Shown here piece after piece: positions 1 through 64,000 of a stretch of 64,000 nt of DNA. Numbering within the stretch: the stretch's first letter is position 1; each line of letters begins with the position of its first letter. The DNA is from an uncultured Brevinema sp. (GTDB lineage Bacteria > Spirochaetota > Brevinematia > Brevinematales > Brevinemataceae). The position numbers and the translations under genes are program-made. The DNA lies in assembly GCA_947038195.1 (NCBI GenBank), contig CAMQVI010000002.1, forward strand, positions 1-64,000, written 5' to 3'. Below the pieces are notes generated by a model. The model saw only the letters and a list, made by a program, of their open reading frames with translations. It was not told the origin of the DNA and ran no database searches.

Positions 1-1
1 A

Positions 2-376
2 CCTGTTGATGTTCTACCATCACTTTCTCGTCTTAGAGATAAGGGTATTGGTAAAGGAAAAACGAGAGAAGATCATGCTGACTTTTCTAACCAATTGTTT
101 GCTGCTTATGCTCGTGGTAAAGAAGCAAAAGAATTAGAAGCGATTTTAGGTGAAGGTGCTTTGACTCCCGATGACCAAAAATTTGCTGCTTTTGTTGAAG
201 GGTATGAACGTAAGTTTATAGCTCAAGGGGAAGGAGAAAACCGTAATATCTTAGAAGATACCATGAAAATCGGATATGAATTAATGGCTAAACTCCCTAT
301 TCCTGAACTTAAACGTGTTCGCCAAGAATACAAAGAAAAATATTTGCAAGAGTATCTTGATAAAGCTGATAAATAG
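2..376 (+). CDS. atpB: V-type ATP synthase subunit B, C-terminal part (5' truncated by window edge)
   Basis: Frame is open from base 2 ([33 protein letters not shown]...), typical of the V/A-ATPase B C-terminus; followed directly by subunit D. Confidence 0.9.
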
Positions 377-385
377 GAGGGTCCA

Positions 386-1006
386 ATGGTTCAAGCTAGT
401 CCTAACAGAATGGAGCTTCAAACCCAAAAAGCTAAGTTCCGTACCGCTACTAGAGGGCATAAATTATTAAAAGATAAGCAAGATGCTTTAACCAAATTAT
501 TTCTTGAGAAAGTTCACGTAGTAAAAGATCTTCGTGAAGATATCGAAAAAGAATTGAAAAAAGCGTATTCTTATTTTATGATAGCCCGTGGAGTTATGGA
601 TACTGCTACTGCTAACATGGTTTTTGAAGCTGCTAGTGCAGAAATCCTCCTTGAAGCGAAAGTTATCAATACTTTAGGAGTTCGTTCTCCTGAGTTTACT
701 TTTGAGCAAAAAGGATCTCTTCATGAATACGGACTTGTCGGAACTTCTGCAGAAGTAGACTCTGCTTTGGATATTTTTGCTGGGGTTACCCAAAAGCTCA
801 TAGAGCTTGCAGAAATGGAAAAATTAGTAGAATTGCTTGCTATAGAGATCGAAAAAACAAGACGTAGAGTGAATGCTCTAGAATATCGCCTCATTCCTCA
901 AACCCAAGAAATCATCCGTTTTATCGTGATGAAGCTTGATGAAATGGATAGATCTAATCTAGCCCGTTTGATGAAAGTTAAAGATATTGTTCGTAAAGAA
1001 AATTAA
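386..1006 (+). CDS. atpD: V-type ATP synthase subunit D
   Basis: N-terminal NRMELQTQKAKFRTATRGHKLLKDKQDAL and C-terminal RRVNALEYRLIPQ motif; SD aggaggg upstream. Confidence 0.95.
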   Translation: MVQASPNRMELQTQKAKFRTATRGHKLLKDKQDALTKLFLEKVHVVKDLREDIEKELKKAYSYFMIARGVMDTATANMVFEAASAEILLEAKVINTLGVRSPEFTFEQKGSLHEYGLVGTSAEVDSALDIFAGVTQKLIELAEMEKLVELLAIEIEKTRRRVNALEYRLIPQTQEIIRFIVMKLDEMDRSNLARLMKVKDIVRKEN

Positions 1007-1007
1007 T

Positions 1008-1041
1008 AAAAAGCCTCTTTAAGAAATTAGAGAGGCTTTTA
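1008..1041 (+). terminator. Intrinsic terminator after the V-ATPase operon
   Basis: AAAAGCCTCT (1009-1018) / AGAGGCTTTT (1031-1040) with flanking A/T runs. Confidence 0.85.
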
Positions 1042-1077
1042 TTATAAATTGTATTATAGTAAATAAGGAGATTGTTA

Positions 1078-1458
1078 ATGATTGATTTTAATAGTAAAGT
1101 GATATTTAAATTAGAGCTTATAGAAAATTCTATAGGTAAAACAGAGGTAGATTTTCTTTTGTTAGAAGATGAAACAATAGAGTTTTCATTTAAGAGCATG
1201 AGAGATATGGTTATCATAACCAATAAAAGAGTTATCGCTATAAATGTACAAGGAATAACAGGAAAGAAAAAAGACTTTTCTTCTCTGCCCCTCAACAAAA
1301 TCCAAGCATTTTCTGTAGAAACAGCAGGGACTTTGGATCTAGATTCTGAGTTAGAATTATGGTTTTCAGGATTGGGTAAAGTGAAATTTGAATTTAGTAA
1401 AACGGTCGATATAAAAGCTATAGGGACTTTTATTAGTAGCCATCTTTTAAGCCATTAG
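1078..1458 (+). CDS. Small bacterial PH-domain-like protein
   Basis: MVIITNKRVIAINVQG...LPLNKIQAFSVET pattern resembles bacterial PH domains; ATG at 1078 preferred over TTG at 1072 (SD aaggaga). Confidence 0.55.
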   Translation: MIDFNSKVIFKLELIENSIGKTEVDFLLLEDETIEFSFKSMRDMVIITNKRVIAINVQGITGKKKDFSSLPLNKIQAFSVETAGTLDLDSELELWFSGLGKVKFEFSKTVDIKAIGTFISSHLLSH

Positions 1459-1469
1459 ATACTTATTTA

Positions 1470-1508
1470 AAAAGAAAAGAGCTCTGTATAGAGCTTTTTT
1501 TCTTTTTA
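1470..1508. terminator. Intrinsic terminator
   Basis: AAAAGAGCTCT-gtat-AGAGCTTTTTT hairpin with A/T flanks. Confidence 0.75.
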
Positions 1509-1516
1509 AATGGAGA

Positions 1517-1831
1517 TTAATATTGATAAACTTTTTTATAAAATAAAATACCTATGATAATAGACATACTTTCGGCGACAGGAATAGCAAACCTTGCCCC
1601 ATTTACTCCCATATAATAAAGAAAGATAATAAGCCCCCCTAGGATAAATACGAAGGTCCTCAAAAATAATAAGATCCCTGACACAAGCCCATTACCTAGT
1701 GCCGTAAACATTGCTGATAGGAAAATGTTGATTCGCATAAATAAATAGGACAAGGATACGATTATAAAACCTTCTTTAGCGAGATTAAAAGTTTCGGATT
1801 TAGGGCTAAAAAAGATACTAGTGCTAAAATA
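1517..1831 (-). pseudogene. Decayed C-terminal remnant of a MATE-family efflux transporter
   Basis: Open frame reads YFSTSIFFSPKSETFNLAKEGFIIVSLSYLFMRINIFLSAMFTALGNGLVSGILLFLRTFVF...GVNGARFAIPVAE, a MATE C-terminal pattern; in-frame stop at 1832-1834 and no N-terminal two thirds (mnmE begins at 1927). Confidence 0.7.
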
Positions 1832-1926
1832 TTAGATTTAGGCATCTTTTTCTCTGTAAAAAAAACACAATAAGAAAGAGACCTGTACTGATTTTCAGAA
1901 GAGGGGCGGATTGAAAAATAAAAATT

Positions 1927-3297
1927 CTACTTACCTATGCAAAATTGAGAGAAAATCCTATCCAGAATAGCGTCATCTGTGGTTTTTCCTACGATTTCTT
2001 CAAGAAAAACCCTTGCTTTTCTAATATGGGAGGCTGTAAATTCTTCTGATTCTCCAGATTGTATGCAAGATTTTGCAGAAAGGAAAGACTCTCTAGCTTG
2101 ATTGAGGAGATTTTCTTGTCTTATATTAGCAATAAGAATATCATTTTCTGGGTCTATCCCACCAGAAAAATAAAAAGAAGAAATTTCTTTGAATATCTGG
2201 TCCAATCCCACACTTTTTTGAGCGGACACTTTTATGATAGGTTCATTTCCAGCCAATTTTAAGACTTGAGGGAGGTCGGATTTGTTAAAAATTGTTAAAA
2301 TCTTAGTGGATTGACCTTTTAATAAATCTCTTATCCAAATATCTTCGTCTTGTATAGGGGCAGACTGATCCATGATATGGATAATTAAATTGGATTTTTC
2401 TAGAGCATCGATACTTCTTTTGGTACCTTCTTTTTCTATAAGATCATCTGTTTCTCTTAAACCTGCTGTATCAAAAAAACGTATAAGGAGTCCTTGGCTA
2501 TTGACCCTATGCTCTATGACGTCTCTTGTGGTTCCTGGGATATCACTTACGATTACTCTATTTTCATCTACAAGAGCGTTTAAAAGAGATGACTTTCCCA
2601 CGTTAGGTCTACCTATAAGGGTGACTTTTATCCCCTCTGTACTCATTTTTCCTACTTGAGCCCCAGATAGAAGGGTGTGGATTTCTTTAATTAGATTTTC
2701 TACACGAATAAGATGTTGATCAGACATATCCTCTATATCATGTTCTTCTTCGGCATGATCTATCGCTACTTCAAGGAGAGCGAGAATATCTAAGGTCTCT
2801 TGGTGTAAAATATCTATTTTTTGGGATAACTTCCCCTCCAGTCTTCCTAGAGCTTGGATATGAGCGAATTTAGTCTGAGCTTCAGTCAGGTCTCTAATAG
2901 CTTCAGCTTGAGTAAGGTCTATTTTTCCATTGAGAAAGGCACGCATCGTAAAAGCTCCTGGCTCTGCGACAGCGATTCCGAGATCCCCTAAAATTCTCAT
3001 GATTTCTTTAACGATATAGGGACTACCATGGGTCCAGATCTCCAAAGATTCTTCCCCTGTAAAAGATTTTCCGTGATGAAAAATTCCCACCATAACTTCA
3101 TCTATAAGAGCATTATTTTTAGGGTCTATGATATGACCGTAGGCAATCTCATGGGATTTCTTGTCTTTTAATAATTTAGAACCTTTGAAGATATTTTCTA
3201 TTTTTTCTATGGAAGATTGTCCTGAGATCCTTATCATAGATACCCCTGCAATACCGGGGGCAGTAGCAGGGGCGGCGATTATATTATTATGGAGCAT
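1927..3297 (-). CDS. mnmE: tRNA uridine-5-carboxymethylaminomethyl(34) synthesis GTPase MnmE
   Basis: G1 GRPNVGKSSLLNAL, DTAGLRETDD, C-terminal FCIGK. Confidence 0.97.
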   Translation of the reverse strand: MLHNNIIAAPATAPGIAGVSMIRISGQSSIEKIENIFKGSKLLKDKKSHEIAYGHIIDPKNNALIDEVMVGIFHHGKSFTGEESLEIWTHGSPYIVKEIMRILGDLGIAVAEPGAFTMRAFLNGKIDLTQAEAIRDLTEAQTKFAHIQALGRLEGKLSQKIDILHQETLDILALLEVAIDHAEEEHDIEDMSDQHLIRVENLIKEIHTLLSGAQVGKMSTEGIKVTLIGRPNVGKSSLLNALVDENRVIVSDIPGTTRDVIEHRVNSQGLLIRFFDTAGLRETDDLIEKEGTKRSIDALEKSNLIIHIMDQSAPIQDEDIWIRDLLKGQSTKILTIFNKSDLPQVLKLAGNEPIIKVSAQKSVGLDQIFKEISSFYFSGGIDPENDILIANIRQENLLNQARESFLSAKSCIQSGESEEFTASHIRKARVFLEEIVGKTTDDAILDRIFSQFCIGK

Positions 3298-3311
3298 TAT
3301 ATCCTTCTAAG

Positions 3312-3340
3312 AAATAAGCCCGTAAGATACGGGCTTATTT
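3312..3340. terminator. Perfect 13-bp intrinsic terminator between yidC and mnmE
   Basis: AAATAAGCCCGTA-aga-TACGGGCTTATTT. Confidence 0.9.
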
Positions 3341-3352
3341 CTATTTTTTATT

Positions 3353-4954
3353 TTATATTTTCTTTTTAGCGTAACGAGAATCTAAATTAATTCCCTCTTG
3401 TTCAATAATGGAGAATATATTTTGTATTGTCCAGTAAAGAACGAGCCCCGATGGCATACCCCAAAATAAGAATAGGAAAATCAGAGGCATAAAATAACTT
3501 TGCATTTGCATTTGCTTTTGCATGTCATTTTGGGAAGACCCCACCCGTCCTTGTTGAAGGACGACAGAAATAAGTTGAAGAATAGTCATAATAATAGGTA
3601 AGAGATGGAAAGAAAAACCACTTATCACAAAGAGAGTATCAGGCATTGTGAGGTCTTGTATCCAAAGAAAACCAGCTCCTCTTAATTCTACAGAACGAGA
3701 AAGTACTCTAAATAAAGCAAAGAACACAGGAATTTGGAGGAGAAGAGGTAGACAACCACCAAGAGGGTTAGCTTTTTCTTCTTTGTAAAGTTCCATTGTT
3801 TTTTGTTGGAGAAGTTGTTGGTCATGTCCCCATTTTTCTTGAAGTTTATTAATTTTAGGTTGGAGAACACGCATTTTTTTCATGGAGATTGCGGATTTAA
3901 TTGAAAGAGGTAAGAGCAATAATTTAACGATAATAGCTATAAGTATAAGAGTAAGTCCAGCACTACCTGTTTTTTCTACTAAAGTTGTCATAATCCAAGT
4001 GGTTCCATTTTCAATCGGTTTTAAGAGCCAATTAAAGACAATAGGCCAAGCAAAGAGTTTTTTGTAGTCTTTATCAATAGAAGCAATGGCAGATTCTTGT
4101 CTAGGTCCTACATAATAGTCTATAGTATAATCTAATGTTTGATTGGGAAGGATATTAGTAGCTAAAACTTGTATTCCTAAGCTTACACGAGATTTAGGCC
4201 CGAATTCTAAACCATGATATACAAAAACAGAATTTTCAAATCGAGGTCTAACAATAGTCATAAAGAAATTATCTGCTAGGGTTGCCCATTTGGCATTATC
4301 AATAAAGGCCATAGGGGTAGGTCCACCAAACCAAGACCCACCATTAATTTTAGCTTTTTCTATCTTTTCACCATTATAATAACGGTACTCTGGGATATTA
4401 TTATTATTAGAGGTAGCTCGAGCTATATCAAATAAAGAACCAAAAGTAAAGGCTAAACCCTCAAAATCTAATAAAACACTTTTACCTGTTTTATTAGAAA
4501 GACTCAATTTTTCTTCTACTTGTCCATTACTTAGAAGAGTAAGCGTACGAAGAATACCTACTTTTTGACCCCTGATAGTAGCTGTAGCTGTAAGTGCTAT
4601 AGAGTTAGAAGTATTTCGGCTTACCGCATAAACTGGTCTGTAGCTATTAGTGGTAAGTTCTGTATAAGTGCCAAAAGAGAAATCAAAAGTATCTAGTTGT
4701 CCAAGTCTATCTTCGACAGTAATACTATTCGCTAGTCTATTCCAAGAACCATCAATAGCAGTCTTTTCAGCTCTTCCGCCATAAGGGTTAATCTCTAGTG
4801 CCAGAGATTGGTCTGGGGCGACAACGGAGTACGTATTGTCATCACCTGAATCTGAGTAAATTACTGTGTTTTGTGCGTACAAGGGTGCATTTCCTATCAT
4901 TGTCAATAAGGCTATCATTAATAATAGCATGATAGAAGTTTTTTGCTTTAGCAT
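3353..4954 (-). CDS. yidC: Membrane protein insertase YidC
   Basis: Periplasmic domain plus MKKMRVLQPKINKLQEKWGHD...NPLGGCLPLLLQIPVFFALFRVL core. Confidence 0.96.
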   Translation of the reverse strand: MLKQKTSIMLLLMIALLTMIGNAPLYAQNTVIYSDSGDDNTYSVVAPDQSLALEINPYGGRAEKTAIDGSWNRLANSITVEDRLGQLDTFDFSFGTYTELTTNSYRPVYAVSRNTSNSIALTATATIRGQKVGILRTLTLLSNGQVEEKLSLSNKTGKSVLLDFEGLAFTFGSLFDIARATSNNNNIPEYRYYNGEKIEKAKINGGSWFGGPTPMAFIDNAKWATLADNFFMTIVRPRFENSVFVYHGLEFGPKSRVSLGIQVLATNILPNQTLDYTIDYYVGPRQESAIASIDKDYKKLFAWPIVFNWLLKPIENGTTWIMTTLVEKTGSAGLTLILIAIIVKLLLLPLSIKSAISMKKMRVLQPKINKLQEKWGHDQQLLQQKTMELYKEEKANPLGGCLPLLLQIPVFFALFRVLSRSVELRGAGFLWIQDLTMPDTLFVISGFSFHLLPIIMTILQLISVVLQQGRVGSSQNDMQKQMQMQSYFMPLIFLFLFWGMPSGLVLYWTIQNIFSIIEQEGINLDSRYAKKKI

Positions 4955-4985
4955 AATTCCTCCGAAATGTTTCTATATAGGTTAT

Positions 4986-5014
4986 ATCATACACTATTAT
5001 AGCCATACCGTCAA
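4986..5014 (-). promoter_or_regulatory. Sigma-70 promoter for yidC
   Basis: Minus strand TTGACG (5014-5009), 17 nt, TATGAT (4991-4986). Confidence 0.7.
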
Positions 5015-5054
5015 GCTTTTCTAGGGACAAAGAATCATAATTTTGCTCTTATTA

Positions 5055-5083
5055 TTGACGAATCTGAGAAAAAGCTTTATACT
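5055..5083 (+). promoter_or_regulatory. Sigma-70 promoter for murA
   Basis: TTGACG (5055-5060), 17 nt, TATACT (5078-5083). Confidence 0.75.
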
Positions 5084-5122
5084 GTTAACAAAATCAGCAT
5101 ACATTTTATTAAAGGAATATTT

Positions 5123-6400
5123 ATGGCAAAATTAGCGAAATATATTATTAATGGTGGAACCCCTCTTTCTGGAACAGTTACAATAAGTGGGGCAAAAAAT
5201 GCCTCCCTTCCTATTTTAGCTGCCAGTTTACTGACTAAAGAACCTATCAATTTATGTAATGTTCCTGATTTGGAAGATATCAGCGTTATGTTTTTATTAT
5301 TAGAGTCCTTAGGAAAAAAAGTTACGAGAAACAAGGATCAAGTTCTTATTGAAGAATTAGGCGAATTAGGTTTTGAAGCCCCTTACGGTATCGTTAATCG
5401 AATGAGAGCTTCTATTGCTGTTATGGGGCCTTTGACAGCTCGTTTAGGGAAAGCCCATATTTCCATGCCTGGTGGATGCAACTTAGGACCTAGGCCTATT
5501 GACCTTCACATCAAAGGAATAGAAGCATTGTCTGCTACTTGCAAAACAGAGCATGGTTATATGGAAGTTTCTGCGGGGGAAGAAGGTCTTATTGGCGCTA
5601 AAATGAATCTCTCTAGTAAAAATGGTAGTTCTGTTTTAGCTACAGAAAACATCATGATGGCGGCCACCTTAGCTAAAGGTACAACTGTTATTAATGGAGC
5701 AGCTAAAGAGCCTGAAGTAGAGGATTTGGCACTCCTTCTTAATAACATGGGTGCTAAAATTAGCGGAGCAGGAACAGACACTATTACTGTTAAAGGGGTA
5801 GAAACCCTTCACGGTGCTATTCATCATGTGGTAGCAGATAGAATTGAAACAGGTACTTTTATTATTGCTGCTGCTATGACAGGGGGAATAATAACGATTA
5901 AAAACTGTGTTCCCCAACATTTAGAAGAAGCTATTAAAAAATTTCGAGAAGCTGGGATAGAAATTAATATTCTTGATGATACTACTATAGTAGCAAAAGG
6001 TGGTTCGGCTAAAGTTGCCGTGGATTTTGTTACTCTCCCCCACCCCTTGTTTCCTACCGATTTACAATCTCAATTTTTAGCCTATTTATCTCTTGCTAAA
6101 GGGAAAAGTATCGTTACAGAAATGATATACCCGGAACGTTTTATGCATGCAGCAGAATTTAACCGTATGGGTGCTAACATTATAGTGACTAACGGTATTG
6201 CAGAAATTATAGGGGTTGAAGAGCTATCTAGTGCTTCCGTTATGAGCTCTGATTTACGTGGAGGGGCTGCTCTTGTTTTAGCTGCTTTAGCCACTAAAGG
6301 GAAAAGTGAAGTATTAAGGGTTTATCATATTGATAGAGGTTACGAAAATTTTGAAACAAAGCTCCAAAGCTTAGGGGCAAATATCATCAAAACTTTCTAG
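5123..6400 (+). CDS. murA: UDP-N-acetylglucosamine 1-carboxyvinyltransferase
   Basis: GGTPLSGTVTISGAKNASLPILAA, GGCNLGPRPIDLHIKG, PHPLFPTDLQ. Confidence 0.97.
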   Translation: MAKLAKYIINGGTPLSGTVTISGAKNASLPILAASLLTKEPINLCNVPDLEDISVMFLLLESLGKKVTRNKDQVLIEELGELGFEAPYGIVNRMRASIAVMGPLTARLGKAHISMPGGCNLGPRPIDLHIKGIEALSATCKTEHGYMEVSAGEEGLIGAKMNLSSKNGSSVLATENIMMAATLAKGTTVINGAAKEPEVEDLALLLNNMGAKISGAGTDTITVKGVETLHGAIHHVVADRIETGTFIIAAAMTGGIITIKNCVPQHLEEAIKKFREAGIEINILDDTTIVAKGGSAKVAVDFVTLPHPLFPTDLQSQFLAYLSLAKGKSIVTEMIYPERFMHAAEFNRMGANIIVTNGIAEIIGVEELSSASVMSSDLRGGAALVLAALATKGKSEVLRVYHIDRGYENFETKLQSLGANIIKTF

Positions 6401-6440
6401 GCATTCTGAACTTATATAGTATAAAATATGGCAGGTATAT

Positions 6441-7631
6441 GTGAAATTTTTTCTTCATTTATCTTTTAGACTTCTTGGATGGTCTTTCATTTTTGGATTT
6501 ATTATAGGTATATTTGGGGTTAGCTTGTCTCTTATGCAAATAGCTGATTTTTACTTAGAAGAAGGCACAGAAAATGTTGCTAACACCTATACTTTTAATG
6601 TAAAGCCTACGAGTACGAAGTCTCTAACAGAAACTTCTATTGTAGAGCTACAAAATGTTGAAGGGGTAGCTTTTGCCGACCCTTATTTTACTCCTGCTAT
6701 AGAGACAATAGGGGCTATTAATTATTTTGGATTCAATGCCTCTTACCCTTTACAAATTCAAGGGATCCCAAGTCGTTTAGGGAGAGAACAAGCGGTAGCC
6801 ACTCATAGATCTGAATGGGAGTCTGCTGATTTAAATCGTATCCCAGTTCTTCTCCCCCAACAAGCTGTTACTCTCTATAACAATCTTGCTCCCCAACGCT
6901 CTTGGCCTACTTTAGATGAAAAAGCTTTTTTAGGTTTGCCAGGCACTAGTATTTTAATACAAGAGAATAGTTATCAGGCTATAATTTCTGGATTTGATGC
7001 AGAAGAATTTGGGATGACTATTAAAGCTCCTGCCCAAAAATTATATGCGATCTTTGCAGACTTAGATCTAAGCCCATCCTATGATTATATTAATATAGAA
7101 ACGGTTGCAGGCTTAAATCGTCAACAAGCAAGAAATACAGCCAAGAGCATTACCGATTTAGGTTATTCTCTAGCTAAGAGTAATGAAGAAGATTTTCAAC
7201 AAAGTTTATTCAAGAGAATAAAATATACGATTGGTATTTTTGCAATAAGTATCCTCATTGCTTTTATTATTTTATTATTTTATGATATGTACCACCTTTT
7301 AAAACCTATTCAAATGCGTATCTCTCATTATAGGCTTTGGGGCATTAAAGACACTACTTTTATTAGAGCAATGTTCCTTTTTGGGATGTTTGCTATTTGT
7401 TCTGGTATTATATCGTGGATTATTTGTTTTTTTGCGGTGATTCCTGTGCAAGAATATATTACTAGCACTATTAGTCGTTTTGGATTTAACGTGCCTTCTC
7501 TTCGAGAAAGTGCAAGAGTTGCTTTAGAGGCAGGTGTTTTAGGTATTGTTCTCTTTTTCCTTACGAACACAATCACCATAGTTACATTTTATCGTAAAAT
7601 CCCGCCCTCTTATTATATTAAAAAATTTTAA
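6441..7631 (+). CDS. FtsX-like / ABC-type permease-like membrane protein (GTG start)
   Basis: N-terminal TM, large extracytoplasmic domain and C-terminal TM block, LolC/FtsX-like layout. Confidence 0.55.
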   Translation: MKFFLHLSFRLLGWSFIFGFIIGIFGVSLSLMQIADFYLEEGTENVANTYTFNVKPTSTKSLTETSIVELQNVEGVAFADPYFTPAIETIGAINYFGFNASYPLQIQGIPSRLGREQAVATHRSEWESADLNRIPVLLPQQAVTLYNNLAPQRSWPTLDEKAFLGLPGTSILIQENSYQAIISGFDAEEFGMTIKAPAQKLYAIFADLDLSPSYDYINIETVAGLNRQQARNTAKSITDLGYSLAKSNEEDFQQSLFKRIKYTIGIFAISILIAFIILLFYDMYHLLKPIQMRISHYRLWGIKDTTFIRAMFLFGMFAICSGIISWIICFFAVIPVQEYITSTISRFGFNVPSLRESARVALEAGVLGIVLFFLTNTITIVTFYRKIPPSYYIKKF

Positions 7632-7734
7632 TCATTCTTTTTTAAGAAAAATCTCATTAAAACATTAAAGTTTCCCCAAAATTTCCGAAAAGTTTTTAAG
7701 TCTTAAAAAAATAGCGTAATTTAAGGAGAATCAC

Positions 7735-8685
7735 ATGAAGAAATTTAGCATATTTTTAATTAGTTTAATGGTACCCGTTTGTTCTTTTGCTCAGGTTCAG
7801 ACAGTACTTGATTTTAACACCTACGAAGAGCAGATACAACAAGTATACACCACCCCAGAGAATCAGTTGCTCACTGTCAATGGAGATTTTCAGGTAGAAT
7901 TGGGTTCAGAGATGTTTATGCTCGACAATTGGTTTGTTGAACTCAGCCCTTCTTCTTCCAATGACATCTCTATGAGAGACTCGTACTCTAAAAGTGTTAA
8001 CAGTACTGAACAAGGCAATGTACTTGGCGTTCGGGTAAGTTTTCCAGAATGGTCTTATCAGGGAGAAGCCCTTATAAGACCTAAATTCCCTGTGCTACCT
8101 TTCAACAATCAAGGGGAATATATTAACCTTAACAACGGAGTTGTAACAAATGTCGGAAAAGTCCAATCATTTTCCATGTGGGCTAATGGTCGTAATTTTA
8201 ATTTTACAACAGGCGTTCGTATGATAGATGATATTGGAAAAATTATAGAATTTGGTTTAGGATCTTTACGTTATGTAGGGTGGAGAAAACTAAAATACAA
8301 TAATCGCTTCTTCTCTGATAGAGCGATTAATAATATTGAAAAAACAAGACGTCTTTACCCCAATACTAGCCCTCTCTTGGCTTTCCATAGTATTGCTATA
8401 TATAAACCTGCTAATGAATTTGGAGGAGACTTTGTAGCATATTTTGGTAGTGCTGATATTGAGTATACCCCTTATCTTACAGAAGAAATTACAGATATTA
8501 ATGATGAGGCAACTTGGGGTATTATCCAAGAAGAACAGTTACAACGTGCTCAAGCTATAAACACTACACTATATGAAGAAGTGCTTCAATATGAGTATGC
8601 AAAACAACGTGCCCTAACCATTAACGGCAATGAAGGCGAAGCTGCTGCTGAAGTAGCTGCTGATAATGCTGCTGCTGTTCAATAG
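7735..8685 (+). CDS. flaA: Flagellar filament outer layer (sheath) protein FlaA
   Basis: Signal peptide MKKFSIFLISLMVPVCSFAQ then spirochaetal FlaA-type sequence (LDNWFVELSPSS..., GVRVSFPEWSYQGEALIRPKFP...). Confidence 0.85.
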   Translation: MKKFSIFLISLMVPVCSFAQVQTVLDFNTYEEQIQQVYTTPENQLLTVNGDFQVELGSEMFMLDNWFVELSPSSSNDISMRDSYSKSVNSTEQGNVLGVRVSFPEWSYQGEALIRPKFPVLPFNNQGEYINLNNGVVTNVGKVQSFSMWANGRNFNFTTGVRMIDDIGKIIEFGLGSLRYVGWRKLKYNNRFFSDRAINNIEKTRRLYPNTSPLLAFHSIAIYKPANEFGGDFVAYFGSADIEYTPYLTEEITDINDEATWGIIQEEQLQRAQAINTTLYEEVLQYEYAKQRALTINGNEGEAAAEVAADNAAAVQ

Positions 8686-8789
8686 TAGAAATAAGTAAAT
8701 AAAAACAAACCGCCGTCACGTGGAACAGGGACGTCAACGTATAGGGTGGTAGAAGATATAAAAAAAAATTCTTCTACGCTAGGACTAAG

Positions 8790-8832
8790 ACTAAGAAAAG
8801 AGTATAATATTATTATACTCTTTTCTTTTTTG
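8790..8832 (+). terminator. Intrinsic terminator downstream of flaA
   Basis: AAGAAAAGAGTATAATA...TTATACTCTTTTCTTTTTT hairpin. Confidence 0.8.
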
Positions 8833-8879
8833 AATTTTATAGCTTTTTTTATCAATATCTTGTATAATTATAGAAGATA

Positions 8880-8962
8880 GCCTGAGTGGTGAAACTGGTA
8901 AACACGCAGGACTCAGAATCCTGTGCCTATAAAGCTTGCAGGTTCAAGTCCTGTCTCAGGCA
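8880..8962 (+). tRNA. tRNA-Leu (anticodon CAG)
   Basis: Acceptor GCCTGAG/CTCAGGC + A; anticodon arm CAGGA-CTCAGAA-TCCTG; long variable arm; T-loop GGTTCAAGTCC. Confidence 0.93.
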
Positions 8963-9018
8963 TTTTTAATTATATTTTTTATGCAATCAGTAATAAGGGG
9001 TATATCATAAGCGTATTA

Positions 9019-9912
9019 GTGTTATTTATTATTATTGTCGTGATGTTGATTGTTAATCACCATCCTACTTTTTACCCTAAAATGAGAAAAAACATTCTTC
9101 AATTAAAATATTCTAGTACAGAAGATTTGTGGTTTCGAAAAGAAGGCAATAAAAAACTTGTTGTGTTTTTACATGGAATGTACTCCACCCCATCTACTTT
9201 TGAAACACTGGCAACCCTTTTATTAGAAAAAGGATTTGATGTATATGCTCCCTCTCTTCCTGCATCTGCTCTTACCTTAGAGGAATTAAAAATTGTAGGA
9301 CCGTGGACTTGGGAAGAGTCTCTTTTTATTATTAATTACAAATTAGATCTTATTTCACAAGATTATGAAACAACTATCTTAGGTGGACACTCTCAAGGAG
9401 GGAGCCTGGCTATGACTGTGGGGACAGAAAGAGATTTTGATGCTTTAATTGTTATTGCTAGTCCCACTTCTCTATATGGGACTCACTTGAAATTATATGA
9501 AAATATTGCTATTTATTTAGCGGGACTTTTAAAATATATACTTCCTCATGGTGCCCCCTCTCCTGTTCCTTATACAGAAGAAAGAAAATCCTTAGAAAAA
9601 TTTTGCGATGCAGAAGGTATTACTTTTCCTCTAACTTTATATACTTTTAAAAAAGGTCTTACTCACCTTAGAAAAAATCTTTACAAGATAAAAATCCCTT
9701 TATTCATCGCTTATTGTAAACAAGATTCACTTGTAGGATTTTTCAGTAGGGACATGATTAAAAACAATGTATCTTCGCCTAAGATTGAAGAATTAATATT
9801 TGATATTCCTAAGGATAAAGAGCCCTATGGTAGAAAACATCAATTGCTCAATTACTCCGAGACAAGAGAAGATACGAACAATGCAATTATTGATTTTGTA
9901 GAAAGAATATGA
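9019..9912 (+). CDS. Membrane-anchored alpha/beta hydrolase (carboxylesterase-like); start uncertain
   Basis: VVFLHGMYSTPSTFETLATLLLEKGFDVYAPSLP and GGHSQGGS nucleophile elbow; listed ORF start (8923) lies inside tRNA-Leu, so a downstream start such as GTG 9019 is more likely. Confidence 0.75.
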   Translation: MLFIIIVVMLIVNHHPTFYPKMRKNILQLKYSSTEDLWFRKEGNKKLVVFLHGMYSTPSTFETLATLLLEKGFDVYAPSLPASALTLEELKIVGPWTWEESLFIINYKLDLISQDYETTILGGHSQGGSLAMTVGTERDFDALIVIASPTSLYGTHLKLYENIAIYLAGLLKYILPHGAPSPVPYTEERKSLEKFCDAEGITFPLTLYTFKKGLTHLRKNLYKIKIPLFIAYCKQDSLVGFFSRDMIKNNVSSPKIEELIFDIPKDKEPYGRKHQLLNYSETREDTNNAIIDFVERI

Positions 9913-9945
9913 TCTCTTAAAGAGTTACATTAAAAAGTAGGTTAA

Positions 9946-10743
9946 ATGAACGTCTTATTCCAATTTTCATTTTTTTATTATGCTATTGCTATCTCTGTAA
10001 TTCTTTCTTTTTTATTTGCTCTTATTTCTTTTATTCTTGTTACAAGAAAACTTACTTTTTTAGCCATAGGAACAGAACATGCTGCCTTTGGTGGGGCAGG
10101 GTTAGCGAGGATTATGAACTGGGACCAGCTAACCACAACCTTGATTTTTTGTACTATTGTCACCGTATTAGCGGGAAGATCTCATAAAAAAACTTCAGAT
10201 CTTGGGATTAGCTTATTTTTCTCTGGAGCTATGGCTTTTGGGATGATTCTTTTATCATTAGAGGGAAATAATAGTTTCAATCTAGTGGGATTTTTATTTG
10301 GAGATTTGATAGGGATTACTAAAAAAGAATTGATCTTTTCTTTTATTACAGTACTGACTATTATGATTATCATGCTTCCTTCTCTAGGAAAAATTACCTA
10401 TCTTAGTTTTGATAGAGAAGCAGCTATTATATCGGGTGTTAATGCAGAATTATGGGACACTATAGTGTATATTGTTTTATCTATAAGTATTATTCTAGGG
10501 ATAAAATTAGTTGGGGTACTTTTGGTGGCAGCTATGACTGTGTTGCCTGCTGCTTTTGCGCTTCTGTGGGAGCAAAATATCTCTAAAACTCTAGGTATAT
10601 CTTGTATATTTTCTCTCTTTGCTATGATTTTAGGAATATTTTGTTCTTTCTTTTTAGACTTAGCCCCAGGGGCGTTGATAGTAGCTATTGCAGTAAGTGT
10701 TTACTTTATAGGTTTAGGACTTAAAAATAAATTTATTAATTAA
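9946..10743 (+). CDS. Metal (Zn/Mn) ABC transporter permease, ABC-3 family
   Basis: TRKLTFLAIGTEHAAFGGAGLARI, VGVLLVAAMTVLPAAFALL: ZnuB/TroC-type. Confidence 0.85.
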   Translation: MNVLFQFSFFYYAIAISVILSFLFALISFILVTRKLTFLAIGTEHAAFGGAGLARIMNWDQLTTTLIFCTIVTVLAGRSHKKTSDLGISLFFSGAMAFGMILLSLEGNNSFNLVGFLFGDLIGITKKELIFSFITVLTIMIIMLPSLGKITYLSFDREAAIISGVNAELWDTIVYIVLSISIILGIKLVGVLLVAAMTVLPAAFALLWEQNISKTLGISCIFSLFAMILGIFCSFFLDLAPGALIVAIAVSVYFIGLGLKNKFIN

Positions 10744-10754
10744 AGAGGTTTTCA

Positions 10755-11753
10755 GTGTATAGTTTATGGCATAATTTTTTTGTTCTTATGACAATTATCT
10801 TTTTTATCACCCTAATTATTTTTTATGTGGGAGATAGAATGGCGTTTTACGCTGATCAGTTAGCCAAATCTACTGGCATTTCAGGGGCTTTGATAGGATT
10901 CATTCTTATTGCGATGATAACTTCTGTTCCTGAAATGGTTAGTACTTTTGTGGCTACATCTAATCAGCTCTATGGTTTAGCAACGGGGGGTGTTTTAGGT
11001 TCTAATATTGTCAATCTTGCTATTCTTAGTGGTATTTTTCTCATCTTCCGAGATAGAGAGCTAGAAATTAAAAGGTCTTCTATTTTTAGTTTTTTAAGTG
11101 GTTTATTACTTTTAGCGGTGGTAGGGATTCTCTTCACGGTATATCCTGTTTCTAAGGTTATTGTTAATAAATATTATGTTAGTTTCATCATACTTGTTAT
11201 CTATATAGGGATTATGTACCACTCTTTCTCTCTCAATCAAGAAGAGCAAGAAGAGCAAGAAAAAGAGCAAGAAGAAATCTTGCCCCTAGGGAAAACTATT
11301 GTTCCTTTTATCTTTTATTCTGGAATTATTATAGGACTATCATGGGGATTGGTCGTTGTTTGTCAACAGATGACTGTAGTACCTATTCCTATCTATGGAA
11401 AAACTTTGGGAGAACATTTTGTTGGCACCCTTATTTTGGCTGTTTCTACATCTATACCAGAGCTAGCAACTTCTTACCAAATTGTAAGAAGAGGGCAAAC
11501 AAATATGGCGGTAGAAAATATTGCAGGAAGCAATATTTTCAATCTAATGGTATTGGTGGTTGCATCCCTTACTACACCGAGTCCTTTTTGGTCAGAAATC
11601 CCAATAAATAGCCTTTACACAGTTTTCATGATTTTTATTGTCAGTTTATTGATGTGTATCATAGGATTAGTAAGGGAATCAAAGAAATTTTCTCTTTTTA
11701 TGCACGGTCTTATTATTATGATATGGTTGTATTCCTTAGTCTTGGTTTTTTAG
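10755..11753 (+). CDS. Ca2+/Na+ antiporter, CaCA family (YrbG-like)
   Basis: Two alpha repeats: ITSVPEMVSTFVAT...GGVLGSNIVNLAI and AVSTSIPELATSYQIVRRGQTNMAVENIAGSNIFNL. Confidence 0.9.
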   Translation: MYSLWHNFFVLMTIIFFITLIIFYVGDRMAFYADQLAKSTGISGALIGFILIAMITSVPEMVSTFVATSNQLYGLATGGVLGSNIVNLAILSGIFLIFRDRELEIKRSSIFSFLSGLLLLAVVGILFTVYPVSKVIVNKYYVSFIILVIYIGIMYHSFSLNQEEQEEQEKEQEEILPLGKTIVPFIFYSGIIIGLSWGLVVVCQQMTVVPIPIYGKTLGEHFVGTLILAVSTSIPELATSYQIVRRGQTNMAVENIAGSNIFNLMVLVVASLTTPSPFWSEIPINSLYTVFMIFIVSLLMCIIGLVRESKKFSLFMHGLIIMIWLYSLVLVF

Positions 11754-12832
11754 TACATAAATATAACGGCGATAATAGAAAGAACAACTAAAAAGACTCC
11801 TACTGTAGCCAATAATCTAAAAGACATATCCTGAAACAAGGAATCCCAATTGGGTCCATCGAGATTTAAAACTTCTGGAATATAGGTATTGAGAGGCTCT
11901 ATCACATTATTTGAATGATGAGGATTGTAAAGACGTATTTTAACTCCGGCTTCAATGTTGAATTTTGTGTATTGAGTTGGAGTATAAAGCACTAAAATAT
12001 CCATTTTATTTTTTATGATAGGACCCACTTGATTTACTGTGGCAACGATCGGTTTAATAATTCCTTTCTGTTTATCAAAAGCTTTGAAAATATCTACCCA
12101 TTTTTGTCCATAAGCAGTTGAGGTGTCTAATTTCATAAGAATTTTCATATTCGGTGTTAGATCTTGGACGGAGATGCCATCTGCAACTGGAGCAAGCATG
12201 GGATTGGCTGGAACACTAAGAGACCCCTCTGCGACGTTAATGGGAGATGCTGACAGTAATTCGAGATTAGGTGCAGGTTTTTCGTTTATAGCTCTTGTTT
12301 TTCTAATAGAAGAAATGTCATTACTGTTTAATTCTTCCATAGATAATTCAATAACAAAAGATCTTCCTTTATGGATCTGCACGAAGATACTTTCAAAACT
12401 AGCTTTGATTTTTTCTTTCTGATTGGCTTGGTAATCGGTAAGAAGAGTTACTAAAAAAGCATCTCCTCTGTAGAGATGATCATCAAAACCTTTTTTAAAA
12501 AGATTAGTAATAGATGCTGCAAAGTTATTTTGGATATTTATTTGATTGTATTTTTCTTCTAAGGAAATCCAAGACTCTGTTAAGTCAATATGATAAATAT
12601 CACTAAAGTAAGAAGCAAAAAGAGTATATTCTATAATGTTATTGGAAAGTTTGTTATTTGGAGCAAAGTCTTTACTGATTAACAAAGAAAAAACGCCATA
12701 GATTCCCGCTCCATCAAATTTAAATCTTCCTTTGATGACTAAAATATCAAGTTCTTTTTCTGGTACTATGCTTGAATTTACGGGGTCAGATCCGTCCAAA
12801 GCAAAAGTTTCGTATTCTGTACTGTTTTCCAT
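11750..12832 (-). CDS. Uncharacterised protein with single C-terminal TM helix
   Basis: Long ORF convergent with the antiporter; C-terminal MSFRLLATVGVFLVVLSIIAVIFMY; no family recognised. Confidence 0.7.
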   Translation of the reverse strand: MENSTEYETFALDGSDPVNSSIVPEKELDILVIKGRFKFDGAGIYGVFSLLISKDFAPNNKLSNNIIEYTLFASYFSDIYHIDLTESWISLEEKYNQINIQNNFAASITNLFKKGFDDHLYRGDAFLVTLLTDYQANQKEKIKASFESIFVQIHKGRSFVIELSMEELNSNDISSIRKTRAINEKPAPNLELLSASPINVAEGSLSVPANPMLAPVADGISVQDLTPNMKILMKLDTSTAYGQKWVDIFKAFDKQKGIIKPIVATVNQVGPIIKNKMDILVLYTPTQYTKFNIEAGVKIRLYNPHHSNNVIEPLNTYIPEVLNLDGPNWDSLFQDMSFRLLATVGVFLVVLSIIAVIFMY

Positions 12833-12903
12833 ATAATGTGCCTTTATTTGTTTGTTTTATTCTCGGAATAATACCACGATAATCTTAAATATTGTATATA
12901 AAA

Positions 12904-14058
12904 TTAACGAAGATCATCGCCATGATAAGCAATTCGCTCTAAACTTAGAATCTTTGATTTTTTATCTGCAATGAGAATATCTTCTTCTGTAATGTTATTT
13001 TTATTAGGGTAAGCATACACTAATTCTTGAATAAGATCAGGGAGTTTGTAAAAAGCAATGTTGCCAAGTAAAAACTGCTCAATAGCCACTTCCGTCACAG
13101 CGCATAAAACGGTGGGAAGTACCCCATCTTCTCTAGCTACATGTCTCGCTAAAGCAAGAAGAGGAAATTGCTTGTAGTCTACTTCTAAAAATTCCAAACT
13201 CTTTTTAGTAGGATTATAATCTCCAAAAGGGGCCTCTTCAGGATAATCGGGATAAAATAAAGAATGCAAGGCGGGGTAACGCATATCTACAGGAGAAGCT
13301 AATAAATGCCAATGGCCCCCTTTAGTATGTAAAGCGCCATGGATAATGGATTGGGGATGAATATACACCTTTATCTTATCTTCAGGAAAATCAAAGAGAC
13401 GCATTGCCTCTATTACTTCTAATCCTTTATTAATCATCAAGGCACTGCCTACGGTAATATTAGCGCCCATATTCCAAGTAGGATGTTGTAAAACTTCTTC
13501 TTTTGTTATAGAGGAGTCTACTTCCCTATTTAAAAAAGGCCCCCCAGAAGCAGTAATCACTAATTCTTTTATCTCTTTGAGGTCTTTCCCTCTTAAAAGA
13601 TCAAAAAGGGCTAAGTGTTCACTATCTAAGGGAATAATCATTCCCCCATATTTTTTAGAAGCTTCTTTAAGAAAAGCCCCTCCGGCTACTAAAGCCTCTT
13701 TATTAGCAATGACGAGGTCTTTCCCTTTTCTCAAGGCCGTTAGGGCTGGGATAAAACCACTCATTCCCAGCAATGCGGATACAACGGTATGAGAATCAGA
13801 AAGCTCTGCCAAATATTTCAAACCTTCCTCTCCATATAAAAAAGTAATAGAAGGATAGAGTAAAGGTAAACTCTCATGGGATTCTTTTAAAACAACAAAA
13901 AAAGGAGAAAATTCTTTAATAATAGCAACAGCCTTATCGATGTTAAACCAAGCAGAAAATCCAAGTAGCCGAAAACGCTGAGGATAGAGCCTTATAACAT
14001 CGAGAACAGAAGAGCCTACAGAACCTGTGGCCCCTAGCAATACTATATTTTTAAGCAT
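12904..14058 (-). CDS. dxr: 1-deoxy-D-xylulose 5-phosphate reductoisomerase
   Basis: LLGATGSVGSSVLDVI, ALVAGG, LDSEHLALF, TASGGPF, HPTWNMG, HPQSIIHG. Confidence 0.97.
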   Translation of the reverse strand: MLKNIVLLGATGSVGSSVLDVIRLYPQRFRLLGFSAWFNIDKAVAIIKEFSPFFVVLKESHESLPLLYPSITFLYGEEGLKYLAELSDSHTVVSALLGMSGFIPALTALRKGKDLVIANKEALVAGGAFLKEASKKYGGMIIPLDSEHLALFDLLRGKDLKEIKELVITASGGPFLNREVDSSITKEEVLQHPTWNMGANITVGSALMINKGLEVIEAMRLFDFPEDKIKVYIHPQSIIHGALHTKGGHWHLLASPVDMRYPALHSLFYPDYPEEAPFGDYNPTKKSLEFLEVDYKQFPLLALARHVAREDGVLPTVLCAVTEVAIEQFLLGNIAFYKLPDLIQELVYAYPNKNNITEEDILIADKKSKILSLERIAYHGDDLR

Positions 14059-14077
14059 AAATCTCTCTTTAATATTA

Positions 14078-15979
14078 TTATTTAGGTAGTATTGTTAAAC
14101 CTTGAAAACTTTGATTATTTCCTTTATCAACAGCCTTAATTTGTAGGAACAGAGTGTTTTTTAAAGGAATAGAAAAATTAAAGCTTTCTTTTTTAGCATC
14201 GTAAATACCGTCTATAGGATTGAGGGACACCTCGTTTCCTCCGTTAATCAAATAGCTAACTTTTTTTAGGATATGATATTTATCTTCTATCACTACAGAA
14301 ATTATGGCCTTATCGGAAGATTTGGTAACGTCTATCTTACCTATAATAGGTGCTTCACTATCAAAAACCACAGGTAATGAAGTAAAAGAAGTTTCTAAAG
14401 CGCTACTATCACTATTAGAAGGTCTATCACTAGCCACTAGGGTAACTCTTTTGTTCCCAGAAGGATAGAGGTGGTTTGGAAAAGTGAAGTTAGTGGTAGA
14501 GATGGGGCGTTCCGTTAATTTAACTCTCTCTAAACCATCTTCTGCTAAATATATATGATATTCCAAAGAGTCTTTATTAGGATCTGTAGCTTCCCATGTT
14601 AAAATCATAGAAGCATCTTTTTGTTCTAAAGAGATGCTTTTAATAATAGGAGCTGTATTAATCTGAGTGTAAGGAAATTCTATAGCAAAAATATAAGGGG
14701 CAGTCTTTCCATCTGAAGATAATTCCGCTTTATAACGTACATAGCGAGCGTTAGGGACGGATATTTTTTCACCCTTTTTAATTGTTTTCCAATCACGCCA
14801 ATAGCTAGGATCTGCGGTAACACCGCTTTGTATATAAAATTGCACTTTAGTATTAGGAGGGGTTTCTATAGAGGAAGAAAATTGCCCCCATTGTGAAACA
14901 GCGCCAGTATCATAAACTTCAGAAATAAAAGAACCTTCTCTTGTAACGTTAGGTCCTAGAGACCATAAGGCAGATTTATCACTGGAAAGAAAAAACAATT
15001 GATTGTTTTTATAGAACATATCTAAAATTTTTCCTTCACCTAAGCTGGCATAGTAGCTTTTTCTGGTAATTAAGTCATAAAAAACATATAAGCCAAATTT
15101 ATCAGCACCAATAACGATTTGGTCTTTTACAGAACTTATAGAGGTAAAGTAAAACCCTTGCAAATCATATAGCTCTTCTACTATACCATCCCGAGAAACA
15201 GAGGTCATCAAACTAGTAACTTGTGGTTTTAGTTCGTTGTTACTATTTTCTTTAGTGACAGATTGGATGATATAAAAATGGTTATTTATATAAGTAAAGC
15301 TAGAGGCTGTTCCTTGAAAGCCAGCAAGGGCAATAAATTTATCCCCATCTTTGTAGTATAAGGCTTTTTCACCCAATACCCATAAGGTATTGTCAATATA
15401 AAGGCCCTCTAGAAGGTGTTCCTCATTACTAATCGCCAAAGGCTTACTTAGTACATAATTATCGTATTCATAAACCTCTGCATCAGCCCCAGTAAGAATA
15501 TAAAATCCTCCCTTAGGGTTAGGAACAATATCCCATATATAGTTATTGGAGAGGGAGGTATTGGTGACTTCCTTCCCATCAGCATCTAAATGTAATAAGA
15601 TACTTTCAGGGGAAAGCGCAGCGATGATACCATCTTTATCTTGAGCAATAGCCCCTACAAGAGAGTGATTTGAAGAACTATAAATTTCTGTTTCTTGATA
15701 GTTTTCATCTAATTTTAGGATAGAAGCAGTCTCTGCTGTTCCTAAATATATATCAGAACCTATTTCTTTTCCTGTCCAAAGAAGTTTTGGGGTTTCATAA
15801 TGCTTTGTAGTTTCTTGAGATAGAGAAAGACCTTTTTCATCTGTTACCGTAGTATTAGATAGTTGCCACAGCCACACACTGGCAAAGCCCCCTTCTGTAA
15901 TTAATTTGCTTTCTGCACCAAATAGCGTAGCGGGTAACAATAATAATAATAGCGCAATTCTCGTTAAACAAGTGTCCAT
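14078..15979 (-). CDS. Secreted beta-propeller-like / Fn3-like protein of unknown function
   Basis: Signal peptide; repeated short beta segments; C-terminal ILTWEATDPNKDSLEYHIYLAEDG Fn3-like stretch. Confidence 0.6.
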   Translation of the reverse strand: MDTCLTRIALLLLLLPATLFGAESKLITEGGFASVWLWQLSNTTVTDEKGLSLSQETTKHYETPKLLWTGKEIGSDIYLGTAETASILKLDENYQETEIYSSSNHSLVGAIAQDKDGIIAALSPESILLHLDADGKEVTNTSLSNNYIWDIVPNPKGGFYILTGADAEVYEYDNYVLSKPLAISNEEHLLEGLYIDNTLWVLGEKALYYKDGDKFIALAGFQGTASSFTYINNHFYIIQSVTKENSNNELKPQVTSLMTSVSRDGIVEELYDLQGFYFTSISSVKDQIVIGADKFGLYVFYDLITRKSYYASLGEGKILDMFYKNNQLFFLSSDKSALWSLGPNVTREGSFISEVYDTGAVSQWGQFSSSIETPPNTKVQFYIQSGVTADPSYWRDWKTIKKGEKISVPNARYVRYKAELSSDGKTAPYIFAIEFPYTQINTAPIIKSISLEQKDASMILTWEATDPNKDSLEYHIYLAEDGLERVKLTERPISTTNFTFPNHLYPSGNKRVTLVASDRPSNSDSSALETSFTSLPVVFDSEAPIIGKIDVTKSSDKAIISVVIEDKYHILKKVSYLINGGNEVSLNPIDGIYDAKKESFNFSIPLKNTLFLQIKAVDKGNNQSFQGLTILPK

Positions 15980-16124
15980 AATTTCTCCTTTCTGACAGCT
16001 TCAGTATATTATAACTTAATTAAGCTAATGTTTCAACTTATAATCTATGCTTCCAATGGCTATATTGCTTTTTTATAAGAAATATAATATAATAGGATAA
16101 TAAAAGTAAATAACAGGAGCTTTC

Positions 16125-16853
16125 ATGAAAGGCTTGGTCATTATTCCTACTTACAACGAAGCTGGTAATATAGAAAGAATTATTCCTCAAATATTAGATA
16201 ATTATACAGTAGATATCTTAGTGGTAGATGACAATTCTCCTGATGGTACTGCTAATATAGTGAGGTCTTTAAGCTATTTTGATCAAAGGCTTTTCTTACT
16301 CGAAAGAACTGCTAAAGATGGATTGGGGAGAGCTTATATAGCAGGTTTTAAAAAAGCTTTAGAGTGGGATTATGATTTTGTGGTTCAAATGGATGCTGAC
16401 TTATCCCATAACCCCAAGGATCTCCAGCGGTTTATTGAAGACCTAAAAAAAGGACACCAAGCTATCTTTGGGTCTCGATATGTAGGCGGTGTAAGAGTCT
16501 TAGATTGGGATGTGAAACGATTGGTTCTAAGCATCTGTGCCAATATCTATGCTCGTATTACGACAGGTATCCCTTGTACTGATTTGACAGGGGGCTATAA
16601 TGCCTATACTAAGAAATGTTTAGAGGCTATTGATCTAGATCGTATATCAGCTAAAGGCTATATGTTCCAAATAGAAATGAAATCATCCTCTTATTATGCA
16701 GGTTTATCTACGATAGAAGTTCCCATCATCTTCATTGACAGAACTGTAGGAGAAACTAAATTACAGGGAAGTATTATATACGAAGCCATTTTTGGTTGCC
16801 CTATGATAAGAATAAGAAAACTATTTAATTTACTTCCTATTAAAATCAAATAA
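16125..16853 (+). CDS. Polyprenol-phosphate mannosyltransferase-type glycosyltransferase (GT2)
   Basis: VIIPTYNEAGNIERIIPQI, VVDDNSPDGTA, QMDADLSHNPKDL, GSRYVGG. Confidence 0.9.
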   Translation: MKGLVIIPTYNEAGNIERIIPQILDNYTVDILVVDDNSPDGTANIVRSLSYFDQRLFLLERTAKDGLGRAYIAGFKKALEWDYDFVVQMDADLSHNPKDLQRFIEDLKKGHQAIFGSRYVGGVRVLDWDVKRLVLSICANIYARITTGIPCTDLTGGYNAYTKKCLEAIDLDRISAKGYMFQIEMKSSSYYAGLSTIEVPIIFIDRTVGETKLQGSIIYEAIFGCPMIRIRKLFNLLPIKIK

Positions 16854-16876
16854 TTAAAAAATTTAGAGAGGGTTTT

Positions 16877-17641
16877 ATGAGCTCGCCCTTACCCATATTC
16901 AATAAACTTACACATCGCACCCGTTCTATCATTAATAATTCCAGAATGTTAAAATTTTTAGTTATTGGTCTTACCATAGGGATAGTGGCATGGTATAGGC
17001 AAACATACATCACTTCAGAAATTTCTTTAAGAGAATTTGCTATTTTTATCTTATGGGCAACTTCCATAGGTATTATAATTTCCCAGGCTGTGCGATTGTT
17101 TTTTCTACGCTTTTTATTAAAACATAAAAAACAGTGGTATTTAGAAGTGTTGACTTTTACAGAAGAGAATGCCACACATTACCGTAAGTCCCTTTTTATA
17201 TATGATTTATATAGAGAAAACTTTCAAGGCATTAAAGTGATAGATCTTATTAAATTTGCTTTATGCTTTGGGATAGAAATTTTTCTTCTTGCTATAAATC
17301 AAGTAGGATTAGCTTTTTTATCAGCTTTCTTTTTTTATTTTTCAGTTTACCAGCCTTTTTTATTCAAACGCTGGCTCTCACTACAAGAGTTTGATTATAC
17401 GTTTCATAAACAAATACTTACAATATGGAAAAGTGAGGCATGGCTTACTTCTGGTGACTATGAGGTCTCCCCCATTACCTTTTCTCAGGATTATAATTTT
17501 GGATTTACTTTAGGGGTACTGAGCATGGGATTTTTTGGTATTGTATGGGATGCATCCTTACACCAAAAAAGAAAAGAAATCCTTGCCTATATTTTAAAAC
17601 AAGAAGAGCAAACCCTAAAAATAATTACGACCATATTGTAA
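16877..17641 (+). CDS. Uncharacterised membrane protein
   Basis: ORF with SD and several hydrophobic segments; no family recognised. Confidence 0.6.
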   Translation: MSSPLPIFNKLTHRTRSIINNSRMLKFLVIGLTIGIVAWYRQTYITSEISLREFAIFILWATSIGIIISQAVRLFFLRFLLKHKKQWYLEVLTFTEENATHYRKSLFIYDLYRENFQGIKVIDLIKFALCFGIEIFLLAINQVGLAFLSAFFFYFSVYQPFLFKRWLSLQEFDYTFHKQILTIWKSEAWLTSGDYEVSPITFSQDYNFGFTLGVLSMGFFGIVWDASLHQKRKEILAYILKQEEQTLKIITTIL

Positions 17642-17702
17642 AACATAAATATTTTTACAAGTCATTTGCAGAAATCTTGAAGACGTCACAGATCACCTTG
17701 AC

Positions 17703-17738
17703 AGAAGGACATAATTATAGCAATTATGTCCTTCTTTT
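17703..17738. terminator. Intrinsic terminator, 14-bp stem
   Basis: AGAAGGACATAATT-atagc-AATTATGTCCTTCT. Confidence 0.85.
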
Positions 17739-17835
17739 AAAATCCAAGACTTTTTTTAATTCAAACATATTTTATTATAATATAGAATATCTATTATATC
17801 ACACACTGCCATTTCTTAAATTCTCGAATATTTGT

Positions 17836-19560
17836 TTATTTCGGAATTTTTATCTTGTCTAAATCATCTAATATATTGTAGGCTTGAGCAAGATAATCTT
17901 TTATTTGTGCTCCACTAGGGGTAGAGGCGAAAGCATAGAAATCTAAATCACTCATAAGGCTTAGAAATCCCAGTTTTTCCACAAAGTCTAAGTTTTTAGA
18001 CTCCAAATAAGAAACAATTTCCTGAGGGGAGGAGGAGTTACTAAGGCTGAATTTATCGGCACAGAAATAAAGAATACTCTGCCTTATTAATCTCGAAGCA
18101 TCTTTGTATTGATTTTTTTTGATAGCCTCTTCACTTTCTGACATAATTTTAACAAGGCGTTTTTTTGCCCCTGTAGAGCGAGCGTAATTTATATCTGTTG
18201 ACAATCTATTGTTTTGGTGGGATTTTACACGAGTCACTATCATCATTAGTATACCTAATAGGAGAGAGCTTAAAATATAGATCAGACCTGAATTATAAGA
18301 ATAATTTTTCTCTATAACTGTTAAGGGTGAATAAGTACTATCTTCTACATCAATATTATCAGCATTCATCACCCGAAAAGTAACAGGGAGTGAAGAGGAG
18401 TTAGTAGCATCGCCATTAGGTGTGGCAAAGCCTAGCTTAATAGGGGGTATTTCAAAATCCCCCTCACTTCGAGGGATAAGAGTATAATAAAAAGTTTTTC
18501 TCATAAAAATCGTGTTAGACCCTACGGTATCTTCAAAGCCCAAGTTCAAAGAATTGGTAGGAGTAGCAATGAAAAGATTGGATAAGGAAACATTTTGAAA
18601 GGGATTGACAAAAAAATCTACATTCCCATCTCCTTCTATGGTTAGGGTAAAAGGAACTTCTTCGGAAACGAGAACTTCTGTTTTAGGAAAATCGATAAGA
18701 ATTGTTACTTCATTTCCTATATAAGTAAGACTATCGGTGATAGCTCTCGATTTAATAAGAATAGGGTCTCCTTCAGCAGAGCCTGTCTGGACACCCCCTG
18801 CCCCATGAACAAATCCAGGAGGATAGAGAAACAATTCTCCTGTTTCTAGAGGAAATAATAAATAACGTTGAAGAATTTTGCCATAAAAAGTTTGGTAGCC
18901 GAATTGCTCTGAAACAATGTCATTATCATCAGGGGGTCCCATAAGGTGAATAGTCCCTCCGTCAAAGCGTGGGCCGTATTCTTGATAAAATTCTGGGTTA
19001 TTTTCTAGAAAACTAGGATTTTCTACAAAAACATAAAGAGAAGCGATCAGACTTGTATTTTGAGCTAATACATCTCTGGTAACATGCCACTGAAGAAAAG
19101 ATTCTCCTGCTTCTGTAGGAAAAAAGTTGAAGGGATTAAATCCACTACTTCTTTGTGATGGGGCTTGCATCGCAGCAGTGGGTTCTATTTTTAATTTGCT
19201 TGCCTCTGTGTAGATCTTTTTTCCTGTATCTGTAGTCACAATAAAAGCAGGAATAGTAATAGTCCCTACTTTTTTAGGGCTAATACGATAGATATAGGAG
19301 TGAATCATTTTGACATCGACTGCCCCATTGATAAAATTCATTTGTCTTTGAGTAGAGGATCCTAAATAGGTAATATCAAAGTTACCCGTATTAGTAGATA
19401 GGGTAGGCACCCCTTGAGGTTTTTGGTCAATAACATTAACTCTTAATTCTGCCACCTCATTAGTACCAATAGTAGCGGGATTGAGCGTTACTGTAATAGT
19501 GGGGTCTACTCCATAAAAGGGGCTAAACATTAATAATAATAAAATTATGCGTAAAAGCAT
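17836..19560 (-). CDS. batD: BatD-family (aerotolerance) protein
   Basis: Signal peptide; VTLNPATIGTNEVAELRVNV...FINGAVDVKMIHSYIYRISPKKVGTITIPAF; C-terminal TM then cytoplasmic helical tail, BatD layout. Confidence 0.8.
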   Translation of the reverse strand: MLLRIILLLLMFSPFYGVDPTITVTLNPATIGTNEVAELRVNVIDQKPQGVPTLSTNTGNFDITYLGSSTQRQMNFINGAVDVKMIHSYIYRISPKKVGTITIPAFIVTTDTGKKIYTEASKLKIEPTAAMQAPSQRSSGFNPFNFFPTEAGESFLQWHVTRDVLAQNTSLIASLYVFVENPSFLENNPEFYQEYGPRFDGGTIHLMGPPDDNDIVSEQFGYQTFYGKILQRYLLFPLETGELFLYPPGFVHGAGGVQTGSAEGDPILIKSRAITDSLTYIGNEVTILIDFPKTEVLVSEEVPFTLTIEGDGNVDFFVNPFQNVSLSNLFIATPTNSLNLGFEDTVGSNTIFMRKTFYYTLIPRSEGDFEIPPIKLGFATPNGDATNSSSLPVTFRVMNADNIDVEDSTYSPLTVIEKNYSYNSGLIYILSSLLLGILMMIVTRVKSHQNNRLSTDINYARSTGAKKRLVKIMSESEEAIKKNQYKDASRLIRQSILYFCADKFSLSNSSSPQEIVSYLESKNLDFVEKLGFLSLMSDLDFYAFASTPSGAQIKDYLAQAYNILDDLDKIKIPK

Positions 19561-19683
19561 TCTTGCTCTCCATAAGAAATGATATTATAGTATCTAATAA
19601 TTTAAGCTTTTTTGCAAGTATAGAAAAGAAATTAAAAAGATCCGCTACTATTTTGTATTTTTCTCCTTTATTCATTATAATGA

Positions 19684-21867
19684 ATGAAGGAGAATGTTAT
19701 TATTACTAGAAGCGCCTATTATAAATTAGTTATTGTCTTTTCTTTATTTTTATGGACATCTTGTGGTCAGTTACAATTTGACATCACAAAGGCGTATCCT
19801 TTGGTTACTGTCTCTATATCCCAAACCCCTTCTTTTGAGGACGTTAGAAGTTTTGTCCAATATGATGATCTCATTTATACAGCGGCAGGCTCTGGAGGTA
19901 TTCTTGTTTATCGTATTGTTGGAGATTCCATAGATGCTATTCCAGAATTATCCCTCACTAATCTCTATTCTGAAGAATTAGAACAAGTTTATGTTAGAAC
20001 GGTAGAAATTATAAGCACCCATCAAGCTACTAATCTTATTTTTGCTTATGATACTCTATCTGGGGGCGGGGTAGGCATTGCAGAGATATCCTCCATGAGC
20101 ACAAAACCTTTGGGGTCTCTTCAGACAGAGCCAGGGCTAAGGATAAGAAAAACGATTAGCTCTTACAATCCACAAGGTATTTATCATGTTTTAGTGGCTG
20201 ATGAGGGGACAGGAGTATTGTCCTATGATATTTCCTTTAGCTCTAATAGTTATTTTGAACAAGAAAAAATAGCTTCTCTTGTGGACTACATTTCTTTAAA
20301 TGATATAGAAAGACCTGCTCAGGCGTACTCTGCATTGGTAGCACCAGGGTTACAACAAATCACTAATAAATCTCAAATAACCAATCTACAAAATCTTATA
20401 GAATTAGCTCTAAATAACCCAACAATGTTTGCTACTGTTATATCTAATATACCTTTTCTTCCTATAGAACAACGAACTCAACTGGCTAATTTAGTAGGTT
20501 CTGATCCAACATCTGTTTCTAACGTGTTAAATTTTGCTCAAAATATTGTAGGGGAAGATGTCATTAATCAGCTTTTATTGAGTAATGCAAGCAATCTCTT
20601 ATCCCCAACAGTTGGTCCTAATATAGTTAATACACTTGCTAGTAACATTAATCCTAATGATATTCAAAATATTCTCTCTTTATCTGGCTTACAAAATCTA
20701 GTAGCAAATAATACTTCTAATATTTTAGAAGTCACCAACAATCTCTTCACTTCTTTAGCAACCAATCAAGAAACAGAAACTTTATTTGAAGAAATTGCGC
20801 TTTCTAATTTAAACCTTGCGGGAGAAATAGACACGAGCCTTATTCACGATACCAATTATAACCCTTTTATTAATAGAGGAGTTATCGGTAATGCTGGTAT
20901 AGAAATTCAAGAGACAATAGATGCTGTAGGGCGACGATTTTTTGTTGAAGACGATGAAACCTTAAAATACCTGCTACAAGAGCTTGACCCTGAGGAGCTT
21001 TTTAGTCTTTTCTCCGCCCTTTTCGAACAAACAAGTTCTGCTATCACTCTTATTCCTATTATAGAACGATCAGGGCTTAACATAAGAGAACTCTATCAAT
21101 TATGGCTTGATCAAGATTATCTAGCTATAATTGATCAATTAGATGCTACACTTATTGCAGAGTTATTAAGGCAGTTGCCTCGCTATCAGATAGAAAGCAC
21201 TATGGTTTTAATGCAAACGAACTCCTACACGCCCAATATCCGTTATATGGTAGCCGATGAAAACACCTTGTACCTTGCTGCGGGAGAAGATGGGGCTTTG
21301 GTCATTGATAAAGTATCAGGTGAAACTATTTCTAGTTTAAAAAGAAAATTCTCTGAGGTCACGATGTTTATACCATATACAGTATATAATAAAAATTATT
21401 ATGTGCTTACGGATAAGTTAGATGGACTTACTATTTTTAAACAAGAAAAAGATAAAAGTATAGGTAAACAAATCGCAAGAATAGGGCTTGTAGGAGAAAC
21501 ATATTCTGTTTTCCCTTATGAAGAGCTTTTGTGGGTAGCTGATGGGACGGATGGAGTCTTGGGAGTGCGTTTTAACAAAGACGAAACCTTAGCTATTGAA
21601 GCAGAATTATATCAAAAACAAGGTATCGCATACAATATAGGCACAGCGAGAAGGAGAGAAGTCTTGGCTTCCTATGGAGCCGAAGGATTAAAACGTCTCA
21701 GAATTACTAACGTTCTCCCAGAAGGGACAGGGTATAGTACCTTAGACCCCTCTAGTGCTACTAAAAAAGTTGAGGCTGTAGAACAAGAAGATTTTGTTGC
21801 CAAAAGCTTAGAGTGGGGGCTTGGCTCTCCTATCGCTCAGTTTTTAAGAAAGATATTTTTTTTATAA
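19684..21867 (+). CDS. Lipoprotein with LVIVD/propeller-like repeats split by an Asn/Leu-rich helical repeat region
   Basis: Lipobox-like LFLWTSC; ENTLYLAAGEDGALVIDKVSGE and LLWVADGTDGVLGVRF repeats; NLIELALNNPTMFATVI... interior. Confidence 0.65.
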   Translation: MKENVIITRSAYYKLVIVFSLFLWTSCGQLQFDITKAYPLVTVSISQTPSFEDVRSFVQYDDLIYTAAGSGGILVYRIVGDSIDAIPELSLTNLYSEELEQVYVRTVEIISTHQATNLIFAYDTLSGGGVGIAEISSMSTKPLGSLQTEPGLRIRKTISSYNPQGIYHVLVADEGTGVLSYDISFSSNSYFEQEKIASLVDYISLNDIERPAQAYSALVAPGLQQITNKSQITNLQNLIELALNNPTMFATVISNIPFLPIEQRTQLANLVGSDPTSVSNVLNFAQNIVGEDVINQLLLSNASNLLSPTVGPNIVNTLASNINPNDIQNILSLSGLQNLVANNTSNILEVTNNLFTSLATNQETETLFEEIALSNLNLAGEIDTSLIHDTNYNPFINRGVIGNAGIEIQETIDAVGRRFFVEDDETLKYLLQELDPEELFSLFSALFEQTSSAITLIPIIERSGLNIRELYQLWLDQDYLAIIDQLDATLIAELLRQLPRYQIESTMVLMQTNSYTPNIRYMVADENTLYLAAGEDGALVIDKVSGETISSLKRKFSEVTMFIPYTVYNKNYYVLTDKLDGLTIFKQEKDKSIGKQIARIGLVGETYSVFPYEELLWVADGTDGVLGVRFNKDETLAIEAELYQKQGIAYNIGTARRREVLASYGAEGLKRLRITNVLPEGTGYSTLDPSSATKKVEAVEQEDFVAKSLEWGLGSPIAQFLRKIFFL

Positions 21868-21875
21868 GAGGTTTT

Positions 21876-22484
21876 ATGAAATTTTTGTTATTCTCATTGC
21901 TTTTCTGTAACACTTTATATGCAGAAGATAGTGCTAGAGATTCTTTCAATCAGCTTAGAGCTAGACATACAGGGAAAGTAGCGGCCGTCTCCTTCTCAGC
22001 AGAAATGGATGAAAAAACGGCTAAAGCCCTTCTTAAAAATCTCACCGATCCCCCTTACAGGGTAGACATAGAATACCATACAGAAACAGGGGTACGTCTT
22101 CTGGTGAGAGACACAGAACCTTTTTATGAACAAGCTCTAGAGTCTCAGGCAAAATACATTAATGCTATGCTTCTTCCTCTTCTATCTAGCTCTGGGTATT
22201 TAAGACTGCAAAAAGCTTTTGAAATTTCTATCCCTAAAGAAAAGAGCTATCAAGTGAACTATAAAAGAGGAGATATTGATACTCAATATCTTTTTCAAGA
22301 AGGTGAATTAGGGCTTATAGATCATATCACCTATTATGAAAACGACAAAAAGAATTTTTTATTAGAAATTACTTGGAAAAAAATAGAAGAATTCTATGTT
22401 CCTTTTAAGATAAAAAGCACTAGTTACGAGAGTTCTAAGCAAGCAGTTTCTTTTCAAATTCAAAATATACAGTTAAAAGAGTAA
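21876..22484 (+). CDS. Exported protein of unknown function
   Basis: Signal peptide MKFLLFSLLFCNTLYA; ATG 21876 preferred over the upstream start that overlaps the previous gene. Confidence 0.6.
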   Translation: MKFLLFSLLFCNTLYAEDSARDSFNQLRARHTGKVAAVSFSAEMDEKTAKALLKNLTDPPYRVDIEYHTETGVRLLVRDTEPFYEQALESQAKYINAMLLPLLSSSGYLRLQKAFEISIPKEKSYQVNYKRGDIDTQYLFQEGELGLIDHITYYENDKKNFLLEITWKKIEEFYVPFKIKSTSYESSKQAVSFQIQNIQLKE

Positions 22485-22509
22485 TATTTTTGTATATTTA
22501 CTTGAAATT

Positions 22510-22538
22510 TTGTCAAAAATTAGTGATAATGTTAGTAT
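22510..22538 (+). promoter_or_regulatory. Sigma-70 promoter for rpsA
   Basis: TTGTCA (22510-22515), 17 nt, TAGTAT (22533-22538). Confidence 0.5.
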
Positions 22539-22589
22539 GAATTAAAATTTTCTAGGTTTTTTACAACCTTATATATCATGGAGTATTTA

Positions 22590-24263
22590 ATGGGTACATT
22601 TGATGAATTATTCTTAAAAGCGATGGATGAAGAATCTTCTTCTTCCACTCAATATGAGCAAAGCGATGTCCAAACAGGAAAAGTAATCGGTAAAGAAGAC
22701 AACGGTTATTTTATCAGTGTTGGGGGAAAATCAGAGATGATTTTACCTAATTCTGAGCTTGTGAGCGCTATAAATGTGGGCGATGAAGTTGAGGTAGTGC
22801 TCAATGGGATGAAAGACGGAATCCCTCAAGTTTCCCAGAAAAAAGCATGGCGTTTCAAAGTTTTAGAACAGATAGCAGAATCTGCAGAAAATAATACCCC
22901 TATTAAAGCTACTATAGCTAAAGTGATCACCAACAAAGAAGGGGCTAATGCAGGTTATGGCGTTGTTTTTGACGGAGATGTTGAAGGGTTCTTGCCTATG
23001 TCACATATACGTGCTCCTAAAGAACCAGCCGAGCTTATAGGAAAGAGTTATGAAGTTGTTGTAATTAAATACGAAAGAGATAGAGTTGTCGTTTCTGAAA
23101 AACTTATCAGAGAACAATTACAAAAAGAATATTTTGCTGATTTTATTACAAAACATCAAGTAGGGGATAGATTCCCTGTTGTTGTAGACTCTGTTAATGA
23201 TTCTTTTGCTCTTGTAAAAGCAGAAAATATTACAATGTTTTTACATATTACTTTATTTGATTGGAAATATGTTAAAAATTTTAATGAAGTTTTGAAAATT
23301 GGTGATACTTTTGAAGTTGTGATTAACAGTATAGACCTTGTTAAAAAATCCATTCGTGTTTCTAGAAAAGATGCTATAGAAAATCCTATGGATACTTTCT
23401 TTGTTGCTCATAAAATAGGAGATGACATAGCTTGTAAGGTTATCCGTTTCGCTCGTGGGCTAGCTATTTTAGAAGATGAAAATGGAGTGGAAATGGTACT
23501 TCCTGTGGGAGAAATGAGCTGGGTAAACAGAGTGTCTGATCCTAAACAGCTCCTAAATCTAGGAGATAGAGTACAAGTGCGTATTAAAGATATGGACAAA
23601 GAAAAACAACGTATCTCCACCTCTTTAAAAGACCTTGCAGAAAACCCTTGGGTTGAGGCCGCTAAAACTTACGCTCGTGATAGTAAACATCAAGGGAAAA
23701 TCACTTCCATTACTGATTTTGGTATTTTTATTGCTTTTGAAGATGGCATCCAAGGGCTTATTAGAAAAGAAGATATTGATTGGAATAATGAAAATATTAA
23801 CTTAAATGATCGTTTCAAAAAAGGTGAGATGGTTAACGGAATAGTTCTTAATATTGATACTGCCCAAGAAAAACTACGTTTAGGGATTAAGCAATTATCC
23901 AACAATCCCTTCCAAACTTACACAGACGCCCACCCTGTTTCTAGTATTGTTACTGGTACTGTTTTAGAAGTGATAAAAGATGGGGCAATAGTGAGCTTAG
24001 AAGAAGATGTTACAGGATTTATCCATATATCTCAATTATCTACAGAAATGGTTAATGATGTTAAAGATGTATGTAAAGTAGGTGACAAAATACAAGTTGC
24101 AGTAAGACGTATTGATAACAGACAACAAAGAATTGAATTAAGTATTAGAGACATCTCTCAAGCAGAAGAGAAAAAAGCTCTTGCTGAAATTATGAGCACT
24201 AATAAACCTGAAATTCCTACTTTGGGATCCATGTTTCAAGATATCCTAAACAAAAAACAATAG
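22590..24263 (+). CDS. rpsA: 30S ribosomal protein S1 (multi-S1-domain)
   Basis: Repeated S1 motifs (GKITSITDFGIFIAFEDGIQGLIRKEDI, GTVLEVIKDGAIVSLEEDVTGFIHISQLS); SD ggag precedes ATG 22590. Confidence 0.88.
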   Translation: MGTFDELFLKAMDEESSSSTQYEQSDVQTGKVIGKEDNGYFISVGGKSEMILPNSELVSAINVGDEVEVVLNGMKDGIPQVSQKKAWRFKVLEQIAESAENNTPIKATIAKVITNKEGANAGYGVVFDGDVEGFLPMSHIRAPKEPAELIGKSYEVVVIKYERDRVVVSEKLIREQLQKEYFADFITKHQVGDRFPVVVDSVNDSFALVKAENITMFLHITLFDWKYVKNFNEVLKIGDTFEVVINSIDLVKKSIRVSRKDAIENPMDTFFVAHKIGDDIACKVIRFARGLAILEDENGVEMVLPVGEMSWVNRVSDPKQLLNLGDRVQVRIKDMDKEKQRISTSLKDLAENPWVEAAKTYARDSKHQGKITSITDFGIFIAFEDGIQGLIRKEDIDWNNENINLNDRFKKGEMVNGIVLNIDTAQEKLRLGIKQLSNNPFQTYTDAHPVSSIVTGTVLEVIKDGAIVSLEEDVTGFIHISQLSTEMVNDVKDVCKVGDKIQVAVRRIDNRQQRIELSIRDISQAEEKKALAEIMSTNKPEIPTLGSMFQDILNKKQ

Positions 24264-24272
24264 GAGTGGTGA

Positions 24273-25001
24273 ATGAGTAGCAAACTTGAACGCGTTATGA
24301 CGGTTTTAATTAAAAATCGTATTATTGTACTTGGGGTTTTAGGTGGAATTCTCCTACTATCTATAGGAACTGGTGTTCTTTATCAAAAGAAAATAGACCA
24401 AGAGAAAGAAGCTGGATTAATTTTTGACGAAGCTTGGCAAAAAGTTTTTGCTGTAGTTAGCGATATGCAACAACAACCTAATGGTACCTACGCACTCAAT
24501 CATCCGAATATTCCTCAAGCTCAAGCTCTTTATAAAGAGGGTGTTATGGATATTAATACCTTGACCCTCGATTATCCTAATACTATCGCTGGAGCAAGAG
24601 CAGCTTTATTACTTGCCGTCATAGGAAAACAGGCTCCTCTCAACACTCTTCTTAATGATCCTGACTTAACACTAGCGTTTGCCACAGAAGATTATTTTGC
24701 GATTGTAAAAGAAAAGCATCCTAAATTTTGGGGAGCTGCTATTGCAATGACAGAAGGTATACAGGCAGAGCAAACTTTTGACTTTGCTAAAGCTATTACC
24801 TTTTATCAAGAAGCTTTAGCCCTAGACAAAGCCAATTATATTACGGATTATGCCTTAGTCTCTATTGCTCGCAATTATGAAACCCTCAACAACAAAGAAA
24901 AAGCCCTAGAATATTATCAACAAATAGAAGATGATCACCCTCTATCTTCTTGGTTATCTTTCGCTATGGGTAAAGTTTATTTATTATCTCAGGAATCCTA
25001 A
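24273..25001 (+). CDS. Tetratricopeptide-like membrane-anchored protein (YfgM-like)
   Basis: N-terminal TM then TPR-like helices (AKAITFYQEALALDKANYITDYALVSIARNYETLNNKEKALEYYQQIEDDHP). Confidence 0.75.
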   Translation: MSSKLERVMTVLIKNRIIVLGVLGGILLLSIGTGVLYQKKIDQEKEAGLIFDEAWQKVFAVVSDMQQQPNGTYALNHPNIPQAQALYKEGVMDINTLTLDYPNTIAGARAALLLAVIGKQAPLNTLLNDPDLTLAFATEDYFAIVKEKHPKFWGAAIAMTEGIQAEQTFDFAKAITFYQEALALDKANYITDYALVSIARNYETLNNKEKALEYYQQIEDDHPLSSWLSFAMGKVYLLSQES

Positions 25002-25084
25002 ATTGTTAAAATAGGTATAATATACTATTAAAGCAAGGATACTTTGTATTCTTGCTTTTTTTATACCTAAACTAGGAGTAGACT

Positions 25085-26458
25085 ATGAAAATAGTATCAA
25101 ACGACCAATCTACAATATTATTAGAAAGCAATAACATTTCAAAATCTATTATTACTATTTCCTTCCCTATGATGGTTACAGGTTTTGTAGATGCTTTATA
25201 CAATATTGTAGATTCTATTTTTGTAGGACGTTTTGTGGGAGAATATGCTCTTGCCGCCCTTGCTGTTAATAGTGCTATACAAATATTTTTAATAGCTATT
25301 GGTAGTCTTTATGGTACAGGGATGACTTCTATTATATCTCGCGCCTTAGGGGCAAAAAATGACTCTAAGGTAAAAAGTACGATTGTTAACGGGGTGTTCC
25401 TTTGTTTTATTTCGACTTTTGCTATTTCCCTCCTTGTATTATCTAATTTAGATAAAGTTTTAACATTTATGGGCTCTTCAGAGGATGTCCTTTCGTACTC
25501 TCGGCAATATGGTAGTATTATTTTATGGTTTGGCTTTCTTGTCCCTACTAATGGGGTGCTTCATGGTATTCTTAGAGCCAGGGGAGCTGTGAAAATTGTT
25601 ATGAAAATATCTATGATTAGTGCAGGTACTAATATTGTTCTTGACGCTCTATTTATTATTGTCTTTGGCTGGGGTGTTAAGGGTGCTGCTATTGCTACTA
25701 TTATCGCACAAATGATTAGCACCATCTTTCTTTTTAAAAATGTCTCTGAAAGCTATCTTGTTCATTTTGAAAGACATTACATTAAACAACTAAGATTTCC
25801 TCTTGTAAAAGAAATATATAGCATAGGGATCACTAATTTTCTTAAATCTTCTACCTTTGCTATTATAGGAATATCGGCAAATAGAGCGTTGGCACCTTAT
25901 GGAGCGACGGCTGTAGCAGCTTTTGGGGTTGTTACAAGAATCTTACATATGGCTTATATGCCTATTTTTGGCTCTAATCTAGGAACACAGGCATTGATAG
26001 GATTCAATTATGGAGCCAATCGTTTTATTAAAGTAAAGGATATCATTGTTAAGGCTTTACGTTTTGCGTTATTATTGGGCTTACTTCCATCTTTAATATT
26101 TTACATTGCCCCTACATGGCTTTTCACCTTGTTTACGGATTCTGAAGAAATTATTAAATATGCTTCTACCGCCATTCATATAGCAGGATTTACTTTCGCC
26201 CTCTATGGTTTCCAAATTTTCTCCAGTGGTGCTTTATTGGCGATGGGAAGACCTAAACAGGCTCTATTCCTCACCCTAGCACGACCTATTATTATGGTAC
26301 TATGTGTTAACACGCTGCCTCACTACTACGAAACTTTAGGAGTATGGCTCATGTACCCTATAACCGATATTATAGCATCTATTATGACTTTTATTATCAT
26401 AACAAGAGAGATCCGTATTTTGAAGAAAAGAGAAGAGTTACTAAGAACCATTAATTGA
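25085..26458 (+). CDS. MATE family efflux transporter, copy 1
   Basis: ISFPMMVTGFVDALYNIVDSIFVGRFVGEYALAALAV; 12 TM pattern. Confidence 0.92.
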   Translation: MKIVSNDQSTILLESNNISKSIITISFPMMVTGFVDALYNIVDSIFVGRFVGEYALAALAVNSAIQIFLIAIGSLYGTGMTSIISRALGAKNDSKVKSTIVNGVFLCFISTFAISLLVLSNLDKVLTFMGSSEDVLSYSRQYGSIILWFGFLVPTNGVLHGILRARGAVKIVMKISMISAGTNIVLDALFIIVFGWGVKGAAIATIIAQMISTIFLFKNVSESYLVHFERHYIKQLRFPLVKEIYSIGITNFLKSSTFAIIGISANRALAPYGATAVAAFGVVTRILHMAYMPIFGSNLGTQALIGFNYGANRFIKVKDIIVKALRFALLLGLLPSLIFYIAPTWLFTLFTDSEEIIKYASTAIHIAGFTFALYGFQIFSSGALLAMGRPKQALFLTLARPIIMVLCVNTLPHYYETLGVWLMYPITDIIASIMTFIIITREIRILKKREELLRTIN

Positions 26459-26475
26459 ATTATTAAAGAGAGTAT

Positions 26476-27834
26476 ATGCCCTCAAAAAAAATATTAGATA
26501 CTGACCATATTTTTCCTTTACTTATCAAATTGTCTATTCCTACTATTATTGGGGGATTTGCGTCTGCTTTATATAATATGGTAGATTCTATTTTTGTGGG
26601 AAAATATATCAGTAGTGATGCTCTAGCTGCCCTCACCATCGCCAACACGATACAAAATTCTTTTATTGCTTTTAGTGCTTTATGTAGTGTAGGAACAGGT
26701 ACCATAATCTCCCAATCACTAGGAGCTAGAAAATACGACCAAGTTAAAACGACCCTCTATACAGGGATTTTTGGGGTTTTTATTTGTACCTTTGTATTAT
26801 CTGTCTTTATGCTTTTATTTTTAGATCCCATTCTTCTTTTCACAGGTTCGACCTCAGAAATTCTAGCTGATGCTAGGACTTATATGAGTACCATTTTGTG
26901 GTTTGGATTCGTTATTCCTATGAATGGGGTGATGTCGGGTATTCTCAGAGCTAAAGGACACACCCAAGCTGCTATGGTATTAGCTTTAGTAGGAGCAACG
27001 CTCAATATAGGTTTAGATGCTTTATTTATTCTCACTTTTGGCTGGGGAGTATTTGGGGCAGCTTTTGCCACCGTAATAGCTCAATTAATTGTACTATTAT
27101 TTGCTTTTTACTATATCTATAAGGATTACGATTTATCTTTCTCCGACCCTATCAAAATAGATTTTTCTATACTTCGTCGGATTTTTGCTATTGGAGCACC
27201 TTCAGGATTGAGATTAGGGGCTATTGTTGTTGCAGGATTAGCAGCTAATCAATCTTTACAAATGTACGGCACTACAGCCATTGCGGCTATGGGAATTGTT
27301 AATAGACTTATTGCCCTTGCTTTCATGTCTATACAAGGGTGTAATTTTGGAGCTCAGCCCATTATTGCTTTTAATTTTGGAGCAAAACGCTTAGACAGAT
27401 TAAAAAGCACTATTAAAGTGGGTGTGGCGATTGTGTTTGTTATAGGGCTTATGGGTTCACTTGGTTCCCTATTTGCTCCAAAATCTTTTTTCTACTTATT
27501 TACAAATGACCCAAAAATAGCTATACTTACTAAAGAGGCTCTTGCTTATAATGGTGCTTTATTTTTCTTATTTGGACCTTACATGATTTTATCAGGATTT
27601 ATCCAATCCGTAGGACACACTAAAGAAGCTCTATTCCTTGCCTTATCTCGCCCTCTTTTTAATGCTCTTTTATTCAGAGTGTTGCCTATTTTTTATGGGC
27701 TACAAGGAGTATGGATTGTGATGCCCATCTCAGACATAGTCAATACTATTATTGCCATCGTATTAGCGCTACAAGTATATAATAAAATAAAACAAAACTT
27801 TACTACTCCTTATGTAGAAGTTATAAATAAATAA
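26476..27834 (+). CDS. MATE family efflux transporter, copy 2
   Basis: LSIPTIIGGFASALYNMVDSIFVGKYISSDALAALTI. Confidence 0.92.
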   Translation: MPSKKILDTDHIFPLLIKLSIPTIIGGFASALYNMVDSIFVGKYISSDALAALTIANTIQNSFIAFSALCSVGTGTIISQSLGARKYDQVKTTLYTGIFGVFICTFVLSVFMLLFLDPILLFTGSTSEILADARTYMSTILWFGFVIPMNGVMSGILRAKGHTQAAMVLALVGATLNIGLDALFILTFGWGVFGAAFATVIAQLIVLLFAFYYIYKDYDLSFSDPIKIDFSILRRIFAIGAPSGLRLGAIVVAGLAANQSLQMYGTTAIAAMGIVNRLIALAFMSIQGCNFGAQPIIAFNFGAKRLDRLKSTIKVGVAIVFVIGLMGSLGSLFAPKSFFYLFTNDPKIAILTKEALAYNGALFFLFGPYMILSGFIQSVGHTKEALFLALSRPLFNALLFRVLPIFYGLQGVWIVMPISDIVNTIIAIVLALQVYNKIKQNFTTPYVEVINK

Positions 27835-27846
27835 AAAGGAATCTAA

Positions 27847-29208
27847 ATGCCCGATAGTATTACCAACTTAAAAGAAGATAAGAATATTCTAAAATTATTA
27901 ATTGCTCTCTCTATTCCAGCAGTTATTTCTGGATTAGTAGATAGCCTTTATAATACAGTAGACTCCATCTTCGTGGGACAATATGTAGGGTCAGATGCCT
28001 TAGCAGCTCTTTCTATAATAAGTGTTATCCAGTTAATGTATATCTCTATAGGAGTTTTATTCTCCATAGGGAATGCCTCGATCATATCTCGTGCCTTAGG
28101 AGCACATCATCCAGAGAGAGTTCTTGCTTCTCTTACCCACGCTTTTTGGGGATTATTTTGTGTTTCTAATATTATTAGTTTTACCATTCTCCTTAATCTC
28201 GAGGCTTTTCTTCAATTAATAGGAGCCTCTGAAGTCGTCCTTCCTTATGCTCGCGAATATGGCAGTATTATTTTGTGGACAGGTTTTATCCTTCCTATCA
28301 ACAATATGCTTTTAGGAGCTTTTAGAGCCAGAGGACAGGCAGTACAAGCTACCTATTTCAATATACTTGGGGCAGGTCTTAACATAGGCTTAGATGCTCT
28401 GTTTATTATGGAATTTGGATGGGGAGTAGCTGGGGCAGCTATAGCTACAGCGATTAGTCAAAGTGTTGTCTTCATATTTGCCATTAGACAAGTCATGAAA
28501 ATGTACAAAACAAAATTTCTTTTACGCCATAAAGAAGAAATATCTTTCCCACTTTTGAAAGAAATAATAACCGTAGGAATGCCTACAGGTCTAAGACTTA
28601 TTTTATTTGTAGCGGTGGCATCTGTAGGGAATATTATTCTTGCTAAATATGGGACAGAATATCTTTCTTCTTTTGGGGTCTTCAACAGAGTCCTAAATTT
28701 ACTAGCTATGATTAATATTTCTCTTAGTATAGGGGCACAGCCTCTCATAGGCATCAATTACGGAGCACAGCTATATAAAAGAGTAAAGCATATTATTTTC
28801 ATAACACTGGTCACAGGATTTATCATGTCTGTAAGTGCCTCTTTATTTTTATATATGGCTCCCAATATGATCTTTAGTCTTTTCACACCAGATAAAAATA
28901 TTGTTCTTCTATGTCAGCAAATATCTCGTATGCACTCCTACACCTTTTGGGCTTGGGGAGTCTTTATTTGCATTGCAGAAGCACTACAAGCTATGGGGCA
29001 TGCGAAACAATCTTTCTATCTCTCTGTTTCCTACCCCCTTATGATGGGCACTCTTTTTGTGTTATTTGATCATTTGTGGGGTATAGATAGACTCTTTTGG
29101 GCGCCTGCTACTGCTTTCCTACTTATTGGCATTTTAGCTGTTATTGTGTTGATTATAGATTTGAAGAAATTAGATTTTAAAATTGAGCACCTTAAAAATG
29201 CTTATTAA
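27847..29208 (+). CDS. MATE family efflux transporter, copy 3
   Basis: LSIPAVISGLVDSLYNTVDSIFVGQYVGSDALAALSI. Confidence 0.92.
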   Translation: MPDSITNLKEDKNILKLLIALSIPAVISGLVDSLYNTVDSIFVGQYVGSDALAALSIISVIQLMYISIGVLFSIGNASIISRALGAHHPERVLASLTHAFWGLFCVSNIISFTILLNLEAFLQLIGASEVVLPYAREYGSIILWTGFILPINNMLLGAFRARGQAVQATYFNILGAGLNIGLDALFIMEFGWGVAGAAIATAISQSVVFIFAIRQVMKMYKTKFLLRHKEEISFPLLKEIITVGMPTGLRLILFVAVASVGNIILAKYGTEYLSSFGVFNRVLNLLAMINISLSIGAQPLIGINYGAQLYKRVKHIIFITLVTGFIMSVSASLFLYMAPNMIFSLFTPDKNIVLLCQQISRMHSYTFWAWGVFICIAEALQAMGHAKQSFYLSVSYPLMMGTLFVLFDHLWGIDRLFWAPATAFLLIGILAVIVLIIDLKKLDFKIEHLKNAY

Positions 29209-29217
29209 GAGGTAATT

Positions 29218-29880
29218 ATGAATAACATAAACGATATTTTAGAAAGAATAGACAAAGTCAATATTTCTAAGAAAAAAATCACCATTATTGCCGTCACTAA
29301 AACCCGAAGTGTAGAAGAGATAATTCCTCTTTTTAATCAAGGGATTACTATTATTGGAGAAAATCGTGTTCAAGAAGCGGATGCGAAATTTCCAGATCTT
29401 GTTGATTTTAAAATAGAAAGACACCTTATAGGGCCTTTACAAAGTAACAAAGAAAACAAAGCGTTACAATTATTCGATACAATACAAAGTGTAGAGTCTT
29501 ATAAACAATTAAAGCGTTTAATAGGGAAGATAGACGAAAAAAAATTGTCTACTAATTTATTCATTCAATTTAACACTGCTTTAGAAGACTCCAAACACGG
29601 TCTCACTCAAGAGGAAGATCTTTATCCTATGATAGAGCTTCTTCTAAAAAACGCTCACATTAATTTTAGAGGATTCATGACCATAGGAGCACTGAGCGAT
29701 GAAGAGATCGTTGTCAGAAAATCTTTTGCTAAATTAATGGAGATAAAAAATAATATTATGATAAAATATTCCGAAATAAAATCATTAGAATTATCTATGG
29801 GGATGAGTAATGATTTTGAATGGGCTATCCAAGAGGGAGCCGATATCATTCGTTTAGGAAAAATTTTATTTAAACAATAA
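29218..29880 (+). CDS. YggS/PLPBP family pyridoxal phosphate homeostasis protein
   Basis: IIAVTKTRSVEEI, IGENRVQEADAKFP, HLIGPLQSNK, LSMGMSNDFEWAIQEGADIIRLGKILF. Confidence 0.93.
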   Translation: MNNINDILERIDKVNISKKKITIIAVTKTRSVEEIIPLFNQGITIIGENRVQEADAKFPDLVDFKIERHLIGPLQSNKENKALQLFDTIQSVESYKQLKRLIGKIDEKKLSTNLFIQFNTALEDSKHGLTQEEDLYPMIELLLKNAHINFRGFMTIGALSDEEIVVRKSFAKLMEIKNNIMIKYSEIKSLELSMGMSNDFEWAIQEGADIIRLGKILFKQ

Positions 29881-29890
29881 AGGAGCACTT

Positions 29891-30220
29891 ATGCCAGTAG
29901 AACAAAATCTTGTCTTATTTCAATCAATTAACACTTTTTTTCAATTTTTATTATTTGGAGTTATGGTATATAACATGGTATTTTTCGTTTGGATTTTATC
30001 CTCGTGGCTACCTGTAAATAGGTCTATTGCAATTTTAAAATTCGTAGACAATCTCATAAACCCCGTATACCAAATGTTATTAAAATATTTACCCCCTCTA
30101 CGTTTTGGGGTAATTGATTTTTCTCCTTTTTATATGTTTATTTTCTTAATGGTAATAGAAAATCTTATAGAGATAAGTCATCGCTTAGTACTTACTCTTG
30201 TACTACAACTTTTAGGATAA
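29891..30220 (+). CDS. YggT family membrane protein
   Basis: SSWLPVNRSIAILKFVDNLINPVYQMLLKYLPPLRFGVIDFSPFY. Confidence 0.88.
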   Translation: MPVEQNLVLFQSINTFFQFLLFGVMVYNMVFFVWILSSWLPVNRSIAILKFVDNLINPVYQMLLKYLPPLRFGVIDFSPFYMFIFLMVIENLIEISHRLVLTLVLQLLG

Positions 30221-30221
30221 A

Positions 30222-30494
30222 ATGTCCTTTACCTTAGAGCTAATGGTTGTTCCTCGTTCTTCTATAAACAAACTTATACAAGAATCAAACTCCCTTAAGC
30301 TTAAAATTACTGCCCCCCCTGTGGACGGAGAAGCAAACAAAGAAATCATCAATTTTTTAGCCAAATCTTTTTCTTGTCCAAAAACGAGTATCCTACTAAT
30401 ATCAGGATTTAAATCTAAAAAAAAGAAATTTCTTTTTGAAAAACTTAGCCCTGAGCAAGGTCAAGAGGCATTAAATAAACTACTAAATAATTAG
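30222..30494 (+). CDS. DUF167 / YggU family protein
   Basis: LKLKITAPPVDGEANKEIINFLAKSF...ILLISGFKSKKKKF. Confidence 0.88.
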   Translation: MSFTLELMVVPRSSINKLIQESNSLKLKITAPPVDGEANKEIINFLAKSFSCPKTSILLISGFKSKKKKFLFEKLSPEQGQEALNKLLNN

Positions 30495-30502
30495 GAGCGT
30501 TC

Positions 30503-31276
30503 ATGTTTTCCCTAGAAGTCCAAAATCTCTCTGCTTGCTATGGTAAAGATCTTGTGGTGTCTGATGTCTCTTTTTCTCTTTCCCAAGGGGAAATGCTAGC
30601 GGTAATAGGACCTAATGGTTCAGGGAAAAGTACCCTTCTTAAAGCTATTTTAGGATTCAAAACCCCCACGGCGGGCTCTGTACTCATCAATGGACTTCCT
30701 CCCCAAAAAGCTATAAAACAATTTAAAGGTGATATTGCTTACCTCCCCCAACAACACCAAATTAACAATCTCCTTCCTCTTACTGCCTATGACATCGTAG
30801 CACAGGGATTCAAGGCAAGAAAATCATGGGGACAATCTCTTAATTCCGAAGAAAAAGATAAAATTCTTCACGCTCTTGAAAAAGTACAGCTTGTAGACTT
30901 CAAAGAAGAATTGTTCTCTCATCTTTCTGGAGGACAAAGGCAAAGAATACTCCTCGCTTTAGCTCTTGCCAACCAACCCAAACTCCTTTTCTTAGATGAG
31001 CCCACAAATGCCTTGGATTATGCTTCTATAGAAAGTATCTACCAAATTTTAGACAAACTCCGCTCTCAACAAGTAGGTATTCTTATCATATCACATGACA
31101 TTAGCACTATTGTTTCTACTTCTGATAAAATTGCTGTTCTTATGCAAAAAATGCATTACTACGGTATTCCTTCTCAGCTTCCCGAAGATATCATTCACCA
31201 TGTTTTTGGTTCTCATATTAAAATCATTCCCAACGACCCTAACTGTAAAGAGTGTTCTCTTGACCATCATTCTTAA
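30503..31276 (+). CDS. Metal (Zn/Mn) ABC transporter ATP-binding protein, ZnuC-like
   Basis: GPNGSGKSTLLKAI, LSGGQRQRILLALALANQPKLLFLDEPTNALD. Confidence 0.88.
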   Translation: MFSLEVQNLSACYGKDLVVSDVSFSLSQGEMLAVIGPNGSGKSTLLKAILGFKTPTAGSVLINGLPPQKAIKQFKGDIAYLPQQHQINNLLPLTAYDIVAQGFKARKSWGQSLNSEEKDKILHALEKVQLVDFKEELFSHLSGGQRQRILLALALANQPKLLFLDEPTNALDYASIESIYQILDKLRSQQVGILIISHDISTIVSTSDKIAVLMQKMHYYGIPSQLPEDIIHHVFGSHIKIIPNDPNCKECSLDHHS

Positions 31277-31545
31277 TCTCTAATTTCCACCTTATTATCT
31301 ATATTACTTTCCATCGTAAACTCAGAAATCACAAAAGTAGAAACCCCGACCAGCAAAGCAGCAGTAGCTGTCGTGAGGAGAAGACTCCAAATGTTTTTTT
31401 TATAGATTGTTTGTTGTCGTAGTTTATTCATTAATATATCTTTCCCAAGACTATTTATATAAGCTGAAGGTGCAAAATTTTCTTTATAGTACCCCAATAA
31501 AATACGATCTAAATCAGGATCTTCCTTATTGTTAAATTCAATCAT
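31273..31545 (-). CDS. Small single-TM protein, putative anti-sigma factor
   Basis: Overlaps the end of the ECF sigma gene by 4 nt; cytoplasmic N-terminus, one TM, short tail. Confidence 0.5.
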   Translation of the reverse strand: MIEFNNKEDPDLDRILLGYYKENFAPSAYINSLGKDILMNKLRQQTIYKKNIWSLLLTTATAALLVGVSTFVISEFTMESNIDNKVEIRD

Positions 31546-32126
31546 ACTAATGCTCCTTTATTTAACTCTATTTTTATTTTATTTCTTGCTTGATATAATC
31601 TATTTTTAATAGCTGTATCTGTTGTTCCTACAATATCTGCTATTTCTTTAATGGAGTATCTTTCATAATAATACAAATCCACCGCTTCTTGTAAATCTTT
31701 ACTGAGAGTCCCTATAATTTGTTCAAGAGTATTTTTATCTACACTCGTATTCTCTGTTTCTTCTGAAGAAGCAATGTTCTCAAAAGAATCAGCATCTTTC
31801 CCAAATACAGCAAAATAACGCCGTTCTCTAGATTTCTTTTTAGAAACCCTAAAAGCATAGTTTAAAACTATTCTATAAGCATAAGTAGAAAATTTAGAAT
31901 TGCCCTTAAAACCTTTTAAAGATTTATATATAATAAGAAACGCTTCATTTACTAAAGCGTCCACTTCTGAAGGATTCGGTTTTATGATACGCCTAATAAT
32001 AGATATAACCATTTTGTAATAATAGTCATAAATAATCTCAAAAGAATCATTATCGCCACGAAGAATCTCCCCAATAATTTCTAGCACTTCTTGTTCTGTT
32101 AATATTCTTGTTTCTGCTGTGTCCAT
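31542..32126 (-). CDS. ECF-type RNA polymerase sigma factor
   Basis: Region 2 (ALVNEAFLIIYKSLKGFKGNSKFSTYAYRIVLN) and region 4 (DLYYYERYSIKEIADIVGTTDTAIKNRLYQARNKIK). Confidence 0.88.
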   Translation of the reverse strand: MDTAETRILTEQEVLEIIGEILRGDNDSFEIIYDYYYKMVISIIRRIIKPNPSEVDALVNEAFLIIYKSLKGFKGNSKFSTYAYRIVLNYAFRVSKKKSRERRYFAVFGKDADSFENIASSEETENTSVDKNTLEQIIGTLSKDLQEAVDLYYYERYSIKEIADIVGTTDTAIKNRLYQARNKIKIELNKGALV

Positions 32127-32177
32127 TATTACCTCTTTTATAAAAGATAACTATAGGCAGGATAAAAACAAAACTAT

Positions 32178-32206
32178 TTGTCAAAATTGATAAGGTATAG
32201 TATAAT
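32178..32206 (+). promoter_or_regulatory. Near-consensus sigma-70 promoter upstream of the queA leader
   Basis: TTGTCA (32178-32183), 17 nt, TATAAT (32201-32206). Confidence 0.8.
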
Positions 32207-32212
32207 AACAAT

Positions 32213-32438
32213 GTAAGTTGTGATCTTTCCAGCCATTCTACGGAGTTATTTTTCAGCCTCTATCTCCAAAGAAAAATAGGGACGAGTAATATTAAAAAGA
32301 TGATAATAAGACTTTTATAAATTAGTAGCCTATATAACAGAATAGTAAAGTAGGATTTGACTCACCCATATAAAGGGTAATTGTTAAAACAAGTTAAATT
32401 TTTGCATACATTTTTATAATTTCGATTAAGGAGTATCT
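32213..32438 (+). ncRNA. Candidate long leader RNA or independent small RNA upstream of queA
   Basis: ~225 nt non-coding after a strong promoter; local hairpins TATTTTTC...GAAAAATA and TTTGAC..CCC-atataaa-GGG..GTTAAA; no known family recognised. Confidence 0.4.
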
Positions 32439-33464
32439 GTGGAATATTTTTTAGACTTTGACCTTCCCGAAGAGTTAATAGCCACCCACCCGTCTATAAA
32501 AAGAGATGGAGATAGAATGATTATATTTCAAGATAATCAAGTATCTCATGAGCATTTTACGCACATAAAAAACTATCTAAAAAAAGATGATATTATTGTC
32601 TTTAATAATAGTAAAGTCTTTAAAGCTCGCTTGGATATTTTTGCTATAAATAGAGAAGTGCAATCAGAACTATTGCTAATAAGACAAGAAAGTGCTATAA
32701 TATGGGTAGCTATGATTAAAAAAGCGAGACGTTTTAAAGTGGGAGATTCTTTTATTCTTAGTAATGGATTAAAAGTCAAAGTCCTAGAGATATTAGAAGA
32801 TGGGCTAAGACGATTGGAGTTCGAAAGATCGTTCTCACCCAAAGACGCAGAAGATATTGGACGTATCCCCCTTCCTCCTTATATCATCGATGAAAGGAAA
32901 AAACGAGGTGAAGACCTCTATACGAAAGAAGATGAAACCCGCTACCAAACGCTTTTCGCTAAATATTATGGTTCTGTAGCAGCCCCTACAGCATCTCTTC
33001 GTTTTTCCGAAGAAGTACTAAAAGAGTTAAAAGACTTTGGTATCCAATTTGAAGAAATTACCCTACATGTAGGGCTTGGGACTTTTAAACCCATGGATGT
33101 AAGTCCTGATGAATATGAGATTCATAAAGAATATATTTCCGTGGAACAAGATACCATAGAGAGGCTGTTAAAAGCTAAAAAAGATGGAAGACGTATCATT
33201 GCTGCAGGTACTACGGTATGTAGAGCCTTGGAGTCAGCTCAAGATAAAGCCTATGAAGGCTGGACGAATATCTTTATAAAGCCGGGCTATGAATTTAGTC
33301 TGATTGATGCCCTAATAACAAACTTTCACCTCCCCAATTCTACTTTGTTATTATTGGTACAGGCTTTTGTAGGAATAGAAAATACTAAAAAAATATACAA
33401 AGAAGCTCTAAAAGAAAAATATCGATTTTTTTCTTACGGAGATGGGATGATTTTATTCAAATAA
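32439..33464 (+). CDS. queA: S-adenosylmethionine:tRNA ribosyltransferase-isomerase (GTG start)
   Basis: FDLPEELIATHPSIKRDGDRM, GRIPLPPYI, APTASLRFS, HVGLGTFKP, TNFHLPNSTLLLLVQAF. Confidence 0.97.
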   Translation: MEYFLDFDLPEELIATHPSIKRDGDRMIIFQDNQVSHEHFTHIKNYLKKDDIIVFNNSKVFKARLDIFAINREVQSELLLIRQESAIIWVAMIKKARRFKVGDSFILSNGLKVKVLEILEDGLRRLEFERSFSPKDAEDIGRIPLPPYIIDERKKRGEDLYTKEDETRYQTLFAKYYGSVAAPTASLRFSEEVLKELKDFGIQFEEITLHVGLGTFKPMDVSPDEYEIHKEYISVEQDTIERLLKAKKDGRRIIAAGTTVCRALESAQDKAYEGWTNIFIKPGYEFSLIDALITNFHLPNSTLLLLVQAFVGIENTKKIYKEALKEKYRFFSYGDGMILFK

Positions 33465-33496
33465 TCCCATAAAGCATAAAATAAAAGGAGGCTACA

Positions 33497-33565
33497 ATGT
33501 CTTGTTGCAAAGTTATGTGTTGTTGTTGTAAAGGCTGGTGTTCCGTACAAAATCACGCAGGATAA
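33497..33565 (+). CDS. 22-aa cysteine-rich mini-protein MSCCKVMCCCCKGWCSVQNHAG (not in the supplied ORF track)
   Basis: Near-perfect SD AAAGGAGG 6 nt upstream of ATG; 7 Cys in 22 aa; sits before a P1B heavy-metal ATPase. Confidence 0.55.
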   Translation: MSCCKVMCCCCKGWCSVQNHAG

Positions 33566-33569
33566 GAAA

Positions 33570-33668
33570 GCCATATATTTTCATAGTAAAACTAGAGAGG
33601 AATATATGGCTCAAAAAATAAACAAAGCCTATATTCCTTATAAAAACAATTAAGGAAAAATATATGGC
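33570..33668 (+). promoter_or_regulatory. Putative translational switch: one GCCATATATT arm and two identical AATATATGGC arms spanning start codons
   Basis: GCCATATATT 33570-33579; AATATATGGC 33601-33610 (ATG 33606) and 33659-33668 (ATG 33664). Confidence 0.45.
33606..33653 (+). CDS. 15-aa putative leader peptide MAQKINKAYIPYKNN
   Basis: SD-like gagagg 5 nt upstream; stop 10 nt before the ATPase ATG. Confidence 0.35.
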   Translation: MAQKINKAYIPYKNN

Positions 33669-35631
33669 AAAATGTGCTGGTGGATGCTGTTCGCATCAAG
33701 AAGATAACAAAAACGATCACGGTCACGACCATGACCACGATCAAAATCTCACTCTTCAAGAGATCCTAAAAGAATCATTTTTTGCGATAATATCATTTGT
33801 GATATTATTTGCTGGGATCATTATAGATTTTTTAAAAATTCCATTTTTTCAAGATACACTCACCCAATTAATTTGGTATGGTGTTCCTTTCATTTTGGTG
33901 GGTTTTCCTGTCATTCTAACTGCTATTAAGTTAATGCTTAAAGGTGACTTTTTCAATGAATTAAGCCTTATGTCTATTGCTACTATTGGTGCTTTTGTAC
34001 TCGGTGAATTTTCCGAAGGCTTAGGCGTTATGGTGTTCTATTCTATTGGAGAAGTGTTTCAAGGACTCGCCGTTTCTAAAGCTAAAAATAATATTAAAGC
34101 TCTTTTAGACGTAAGACCAGATGTAGCTTATGTTTTGAGAGGGGATGTAATTGTCCCTCTTGACCCAGAAGAAGTAGAAATTGGAGAAATAATAGAAATA
34201 AGAACAGGGGAAAAAATACCCTTAGACGGAGTTCTTATTACAGAAAAAGCGGCTTTTAACACAGCTGCCTTAACGGGAGAATCTGTCCCTCGTAACATTA
34301 AAGCTAACGAAGAAGTACTAGCTGGGATGCTTTCTTCTGATAAAACGGTAAGAATACAAGTAACTAAAACCTACCAAAATTCCACTCTTGCTCGTATCCT
34401 TACAATGGTACAAGAAGCCTCAGAGAACAAGTCCCCCACAGAACAATTTATTAGAAAATTTGCAAGGGTTTATACCCCTATTGTTTTTGGTCTAGCGACT
34501 CTACTTGTTATTGCGCCTTTCTTCATTTTAGGGGCTACAGAATATGAATTTGCTGATTGGTTCTATAGATCATTGATTTTCTTGGTAATATCTTGTCCCT
34601 GTGCTTTTGTCATTAGTGTGCCTTTAGGTTACTTTGGTGGTATAGGTCTAGGGTCTTCACAAGGAGTACTCTTTAAAGGAGGTAACTTCCTTGAAGCAAT
34701 GAACAACCTTAAAACCCTAGTTACCGACAAAACAGGTACTATCACTAAAGGAGTATTTACGGTACAAGAGGTAATCGCTGAAGATAAAGACCTTTTCTTT
34801 AAAAATTTACTAGCAATAGAAAAACACAGTACTCACCCTATTGCCAAAGCTATTATCGAATACCTTACAACCCAAAATATTTCTCCTGTAGAAGTAGATA
34901 AAGTTTCCGAAATTGCTGGTTTAGGACTAGAAGGACAAGTAAGCCAAGGCACTCTCCTTGTGGGTAATATTAAACTTATGGATAAGAATAATATTTCTGT
35001 GCCAGAACATCTTAGAAATATCGCTAAAACAGTGGTATTTGCAGGATTAAATAATAGTTTTCTCGGAGCTGCCGTAGTAGCAGATGAAATCAAAGAAGAC
35101 GCTAGATTAGCCATACAAAAACTTCACAAATTAGGAGTGAATGTCATCATGCTTTCTGGCGATAAACAAGAAATTGTTGACGAAATCGCCAAAGAACTAT
35201 CTATAGATGAAGCTTATGGGGAATTGTTACCTGCTCAAAAAGCAGAGTATTTTGAGAAAATCAAAAAAGAATCCAAACCCAAAGACATCATCGCTTTTGT
35301 GGGTGATGGTATTAACGATGCCCCTGTTTTAGCTCTTAGTGATGTAGGTATTGCTATGGGAGGACTAGGAAGTGATTTGGCTATTGAGACAGCAGATGTT
35401 ATTATCCAAACAGACGAACCTTCAAAAATCCCTCTTGCTGTAAATATTGCACAAGAAACTAGAAAAATCGTAGTACAAAATATCACCCTCGCTATGGGAG
35501 TAAAACTAATTGTTCTCTTTTTAGGTGCTTATGGTTTAGCCTCTATGTGGGAAGCTATCTTTGCCGATGTGGGTGTTTCACTAATAGCCACTGTTAATTC
35601 TACTCGTTTATTAGGTAAAGAATTTAACTAA
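33664..35631 (+). CDS. Heavy-metal translocating P-type ATPase (Zn/Cd/Pb type)
   Basis: CPC TM motif (ISCPCAFVISVPLGYFGG), DKTGTITKG, GDGINDAPVLALSDVGIAMG; N-terminal Cys/His-rich MAKCAGGCCSHQED...HGHDHDHD. Confidence 0.95.
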   Translation: MAKCAGGCCSHQEDNKNDHGHDHDHDQNLTLQEILKESFFAIISFVILFAGIIIDFLKIPFFQDTLTQLIWYGVPFILVGFPVILTAIKLMLKGDFFNELSLMSIATIGAFVLGEFSEGLGVMVFYSIGEVFQGLAVSKAKNNIKALLDVRPDVAYVLRGDVIVPLDPEEVEIGEIIEIRTGEKIPLDGVLITEKAAFNTAALTGESVPRNIKANEEVLAGMLSSDKTVRIQVTKTYQNSTLARILTMVQEASENKSPTEQFIRKFARVYTPIVFGLATLLVIAPFFILGATEYEFADWFYRSLIFLVISCPCAFVISVPLGYFGGIGLGSSQGVLFKGGNFLEAMNNLKTLVTDKTGTITKGVFTVQEVIAEDKDLFFKNLLAIEKHSTHPIAKAIIEYLTTQNISPVEVDKVSEIAGLGLEGQVSQGTLLVGNIKLMDKNNISVPEHLRNIAKTVVFAGLNNSFLGAAVVADEIKEDARLAIQKLHKLGVNVIMLSGDKQEIVDEIAKELSIDEAYGELLPAQKAEYFEKIKKESKPKDIIAFVGDGINDAPVLALSDVGIAMGGLGSDLAIETADVIIQTDEPSKIPLAVNIAQETRKIVVQNITLAMGVKLIVLFLGAYGLASMWEAIFADVGVSLIATVNSTRLLGKEFN

Positions 35632-35635
35632 TATT

Positions 35636-35666
35636 AAAACCCCCTCTGAATAAGAGGGGTTTTCTT
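35636..35666. terminator. Intrinsic terminator
   Basis: AAAACCCCCTCT-gaata-AGAGGGGTTTTC. Confidence 0.88.
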
Positions 35667-35761
35667 TTGCAATTTATAAAATTTTTTTGTTACTATGTTT
35701 ATTGTATCAATAAATTATTTATTTTTAGACTGTTGAAAAACAGCAACTAATTAAAAAAATC

Positions 35762-35792
35762 TTGACTCTCCCCTTAGAGGAGCTTGTATAAT
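35762..35792 (+). promoter_or_regulatory. MerR-type promoter/operator with 19-bp spacer
   Basis: TTGACT (35762-35767), 19-nt spacer CTCCCCTTAGAGGAGCTTG containing a dyad, TATAAT (35787-35792). Confidence 0.8.
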
Positions 35793-35852
35793 AAGCTAAC
35801 AAGTAAGAAAAATTAGTCGCTAACACTTCTATTTTTCTAAAGGAGTAGATTG

Positions 35853-36671
35853 ATGTATCGTATAGGAGATTTTTCCAAGCTCAGTAAAACCACCGTCAAA
35901 ACACTGAGGTATTATGGAGAAATAGGCTTACTACAGCCAGAAGAGGTAGATGAGTTGACAGGATATCGCTTTTATACAAGCAAACAACTGTTTACACTTC
36001 ATAGAATACAGGCTCTTCGTCAAATAGGAATTTCCATTGATGAAATAAAAAAGATTGTGTCCGGACACAATCCTAATGACATTTTGGAAAAACGAAAGTC
36101 TGAAATGATAGCTCTTCTTTCCGAAACGAACGATCAACTCTCCCGACTTGAATTTATTTTACAAGGAAAACAGGAGGAAGAATTTATGAAATTCGTCGCT
36201 ATAATTAAAGAATTACCAGAGTGTATTGTCTATTCACTGAAAATGACAGTGCCAGACTATAATTCTTATTTTAACCTAATACCCGCTTTAGGAGAAAAGG
36301 TTCTTAAAAAATACCCAGATTTAAAATGTACAATACCAGAATATTGTTTTATTTCTTATCTTGATGGTGAGTATAAAGAAAAAGATATTAATATCGAATT
36401 TTGTGAGGCGGTGGATCAACTTAAGCCTGATTTTGATGGTATCGTTTTCAAAAAGATTGATTCTGTTACCGCAGTTTCTATCATGTATAAAGGTCCTTAT
36501 TCGCAGCTATTTCAAGCGTATAGTTTTGCTTTTAACTGGATAGAACAAAACGGATACACAGTTGTAGATTCTCCAAGAGAAAATTATATTGATGGTATTT
36601 GGAACAAAGATACCCCATCAGAGTGGCTAACAGAACTACAAATCCCAATCACTAAATCTTTGGAAAAATAG
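35853..36671 (+). CDS. MerR family regulator with C-terminal GyrI-like effector domain
   Basis: MYRIGDFSKLSKTTVKTLRYYGEIGLLQPEEVDELTGYRFYT HTH; C-terminal YKGPYSQLFQAYSFAFNWIEQNGY. Confidence 0.92.
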   Translation: MYRIGDFSKLSKTTVKTLRYYGEIGLLQPEEVDELTGYRFYTSKQLFTLHRIQALRQIGISIDEIKKIVSGHNPNDILEKRKSEMIALLSETNDQLSRLEFILQGKQEEEFMKFVAIIKELPECIVYSLKMTVPDYNSYFNLIPALGEKVLKKYPDLKCTIPEYCFISYLDGEYKEKDINIEFCEAVDQLKPDFDGIVFKKIDSVTAVSIMYKGPYSQLFQAYSFAFNWIEQNGYTVVDSPRENYIDGIWNKDTPSEWLTELQIPITKSLEK

Positions 36672-36706
36672 GAAATAATACTAAAAATTTTATAAAGCAA
36701 TCTCTA

Positions 36707-36737
36707 AAAAAGCTAGCCTATAATAGGCTAGCTTTTT
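36707..36737. terminator. Bidirectional intrinsic terminator between convergent genes
   Basis: AAAAAGCTAGCCTA-taa-TAGGCTAGCTTTTT. Confidence 0.92.
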
Positions 36738-36758
36738 AATATTAGTACAGTACTTTCT

Positions 36759-37256
36759 TTATAATGTCAGAGATTCTTTTAGTTCTTTTTCGTAGATTTT
36801 CATAGAATTTTTAGGATTGTAGAAGATATAAGCGAGGATTCTTTGAAAAGGATTAGATATAATAGAGGCTTCTGTGAATGTCAGTAAGGTATTTTCACCT
36901 TCTTCACTAAATTCTATAATAGCATATCCTTGAAATCCACTTATGGGTAAGATATCTATTCTATAGAAGGAATGCTTAAGTGATTCTGCTATTTTAAAAG
37001 TAATAGAAGGGCCTGTAATTGGTACTTCTGTCCATTGATTAGGGTCATCTTCATTTATAGATATATCTTTTAGACTTTTTCGCCAGTCTACTTGATTTTT
37101 ATGATCTGTTATTTGATTCCATACAATATTAATAGGTGATGAAACGGAGAAGTTGTTTGTGGCGATTCGAGGGTTAGGCAAGAAAAAACCTATAATAGTT
37201 ATTAAAACAATAACCCCAAAAATAAACCCAGTAGTTATAAATAATATTTTTGGCAT
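36759..37256 (-). CDS. Membrane-anchored SRPBCC-fold protein
   Basis: N-terminal TM then SPINIVWNQITDHKNQVDWRKSLKDI...AIIEFSEEGENTLLTFTEAS. Confidence 0.75.
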   Translation of the reverse strand: MPKILFITTGFIFGVIVLITIIGFFLPNPRIATNNFSVSSPINIVWNQITDHKNQVDWRKSLKDISINEDDPNQWTEVPITGPSITFKIAESLKHSFYRIDILPISGFQGYAIIEFSEEGENTLLTFTEASIISNPFQRILAYIFYNPKNSMKIYEKELKESLTL

Positions 37257-37350
37257 AGGGTACCTCCTTATCTCTAGGATGGCTTTTATTATAGGATTTT
37301 ATTTCAAACCCTCACTAATATCTTTACTATTGAGAGGCTTATTATTTTAG

Positions 37351-37959
37351 TTATTTTTGATCTCTTGCAATTTCTTGATACATAAGAATATGAAAACAGG
37401 AGCTCATACGATTGAGGGCGAGGACAAGATCATTTCTCTTAATCTCATCTCCCTCACGAAAAGCAGATACGGCTACTAATTCTATTTCTCTAATTTTAGC
37501 TCTAAAAACGTTGAGGGCAATAACAATATGGCTAAATTCATCATTTATGAGGACCATTTGCTTTAATCCATAAAATTGATGGGGGTGATGAGACCGTTCT
37601 CTAATTTCATCAGCAGTCCAAGAAAGCAATTTTTGTTCAGGCATTACCCTTTGTAAAACTTCATGCCCTAAAATTGTTCTTGCATATTCTAATAATTCTT
37701 TTAATTGTTCGAGGAGTAGAGGGTCTGCTTTCAATTCTCTAAAAATAGCGATACCTTGAATAAGCTCACTTTGGAAGGTATCTAATTTCCCACGAAGGGT
37801 GATTCTAGGGTCATCTTTATAAACAAGAATATTTCCTATTAGTTGGGTCATGGCTTCAGGCTTTTTGTCAACACTTGTTCCATTAGGTAAGGTATAGTGG
37901 GAAGAAGTTTCCCAATCATCACCTTTCAAAGGTTTTGAAAATTCGATATTTTCTTTCAT
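37351..37959 (-). CDS. EutT-like ATP:cob(I)alamin adenosyltransferase
   Basis: KKPEAMTQLIGNILVYKDDPRITLRGKLD..., DEIRERSHHPHQFYGL, VIALNVFRAKIREIELVAVSAF, LALNRMSSCFHILM match remembered EutT conserved blocks. Confidence 0.75.
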   Translation of the reverse strand: MKENIEFSKPLKGDDWETSSHYTLPNGTSVDKKPEAMTQLIGNILVYKDDPRITLRGKLDTFQSELIQGIAIFRELKADPLLLEQLKELLEYARTILGHEVLQRVMPEQKLLSWTADEIRERSHHPHQFYGLKQMVLINDEFSHIVIALNVFRAKIREIELVAVSAFREGDEIKRNDLVLALNRMSSCFHILMYQEIARDQK

Positions 37960-38015
37960 GCTAAATCCTTATTTTCTTTTAGTATAATTGATTTAAGATG
38001 ATAAATCAAGAAGAA

Positions 38016-38045
38016 AAAAGGAGTCTTTTATAAGAGACTCCTTTT
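38016..38045. terminator. Intrinsic terminator
   Basis: AAAAGGAGTCT...AGACTCCTTTT. Confidence 0.8.
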
Positions 38046-38063
38046 AACTATTTATTAATAATA

Positions 38064-39521
38064 TTAGTATTCAATACTTCTATAGATGAGATACCCATTT
38101 TTATAGATAGCGAAAGCAAACTGTCTTTTATCTTGTTGTTCTTCGAGGAACACTTTGAGAGTTTCTACATTAGGAATAGGGGTGTTATTAACAGCCACTA
38201 CGATATCCCCTTGAGAGAAAATAAAAGAAAAGGGGCTATTGACATCGATTTTCTTGACCACTACACCTTCTGTCGCCCCATTGCTACGGAAATCGTTTGG
38301 GGAGGGAGTCCCAAATAATATTCCTTTAAAAGAAACACTAGAGCTGGGGTTTTCTGTTTCTTCTGGATCTGTTGTATTTTCAGCCCTTACAAGAGCAGAA
38401 GGACGCAATCCCAAACTAACAATGATATTATGACGCGTATTGTTTCTTAAAACTTCTATTTCTACACTTTGCTTAGGATTTTTTCCAGCAATAAGCTCTG
38501 TCAAGTGGCTGGGACTATTAACGATCTCACCATCTACTTTAGTAATAATATCACCTTGTTTAATACCTGCATCAAAAGCTGGGCCTCTATTTTCTAGAGA
38601 AGATACTAATACCCCTTCATCAGCTTTTAATCCTATAGACTGTCTTGAGATAGCATCTAAGGCTTGAGGCACTACCCCTAAAAATCCTCTTTCTATCGTC
38701 CCTGTGGTAAATAATTGATCAGCAATGCTTCTGGCTACATTAATAGGAATGGCAAAGCTTATCCCCTCATAACCACCGCCTTGAGAACGTATAGCCGTAT
38801 TAATCCCAATCGCTTGCCCTTTTATGTTAAGGAGAGGGCCTCCAGAGTTACCAGGATTGACAGCCACATCTGATTGGATAAATCGTTGTAAACCGGGAAG
38901 GATACCCTCTCTCCCTAGTCCACTAACAGCACCGAAAGTAAAGGTACTAGATAGTCCAAAAGGATTTCCTATTGCTACTACGAGATCTCCTACTTGAGTT
39001 TCATCAGAATTTCCTATAGGTACTACAGGTAAGTCTGTTCCTTCTATTTTCAGAAGGGCAATGTCTAACTCTGTATCAGCACCGATGAGCTTGGCGTCAA
39101 AGCTTCGTCCATCTGCTAAGGTGACTCTAATAGCAGTGGCATCTTGTACCACATGCCAATTCGAAAATAGATAACCATCAGGAGTTATAATAAAGCCAGA
39201 GCCTACGGAATTATATTGATGTCGAAGATTTTCTCTTTCGCCAAAGAAAAACTGGAAAAAAGGATCGCCATTCACATTAGATGGAACACTTTGAGTTCCA
39301 TCTATATCTATACTAACCACTCCTGGGGTAATATTAGTGGCAATAGATCTAAGGACTGTTTGTAGATTGAGGACAGAGTTGAGTTCTTCAAGATTTTCAA
39401 TGGAGGAATTACTAGTTGAAATATCTAAGGTTTTCTTTTGGGCTTGGAGAACACTAAATCCTGTAATAGTTACCCCTATAAGAAGGAGTGATAATATATA
39501 TTTGGAATATTTTTTTAGCAT
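38064..39521 (-). CDS. HtrA/DegP-like trypsin-family serine protease with PDZ domains
   Basis: SNWHVVQDA, TELDIALLKIEG, VNPGNSGGPLLN, PDZ GFLGVVPQAL; ATG 39521 has SD gaggtg. Confidence 0.95.
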   Translation of the reverse strand: MLKKYSKYILSLLLIGVTITGFSVLQAQKKTLDISTSNSSIENLEELNSVLNLQTVLRSIATNITPGVVSIDIDGTQSVPSNVNGDPFFQFFFGERENLRHQYNSVGSGFIITPDGYLFSNWHVVQDATAIRVTLADGRSFDAKLIGADTELDIALLKIEGTDLPVVPIGNSDETQVGDLVVAIGNPFGLSSTFTFGAVSGLGREGILPGLQRFIQSDVAVNPGNSGGPLLNIKGQAIGINTAIRSQGGGYEGISFAIPINVARSIADQLFTTGTIERGFLGVVPQALDAISRQSIGLKADEGVLVSSLENRGPAFDAGIKQGDIITKVDGEIVNSPSHLTELIAGKNPKQSVEIEVLRNNTRHNIIVSLGLRPSALVRAENTTDPEETENPSSSVSFKGILFGTPSPNDFRSNGATEGVVVKKIDVNSPFSFIFSQGDIVVAVNNTPIPNVETLKVFLEEQQDKRQFAFAIYKNGYLIYRSIEY

Positions 39522-39616
39522 AGATAACACCTCATTATGTATTTATTATGTTTGTTTTACCTTTAAATAATTAAAGTATTTTCAAAGAAAAAAAGATTCG
39601 AAATAGAACAATCTTT

Positions 39617-40090
39617 TTAGGACAATCTTATATAACCACAAAACGCAACAGATAAAGCATCTGCCACATCATCTGGATGAGGGGGCTCTGGTAATTGGAG
39701 GAGAAGGGTAATAGCCCTAATCATTTGAGTTTTATCAGCAGCTCCATAACCAGAAACTGTTTTTTTTATTGATGTGGGAGCAACTTCAGACACTTCCATA
39801 TTATTCTTTTTAGCAAGAAAACGAAGTACGCCTCTTGCTTCTGATACTTGTAGGACGGTAGTGGTATTCCTACCCATAAATAATTTTTCCATAAAAAGAT
39901 GTTGGGCTTGGTAGCGTTTAAATAATTCATCAAAATCGTTCCCCAATTCTAGAATACGATCACAAAAAGAGAGATTTTTAGAAGTAGAAACCAATCCATA
40001 AGCCAATACTTTGAAGCTTCTATTTTCTTTCAACTCCAAAAAAGCATAGCCAGCTCTATCATAACCGGGATCTATCCCACAAATAATCAT
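39617..40090 (-). CDS. ruvC: Crossover junction endodeoxyribonuclease RuvC
   Basis: IICGIDPGYDRAGYAFLE, MEKLFMGRNTTTVLQVSEARGVL, APTSIKKTVSGYGAADKTQM, HPDDVADALSVA. Confidence 0.95.
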   Translation of the reverse strand: MIICGIDPGYDRAGYAFLELKENRSFKVLAYGLVSTSKNLSFCDRILELGNDFDELFKRYQAQHLFMEKLFMGRNTTTVLQVSEARGVLRFLAKKNNMEVSEVAPTSIKKTVSGYGAADKTQMIRAITLLLQLPEPPHPDDVADALSVAFCGYIRLS

Positions 40091-41298
40091 TTTTTATCTT
40101 CTTCAGGTTTCTCAGTGTCCCATCGAAGAAGGATCACTTTTTCTTTTCTATCTATAAGGTAATTATAGAGATTACCATCTTCGTCAATAAAATAATCATA
40201 TAATATATAGTAAGAAGAGTGTATAGGGGTGTATATAATAGATTCTGTTTGATCTCTTGAGTCAAAAACACGGATTTTCATGGTATCTTCTTTCTCATCA
40301 TAACTTTGCAAGTGTATTCTTCCCAATTTATCTATACCTAAAATCGATTCAGTTATACTTGTGCTATGGAAAACTTCTTCAGTAAAATCATTTTCTAAAA
40401 TAGAATAAATATTCATAGAAGACCATATATTATCCATCATAGGCAAAACCGTTTCCCCAAGAGCATTGGTAGTGGGTTGGTATTCGCTTAGTACTACTAA
40501 TTGTTCATTGTGCATATAATTATCTGCAGAAATAACATGACCTTGGTAATTAGTGTCTTGGATATTAGTATCAATACTTACTGTTTTTGTATTAAACTCA
40601 AAATTCAAGTCTCCTGTTTTGGAATAACGTCTAACTACTTGGTAAGGCATTTCATTAGTAAGAATATTAGGGCGAAAATTAAGATAGATATTGGCGAAAT
40701 CATCTCCAGATATTTTTACAGGGTAGGGCATGGGCTTAGAGTTAATCCCTGTAAATCCTATACGATATAAGTAATCTCCTCTAGAGGAAAACTTATAAAG
40801 ATAAAAATTATTTTCAGAGATCTTTTCGAGATTGATTAAAAACTCATCATAGGTATCTATGGCAGCCGTTTGGTTGCTATAGTTCTGTACTTCGTAAGAT
40901 TCTATATCTTGAATAGAAGCTAAAACGTAGATGTCGTTAAAAACGTCTACATACACATCATAAGGTCGAGCAAAACTATAATTCTTCCCTTCTCTAGGGA
41001 TAGAAAGAAGAGGGTGATCTCCAGCTGCTTTCATAGAAAAAACATTAACTCTTTTATTATAAGAATCAGCTATATAAACTTTCCCATTATAAACGGCTGG
41101 TTTAGGAATATCGATCAATAGATTGTCTGTAAAACCTCGTCTATTAGGGTAATTTTCTAAAATAGGGATATTACTCCCGACTTCATTTTCTTCAAAGCCC
41201 AAATTAGCCTCAAATACAGCAGTATAAGAAACAGTTTCTTTATTTTGACAAGCGTTTAAGAGCATCAAAATAAAAATACCTATAAAATATTTAAACAT
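40087..41298 (-). CDS. Lipoprotein with NHL/6-bladed propeller-like repeats
   Basis: Lipobox LLNAC; KVYIADSYNKRVNVFS, FARPYDVYVDVFNDIYVLA repeat style. Confidence 0.7.
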   Translation of the reverse strand: MFKYFIGIFILMLLNACQNKETVSYTAVFEANLGFEENEVGSNIPILENYPNRRGFTDNLLIDIPKPAVYNGKVYIADSYNKRVNVFSMKAAGDHPLLSIPREGKNYSFARPYDVYVDVFNDIYVLASIQDIESYEVQNYSNQTAAIDTYDEFLINLEKISENNFYLYKFSSRGDYLYRIGFTGINSKPMPYPVKISGDDFANIYLNFRPNILTNEMPYQVVRRYSKTGDLNFEFNTKTVSIDTNIQDTNYQGHVISADNYMHNEQLVVLSEYQPTTNALGETVLPMMDNIWSSMNIYSILENDFTEEVFHSTSITESILGIDKLGRIHLQSYDEKEDTMKIRVFDSRDQTESIIYTPIHSSYYILYDYFIDEDGNLYNYLIDRKEKVILLRWDTEKPEEDKK

Positions 41299-41315
41299 TT
41301 TTCTTCCTAGTAAAT

Positions 41316-41347
41316 AAATAGTACCGTTATAAACGGTACTATTTATT
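41316..41347 (-). terminator. Intrinsic terminator after ftsZ
   Basis: AAATAGTACCGTT-ata-AACGGTACTATTT. Confidence 0.82.
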
Positions 41348-41348
41348 T

Positions 41349-42914
41349 TTAATAATTTGAATCACTTTGGATACGTTTTCTACGTCTCAAAAAAGCAGGT
41401 GTGTCGAGATCTGAAGCCATAGGAGGAACGCCCCCTACAGAACGTCTTGTTTCAGAAGAGTCAAAACTATCATATATTTGAGGATCTTCTTTTCTTACAG
41501 AAAAATCAATACTTCTTCTTTCCCCCAATCCTGATCGAGAAAAATCTCTAGCCACTTGATTTTTAGTGGGAGGGGCTGATCTCAATCCCCAATCTTCCTC
41601 TCTATCAATATAATCCTGAGATTGAGCAAATTCTTGAGGAGATTGTTCAAGAGCATGCATACTATGCAAGTCTTCTAGAGTGTTAAAAGCAGGAGCTTTC
41701 TCTATAGGTTTTGGATCTTGTATTTCTCTAACTAAGTCCGTTGCTACAATAATGATCCTTACTTGATCTTTTAAATTTTCGTCAAAATCCAATCCCATGA
41801 TGATTTCGGCATCAGGTCTACAGAATTTAGAAATAGCTTCAGCAGCTTCATGGAATTCTTTCATATCGAAATCATTTCCACCAATAATTTTAGCTACCAT
41901 AGCACCAGATTGTCTGAAGGTATTATTTTCGATAAGAGGATTTGCTAGGGCTTCTGAAGCGGCTTTAAGAGCACGTCCATCACCTTTAGCTTGACCTATG
42001 CCCATGATGGCTTCCCCTCTATTAGAGAGAACCGTTTTCACATCGTTAAAGTCTACATTAATAATAGCTGTTTCACTGATGATACCAGCGATGCCCTGTA
42101 CAGCTTGTTTGAGAACATCATCAATTTTTTTGAAAGCATCTTTAACAGAGGTATTTTTCTCTACAATCTCAAAAATACGAGAATTAGAAATAACCAGCAT
42201 TGTATCCACATGATTTTTTAATTTATCAATCCCTTCAAGGGCTGTTTTTTGTCTTTTTGTTCCTTCAAAAGAAAAAGGAAGAGTTACTACAGCGACCACA
42301 AGACATCCTGCTTCTTTAGCGACTTGGGCGATAATAGGGGCTGCACCTGTTCCTGTTCCGCCACCCATACCAGCAGTGATGAATACCATATCTGTATCTT
42401 TTAATTGTTGCCCAATTTCTTCAGCACTTTCAATGGCAGCTTTTTCTCCGATTTCGGGTTTAGCGCCAGCGCCTAAGCCTTTGGTGATTTTAGCGCCAAT
42501 AGCAATACGATTAGGAGTGAGAGATTTTTTCAGTACCTGTACATCTGTATTAATAGCTAGGAATTCTACCCCAGCAACGGAATCTTCCATCATTCTATTA
42601 ATAGCGTTACAGCCTGCTCCACCTACCCCTAAGACTTTAAGTTTTCCACCTATACTTAAGCCACCAAAGGTATCTTCTTCTTGTACTATAGGTTTTATTA
42701 CGGGAGGTGTTGGAATATGAGTAATAGGGGGTGTGGGAATATCTGCTATTACACTTGGTGAGAAAAATATTTCCTCTTGTTTTACAGGTTCTGATTCTTG
42801 TTTGGAAGGAACTTCGTTAAACATGGTGAAAATATCAGGGTCGTGCTCTGAATCTTGAGAAAAATCTGCATTTTCCTCTCTTCCAGCACTCCATAGTTCT
42901 TCAAAGTAAGACAT
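41349..42914 (-). CDS. ftsZ: Cell division protein FtsZ
   Basis: GVGGAGCNAINRM, ITAGMGGGTGTGAAPIIA, NVDFNDVKTVL; C-terminal TPAFLRRRKR. Confidence 0.97.
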   Translation of the reverse strand: MSYFEELWSAGREENADFSQDSEHDPDIFTMFNEVPSKQESEPVKQEEIFFSPSVIADIPTPPITHIPTPPVIKPIVQEEDTFGGLSIGGKLKVLGVGGAGCNAINRMMEDSVAGVEFLAINTDVQVLKKSLTPNRIAIGAKITKGLGAGAKPEIGEKAAIESAEEIGQQLKDTDMVFITAGMGGGTGTGAAPIIAQVAKEAGCLVVAVVTLPFSFEGTKRQKTALEGIDKLKNHVDTMLVISNSRIFEIVEKNTSVKDAFKKIDDVLKQAVQGIAGIISETAIINVDFNDVKTVLSNRGEAIMGIGQAKGDGRALKAASEALANPLIENNTFRQSGAMVAKIIGGNDFDMKEFHEAAEAISKFCRPDAEIIMGLDFDENLKDQVRIIIVATDLVREIQDPKPIEKAPAFNTLEDLHSMHALEQSPQEFAQSQDYIDREEDWGLRSAPPTKNQVARDFSRSGLGERRSIDFSVRKEDPQIYDSFDSSETRRSVGGVPPMASDLDTPAFLRRRKRIQSDSNY

Positions 42915-42992
42915 TTCGTCCTCCCATAGCTTTAAGCATATTTATTATCATATATTATCGGAATATTTCATTTTTTTATTAGCTTTTATTAT

Positions 42993-44267
42993 CTAGAAAA
43001 ATTCGTTAAACCAGCCTTGTATTCTACTAACAATTGTTTGAAAGTTTTTATCTTCATCAGGGCTACCCATAGGTCCTAATTTATTAACCACTTTTTGTGG
43101 ACTATTTTGTTGACTATATTGTAGCCCATAAAGAGCCAATCCCGTAGCTGTTGCATAAAAAGGATTGTTAATAAATTCGTTCAATCCTCTCAATTTACTA
43201 GGCACACCTATACGTACAGGTAATTGAAAAATTTCTTCTGCTAAATTTTCTATAAATTCTGTAGAAGCCACTCCCCCTGTAAGAATGATACCTGCAGAAA
43301 GATGAGGTTTCAAGCCTGTTTTTTCTATTTCTTCGTTAACGAGGAATAAAATTTCTTCTAAACGAGGTTGTATAATTTCTGCAATAAGTCTTCTACTTTC
43401 TACTCTTTCTGTTTTTCCATTAGGAGATAAAATCTCTATTTGAGCTTGAAGGGGAACCATATCGGCAATAGCTGCCCCAAAATCACATTTGATTTGTTCC
43501 GCAATATGAGCAGTTGTTTTCATTCCATAGGATATATCATTAGTTATGTGAGCGCCCCCTATAGAGAGTTGCCCAGTGTGCTTAATACCATTTTCAGAGT
43601 AGATCATAAAATTAGTTGTTCCAGACCCAATATCTACCAATATACAACCTTCTTCTTTTTCCTCTTCTTTAAGGACAGCCCTAGACGTTGCTAGAGATTT
43701 TAGAACAATATCAGCAGTATTAAATCCAGCTTTATAAACACTTTTAATGAGATTATTAATAGAGCTAGCGGCTACAGTTATAATATTTACTTGTACTTCT
43801 AAACGAGACCCTGCCATACCTATGGGGTCTTTAATCCCTACTTCATCGTCGACGGTGTAGGATTGCGGTAGTGTGTGAATAATTTCTCTGTCGGGAGGGA
43901 TGACAATAGTAGTTGCTGCTTCAATAACCCTCTGAACATCTGTTTGATCTATTTCTTTATGGGAAGATATTGCGATAATCCCTTTACTTTTAGTGGATTC
44001 TATATGTCCGCCAGAAATCCCTAAAATTACAGAATCTACGGTAAGCCCCGCTTGTAATTCTGCTTTTTCTATAGCGGCTGTCGTAACCAAAGCTACTTGT
44101 TCTAAATTTACAACGACACCCTTTCTGATACCTCGAGAAGGAACATTAGCAACACCCAATACTTCAGGTTGCCCTTGCTCGTCTAATCTACTAATCACGG
44201 CACAAATTTTACTCGTTCCTATATCTAATCCTACAACGACACCGTAGGTTTGATTTTCCTTTGTCAT
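42993..44267 (-). CDS. ftsA: Cell division protein FtsA
   Basis: VVGLDIGTSKICAVI, VDIGSGTTNFMIY, GIILTGGVAS; adjacent to ftsZ. Confidence 0.96.
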   Translation of the reverse strand: MTKENQTYGVVVGLDIGTSKICAVISRLDEQGQPEVLGVANVPSRGIRKGVVVNLEQVALVTTAAIEKAELQAGLTVDSVILGISGGHIESTKSKGIIAISSHKEIDQTDVQRVIEAATTIVIPPDREIIHTLPQSYTVDDEVGIKDPIGMAGSRLEVQVNIITVAASSINNLIKSVYKAGFNTADIVLKSLATSRAVLKEEEKEEGCILVDIGSGTTNFMIYSENGIKHTGQLSIGGAHITNDISYGMKTTAHIAEQIKCDFGAAIADMVPLQAQIEILSPNGKTERVESRRLIAEIIQPRLEEILFLVNEEIEKTGLKPHLSAGIILTGGVASTEFIENLAEEIFQLPVRIGVPSKLRGLNEFINNPFYATATGLALYGLQYSQQNSPQKVVNKLGPMGSPDEDKNFQTIVSRIQGWFNEFF

Positions 44268-44281
44268 GTTATGCTATCCTC

Positions 44282-45007
44282 TTAATTATAAATACCTACA
44301 GCACTATTTTTGTCACTATAAATATCCACACTCTTGGGCAATTTTGTTATATTATTTTCTTCTATAGTTTTGGCAATACGCATTGCTTTTTCAATCAACT
44401 CTTCCGTAAGGATTGTTTTGTCTATATAAAATTCTGATTTCAATCCCTTAAGACGAAAGTAGGTTTCTCTATTTTTATTAATACGAATTGATTCAATAGA
44501 AACTGTATTTGTGCTTGTTAAAGCAGAAATCATTTGTAAAAGGTACTCGTCAGCGATTTGTTTGCCATTAATAGCGACCCCGAAGGATACACTAATCTCA
44601 GGAGAAATACCGCTAGGATTAATGGGTATAATTACCCCTTCTTTATCCACGGTAAACACAGTGTTAGCCGTTTTTAATTGAGCTATAGGTGTTCTTTCTA
44701 TTATTTCTATTTTTAGAATATTAGGATAATTTTTAAATATTTTAGCTTCTTTTACTAATTCTAAACTTTCTAATTCATATTTTAAATCTTGAAGATTTAG
44801 AGTGTTAATACTTGTGTTTCTATAAGAGTCTACAATTGTGTTAAATTGAACATCCTTAGATATCCCAGCCCCACTAATAGCTATGTTTTTAATCATAAAT
44901 GCAGAGCTATATTTATCTAAAAGCTCAAAAACCCCTTGGTGTAAGACAATACTAAAAGTAATCAATAATAAAATAAATAAAGCGGACAGTTTGTGCTTTA
45001 AGTGCAA
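44282..45007 (-). CDS. ftsQ: FtsQ/DivIB-type cell division protein
   Basis: N-terminal TM, POTRA-like domain, position between ddl and ftsA. Confidence 0.8.
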   Translation of the reverse strand: MHLKHKLSALFILLLITFSIVLHQGVFELLDKYSSAFMIKNIAISGAGISKDVQFNTIVDSYRNTSINTLNLQDLKYELESLELVKEAKIFKNYPNILKIEIIERTPIAQLKTANTVFTVDKEGVIIPINPSGISPEISVSFGVAINGKQIADEYLLQMISALTSTNTVSIESIRINKNRETYFRLKGLKSEFYIDKTILTEELIEKAMRIAKTIEENNITKLPKSVDIYSDKNSAVGIYN

Positions 45008-45930
45008 GAAAATCTCTCCTTAGCATTATTAACAATATTAGTTACAAAGTCGCTCATACTTATATTAGCTACTTTTAACATAGCAGGAATATCACTTGTG
45101 TGTGTCATTCCAGGTGCTGTATTTATTTCTAAATATTTAGGGCCATTTTTAGTGAGAATAAGATCGATACGGACACAATCCCTTAATTGGAACTCTTCAA
45201 ATATCTTTAGCGCATCATTTGTTATTTGTTTTAATAGTTGATCGTCTATAGGGGCAGGGATAATAAACTCTGTCATTCCTGCTGTATATTTAGCTTCATA
45301 ATCATAAAATTCTTTTTTGGATTTCAATTCTAAAATAGGGAGTACTTTTACTTGCTTTTGATATTCCACAATCCCCACTGTCATTTCTCTTCCCACCAGT
45401 AATTCCTCTACTAGGCAAGAGGGGTATTTTTCAAGATGATTTTCTAATAATTCTTTCGCTTCTTGTTTGCTATGAAGAATAAGCGTTCCCACACTAGATC
45501 CTTCACTGCTGGGTTTAATAAATACAGGGTAGCCTATATCGTCTATCTTTTGAAGATTTTCTTTTAGATTGCTCCCTGTGACAAATCCTCTAGCACAAGG
45601 GATATCAATAGCTTGAAAAACTTTTTTAGTCATCCCTTTATCCATTGTTAAAGAGCTAGCCATAATATTAGACCCTGTGTAAGGAATATTATAGCTTTCT
45701 AAAAGACCTTGTATACAGCCATCTTCTCCCTTTGTTCCATGGAGAATAGGATATACTATATCAAATTTTTTCAATTCTTGTACATTAAAACCAAAATCTA
45801 TAGGATCAAAAAGAGTAGTATCAAAACCCGCTTCTTTAAGAGCTTTATATAAATTCTGTCCAGAACGAGTTGAGATTTCTTTTTCAGCAGATACGCCCCC
45901 CGCTAGAAGAGCAATTTTATACGACGGCAT
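44998..45930 (-). CDS. ddl: D-alanine--D-alanine ligase
   Basis: ALLAGGVSAEKEIS, FIKPSSEGSSVG, YEAKYTAGMTEFIIPA, EINTAPGMTHTSDIP. Confidence 0.96.
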   Translation of the reverse strand: MPSYKIALLAGGVSAEKEISTRSGQNLYKALKEAGFDTTLFDPIDFGFNVQELKKFDIVYPILHGTKGEDGCIQGLLESYNIPYTGSNIMASSLTMDKGMTKKVFQAIDIPCARGFVTGSNLKENLQKIDDIGYPVFIKPSSEGSSVGTLILHSKQEAKELLENHLEKYPSCLVEELLVGREMTVGIVEYQKQVKVLPILELKSKKEFYDYEAKYTAGMTEFIIPAPIDDQLLKQITNDALKIFEEFQLRDCVRIDLILTKNGPKYLEINTAPGMTHTSDIPAMLKVANISMSDFVTNIVNNAKERFSCT

Positions 45931-46021
45931 ACCACATCCCTTAAAATATATAGAATTATACCTATCCTATATTATGAGAGATTATTCTAGTTTCGTCAAA
46001 GTTTTGCCAAGAGTTTTTAAA

Positions 46022-46048
46022 GAAAAAGGTAGATCGTAAGATCTACCT
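46022..46048 (-). terminator. Intrinsic terminator overlapping the glgA stop codon
   Basis: Minus strand AGGTAGATC-ttac-GATCTACCT-TTTTC; the TAG stop lies in the 5' arm. Confidence 0.85.
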
Positions 46049-47533
46049 AGAATAAGTGGCGCTTAGTGCTTCATCATACATATCAATATAGCCTTTAGCG
46101 GAGCGTTTCCAAGACCAATCTTCTTTCATCCCCGTCTTGACGATTTTATCCCAAGCAATTTTGTTTTCTCGCCACATAGTAGTGGCTTTAAGAATAGTTC
46201 CATAGAGATCTGAAGGGTGGTAATTAGAGAATACAAATCCCGTTTTTCCATCACTAACAGAGTCAGCTAAGCCCCCTGTTCTATGAACAATAGGAACGGT
46301 TCCATATCTTAGACTGTACAATTGATTAAGACCAGAAGGTTCGTATTGAGAAGGCATAAGGAACATATCAGAAGCAGCTTCTATTTCATGAGACCTTTCT
46401 ATACTAAATCCAATAGTGACATTCATAAGACTAGGATACTTTTCGGATAATTCTAAAAGACGATTCTCATACTCTTTTTTCCCTGTCCCTAAAATGGTAA
46501 AAGCTATTTTTTGTTTCAAAAGATCTTCTACACACTCTAAAAATATATCCAAACCTTTTTGATCATAGAGCCTTGTAATCATTCCAATAAGAGGAGTGTC
46601 TTTTGTTAGTTTAATTTTATTTTCTTTAGCGTAGAGGGCTTTGATTTTTTCTTTATTAGCTAAAGTTTCTAGGGTATAATTTAATTGATACTTTTCTTTA
46701 AGCACAGTATCAATACTAGGATCCCATTCTGTATAATCTACCCCATTCATAATACCACGAAAAATCGCCAATTCTTCTTGTTTTTGAATAATACCTTCGA
46801 GTCCAGAGCCCAAGCTTTCTGTTTTAATTTCCTCAGCATAGGTTTTACTAACCGTATTAACAGCCTTAGAAAACACAATTCCACCTTTCATAAAATTAAT
46901 ATGCCTATAATACTCTAAGCCGTCCACGTGGAAATATTTCCAATCAACGCCTAATAGAGAATATTGATCAACAGGAAAAACTCCTTGATAAGCAAGGTTG
47001 TGAATAGTAAACACCGTTCTCGTGTTAAAAAAAGCTGAAGAGTATTCAGGAAGTGCTTCTTTGAAAAGAGGAATAAGCCCCATATGCCAGTCATGGCAAT
47101 GAATAATATCAGGTATCCAAGAAATAATTTTACATGTTTCCAGCACGGCTCTATCAAAAATAACAAAACGGAGGAGGTTATCTGGATGATCTTTCCCCGT
47201 TTCTGAGTCTGTATAAGGGTGTTCTCTATCAAAAAATTCAGGAATATCGATAAACATAAAGAAGTTTTCTTGATACAGTACTTCTTCAATTGTAAAAGCG
47301 TAGATTCTATCATGTAACTCTATACTTGCATGATAGGTATTTTCTACCTTGATATTATGTTTTTTCATGTATTCGGTAACTGATCTATATTTAGGTATAA
47401 TAATACGGACATCTTCTTTTTTTTGTATAAGGGCCTTACTAAGAGCACTAACCATATCAGCCAATCCTCCTACTTTAGCGAAAGGAACAGCTTCTCCACT
47501 AGCAAACAAAACTTTTCTTTTAAGGTTTTTCAT
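46043..47533 (-). CDS. glgA: Glycogen synthase
   Basis: SGEAVPFAKVGGLADMVSALSKAL, HCHDWHMGLIP, MPSQYEPSGLNQLYSLRYGTVPIVHRTGGLADSV. Confidence 0.96.
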   Translation of the reverse strand: MKNLKRKVLFASGEAVPFAKVGGLADMVSALSKALIQKKEDVRIIIPKYRSVTEYMKKHNIKVENTYHASIELHDRIYAFTIEEVLYQENFFMFIDIPEFFDREHPYTDSETGKDHPDNLLRFVIFDRAVLETCKIISWIPDIIHCHDWHMGLIPLFKEALPEYSSAFFNTRTVFTIHNLAYQGVFPVDQYSLLGVDWKYFHVDGLEYYRHINFMKGGIVFSKAVNTVSKTYAEEIKTESLGSGLEGIIQKQEELAIFRGIMNGVDYTEWDPSIDTVLKEKYQLNYTLETLANKEKIKALYAKENKIKLTKDTPLIGMITRLYDQKGLDIFLECVEDLLKQKIAFTILGTGKKEYENRLLELSEKYPSLMNVTIGFSIERSHEIEAASDMFLMPSQYEPSGLNQLYSLRYGTVPIVHRTGGLADSVSDGKTGFVFSNYHPSDLYGTILKATTMWRENKIAWDKIVKTGMKEDWSWKRSAKGYIDMYDEALSATYSR

Positions 47534-47547
47534 AAAAACTCCTTACT

Positions 47548-47580
47548 TATAGATATATTTTTAATATAAATATATCTATA
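47548..47580. repeat. Perfect 13-bp inverted repeat upstream of glgA
   Basis: TATAGATATATTT-ttaatat-AAATATATCTATA. Confidence 0.75.
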
Positions 47581-47617
47581 TATTATATTTTAGCATAAAT
47601 ATAAATAATTACAAGAA

Positions 47618-48292
47618 TTATTTGTTATTTAGGATAAAATAAATAAATTCCAAATCTTCATGAAAGGTTAATTTTATATTATTTTTCTCACCGGGGTAAG
47701 TGTAGACTTTTTGGAAAGAATGAGCATAAACCCCAGAACAATCACTATAGTCTTCTAAAGAGTCTTCGAGATTAAGATGAGCTACCAACAGTTGTTGAAA
47801 ATCGAAAGTTTGAGGGGTTTGAGAAATGACGAATTTCTCTCTTTTTTGTCTTGTGGATAAAGATTTGTCGTCATTCAATAACCACAAAGAGTCAGAAAAA
47901 GCAACAATAGGGGTAGCCGATTTTTTTTCTTGAGCTAATTCAATAGAATCGAGTATCATTTTTTCACTAACTAATAACCGAGCCCCATCATGCACAAGAA
48001 CAATGTTAGGGTTAACATCTTTTAACAAGTTGAGTCCATTGAGAACACTGTGTTGACGAGACTTCCCTCCTACACATACTGTAATATTTTTTATAGAAAT
48101 ATAGTGCTTTTTCATTAATGTAAAATAATCTTCAGGAACAACTACTACTATTTTTTGACAGAATTTTTGCATTTTTTGGACACTATAATCGAGTACCATT
48201 TTATTATTAATAAGAGTGAATTGTTTTAGGGTATCGCTTGGGTAGCGACTGCTAGAGCCACCAGCTACGATTATACTTGCTATTTTCATCAT
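47618..48292 (-). CDS. ispD: 2-C-methyl-D-erythritol 4-phosphate cytidylyltransferase
   Basis: IIVAGGSSSRYPSDTLKQF, VLVHDGARLLVSEKMI, QTPQTFDFQQLL, EDYSDCSGVY. Confidence 0.93.
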   Translation of the reverse strand: MMKIASIIVAGGSSSRYPSDTLKQFTLINNKMVLDYSVQKMQKFCQKIVVVVPEDYFTLMKKHYISIKNITVCVGGKSRQHSVLNGLNLLKDVNPNIVLVHDGARLLVSEKMILDSIELAQEKKSATPIVAFSDSLWLLNDDKSLSTRQKREKFVISQTPQTFDFQQLLVAHLNLEDSLEDYSDCSGVYAHSFQKVYTYPGEKNNIKLTFHEDLEFIYFILNNK

Positions 48293-48301
48293 ATATTATC
48301 A

Positions 48302-48336
48302 AAAAATAAAAGGCATTATTAATACCTTTTATTTTT
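48302..48336 (-). terminator. Intrinsic terminator after secG
   Basis: AAAATAAAAGG...CCTTTTATTTT. Confidence 0.65.
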
Positions 48337-48342
48337 ATTTAA

Positions 48343-48663
48343 TTATTCGCTAATAGGAAGAGGAACGATATCTTCAGTAGTTTCTTCTACTGGGATAGTT
48401 TGTTCTATGGTATCACCTGTTGGAGCAGCGCTTACTTCTGTTGCTCTAATAAAATGAATAGATAACAATAAAGCACTAACGATAAAAATAGTGACACAGT
48501 AGGTAGTGAATTTTACAAGAACTTCGTTAGAGCGAGCGCCAAAAGCACCGGCTGTGATATTAGAAGAAAACATTCCATTATCGGCTCCATTAGATTGTAG
48601 TAAGATAGCGGGAATGAGCAATACAATAGAAATTATGAAAAGAGTAAGAAGAAAAATAATCAT
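48343..48663 (-). CDS. secG: Preprotein translocase subunit SecG
   Basis: IPAILLQSNGADNGMFSSNITAGAFGARSNEVLVKFTTYCVTIFIVSALLLS. Confidence 0.88.
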   Translation of the reverse strand: MIIFLLTLFIISIVLLIPAILLQSNGADNGMFSSNITAGAFGARSNEVLVKFTTYCVTIFIVSALLLSIHFIRATEVSAAPTGDTIEQTIPVEETTEDIVPLPISE

Positions 48664-48728
48664 TTAAGATCTCCAAATGTGTTATACACTATATATTTCC
48701 TTTATTATACTGTATCTTGTTAAAAAAA

Positions 48729-49793
48729 TCAAGGGCTTTGTTCTTGATCAAGATTTCTTAAAGGGCAAAAAATAGTATTTATATGGATTATATAAGGTTC
48801 AAAAGATTCTTTGTCCATAGGGGCAATCATTTTTTCACCTAGAGGTAAGCCCTCATGGTCATACATCTGTATAGCCGTTTCCTGTGCTGTAGGATTTATA
48901 TAGTGGCTAAAAATTTCTATAGCAAATTGTTCATGCTTTTTTTCTATATCCTTTCCATACAAAAATCCAAATAAAAATCGTGGTTTTTGCACCTTAAACG
49001 ACAGTCCTTTAAGAGATAATTTATCATAAAATTTATTAAGGTAGGTACTTTCAAAAGGAGTCCGTCCCAATACAAAACGCACAGTGTCGGATAATCGAAA
49101 ATGAAGCCCTATTCTGTGAATATGAGCAGCATTAAGCACTTGGTCTTTTTCAAAAACCTCAAAAGCCTTTTTCCCCATGTTAATTTCATAATCGTCTATG
49201 TTATTTTTACTTTCTGGATATTCTTTTAGATTGAGCTCTTTAGCGAGGACTTCTCTTTCTTTGGTGAATCCTTTAAAATCGTACATGATTTTTTTTAGCT
49301 GAGGGTATCTTTCTAGATCAATCCCAAAAGGAAGACTTTGAGCGGAGAGAGGTCTAAATACAATTCCTTCTACTCCAGCTTCTCTATCGCTTAATAAGAG
49401 ATTGTCTTTCCCTTGGATAAGAGGCCTTTGATCTATCACATCCCCTGTAACGATAAAATCAGCACCTAGCTCCAGCATATATTCATGAGCTTTAGTTAGA
49501 AGAAATATTTTTTGATCAAGACAAATATTTTTCAAAACCACATGATGATGAGCGCTAATGATATTATTATAAAATTCTGTAGCTACTTCTATTTTATCTA
49601 TTTCTATACTATTTTTCACTAAATAATCCAGTCCAAAATATTTAGAAATACGAAGACCTGCTACAATAGGTTTATTGTGGGTAAGCCCCATGTCAAAATG
49701 TACTACTTTATAGGGAATTTGAGTTTTTTCCATTAATTTAATTACTAGAAGAGAATCTAAACCCCCAGAGCTGAGGACAATGGCACTAAACAT
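48729..49793 (-). CDS. TrmU/ThiI-like PP-loop tRNA-thiolation family protein
   Basis: VLSSGGLDSLL PP-loop; ADFIVTGDVIDQRPLIQ; GVEGIVFRPLSAQ; ATG 49793 with ggag SD. Confidence 0.75.
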   Translation of the reverse strand: MFSAIVLSSGGLDSLLVIKLMEKTQIPYKVVHFDMGLTHNKPIVAGLRISKYFGLDYLVKNSIEIDKIEVATEFYNNIISAHHHVVLKNICLDQKIFLLTKAHEYMLELGADFIVTGDVIDQRPLIQGKDNLLLSDREAGVEGIVFRPLSAQSLPFGIDLERYPQLKKIMYDFKGFTKEREVLAKELNLKEYPESKNNIDDYEINMGKKAFEVFEKDQVLNAAHIHRIGLHFRLSDTVRFVLGRTPFESTYLNKFYDKLSLKGLSFKVQKPRFLFGFLYGKDIEKKHEQFAIEIFSHYINPTAQETAIQMYDHEGLPLGEKMIAPMDKESFEPYIIHINTIFCPLRNLDQEQSP

Positions 49794-50790
49794 CTTTAGG
49801 GTCTCCACTATTAGTAGCCACAGAGGTTTCTAATATTTCTCCCATATTTTCAGAGGGAGGGGTGGTTTCTCTCTCTATCGTAGTATCTATATTTTCTAAA
49901 ATATTTATGGAGACATTAGAAGGGAGATTTAATATAGATACATTGCTAGGAGTTTTTAGAGTAGCAGGAGCAAGATATAACTGAGGACTGGTTACAAGGC
50001 TAAGATCTAAAATGACCTCACTTTGAATGATATCTCTCTCTATATTGGCATTGGGACTCACTAATTGTAGAGGGATGGTAGGGATACTCTCGATTTGAAA
50101 ACGAGGATCTAAGCCTAAGATAGTTATAGGTAATAACACATCATTAGTTTTTAACACTGTTTTATAGTCTAATCTTATGGCTACCATCGTACTACCATCT
50201 ACTGTAATCCCTCTAGGGATAGAAAGTTGAACATTCGTTTTTAAAATATTATTAAGAGGAATAGGGGGGTTGATTTCTAGGGTATTAATAGCCCTAAGAG
50301 CCTCTAGTATTTTAGAGGAGCCGAATACAGTAACCTCTCTGGGGCTATAGGTGGTGTTAGTTAAAGTGTTATTAGCTACTACTTGCACATAAATAGGTAC
50401 CTTTTTAGAGACTATCTCATAGGCACTAATGTTAAGGTAGCTAGGGGAGACAGAGGCTCTAATATCTTGAGGGAGGTTGCTAAGGGTGATAGGATATCTT
50501 TCACTCCCTAAGGATATGTTGGAAAGGTCTATAACAGCTTGCAATTTTTCTATACGACGAGATACATCTTCTCTTGCCATAATTTCTACTTTAACAGCAA
50601 TATCCTTTCGATATTCCAACACCTTATCCGTGGGTTCGTTAATGAGAGTAATGGGCAGACTTATATAGGTTCTTTCAATAGAATAGATATTCACATAATA
50701 CCATAAAACACAGGCTATCATAAAAGAAAATATTTTTCCCCAAGGATCTGAAAAAAGAAAGGTAGAAAATTTATTAAGCGAGGACTTCAT
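49786..50790 (-). CDS. YbbR-domain protein (CdaR-like)
   Basis: N-terminal TM, repeated ~80-aa YbbR-type beta domains, directly downstream of the diadenylate cyclase. Confidence 0.85.
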   Translation of the reverse strand: MKSSLNKFSTFLFSDPWGKIFSFMIACVLWYYVNIYSIERTYISLPITLINEPTDKVLEYRKDIAVKVEIMAREDVSRRIEKLQAVIDLSNISLGSERYPITLSNLPQDIRASVSPSYLNISAYEIVSKKVPIYVQVVANNTLTNTTYSPREVTVFGSSKILEALRAINTLEINPPIPLNNILKTNVQLSIPRGITVDGSTMVAIRLDYKTVLKTNDVLLPITILGLDPRFQIESIPTIPLQLVSPNANIERDIIQSEVILDLSLVTSPQLYLAPATLKTPSNVSILNLPSNVSINILENIDTTIERETTPPSENMGEILETSVATNSGDPKDV

Positions 50791-51490
50791 TGACCACCTC
50801 CTCTACTAGCATATCAGGAATAGGCGTGAGAATACCTTTTTGAGCATAAGAAATAGCCCCCGTTTCCTCGGAAACCATAAAAGAGATACAATCCCTTTCT
50901 GTGGATATAAAGATTCCTGCACTATGTCTTGTTCCTGTAAAACCATGAGTAATAGTTGTGGGAATAAAAACACGAGCTGCTACAATATGTTCATCTCTAA
51001 TTATTACTGCACCATCGTGGAGGGGAGTATTTGGACTAAATATGGTATGAATCAGCTCAGCACTAAAACGAGCGTTTAGGGACACCCCAGAATTAATAAT
51101 ATCATTCAATCTCATTTGTCCTTCAATAACAATCAAAGCCCCTATACCACTGTTAGAGAGTGTTTTAAGTACATGAGCTAGCTCTAAAGAAAACTTGTCG
51201 GAATTATGTAAACTTTGGTGGGTACGTCCCATATTAGAAAAGAAATGTCGTATTTCCTGATGGAAGAGGATTGCTATAATTACAGGAAAGTCAGAGAAGA
51301 ATCTTGATAAAATCCAGCTAAGGGTTTGTAGTCTTAGTTGGATAGAGACAATAAAAATTAGGACTACTAAAACAAGTCCTTTCATAATAGTTGCAGAATA
51401 AGAGCCTTTGAAGAAGTAATAAAGAAAATAAAGAGACACACTGGTAAGTAAAACATCTATAATACTTATGTATATAGGTATTTCTATCAT
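50774..51490 (-). CDS. cdaA: CdaA-type diadenylate cyclase
   Basis: Three N-terminal TMs; GALIVIEG, NTPLHDGAVIIRD, FTGTRHSAGIFISTERDCISFMVSEETGAIS. Confidence 0.93.
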   Translation of the reverse strand: MIEIPIYISIIDVLLTSVSLYFLYYFFKGSYSATIMKGLVLVVLIFIVSIQLRLQTLSWILSRFFSDFPVIIAILFHQEIRHFFSNMGRTHQSLHNSDKFSLELAHVLKTLSNSGIGALIVIEGQMRLNDIINSGVSLNARFSAELIHTIFSPNTPLHDGAVIIRDEHIVAARVFIPTTITHGFTGTRHSAGIFISTERDCISFMVSEETGAISYAQKGILTPIPDMLVEEVVNEVLA

Positions 51491-51500
51491 ATCATCTTTC

Positions 51501-52514
51501 CTAGTTATTTGAATATTTGAAAATATCTTTCAATCTTGCCCCTTCAGGAATATCATAAGAATGGCTTTGCCCTAGTAATTGATGGTATTCTTTAGCACTG
51601 ATCCCTTCTCCAGGACGTTGGAAAATGATCATTTCTTCTTTAATGGGTGTATGGGCGGGTATAAGACAAGAAGCATAGGCATCTCGTCCTGCTAAAGACC
51701 GTATTTTTTGTTCTATTTGAGTACTTAGTCTTCGTCCTGAGCCTAAAGCTTTTTCTATCATTCGTGACGATTCTACCATAAGAGTAAATTGTTCTGGGGA
51801 AAGAGAAAGAGGGTGATCATAATCCTCTCTTTTGGGTTCTAAGGTAAAATGTCTCTCAATAATTTTAGCACCATGAGCCACAGCTGCCAAAGATAAGGCT
51901 ATCCCTTGGGAGTGATCAGAAAATCCTATAGCCTTATTAGGGGCATAGTTTTGAAGAACATTTAAGTAACGGATATCAAATCCTTCAGGAGGGGCAGGGT
52001 ATTCAGAAACACAATAAAGCATTGCCGATAAAGAGTTTTTAATTTTTAGGGCTAGTTTTTCAATCTCTTGTTCTTCCAAAGAGCCTGTAGAAATAATAAA
52101 AGGACATTCTTTTTCTAAAAGATAATCAATCCAAGGTTCTGTTAAAGCGTCTCCACTTGCTATTTTAATAGGAAACACCTTTTTTGCTACGAGCTTATGT
52201 AAGGTGATTGTATCAAAAGGAGCAGCAAATGCCAATATCCCTTTAGATTCAGCATAATCTTTTAAAATAAAAAAATCATCAAAGGAAATATGAAAAGATT
52301 GAAACAGTTGATGAGCTTCTGGAGCTATTAGTTTATTATAAAAACGATCTACTTCATAGAGTTGGAATTTTACAGCGTCAGCTTTAGCTTCTATAGCTGC
52401 ATCAATCATTTTTTTAGCGATAGTTATATTACCATCATGATTGATACCTAATTCAGCAACAAAAAAAACAGAAGAATGAGAGGGTTTTTTTAATAAAGAT
52501 AGAAAATCAAACAT
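51501..52514 (-). CDS. NeuB-family sialic/pseudaminic acid synthase
   Basis: FVAELGINHDGNITIAKKMIDAAIEAKADAVKFQ, STGSLEEQEIE, GFSDHSQGIALSLAAVAHGAKIIERHFTL; C-terminal SAF-like. Confidence 0.9.
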   Translation of the reverse strand: MFDFLSLLKKPSHSSVFFVAELGINHDGNITIAKKMIDAAIEAKADAVKFQLYEVDRFYNKLIAPEAHQLFQSFHISFDDFFILKDYAESKGILAFAAPFDTITLHKLVAKKVFPIKIASGDALTEPWIDYLLEKECPFIISTGSLEEQEIEKLALKIKNSLSAMLYCVSEYPAPPEGFDIRYLNVLQNYAPNKAIGFSDHSQGIALSLAAVAHGAKIIERHFTLEPKREDYDHPLSLSPEQFTLMVESSRMIEKALGSGRRLSTQIEQKIRSLAGRDAYASCLIPAHTPIKEEMIIFQRPGEGISAKEYHQLLGQSHSYDIPEGARLKDIFKYSNN

Positions 52515-52518
52515 ATGC

Positions 52519-53091
52519 TTAACTTAGCAGTCTGGCAGAAATAGCAGAAGGGGTATTATAAACATCTGGGTTTACATTAGAGGCGATATCACTAGCATCT
52601 TTTCTTGAAACAGTTCTATGAGCAAGAGCATCTTTATTTTGTTCTGTAATAAGGTAGCGAGCGACCTGTTGTTTTTGTGTTTTCAAATTCTGAGTAACTT
52701 CTTGTTTAGCAGTATCTACTTCCGCTGCTATTTTTTTAGGATCATTTATATGTTGAAAAATCTTTTCTGCTAGTTGGGGTCCCGTTTTTTCTAATTCTTG
52801 AACAAGTTTTTTGATATTTTCGAGTTGAACAGAGGGTTTTTTTTGGAATAATTCGATGGCTTCTGTTAAGAGAGTAAGAGACCCAAACATTTGTTGGGAA
52901 TTAGCGATGTCTTGTTGTAATTCATTAATACGAGAAACATTTTGAGTATTATGTTTTATTATTTGGATAGAATCTTTGGAGGGGTTGTCTACGAGAGATG
53001 TTTGTGTATTAGTAGAAGATTTTTTGTTATTTCTCCCATTAATGTTAGTTGGTACTTGTTGTACAAGAGATTGTTGGTTGATGATTTTCAT
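52519..53091 (-). CDS. Uncharacterised helical Gln/Lys-rich protein
   Basis: Long ORF 5 nt upstream of the neuB-like gene; no family recognised. Confidence 0.6.
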   Translation of the reverse strand: MKIINQQSLVQQVPTNINGRNNKKSSTNTQTSLVDNPSKDSIQIIKHNTQNVSRINELQQDIANSQQMFGSLTLLTEAIELFQKKPSVQLENIKKLVQELEKTGPQLAEKIFQHINDPKKIAAEVDTAKQEVTQNLKTQKQQVARYLITEQNKDALAHRTVSRKDASDIASNVNPDVYNTPSAISARLLS

Positions 53092-53276
53092 AGTACTCTC
53101 CTAATTGTGCGAAAACATACTATATTAACTATAACATGTTTTTCCAATTTACACAAAAAATTAAAAAGCTTTTAATTTTCACACCCCATATAATATATAT
53201 ATATTATATTATATTATAGGAAATTTAGCAACAAGACTTTAATAAAACCAAATATGTTTATAAAAATAAATAAAAA

Positions 53277-53400
53277 ATGATTAAATATATCAAAAAGAGT
53301 CATTTATAATGATTAAATGTGTTAAAAGAGTCATTATGATGATTAAATATATCAATAAAAATGAATGAAAATCAATAAAAACTACAAAAAGTCATTTATA
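53277..53400. repeat. Three degenerate ~30-bp tandem repeats in an AT-rich spacer
   Basis: Units starting ATGATTAAATATATCAAAAAGAGTCATTTATA at 53277, 53309, 53339. Confidence 0.7.
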
Positions 53401-54529
53401 GTGACGCATTCTCATTGTTGTGAGAGCTAATATTAAGTAAAATCCCAACAGCAATAGATAAAACCACAAAAGACGAGCCTCCATAGCTAATAAAAGGGAG
53501 AGAAACACCTGTGGGTGGGAGTAGAACCATATTAATCATAATATTTAACAAAGCATGAGTGACTATTAAAGTAACAATCCCAAAAGACAATAATTGTCCA
53601 TAAGGATTCCTGGTACGGCGAGCAACCCCCAGTCCGTAAAGGAAAAAAGCGAGAAATAAACCAATCAATACCCCCCCACCAAAGAGCCCCACCTCTTCTA
53701 CGATAATAGAAAAAATAAAGTCGGTATGAGCAGCTGGAAGACGAGAGATCTTCTGCGTACTATTACCTAAGCCCACTCCAAAGAGTCCTCCTTTGGAAAG
53801 AGCCCTCAGAGATTCGATAGATTGGTAGCCTATGCCTCTAGGATCACCCCAAGGGTTCAAATAAGCTAAAATTCTATTTTTTCTATAAACCTCATTACTT
53901 AAAACTAGTACCACAAAAGGAATAGCCACTGAGGTAATCCCAATGATGTGTTTGATGGAGACCCCTCCAGCTAAAATCATTGTAAACATTACTATCAGAA
54001 TAATAATTCCAATAGAAAATCCTGATTGAAGGAAAGCAATTATAACTACTATACTCACAAGAAGTAGTTGAGGAACAAGGCCATGAAAGAAATTAGAGAT
54101 GTAATCATGTTTTTTTACAAAGATATGAGCTAAATAAATAACCAAAGTGAGTTTGGCAAGTTCAGAAGGATTAAAAGAAAAAATCCCGAAATCTATCCAA
54201 CGTCTTGCCAACCCTATCTGTAAGCCTACTCCAGGGATAAAAACAATAAGAAGTAGGAACAATGATAAAAAAAAGAGAAATTTAACATACTTTTTTGTAA
54301 TACGATAATCTAATAGGGTGAAAAAGAGCATACAGGCTATTGATACCAGAGCAAACACTGCCTGTTTGATAAAAAGAGCTTGGGGAGCTAAGCCTATGGG
54401 TTCTCCTGCATAACGAGAAACACTATAGATAAAAACAAGTCCTATTCCCACAAATATAAAATAGAGATAAAGGATGGGTTTGCTTGCCCTCATAATAGCA
54501 GAAGGATCAAATATTTTTGTGTTTTTCAT
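53396..54529 (-). CDS. RodA/FtsW (SEDS) family glycosyltransferase
   Basis: FNPSELAKLTLVIYLA, AAHTDFIFSIIVEEVGLFGG, LLPPTGVSLPFISYGGSSF. Confidence 0.95.
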   Translation of the reverse strand: MKNTKIFDPSAIMRASKPILYLYFIFVGIGLVFIYSVSRYAGEPIGLAPQALFIKQAVFALVSIACMLFFTLLDYRITKKYVKFLFFLSLFLLLIVFIPGVGLQIGLARRWIDFGIFSFNPSELAKLTLVIYLAHIFVKKHDYISNFFHGLVPQLLLVSIVVIIAFLQSGFSIGIIILIVMFTMILAGGVSIKHIIGITSVAIPFVVLVLSNEVYRKNRILAYLNPWGDPRGIGYQSIESLRALSKGGLFGVGLGNSTQKISRLPAAHTDFIFSIIVEEVGLFGGGVLIGLFLAFFLYGLGVARRTRNPYGQLLSFGIVTLIVTHALLNIMINMVLLPPTGVSLPFISYGGSSFVVLSIAVGILLNISSHNNENASL

Positions 54530-54530
54530 A

Positions 54531-56378
54531 TTATATTACAGGGCTATTGTCTATCACTTGCTGTTGAAAAGCGTTGAACTGCTCTAAGGGGAGAACTCGT
54601 TGAGCCATAGTAAGGAGTAAATCTTCATATTGCTTGATTACTATAGCGTCTTCTGTTATTTGAGCTATTTTATACATGCTAATAAATATTGTTAAGTCCT
54701 CTTGGGTTTTAGGATTTTTAGGCATATAGGAGCTTGCCTCTTGAGCAGTAATTTCAAAGAGGACAGGGTCTATAAGATCTCCATAATTAGCAAGTTCCCC
54801 TAAGAGGTTTACATGCCAAGCAAAAAAATCAGGATTAGATTTTACCCTTTGCCACAGTCTAAGCCATAACTTGAAAAACTCTTGTTCTTGGGGGGTATCT
54901 CCTAAGAAGCTGAGCTGGTTGATTACTTTAGAAAAATAAGCTTGTATCTCAGCCAAGTCTAAGGCATTGACAGGAGTGTTGTTGTTTAGCATTTCTCGCA
55001 CATTTTTTTCTTGTGTTAAGAAAGCAGGACCAGAAACTTGGTTAAAGTTTTCTCTAAGGTACACTAGTTGTTCTATACTTTGATAAGGTTTAGCCTTAGT
55101 AATATCTTTTTTCATAGAAATAAAATGAGTCATATTATTAGTCATTTGGTCCAAGGCTGTATCAAATTCTACAAAATAAGCTTCACTTTTTTGAGGGTTA
55201 CGGATAGCTTCTCTCACATAGGACCATAATAAAACGTTATAAGTAGACCATGCGTAAGGCGTGTTAGCAACTACCATTTGCCATAATTCTATGGATTGGT
55301 CAATAAGGTCTTCTTCAACAAGGTAGAAAGTTTCTTTAGCAGTGAGATAAAAAATACCCAAATTATGCAAAGTAGCAGAAGAGTCAGGGCCCACTTTTTT
55401 AATAAGAGCGATGTATTCTTCGATTTGATCCCATTTTTTTTCAATATCTTGAATGATTTCGTTTTTAATAGTTTTAGAGTCTTCATTTTGGTAAATTCTT
55501 TGTTGATTTTGTATGCTTTCAGAGAGAAAAGTTACTTGTTCATAAGCAAAACTTATGACTATTTCACGAGAGAGATAGTCATAGTAAGGAAGGTTATCAA
55601 TCTCATCCCATCTTTTCACGAAGGATAAACTGGGATCTTTAACAAAAGGTTTTGGGTAGCTTTTAAGAAAAGTTAGAGTTGTTCCCCGGGATGTGATATA
55701 TTTATTCCGCACTAATTGAGCAATCCATAGATTTAATTCTTGATCTTCTATAGTTCGTCCCAAGGTTTCTTCTAAAGATGCTGTGATTTCATCAATAGAG
55801 GCTGTTCCTGTAATTTCTAAATGATCTATAATGGCATAGGAAATATCTTGTACTTTATACATTTGTCCATATAATTTATAATAAAAATCTCCAAGAGTTT
55901 GGGGATTGGGTAATTTCCATGTAAGATAAGTAGCGGGTTTTCCTAAAGGATAAGGCACAAGGTAGGGAGGTTTTAGACTTCTTATTTCTGTATAAAATGG
56001 TTCTTCGCCTGTGAAAAGACCTTGATTTACAATATGGCTACGTGTTTGTAAAGTTTCATAGGTGACATAACGAAGGTCTCCATAAATTCTTTTAAAGATA
56101 TTTCCTTTTTGGTCATAAGGAAATACATCTTGTCGCAGTTTTTCAGCATAGGTAAAATAGAGGGAAGAGAAGACTTGGTTGTCACCCCCTTCTGTCATAA
56201 AGACGGAGTATTGCTCTGTAGAAGAAAGAAGGTTTTTTCCATAGTCATGGTTTAACCAGTTTTTACTATGATTATTGTACTTATAGTTATTAATAAGAGG
56301 ATACAGAGCTAATAATAATATTATTATGGATATAGTAATATGTATGGGTGACAAAGGGGATTTTATTCGTTCTTGCAT
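54531..56378 (-). CDS. Single-TM protein resembling the C-terminal soluble part of DUF2723 membrane proteins
   Basis: KNWLNHDYGKNLLSSTEQYSVFMTEGGDNQVFSSLYFTYAEKLRQDV motif following one TM. Confidence 0.6.
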   Translation of the reverse strand: MQERIKSPLSPIHITISIIILLLALYPLINNYKYNNHSKNWLNHDYGKNLLSSTEQYSVFMTEGGDNQVFSSLYFTYAEKLRQDVFPYDQKGNIFKRIYGDLRYVTYETLQTRSHIVNQGLFTGEEPFYTEIRSLKPPYLVPYPLGKPATYLTWKLPNPQTLGDFYYKLYGQMYKVQDISYAIIDHLEITGTASIDEITASLEETLGRTIEDQELNLWIAQLVRNKYITSRGTTLTFLKSYPKPFVKDPSLSFVKRWDEIDNLPYYDYLSREIVISFAYEQVTFLSESIQNQQRIYQNEDSKTIKNEIIQDIEKKWDQIEEYIALIKKVGPDSSATLHNLGIFYLTAKETFYLVEEDLIDQSIELWQMVVANTPYAWSTYNVLLWSYVREAIRNPQKSEAYFVEFDTALDQMTNNMTHFISMKKDITKAKPYQSIEQLVYLRENFNQVSGPAFLTQEKNVREMLNNNTPVNALDLAEIQAYFSKVINQLSFLGDTPQEQEFFKLWLRLWQRVKSNPDFFAWHVNLLGELANYGDLIDPVLFEITAQEASSYMPKNPKTQEDLTIFISMYKIAQITEDAIVIKQYEDLLLTMAQRVLPLEQFNAFQQQVIDNSPVI

Positions 56379-56558
56379 AAGGATACCTCTAAAGCTAATA
56401 TATTATATATTATAACAGAAAATTCCTTTTCTTGCAAAAGAATTTAGACTGTATCAATATTTCATCATATATGTCGTCAATAAACCAGACAATAATATTG
56501 ATTTTTTCATAATATTATACTACAATATATTAATATACAAGAGAGGGACATAGAAAAT

Positions 56559-57404
56559 ATGGATATTAAGAAAATTGTTATTTTCGGGTGGAATAATTTT
56601 ACCGCTTCTTTAGCAGATGGGATAAAAATAGTTCATCCTAACTGTGAAATATTATGTCCTGATGTTAGTACTGAGGACTTTGAATCAGCAAGAAAGTCAG
56701 GCTATTTAGATCCTTTACCTGTCCAAAAAAGTGCTATTTATGAAAATGCTGATTATATTATTATTGATAGAGACCCCAAAGATATTGTCCCTCTTCTAAA
56801 AGATATCAGGTCTTTAATAGAAGAAGGCACGTATATCATGGATTTTCAACCCATCAAAACAGACTCTTATAGTAGAATCACAAGACTATTGGGCAGTGCA
56901 ATTCCTTATATTAGTTGCTATATTTTTTTAGATGAGGCTCCTAGTGAATTTACTATACGGGGGACGATTTTTAGAGATAAAATAGCGGCAGTTGTTTGTG
57001 ATACTTCTACTCATATTCTCCAAGAAGTCAGAGCTTTTTGGGGCATTCTAAAAGTTAAGATTGTTCCTACCACAGCAGAATTTTTTGATGAAATTTTTGC
57101 AGAGACCTCCCAAACTGTATCTCTTTTATCAGGTATTTATACCCATATTCTTCAACAGGACAGTTGGGCAGATACATTATTTTTTGGTTTTTATAATAAA
57201 ACCTTACGTTCTTTTATTTCCCCTGTAGACAATCGTTCTCAAAAGGCTGCTGAAGATATTGTTCTGAACGGTGATCATATTAGACGGACTTTGTCTTTTA
57301 TTAAAAGAGAGATGGATAAAATTGATGAAATGATAGATAATGAAGATATAGCTAAACTGGCTCAATATATGGCTAGTGCCCAACAATTTAAAAATAGAAT
57401 TTAA
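56559..57404 (+). CDS. Divergent prephenate dehydrogenase (TyrA)-like protein
   Basis: N-terminal Rossmann-like KIVIFGWNNFTASLADGIKIVHPNCEI; FWGILKVKIVPTTAEFFDEIFAETSQTVSLLS. Confidence 0.65.
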   Translation: MDIKKIVIFGWNNFTASLADGIKIVHPNCEILCPDVSTEDFESARKSGYLDPLPVQKSAIYENADYIIIDRDPKDIVPLLKDIRSLIEEGTYIMDFQPIKTDSYSRITRLLGSAIPYISCYIFLDEAPSEFTIRGTIFRDKIAAVVCDTSTHILQEVRAFWGILKVKIVPTTAEFFDEIFAETSQTVSLLSGIYTHILQQDSWADTLFFGFYNKTLRSFISPVDNRSQKAAEDIVLNGDHIRRTLSFIKREMDKIDEMIDNEDIAKLAQYMASAQQFKNRI

Positions 57405-57441
57405 AATAAAAAAACCAATCTTGGATTGGTTTTTTTATTTT
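57403..57441. terminator. Bidirectional terminator, 18-bp stem
   Basis: AAAATAAAAAAACCAATC-ttg-GATTGGTTTTTTTATTTT. Confidence 0.93.
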
Positions 57442-57454
57442 AAATATTTATATC

Positions 57455-58438
57455 TTATACTTTTTTTATCTTACTTTCGTAGAACAATCCACTAAGAGAT
57501 TTGTTGGCATGGATACGTTCTATACTTTCTCCAAAGAGGTCAGCAGCACTAAGTATTATTAGCTTGTCTCCTAGTATCTCAATTTTTTCTTCAGATAATT
57601 CTATTGTATCTGTAATCAATATTTTTTTTGCTTTACAATCTCTAAGCCTCTCCGCAGCATTTTTAGAAAACACCCCATGGGTAGCCATAATATAGACATT
57701 TTTCGCCCCTAATTCTACAAGTCGATCTGCTGCTTGGCAAATGGTTCCAGCGGTATCAATAAGGTCATCAATAAGGATACAATCTTTTTCTTCCACCTCT
57801 CCTATCATATTGAGGATTTCTGTTTGATTTTTCTTTTCACGTCTTTTATCAAAAACAGCAATTCCTCCCTTAAAGAGTTTCGCAAAATGTCGAGCTCTTT
57901 CTAAGCCTCCCACATCGGGAGATACTATTACCCAATTTTCATCAGCCTTTAGAGTGTTTTTTACATAGTCATAAAAGATAGAAGAAGCAAAAAGGTGATC
58001 TACAGGAATATCAAAAAACCCTTGTATTTGAGCGGCGTGAAGATCCATTGTAATAACACGATTTACCCCTGCTTCCACAAGAAGATTGGCCACTAATTTA
58101 GCTGTGATTGGAACACGAGATTCTGACTTTCTTTCTTGTCTAGCGTAACCATAATAGGGCATTACAGCAGTTATATAGCCAGCTGAAGCTCTTTTAAGGG
58201 CATCTACAATAACTAATAGTTCAAATAAATTTTTATGACCAGGATTAGAAGTTGATTGAATGACAAAAATATGTCGTCCTCTCACATCTTCTTCTATACG
58301 AACAAAAATTTCTTCATCAGCAAACTCTGTGATATAGGTATCAATAAGCCTTATTCCCACATAAGAAGATATATTTTTAGCTAAACCTTGATTACTTCTT
58401 CCTGAAATAATTCTTAGTCCAAGATTTTCTTTTAGCAT
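57455..58438 (-). CDS. prs: Ribose-phosphate pyrophosphokinase
   Basis: LRIISGRSNQGLAKNISSYVGI, VMPYYGYARQERKSESRVPITAKLVANLL, DCILIDDLIDTAGTIC; ATG 58438 has SD aaggag. Confidence 0.95.
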   Translation of the reverse strand: MLKENLGLRIISGRSNQGLAKNISSYVGIRLIDTYITEFADEEIFVRIEEDVRGRHIFVIQSTSNPGHKNLFELLVIVDALKRASAGYITAVMPYYGYARQERKSESRVPITAKLVANLLVEAGVNRVITMDLHAAQIQGFFDIPVDHLFASSIFYDYVKNTLKADENWVIVSPDVGGLERARHFAKLFKGGIAVFDKRREKKNQTEILNMIGEVEEKDCILIDDLIDTAGTICQAADRLVELGAKNVYIMATHGVFSKNAAERLRDCKAKKILITDTIELSEEKIEILGDKLIILSAADLFGESIERIHANKSLSGLFYESKIKKV

Positions 58439-58513
58439 TTTTATGCTCCTTATGTTCATAACACTCATAGAGTTTTATTTTACAATATCTTGAAGATTTT
58501 TTCAAGTCCCTTG

Positions 58514-59410
58514 TTACTTTTCTTCTTTTAAATATTTGCCCACATAGATAAGAGCTCTTTCTGTTGCTTTTCTCCAAAATAACCAAGAGTGATCTCTAGA
58601 ACGTATTTTTTTATAGGTATAGTCTATGTTATTAGTTTTTAAATCTTCGACTAAATCTCTAGTGTCTCTTAGAGGGGTAACTACGTCTATATCCCCTGTT
58701 GTGAGATAGAAACGAACTTTGTTTGTTTGTTTAAGATAGGATGATAAAAAATGATGATAGCTGTATTCATCCCACTTTTCTTGTGAAATAGGGCTGCCAT
58801 AAATATGAGTGGTTTTTTTTATCTTCATAAAGGTATGTAAAATATTAGGAGGGTTTTTACCTAATTTTGTTACAGAGGGAGATAATAAAAAAGAAGTGGC
58901 AAAATATGCAGGATTCCCCAATGTAAATAATAAAGCCCCATGACCACCCATAGAAAGACCTCCTATAGCTCGGGATTCTCTATGATTAATAAGGGGAAAC
59001 TTATTTTCTATATAGGGAAAAAGATCTTTTGTGAAAGCGGAATACATATTGCAAGAGGGTGAGTCTACATACCAAGAGCTATATCCATTAGGAAAAATAA
59101 CTATAGACGGGGGGAGACTTTTGTTGTTGATGAGTTTATTAAGACGCTTTGATATTTTAGCACTTTTTTCCCAAGATTTAGGGCTATGGGTCATACCATG
59201 AAGTATATAAATAACAGGAAATTTTTTGTTAGATTTTTCATAAGCAGGGGGATAATAAACCATATAATCCCACTCTTTTTTTAGTTGATTGGAATAAAAA
59301 GATTCAAAAGCCACTTTACCTTGCTGTTCAGAACTATTGATTTCAACATGAATGAATAAAAGTACAGAGAATATAAGAAATCCACTGATTTTTTTCCAAA
59401 ACGTATTCAT
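58514..59410 (-). CDS. Secreted esterase (EstA / S-formylglutathione hydrolase-like)
   Basis: Signal peptide; FPVIYILHGMTHSPKSW; AIGGLSMGGHGAL. Confidence 0.88.
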   Translation of the reverse strand: MNTFWKKISGFLIFSVLLFIHVEINSSEQQGKVAFESFYSNQLKKEWDYMVYYPPAYEKSNKKFPVIYILHGMTHSPKSWEKSAKISKRLNKLINNKSLPPSIVIFPNGYSSWYVDSPSCNMYSAFTKDLFPYIENKFPLINHRESRAIGGLSMGGHGALLFTLGNPAYFATSFLLSPSVTKLGKNPPNILHTFMKIKKTTHIYGSPISQEKWDEYSYHHFLSSYLKQTNKVRFYLTTGDIDVVTPLRDTRDLVEDLKTNNIDYTYKKIRSRDHSWLFWRKATERALIYVGKYLKEEK

Positions 59411-59436
59411 AATTCCTCTTAAGTGTATAAATTAAA

Positions 59437-59468
59437 AAATCCTGCCCTATTTATAGGGCAGGATTTAA
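59437..59468. terminator. Intrinsic terminator
   Basis: AAATCCTGCCCTA-ttta-TAGGGCAGGATTT. Confidence 0.88.
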
Positions 59469-59470
59469 TG

Positions 59471-59542
59471 TTGGGGTGGATGGGATCGAACCACCGAATG
59501 TCGATACCAAAAACCGATGCCTTACCACTTGGCCACACCCCA
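59471..59542 (-). tRNA. tRNA-Gln (anticodon TTG)
   Basis: Minus strand TGGGGTGTGGCCAAGTGGTAAGGCATCGGTTTTTGGTATCGACATTCGGTGGTTCGATCCCATCCACCCCA. Confidence 0.95.
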
Positions 59543-59565
59543 AAAGTTATTTCAAACTTTAATTA

Positions 59566-59820
59566 CTATTCAGCGTGATAAGCTTCTAGAATAGCACTTT
59601 GCATACGATCACGGAATTCAGAGTTAATAGGATGTGCAACATCTTTTAGCTCTCCGCTACGTGTTTTACGAGAAGGCATAGCAATAAACAATCCTTCACG
59701 ACCATCGATGATTTTGATATTATGAATAACAAAATTATCATCAAAAGTAATAGAAGCGTAAGCTTGAAGCTTGTTAGCATCCCCTTCTACCTTTTTAATA
59801 CGGATATCTGTGATTTCCAT
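59566..59820 (-). CDS. spoVG: SpoVG regulator
   Basis: MEITDIRIKKVEGDANKLQAYASITFDDNFVIHNIKIIDGREGLFIAMPSRKT. Confidence 0.97.
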   Translation of the reverse strand: MEITDIRIKKVEGDANKLQAYASITFDDNFVIHNIKIIDGREGLFIAMPSRKTRSGELKDVAHPINSEFRDRMQSAILEAYHAE

Positions 59821-59859
59821 AGTAACCTCCTGCCACATACCTAATAAACAAGGTAATGG

Positions 59860-60717
59860 TCAAAAATGTGTAATATAAGCAGAACATGGATTAACATGTC
59901 CCAATAATTTATGAGCCTTATCCAAGTTTACTCTCTTCTCATAAAGAAGGATGAAGCTTGAACCACTCCCACTCATAAACATTACGTCAGGCAATAATTT
60001 CTCTCGGAATATTTGGCTTATATAAAATAACTCTGAGCTAATATCTTCTAACTTGCTATTGAATATATTATAGTTTATTTTCTTTACGATGTCAATATCC
60101 CACAAAGATTTTTTTAAAAAATCAGCATCATTTAAATGAATCTTGGGAGAAGTTACATAAGGAGCTATTTTTTGGAAGGCTTCTTTTGTTGAAATAGAAA
60201 TATTAGGGTAAATAATTAAGGCAGATAAGCCTTTTTTAAATTTATTTTCTAGAGGAGTTATTTTTTCACCTTTTCCTGTGACAAGAGCTATCCCCCCATA
60301 GAGAAAAAAAGGAACATCGCTTCCTATTTTTTGAGCGATCTCTAGGCAGTCTTGCACATTAATGGTATAACGATGAGCCAACCATTTAAGTAAAGCTCCA
60401 GCGTCTCCAGAACCCCCACCCAATCCAGCTCCCATAGGTACGTTTTTATCAATTTCTATTGTAAAAGAATCTTGTATATTAAATTGTTCTTTAAACAATC
60501 TCAAAGCTTTAGATACAGTGTTTTCTTTTTCTATATTTTCTCTGTTGTTATTGAAAATAATAGAATCTTGTTCCGATTGAGTAATTCTAAAATCATCCCC
60601 CCAAGGAATTTCAACAAAAATACTTTCTAAAAAATGGTAGCCATCTTTAGGGTCTTTGGCTATCAAATCTAGGTATAAATTAAATTTAGAAATAGAGGTA
60701 AATTGATCTAAGAGCAT
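59860..60717 (-). CDS. ispE: 4-diphosphocytidyl-2-C-methyl-D-erythritol kinase
   Basis: KFNLYLDLIAKDPKDGYHFLESIF, NVPMGAGLGGGSGDAGALL, MSGSGSSFILL. Confidence 0.93.
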   Translation of the reverse strand: MLLDQFTSISKFNLYLDLIAKDPKDGYHFLESIFVEIPWGDDFRITQSEQDSIIFNNNRENIEKENTVSKALRLFKEQFNIQDSFTIEIDKNVPMGAGLGGGSGDAGALLKWLAHRYTINVQDCLEIAQKIGSDVPFFLYGGIALVTGKGEKITPLENKFKKGLSALIIYPNISISTKEAFQKIAPYVTSPKIHLNDADFLKKSLWDIDIVKKINYNIFNSKLEDISSELFYISQIFREKLLPDVMFMSGSGSSFILLYEKRVNLDKAHKLLGHVNPCSAYITHF

Positions 60718-61385
60718 TATTGTACCTCCAAATCATCTATAGTGTATTGGAGGTCACATTTTTGGGCGAACTTTTGGTTGTGGGTAGATAATATGAGAGT
60801 AGCATTTTGTTTTTTGATAATATCAAATAACAGATCCTCTATATTAAGAGCATTTTCTTTGTCTAAAAAACCAGTAGGTTCATCAGCAAAAATAACAAGA
60901 GGCTTATGAACAAGGGCTCTAATAATAGCTAGTCTCTGTTTTTCTCCTCCCGATAATTCGTCTGGTCTATGATTCATCCTATGCCCCATTTTTAGATATT
61001 CAAATAACTCTTTGGTTTCTTCTAAAGTGGTTTTTGTTAGACTTTTAGTGATTCTTAAAGGTAAGAGGGTGTTATCGAGAGCATTTAAATCATTTAATAA
61101 AAAATGATGTTGAAAAACAAAACCAAAATAGGTTGCTCTGAAATGGGCTAGTTTTTCTTCAGAAAGAGCTTGAATATCTTGACCTTGAATAAGTACTTCT
61201 CCCGCACTTGCTTGCTCCAAACCAGAGAGGAGGTATAATAGAGTGGTTTTTCCTCTTCCACTTTCTCCAGTAATGGCTAGAGATTTTCCTTGAGGGATAT
61301 TAAGATTAAGATTTGAAAACACGGAAACACTGCTTTGAGGATGTTCATAAATTTTAGATAAAGAAGTTGCCATTATAATATTCAT
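60717..61385 (-). CDS. lolD: Lipoprotein-release ABC transporter ATP-binding protein (LolD-like)
   Basis: GESGRGKTTLLYLLSGLE, LSGGEKQRLAIIRALVHKPLVIFADEPTGFLD. Confidence 0.88.
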   Translation of the reverse strand: MNIIMATSLSKIYEHPQSSVSVFSNLNLNIPQGKSLAITGESGRGKTTLLYLLSGLEQASAGEVLIQGQDIQALSEEKLAHFRATYFGFVFQHHFLLNDLNALDNTLLPLRITKSLTKTTLEETKELFEYLKMGHRMNHRPDELSGGEKQRLAIIRALVHKPLVIFADEPTGFLDKENALNIEDLLFDIIKKQNATLILSTHNQKFAQKCDLQYTIDDLEVQ

Positions 61386-61418
61386 AATATTCCTTTGATT
61401 TTCACATTTTGTTAAATT

Positions 61419-62723
61419 TTAAAAAGCTCTTTTTCTAAGAATTTCAGCAGGTTTAAACTCTTTAGAAATATGAGCAGGATAGAGGGCTGCACATACAGTA
61501 CACAAAATAGCACAAATACTAGAAAAAATAATATCTCCCCATTGGATTAAAACAGGAAATTCTTTAAGATAGTAGACATTTTGATTGAGAAAATTAAAGG
61601 TTCTAGGAGTTTTTTGCTGGAGTATTATGGCTCCTATATAAAGGAAAAAATTGATGATGATTTCTAGTAATTTAATGATATTATTAAATTGCCAACTTAA
61701 AAAAACACCTAATATAACTCCAATAAAGGTAGCGCTAATTCCCAAAAACAATCCTGTCCACATAAAGGACATCATATTTTCTTTTTGGGGCATGCCCAAA
61801 GCTTTGAGGAGGGCGATTTCTTCTCTTTTGTCGGAGACTAAAGCAGTCATAACAGCTAGTATCCCAAAAAAAGCTACAGCAAAAAAGATTAAGAGCAACA
61901 CTTGTATAACTCTTTTTTCATTTTCTAGGGCTAAGAGGGTGTTGAGATTGTCTAATTTCCAAGATTTAAAACGGAAAGGGACAATTTTCTCTAATTTTCT
62001 GATATAAGATTGGGGGTTTTGATAATCTTCTACTCTGATCCCTATAGCTGGGGCATAACCGGGCATACCAAACAGCTCTATAGCATCATCGTAATTAATA
62101 TAAGCTAAGCCTTGATCTAATAAACTGTCGTTAGCAGAAAAAATACCAGAAATTTGAAATCGATATGTGATGGCCCCAAATGTATTATCATAGGTAAGTA
62201 TTTCTACATAGTTACCTACAAAAAGAGCGAGGTTTTGCGCCAAGGTTTCCCCTATAGTAATAGTCCTAGGCTTAGAAAAACTCCACTCTCCATCTTTTAG
62301 TTGGAAATAACGATTGAAAGTAGGGTCCTTGGTTAATTCAGGGGGAAAGGCTTTAAGTACAATGCCTCTTGTGTCATCATAAGATTTAAGGAGAGCTTCA
62401 TTTTGGGTAAAGGGATAAGCGTCTAACACGCCTGGCACAGATTTGATTTTTTGTAGAACTTCTTGATAAGCAGGGACACCACGACCCACTGTGACAAGAG
62501 TAATGTGGGAGTTAGATTCAGCTAATCTTTTAAGATAGCTATGATTTAAGCCATTAGCTAAAGAAAGTATTAATATAGAAGTCGCTACCCCTAGAAGAAT
62601 AGAGGCAAAAGCCAAGCGAGGTAATAATACCACCCCAGGAGAGTCGGATTTAGGAATGAGTCGTCTTAGAGCGAGATATAGAGATAGATTGTTGTTTAGT
62701 AAAGATAGTAATTTATTTTTCAT
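61419..62723 (-). CDS. LolC/LolE-type ABC transporter permease
   Basis: N-terminal TM, periplasmic domain, LVSDKREEIALLKALGMPQKENMMSFMWTGLFLGISATFIG. Confidence 0.87.
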   Translation of the reverse strand: MKNKLLSLLNNNLSLYLALRRLIPKSDSPGVVLLPRLAFASILLGVATSILILSLANGLNHSYLKRLAESNSHITLVTVGRGVPAYQEVLQKIKSVPGVLDAYPFTQNEALLKSYDDTRGIVLKAFPPELTKDPTFNRYFQLKDGEWSFSKPRTITIGETLAQNLALFVGNYVEILTYDNTFGAITYRFQISGIFSANDSLLDQGLAYINYDDAIELFGMPGYAPAIGIRVEDYQNPQSYIRKLEKIVPFRFKSWKLDNLNTLLALENEKRVIQVLLLIFFAVAFFGILAVMTALVSDKREEIALLKALGMPQKENMMSFMWTGLFLGISATFIGVILGVFLSWQFNNIIKLLEIIINFFLYIGAIILQQKTPRTFNFLNQNVYYLKEFPVLIQWGDIIFSSICAILCTVCAALYPAHISKEFKPAEILRKRAF

Positions 62724-62758
62724 AGTATAATTATAGTATATCTTTTTGTTTTCTACAA

Positions 62759-62796
62759 AAAATAAAGCCCTCGTGGAGAAGAGGACTTTATTTTTT
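62759..62796. terminator. Intrinsic terminator
   Basis: AAATAAAGCCCTC...GAGGACTTTATTT. Confidence 0.75.
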
Positions 62797-62821
62797 ATTA
62801 TAAAAGGTAAAACTTAGAGAC

Positions 62822-63652
62822 CTAAGCCATAACTTTATTGACCACTTGATTTAATAGCTCATCTTCTGTTTGTATTACTTTTTGGCTGGCTTCGTAAAGC
62901 CTTTGTACTTCTATCATTTTAACCATTTCATCAACAGGCTGTACGGTGGATTTTTCTAAAAATCCTTGTAACACTTTAGGGTTTTCTAAGTCTTCTGCTG
63001 CCCCAGAGTATTTAGTTTCTGCATAGAGATGATTTCCCTCTCGCACAAGATAACGGGAGTGTTTGAAGTCGACAATTTTTAGTTTCCCTAAAGATTGTTC
63101 AGGAGCCCATTCATTTCCTGCTAAGGTCGTGAATTCATCAAAAGCCACTGTAGGATTTATAGTGATATTAGCTTCCTTGTCTACTTTGAAGTTGTTACGT
63201 GCTATTTGTAAACGTCCTTCATCCCCTAAGAGATAGTTACCATTGTTATCAACGACATAGCCATCACTAGAAACAGTGAATTTACCATTTCTACCGTAAC
63301 GTATACCCGTAGGTGTTTCTAATGTAAAAAACCCATCTCCTTCCAAAGCAAAATCAAATTCTGCATCTGTTTGAGATAAACTGCCTTGTTCAAATCTGAT
63401 ATAGGATTCGTTATATTCTACACCAGTCCCGATTTTTCCAGCGATAGGAGCTTTATCATAAGAACCAAGAGGAAAGACCACTTGCCCATCATCATTAACA
63501 CGTCTTGCTAACATTTCAGGAAAAGCCTTCATCACAGCTGTTTCTCTTTTATAACCGTCTGTATTAACATTGGATAGGTTTTGTGAGATGGAGTTCATTG
63601 ATTCTTGAAGGGCAATCATCCCACTAGCCCCTGTGTATAATCCTTTTACCAT
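62822..63652 (-). CDS. Flagellar hook-basal body rod protein, FlgF/FlgG (FlhO-like)
   Basis: GLYTGASGMIALQESMNSISQNLSNVNTDGYKRE; C-terminal VDEMVKMIEVQRLYEASQKVIQTEDELLN. Confidence 0.92.
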   Translation of the reverse strand: MVKGLYTGASGMIALQESMNSISQNLSNVNTDGYKRETAVMKAFPEMLARRVNDDGQVVFPLGSYDKAPIAGKIGTGVEYNESYIRFEQGSLSQTDAEFDFALEGDGFFTLETPTGIRYGRNGKFTVSSDGYVVDNNGNYLLGDEGRLQIARNNFKVDKEANITINPTVAFDEFTTLAGNEWAPEQSLGKLKIVDFKHSRYLVREGNHLYAETKYSGAAEDLENPKVLQGFLEKSTVQPVDEMVKMIEVQRLYEASQKVIQTEDELLNQVVNKVMA

Positions 63653-63788
63653 AATAGTCCTCTCTTTCAAAATATAAATTCCCTAATATAAATATCGGAT
63701 TTTATAAAAAAATAATGATATTTTCTCATTTTATTTTAAATAATTCCGAATTTTTTAGAGTATTAATTTAAATAATAGTAGGTATTAT

Positions 63789-64000
63789 ATGAAATCAATC
63801 AATTCTTATCTTCGTCGTTTACGGTATGAAAAAAATGCATCTCCTAATACTATCTCAGCTTATACAAATGACCTTATACATTTTTGTACTTATTTAGGGA
63901 GAGATATTATAGACGCTCAAGAAGAAGAAGTTTTTGATTATTTGGTTTCTTTAAGAGAAGAAGATGGGGACTTATCCACCAAGACGATTGCTCGTAAAAT
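63789..64000 (+). CDS. Tyrosine recombinase XerC/XerD-like, N-terminal part (truncated by window edge)
   Basis: MKSINSYLRRLRYEKNASPNTISAYTNDLIHFCTYLGR...STKTIARK. Confidence 0.85.
   Translation, partial: MKSINSYLRRLRYEKNASPNTISAYTNDLIHFCTYLGRDIIDAQEEEVFDYLVSLREEDGDLSTKTIARK

Follow-up and report, generated by a model that had tools for sequence, protein, structure and literature searches.

A 22-codon, cysteine-rich ORF that lies between queA and a P1B-type metal ATPase gene in an uncultured Brevinema species is probably a cis-acting leader that gates translation of the ATPase. Comparison with related genomes shows that the ORF and a hairpin predicted to bury the ATPase start are conserved and were lost together once, and folding models predict that the gating would be exerted by a ribosome at the end of the leader.

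A cysteine-rich ORF precedes a Zn/Cd-class ATPase gene

An earlier note on this DNA had picked out, in the 64-kb stretch analysed here (the window), a 22-residue ORF with seven cysteines and a Shine-Dalgarno (SD) sequence, followed as the next long gene by a CPC-type P1B ATPase with a Cys/His-rich N-terminus; both observations are borne out by the sequence (Table 1). The ORF runs from ATG 33497 to TAA 33563-33565, with an SD-to-ATG spacing of 5 nt, and is the sole ORF of 10-40 aa in the window with at least six cysteines and at least 25% Cys. No ORF of such Cys content in that size range arose in 40 simulated first-order Markov windows. The peptide matches no Pfam family at E ≤ 1 and has no signal peptide and no Pro-rich C-terminus. 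ORFs of this length are easily overlooked by annotation. Two further features had gone unnoticed, an SD-preceded 15-aa ORF downstream of the leader and perfect inverted repeats over both downstream start sites, which would form a hairpin in the mRNA.

Table 1. Features of the queA-ATPase region, in window coordinates
Feature	Coordinates	Strand	Basis and remarks
queA, upstream gene	32439..33464	+	Pfam PF02547
SD of the leader, AAAGGAGG	33484..33491	+	Sequence; AAGGAGG in G001/G002, weakened AAGAGAG in G003
Leader ORF, 22 aa, 7 Cys, MSCCKVMCCCCKGWCSVQNHAG	33497..33565	+	Kept in G001/G002; neutral simulation
Arm A1 (anti-start arm), AGCCATATATTTTC	33569..33582	+	Perfect complementarity; begins 3-4 nt past the leader stop
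Arm B1, SD and start of second mini-ORF	33597..33611	+	Folding, inverted repeats
Second mini-ORF, 15 aa, MAQKINKAYIPYKNN	33606..33653	+	Window's species only; its start region repeats, in diverged form, the ATPase start region 58 nt away
Arm A2, GCCTATATTCCTTA	33627..33640	+	Folding; predicted to pair with B1 or B2
Arm B2, ATPase SD and start codon, TAAGGAAAAATATATGGC	33651..33668	+	Predicted buried, opening cost 12.5 kcal/mol
P1B ATPase, Zn/Cd class (ZntA/CadA type), Cys/His-rich N-terminus	33664..35631	+	TIGR01512; PDB 4umv

The downstream gene is a Zn/Cd-class P1B ATPase, as judged from its score against the cadmium-family model TIGR01512 (453.8 bits, cutoff 313.5) and its CPC motif, found in SCPCAFVIS. 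The best whole-length PDB sequences are zinc and cadmium ATPases, with the zinc ATPase 4umv on top, plus 7qbz. Between queA and the leader, the plus strand showed no intrinsic terminator, nor did we find a promoter that was convincing.

The surrounding region holds other genes of transport and regulation. An ABC transporter ATPase (30503-31276) lies near zinc/manganese uptake ATPases in sequence (AztA, MntA and ZnuC models, all below cutoff) and carries a tail rich in Cys and His, NDPNCKECSLDHHS; the gene precedes the exporter by about 2.4 kb. Directly after the P1B ATPase is a gene for a MerR-type regulator with a GyrI-like domain (35850-36671), whose similarity to ZntR/CueR is weak and confined to the N-terminal part. 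Three MATE-like transporter genes, named from sequence and encoding about 453 aa each, stand in tandem at 25085-29208, and the minus strand at 31273-32126 carries an ECF sigma factor gene and, after it, a 90-aa ORF that includes a hydrophobic stretch and may encode its anti-sigma factor.

The leader is conserved in two congeners and lost in a third

The ATPase is present in the window (G000), in three other Brevinema genomes (G001, G002 and G003) and in one genome from another genus of the family (G004). G001 and G002 encode a 22-aa homologue, MSCCIVMCCCQ[TI]GACSPNCHAG, with an SD, between queA and the same P1B ATPase. Across the three species the leader retains its length, SD and position, as well as its start and stop, with no indel in 69 nt. 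Fifteen of the 22 residues are invariant, including C3, C4, C8, C9, C10, C15 and the terminal HAG, such that six of the seven cysteines and one histidine are kept while other positions diverge. Since dS between the window and G001/G002 reaches 1.6-1.9 in queA and the ATPase, close to saturation, neutral sequence is expected to be largely randomised. In a simple neutral simulation at 50% site identity, which takes no account of selection on overlapping RNA, an ORF survived in 0.7% of runs, and one with the six shared cysteines in 0 of 400,000. The earlier reading had been staked on conservation of the Cys pattern, SD and frame in close relatives, and these are retained in two of three congeners. 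The intact leaders number three, all from one genus, and two of them are 95% identical at the DNA level.

A chance ORF, or conservation as RNA instead of peptide, is highly improbable in our estimation. The leader is short, and third codon positions of the window and G001 are identical at 59% in the leader against 48% in the ATPase, so some constraint may act on the RNA; however, the uninterrupted frame with its preserved signals, the outcome of the simulation and the lack of an Rfam family all speak against this explanation.

In G003, the ATPase is intact and the leader is reduced to a broken remnant, MSCFIYRS followed by a stop, behind a weakened SD. By amino acid identity, G003 stands at 79% (ATPase) and 82% (queA) to G001 and at 67% and 71% to the window. 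With identity as a guide to kinship, G003 is thus closer to G001 than to the window, which implies that the ancestor of the genus carried the leader and that G003 lost it. In G004 the leader is absent and the ATPase directly follows queA. The ATPase of this sister genus (L005:1450) itself starts with MNCCCTNNQSCEPENQNHE, resembling the leader peptide, and in G001 the leader end shares a 10-of-11-nt repeat with codons for the ATPase N-terminus, though a repeat of this length carries little weight. These resemblances hint that the leader arose out of the 5' end of the ATPase gene.

When 395 genomes from the phylum were scanned by pattern, the leader was recovered in the three Brevinema species only, plus one match without an SD. 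A similar scan of GTDB contigs gave 13 stretches, two of them genuine Brevinema records and the others lacking an SD or the ATPase context, and a general SD-ATG-CysCys pattern gave many unrelated matches in five genomes. Upstream of 30 related ATPases, SD-preceded small ORFs with at least three cysteines comprised the three leaders and one three-Cys GTG ORF (L024); at 40 more distant ATPase loci, including the second ATPases of these genomes (L099-L103), we found three unrelated short ORFs.

These distributions bear on a trans-acting role, in which the peptide would act as a micro-metallothionein or metal donor, buffering metal or handing it to the ATPase, and the hairpin would only couple its synthesis. 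Such a role is possible from composition, and we consider it unlikely. Like metallothioneins, the leader is a small peptide of very high Cys content; its cysteines and a histidine persist amid divergence, and the N-terminus of the ATPase is likewise Cys/His-rich. Some fungal copper metallothioneins have about 25 residues and seven cysteines. Against this, the scans of the 395 phylum genomes and of GTDB contigs gave no homologue away from this ATPase, G003 maintains an intact ATPase without the peptide, and the peptide is very short, just 22 aa with no Pfam match, and its CC and CCC runs differ from the CXC or CXXC spacing usual in metallothioneins.

A hairpin is predicted to bury the ATPase start

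The ATPase RBS is predicted to be buried by pairing with sequence next to the leader. The core of arm A1 (33570-33581) can pair without mismatch over 12 nt with the ATPase start region (33657-33668), and A1 also forms a perfect 11-nt complement to 33601-33611. The same hairpin occurs in G001 and G002, with a GCC foot 3 nt from the leader stop. To expose the ATPase SD and start codon would take a predicted 12.5, 12.7 and 12.8 kcal/mol in the three genomes that carry the leader, and 2.8 in G003. With 115 nt of upstream context, the three leader-bearing starts rank as the top three of 76 SD-preceded starts (median 5.5), a sample of long ORFs taken from a mechanical list at their first ATG, with the three starts included. 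When the spacer alone was shuffled with dinucleotides preserved, the observed cost was reached in 0, 0 and 1 of 300 shuffles. One stem pair is changed on both sides, from U-A in the window to C-G in G001/G002; covariation is thin since the remaining stem pairs hardly vary. Rfam searches for a known riboswitch gave sub-threshold chance matches only. In G003 the leader and the hairpin are both gone, which counts as one event and could be a coincidence.

In the window's species, the spacer is enlarged by the second mini-ORF, which appears from sequence to have arisen by duplication of the start region and whose own start is buried too. The region thereby has four arms, with predicted pairing energies of -15.5 (A1:B1), -10.5 (A2:B2) and -14.7 kcal/mol (B1:A2). 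In the best fold, with a z of -3.8, A1:B2 encloses B1:A2, and covering A1 lowers the predicted cost of opening B2.

The layout recalls mgtQ and erm-type leaders, in that an SD-bearing short ORF, its SD, start and stop conserved in three species, stands upstream of a gene whose RBS is predicted to be buried by pairing near the leader. With mgtQ, the region shares a short ORF with a strong SD within an operon, upstream of a transporter gene with a buried RBS, and a scheme of alternative pairings, 1:2 and 3:4 versus 2:3, in which translation of the ORF frees the RBS, here by prediction (PMC8092293). It differs in that mgtQ relies on acidic residues and ribosome destabilisation and serves a Mg2+ importer, whereas the Brevinema leader is rich in cysteine and precedes a pump of the Zn/Cd export class.

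A ribosome at the leader end would free the ATPase start

To place the ribosome in these models, we masked its footprint codon by codon, with leading edges of 14-18 nt, in all three species. In the models, the ATPase start opens only once the P-site has moved to A21 or G22. At G22 the predicted opening cost drops to 4.0, 3.7 and 5.2 kcal/mol in the three species; with a +15 leading edge it does not fall appreciably below 8 at any earlier site tested, up to H20. When stalls are placed at C3-C15, the modelled cost is about 8.5-14 kcal/mol and the start remains closed. Since modelled stalls at Cys codons do not open the start, we favour a ribosome that finishes the leader, or is delayed as it does so, over an attenuator that responds to Cys starvation.

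In such a Cys-tRNA attenuator, a shortage of cysteine would stall ribosomes at the Cys codons and so control the ATPase. The poly-Cys leader peptides of actinobacterial cys operons (PMC1262725; reportedly also Canestrari 2020) resemble ours, since they too are encoded by very short ORFs that contain Cys-codon runs and stand ahead of operons. They belong to cysteine metabolism, however, their Cys run lies near the stop codon, and PMC1262725 reports no conserved hairpin for them. In the Brevinema leader, the conserved cysteines are at positions 3, 4, 8, 9, 10 and 15, the last of them at codon 15, and the modelled stalls keep the RBS closed; moreover, thiol depletion would presumably turn the pump off, the opposite of what is needed. 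We regard Cys-tRNA control as very unlikely. The suggestion in the earlier note, made beside those of a micro-metallothionein and a metal donor, that the peptide is a leader sensing metal or thiol state accordingly fares unevenly: the start-site hairpin lends independent support to a leader, and the stalling models count against the sensing of Cys or thiol supply.

The mechanism that we prefer, gating in cis, would proceed as follows. The queA mRNA would continue through the leader into the ATPase gene, and the mini-ORF would be translated as a cis-acting leader. By default, the segment past the leader stop would pair with the ATPase SD and start codon, blocking initiation. A ribosome at the last codons or the stop of the leader would cover the G+C-rich foot of the hairpin and free the ATPase start. 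With the second mini-ORF inserted by duplication in the window's species, covering of A1 would allow B1:A2 to pair and thereby release B2.

Such a device need not carry a signal. Under plain translational coupling, ATPase output would be proportional to upstream translation and the peptide sequence would matter little. RBS hairpins opened by upstream translation are also a feature of plain operon coupling without sensing. The queA TAG stop directly adjoins the leader ATG in G001 and G002 (gap 0), and mgtQ is a precedent for a short ORF that acts mainly by opening an RBS (PMC8092293). Coupling of this kind does not account for the retention of the Cys codons and the HAG end where synonymous divergence is close to saturation, and we judge it improbable as the full account.

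Sensing of metal by the nascent peptide is plausible, and less likely than gating in cis. We speculate that, when the six conserved cysteines of the emerging peptide bind Zn or Cd, termination at the conserved HAG-stop end is delayed, such that a ribosome would be held at the leader end when metal is in excess and the exporter would be made. In its full form, this proposal has a 22-residue nascent peptide in the ribosome tunnel bind Zn(II)/Cd(II) through six cysteines and arrest its own termination in the manner of TnaC, holding the exporter start open as a ribosome-borne Zn/Cd sensor; we offer it tentatively, as a doubtful possibility.

The best precedent for sensing is CutF-cutO of Rhodobacter capsulatus, where bound metal is reported to slow the ribosome, which allows the stem-loop covering the following SD to open (PMC9973294). 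In both systems the upstream ORF encodes a Cys metal motif, putative in our case, and a stem-loop shields the SD of the metal-detoxification gene directly after it, here by prediction. CutF, in contrast, is exported and longer, with a Sec signal, a CxxxC motif and a Pro-rich stall end; the Brevinema peptide has 22 aa and neither a signal peptide nor a Pro-rich end. In CruR of Bordetella pertussis (DUF2946, PMC9426467), cysteines of a nascent protein sense metal and control downstream genes, a function that is a proposal here, but CruR works through Rho-dependent termination with a RAPP arrest motif, responds to copper and is unrelated in sequence. The leader was also considered as a member of the CutF/CruR (DUF2946) class of metal-sensing upstream ORFs, which is marked by a DUF2946/CutF-like sequence with CXXC or CXXXC and an arrest motif (RAPP or Pro-rich end), and set aside, given its lack of a Pfam family and of a Pro-rich C-terminus.

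Implications

The arrangement of leader and hairpin is real, and in the literature searched we found no description of it, no report of a Cys-rich Zn/Cd leader and no study of metal regulation in this spirochaete lineage. It looks like an uncharacterised translational switch, a variant of leader-ORF control. Leader and hairpin together render the idea directly testable by simple reporters. In the literature searched, nascent-chain metal sensing concerns copper, and the proteins involved are longer. If true, a Cys-rich leader of minimal size before a Zn/Cd exporter would show how far a metal sensor that acts in translation can be reduced.
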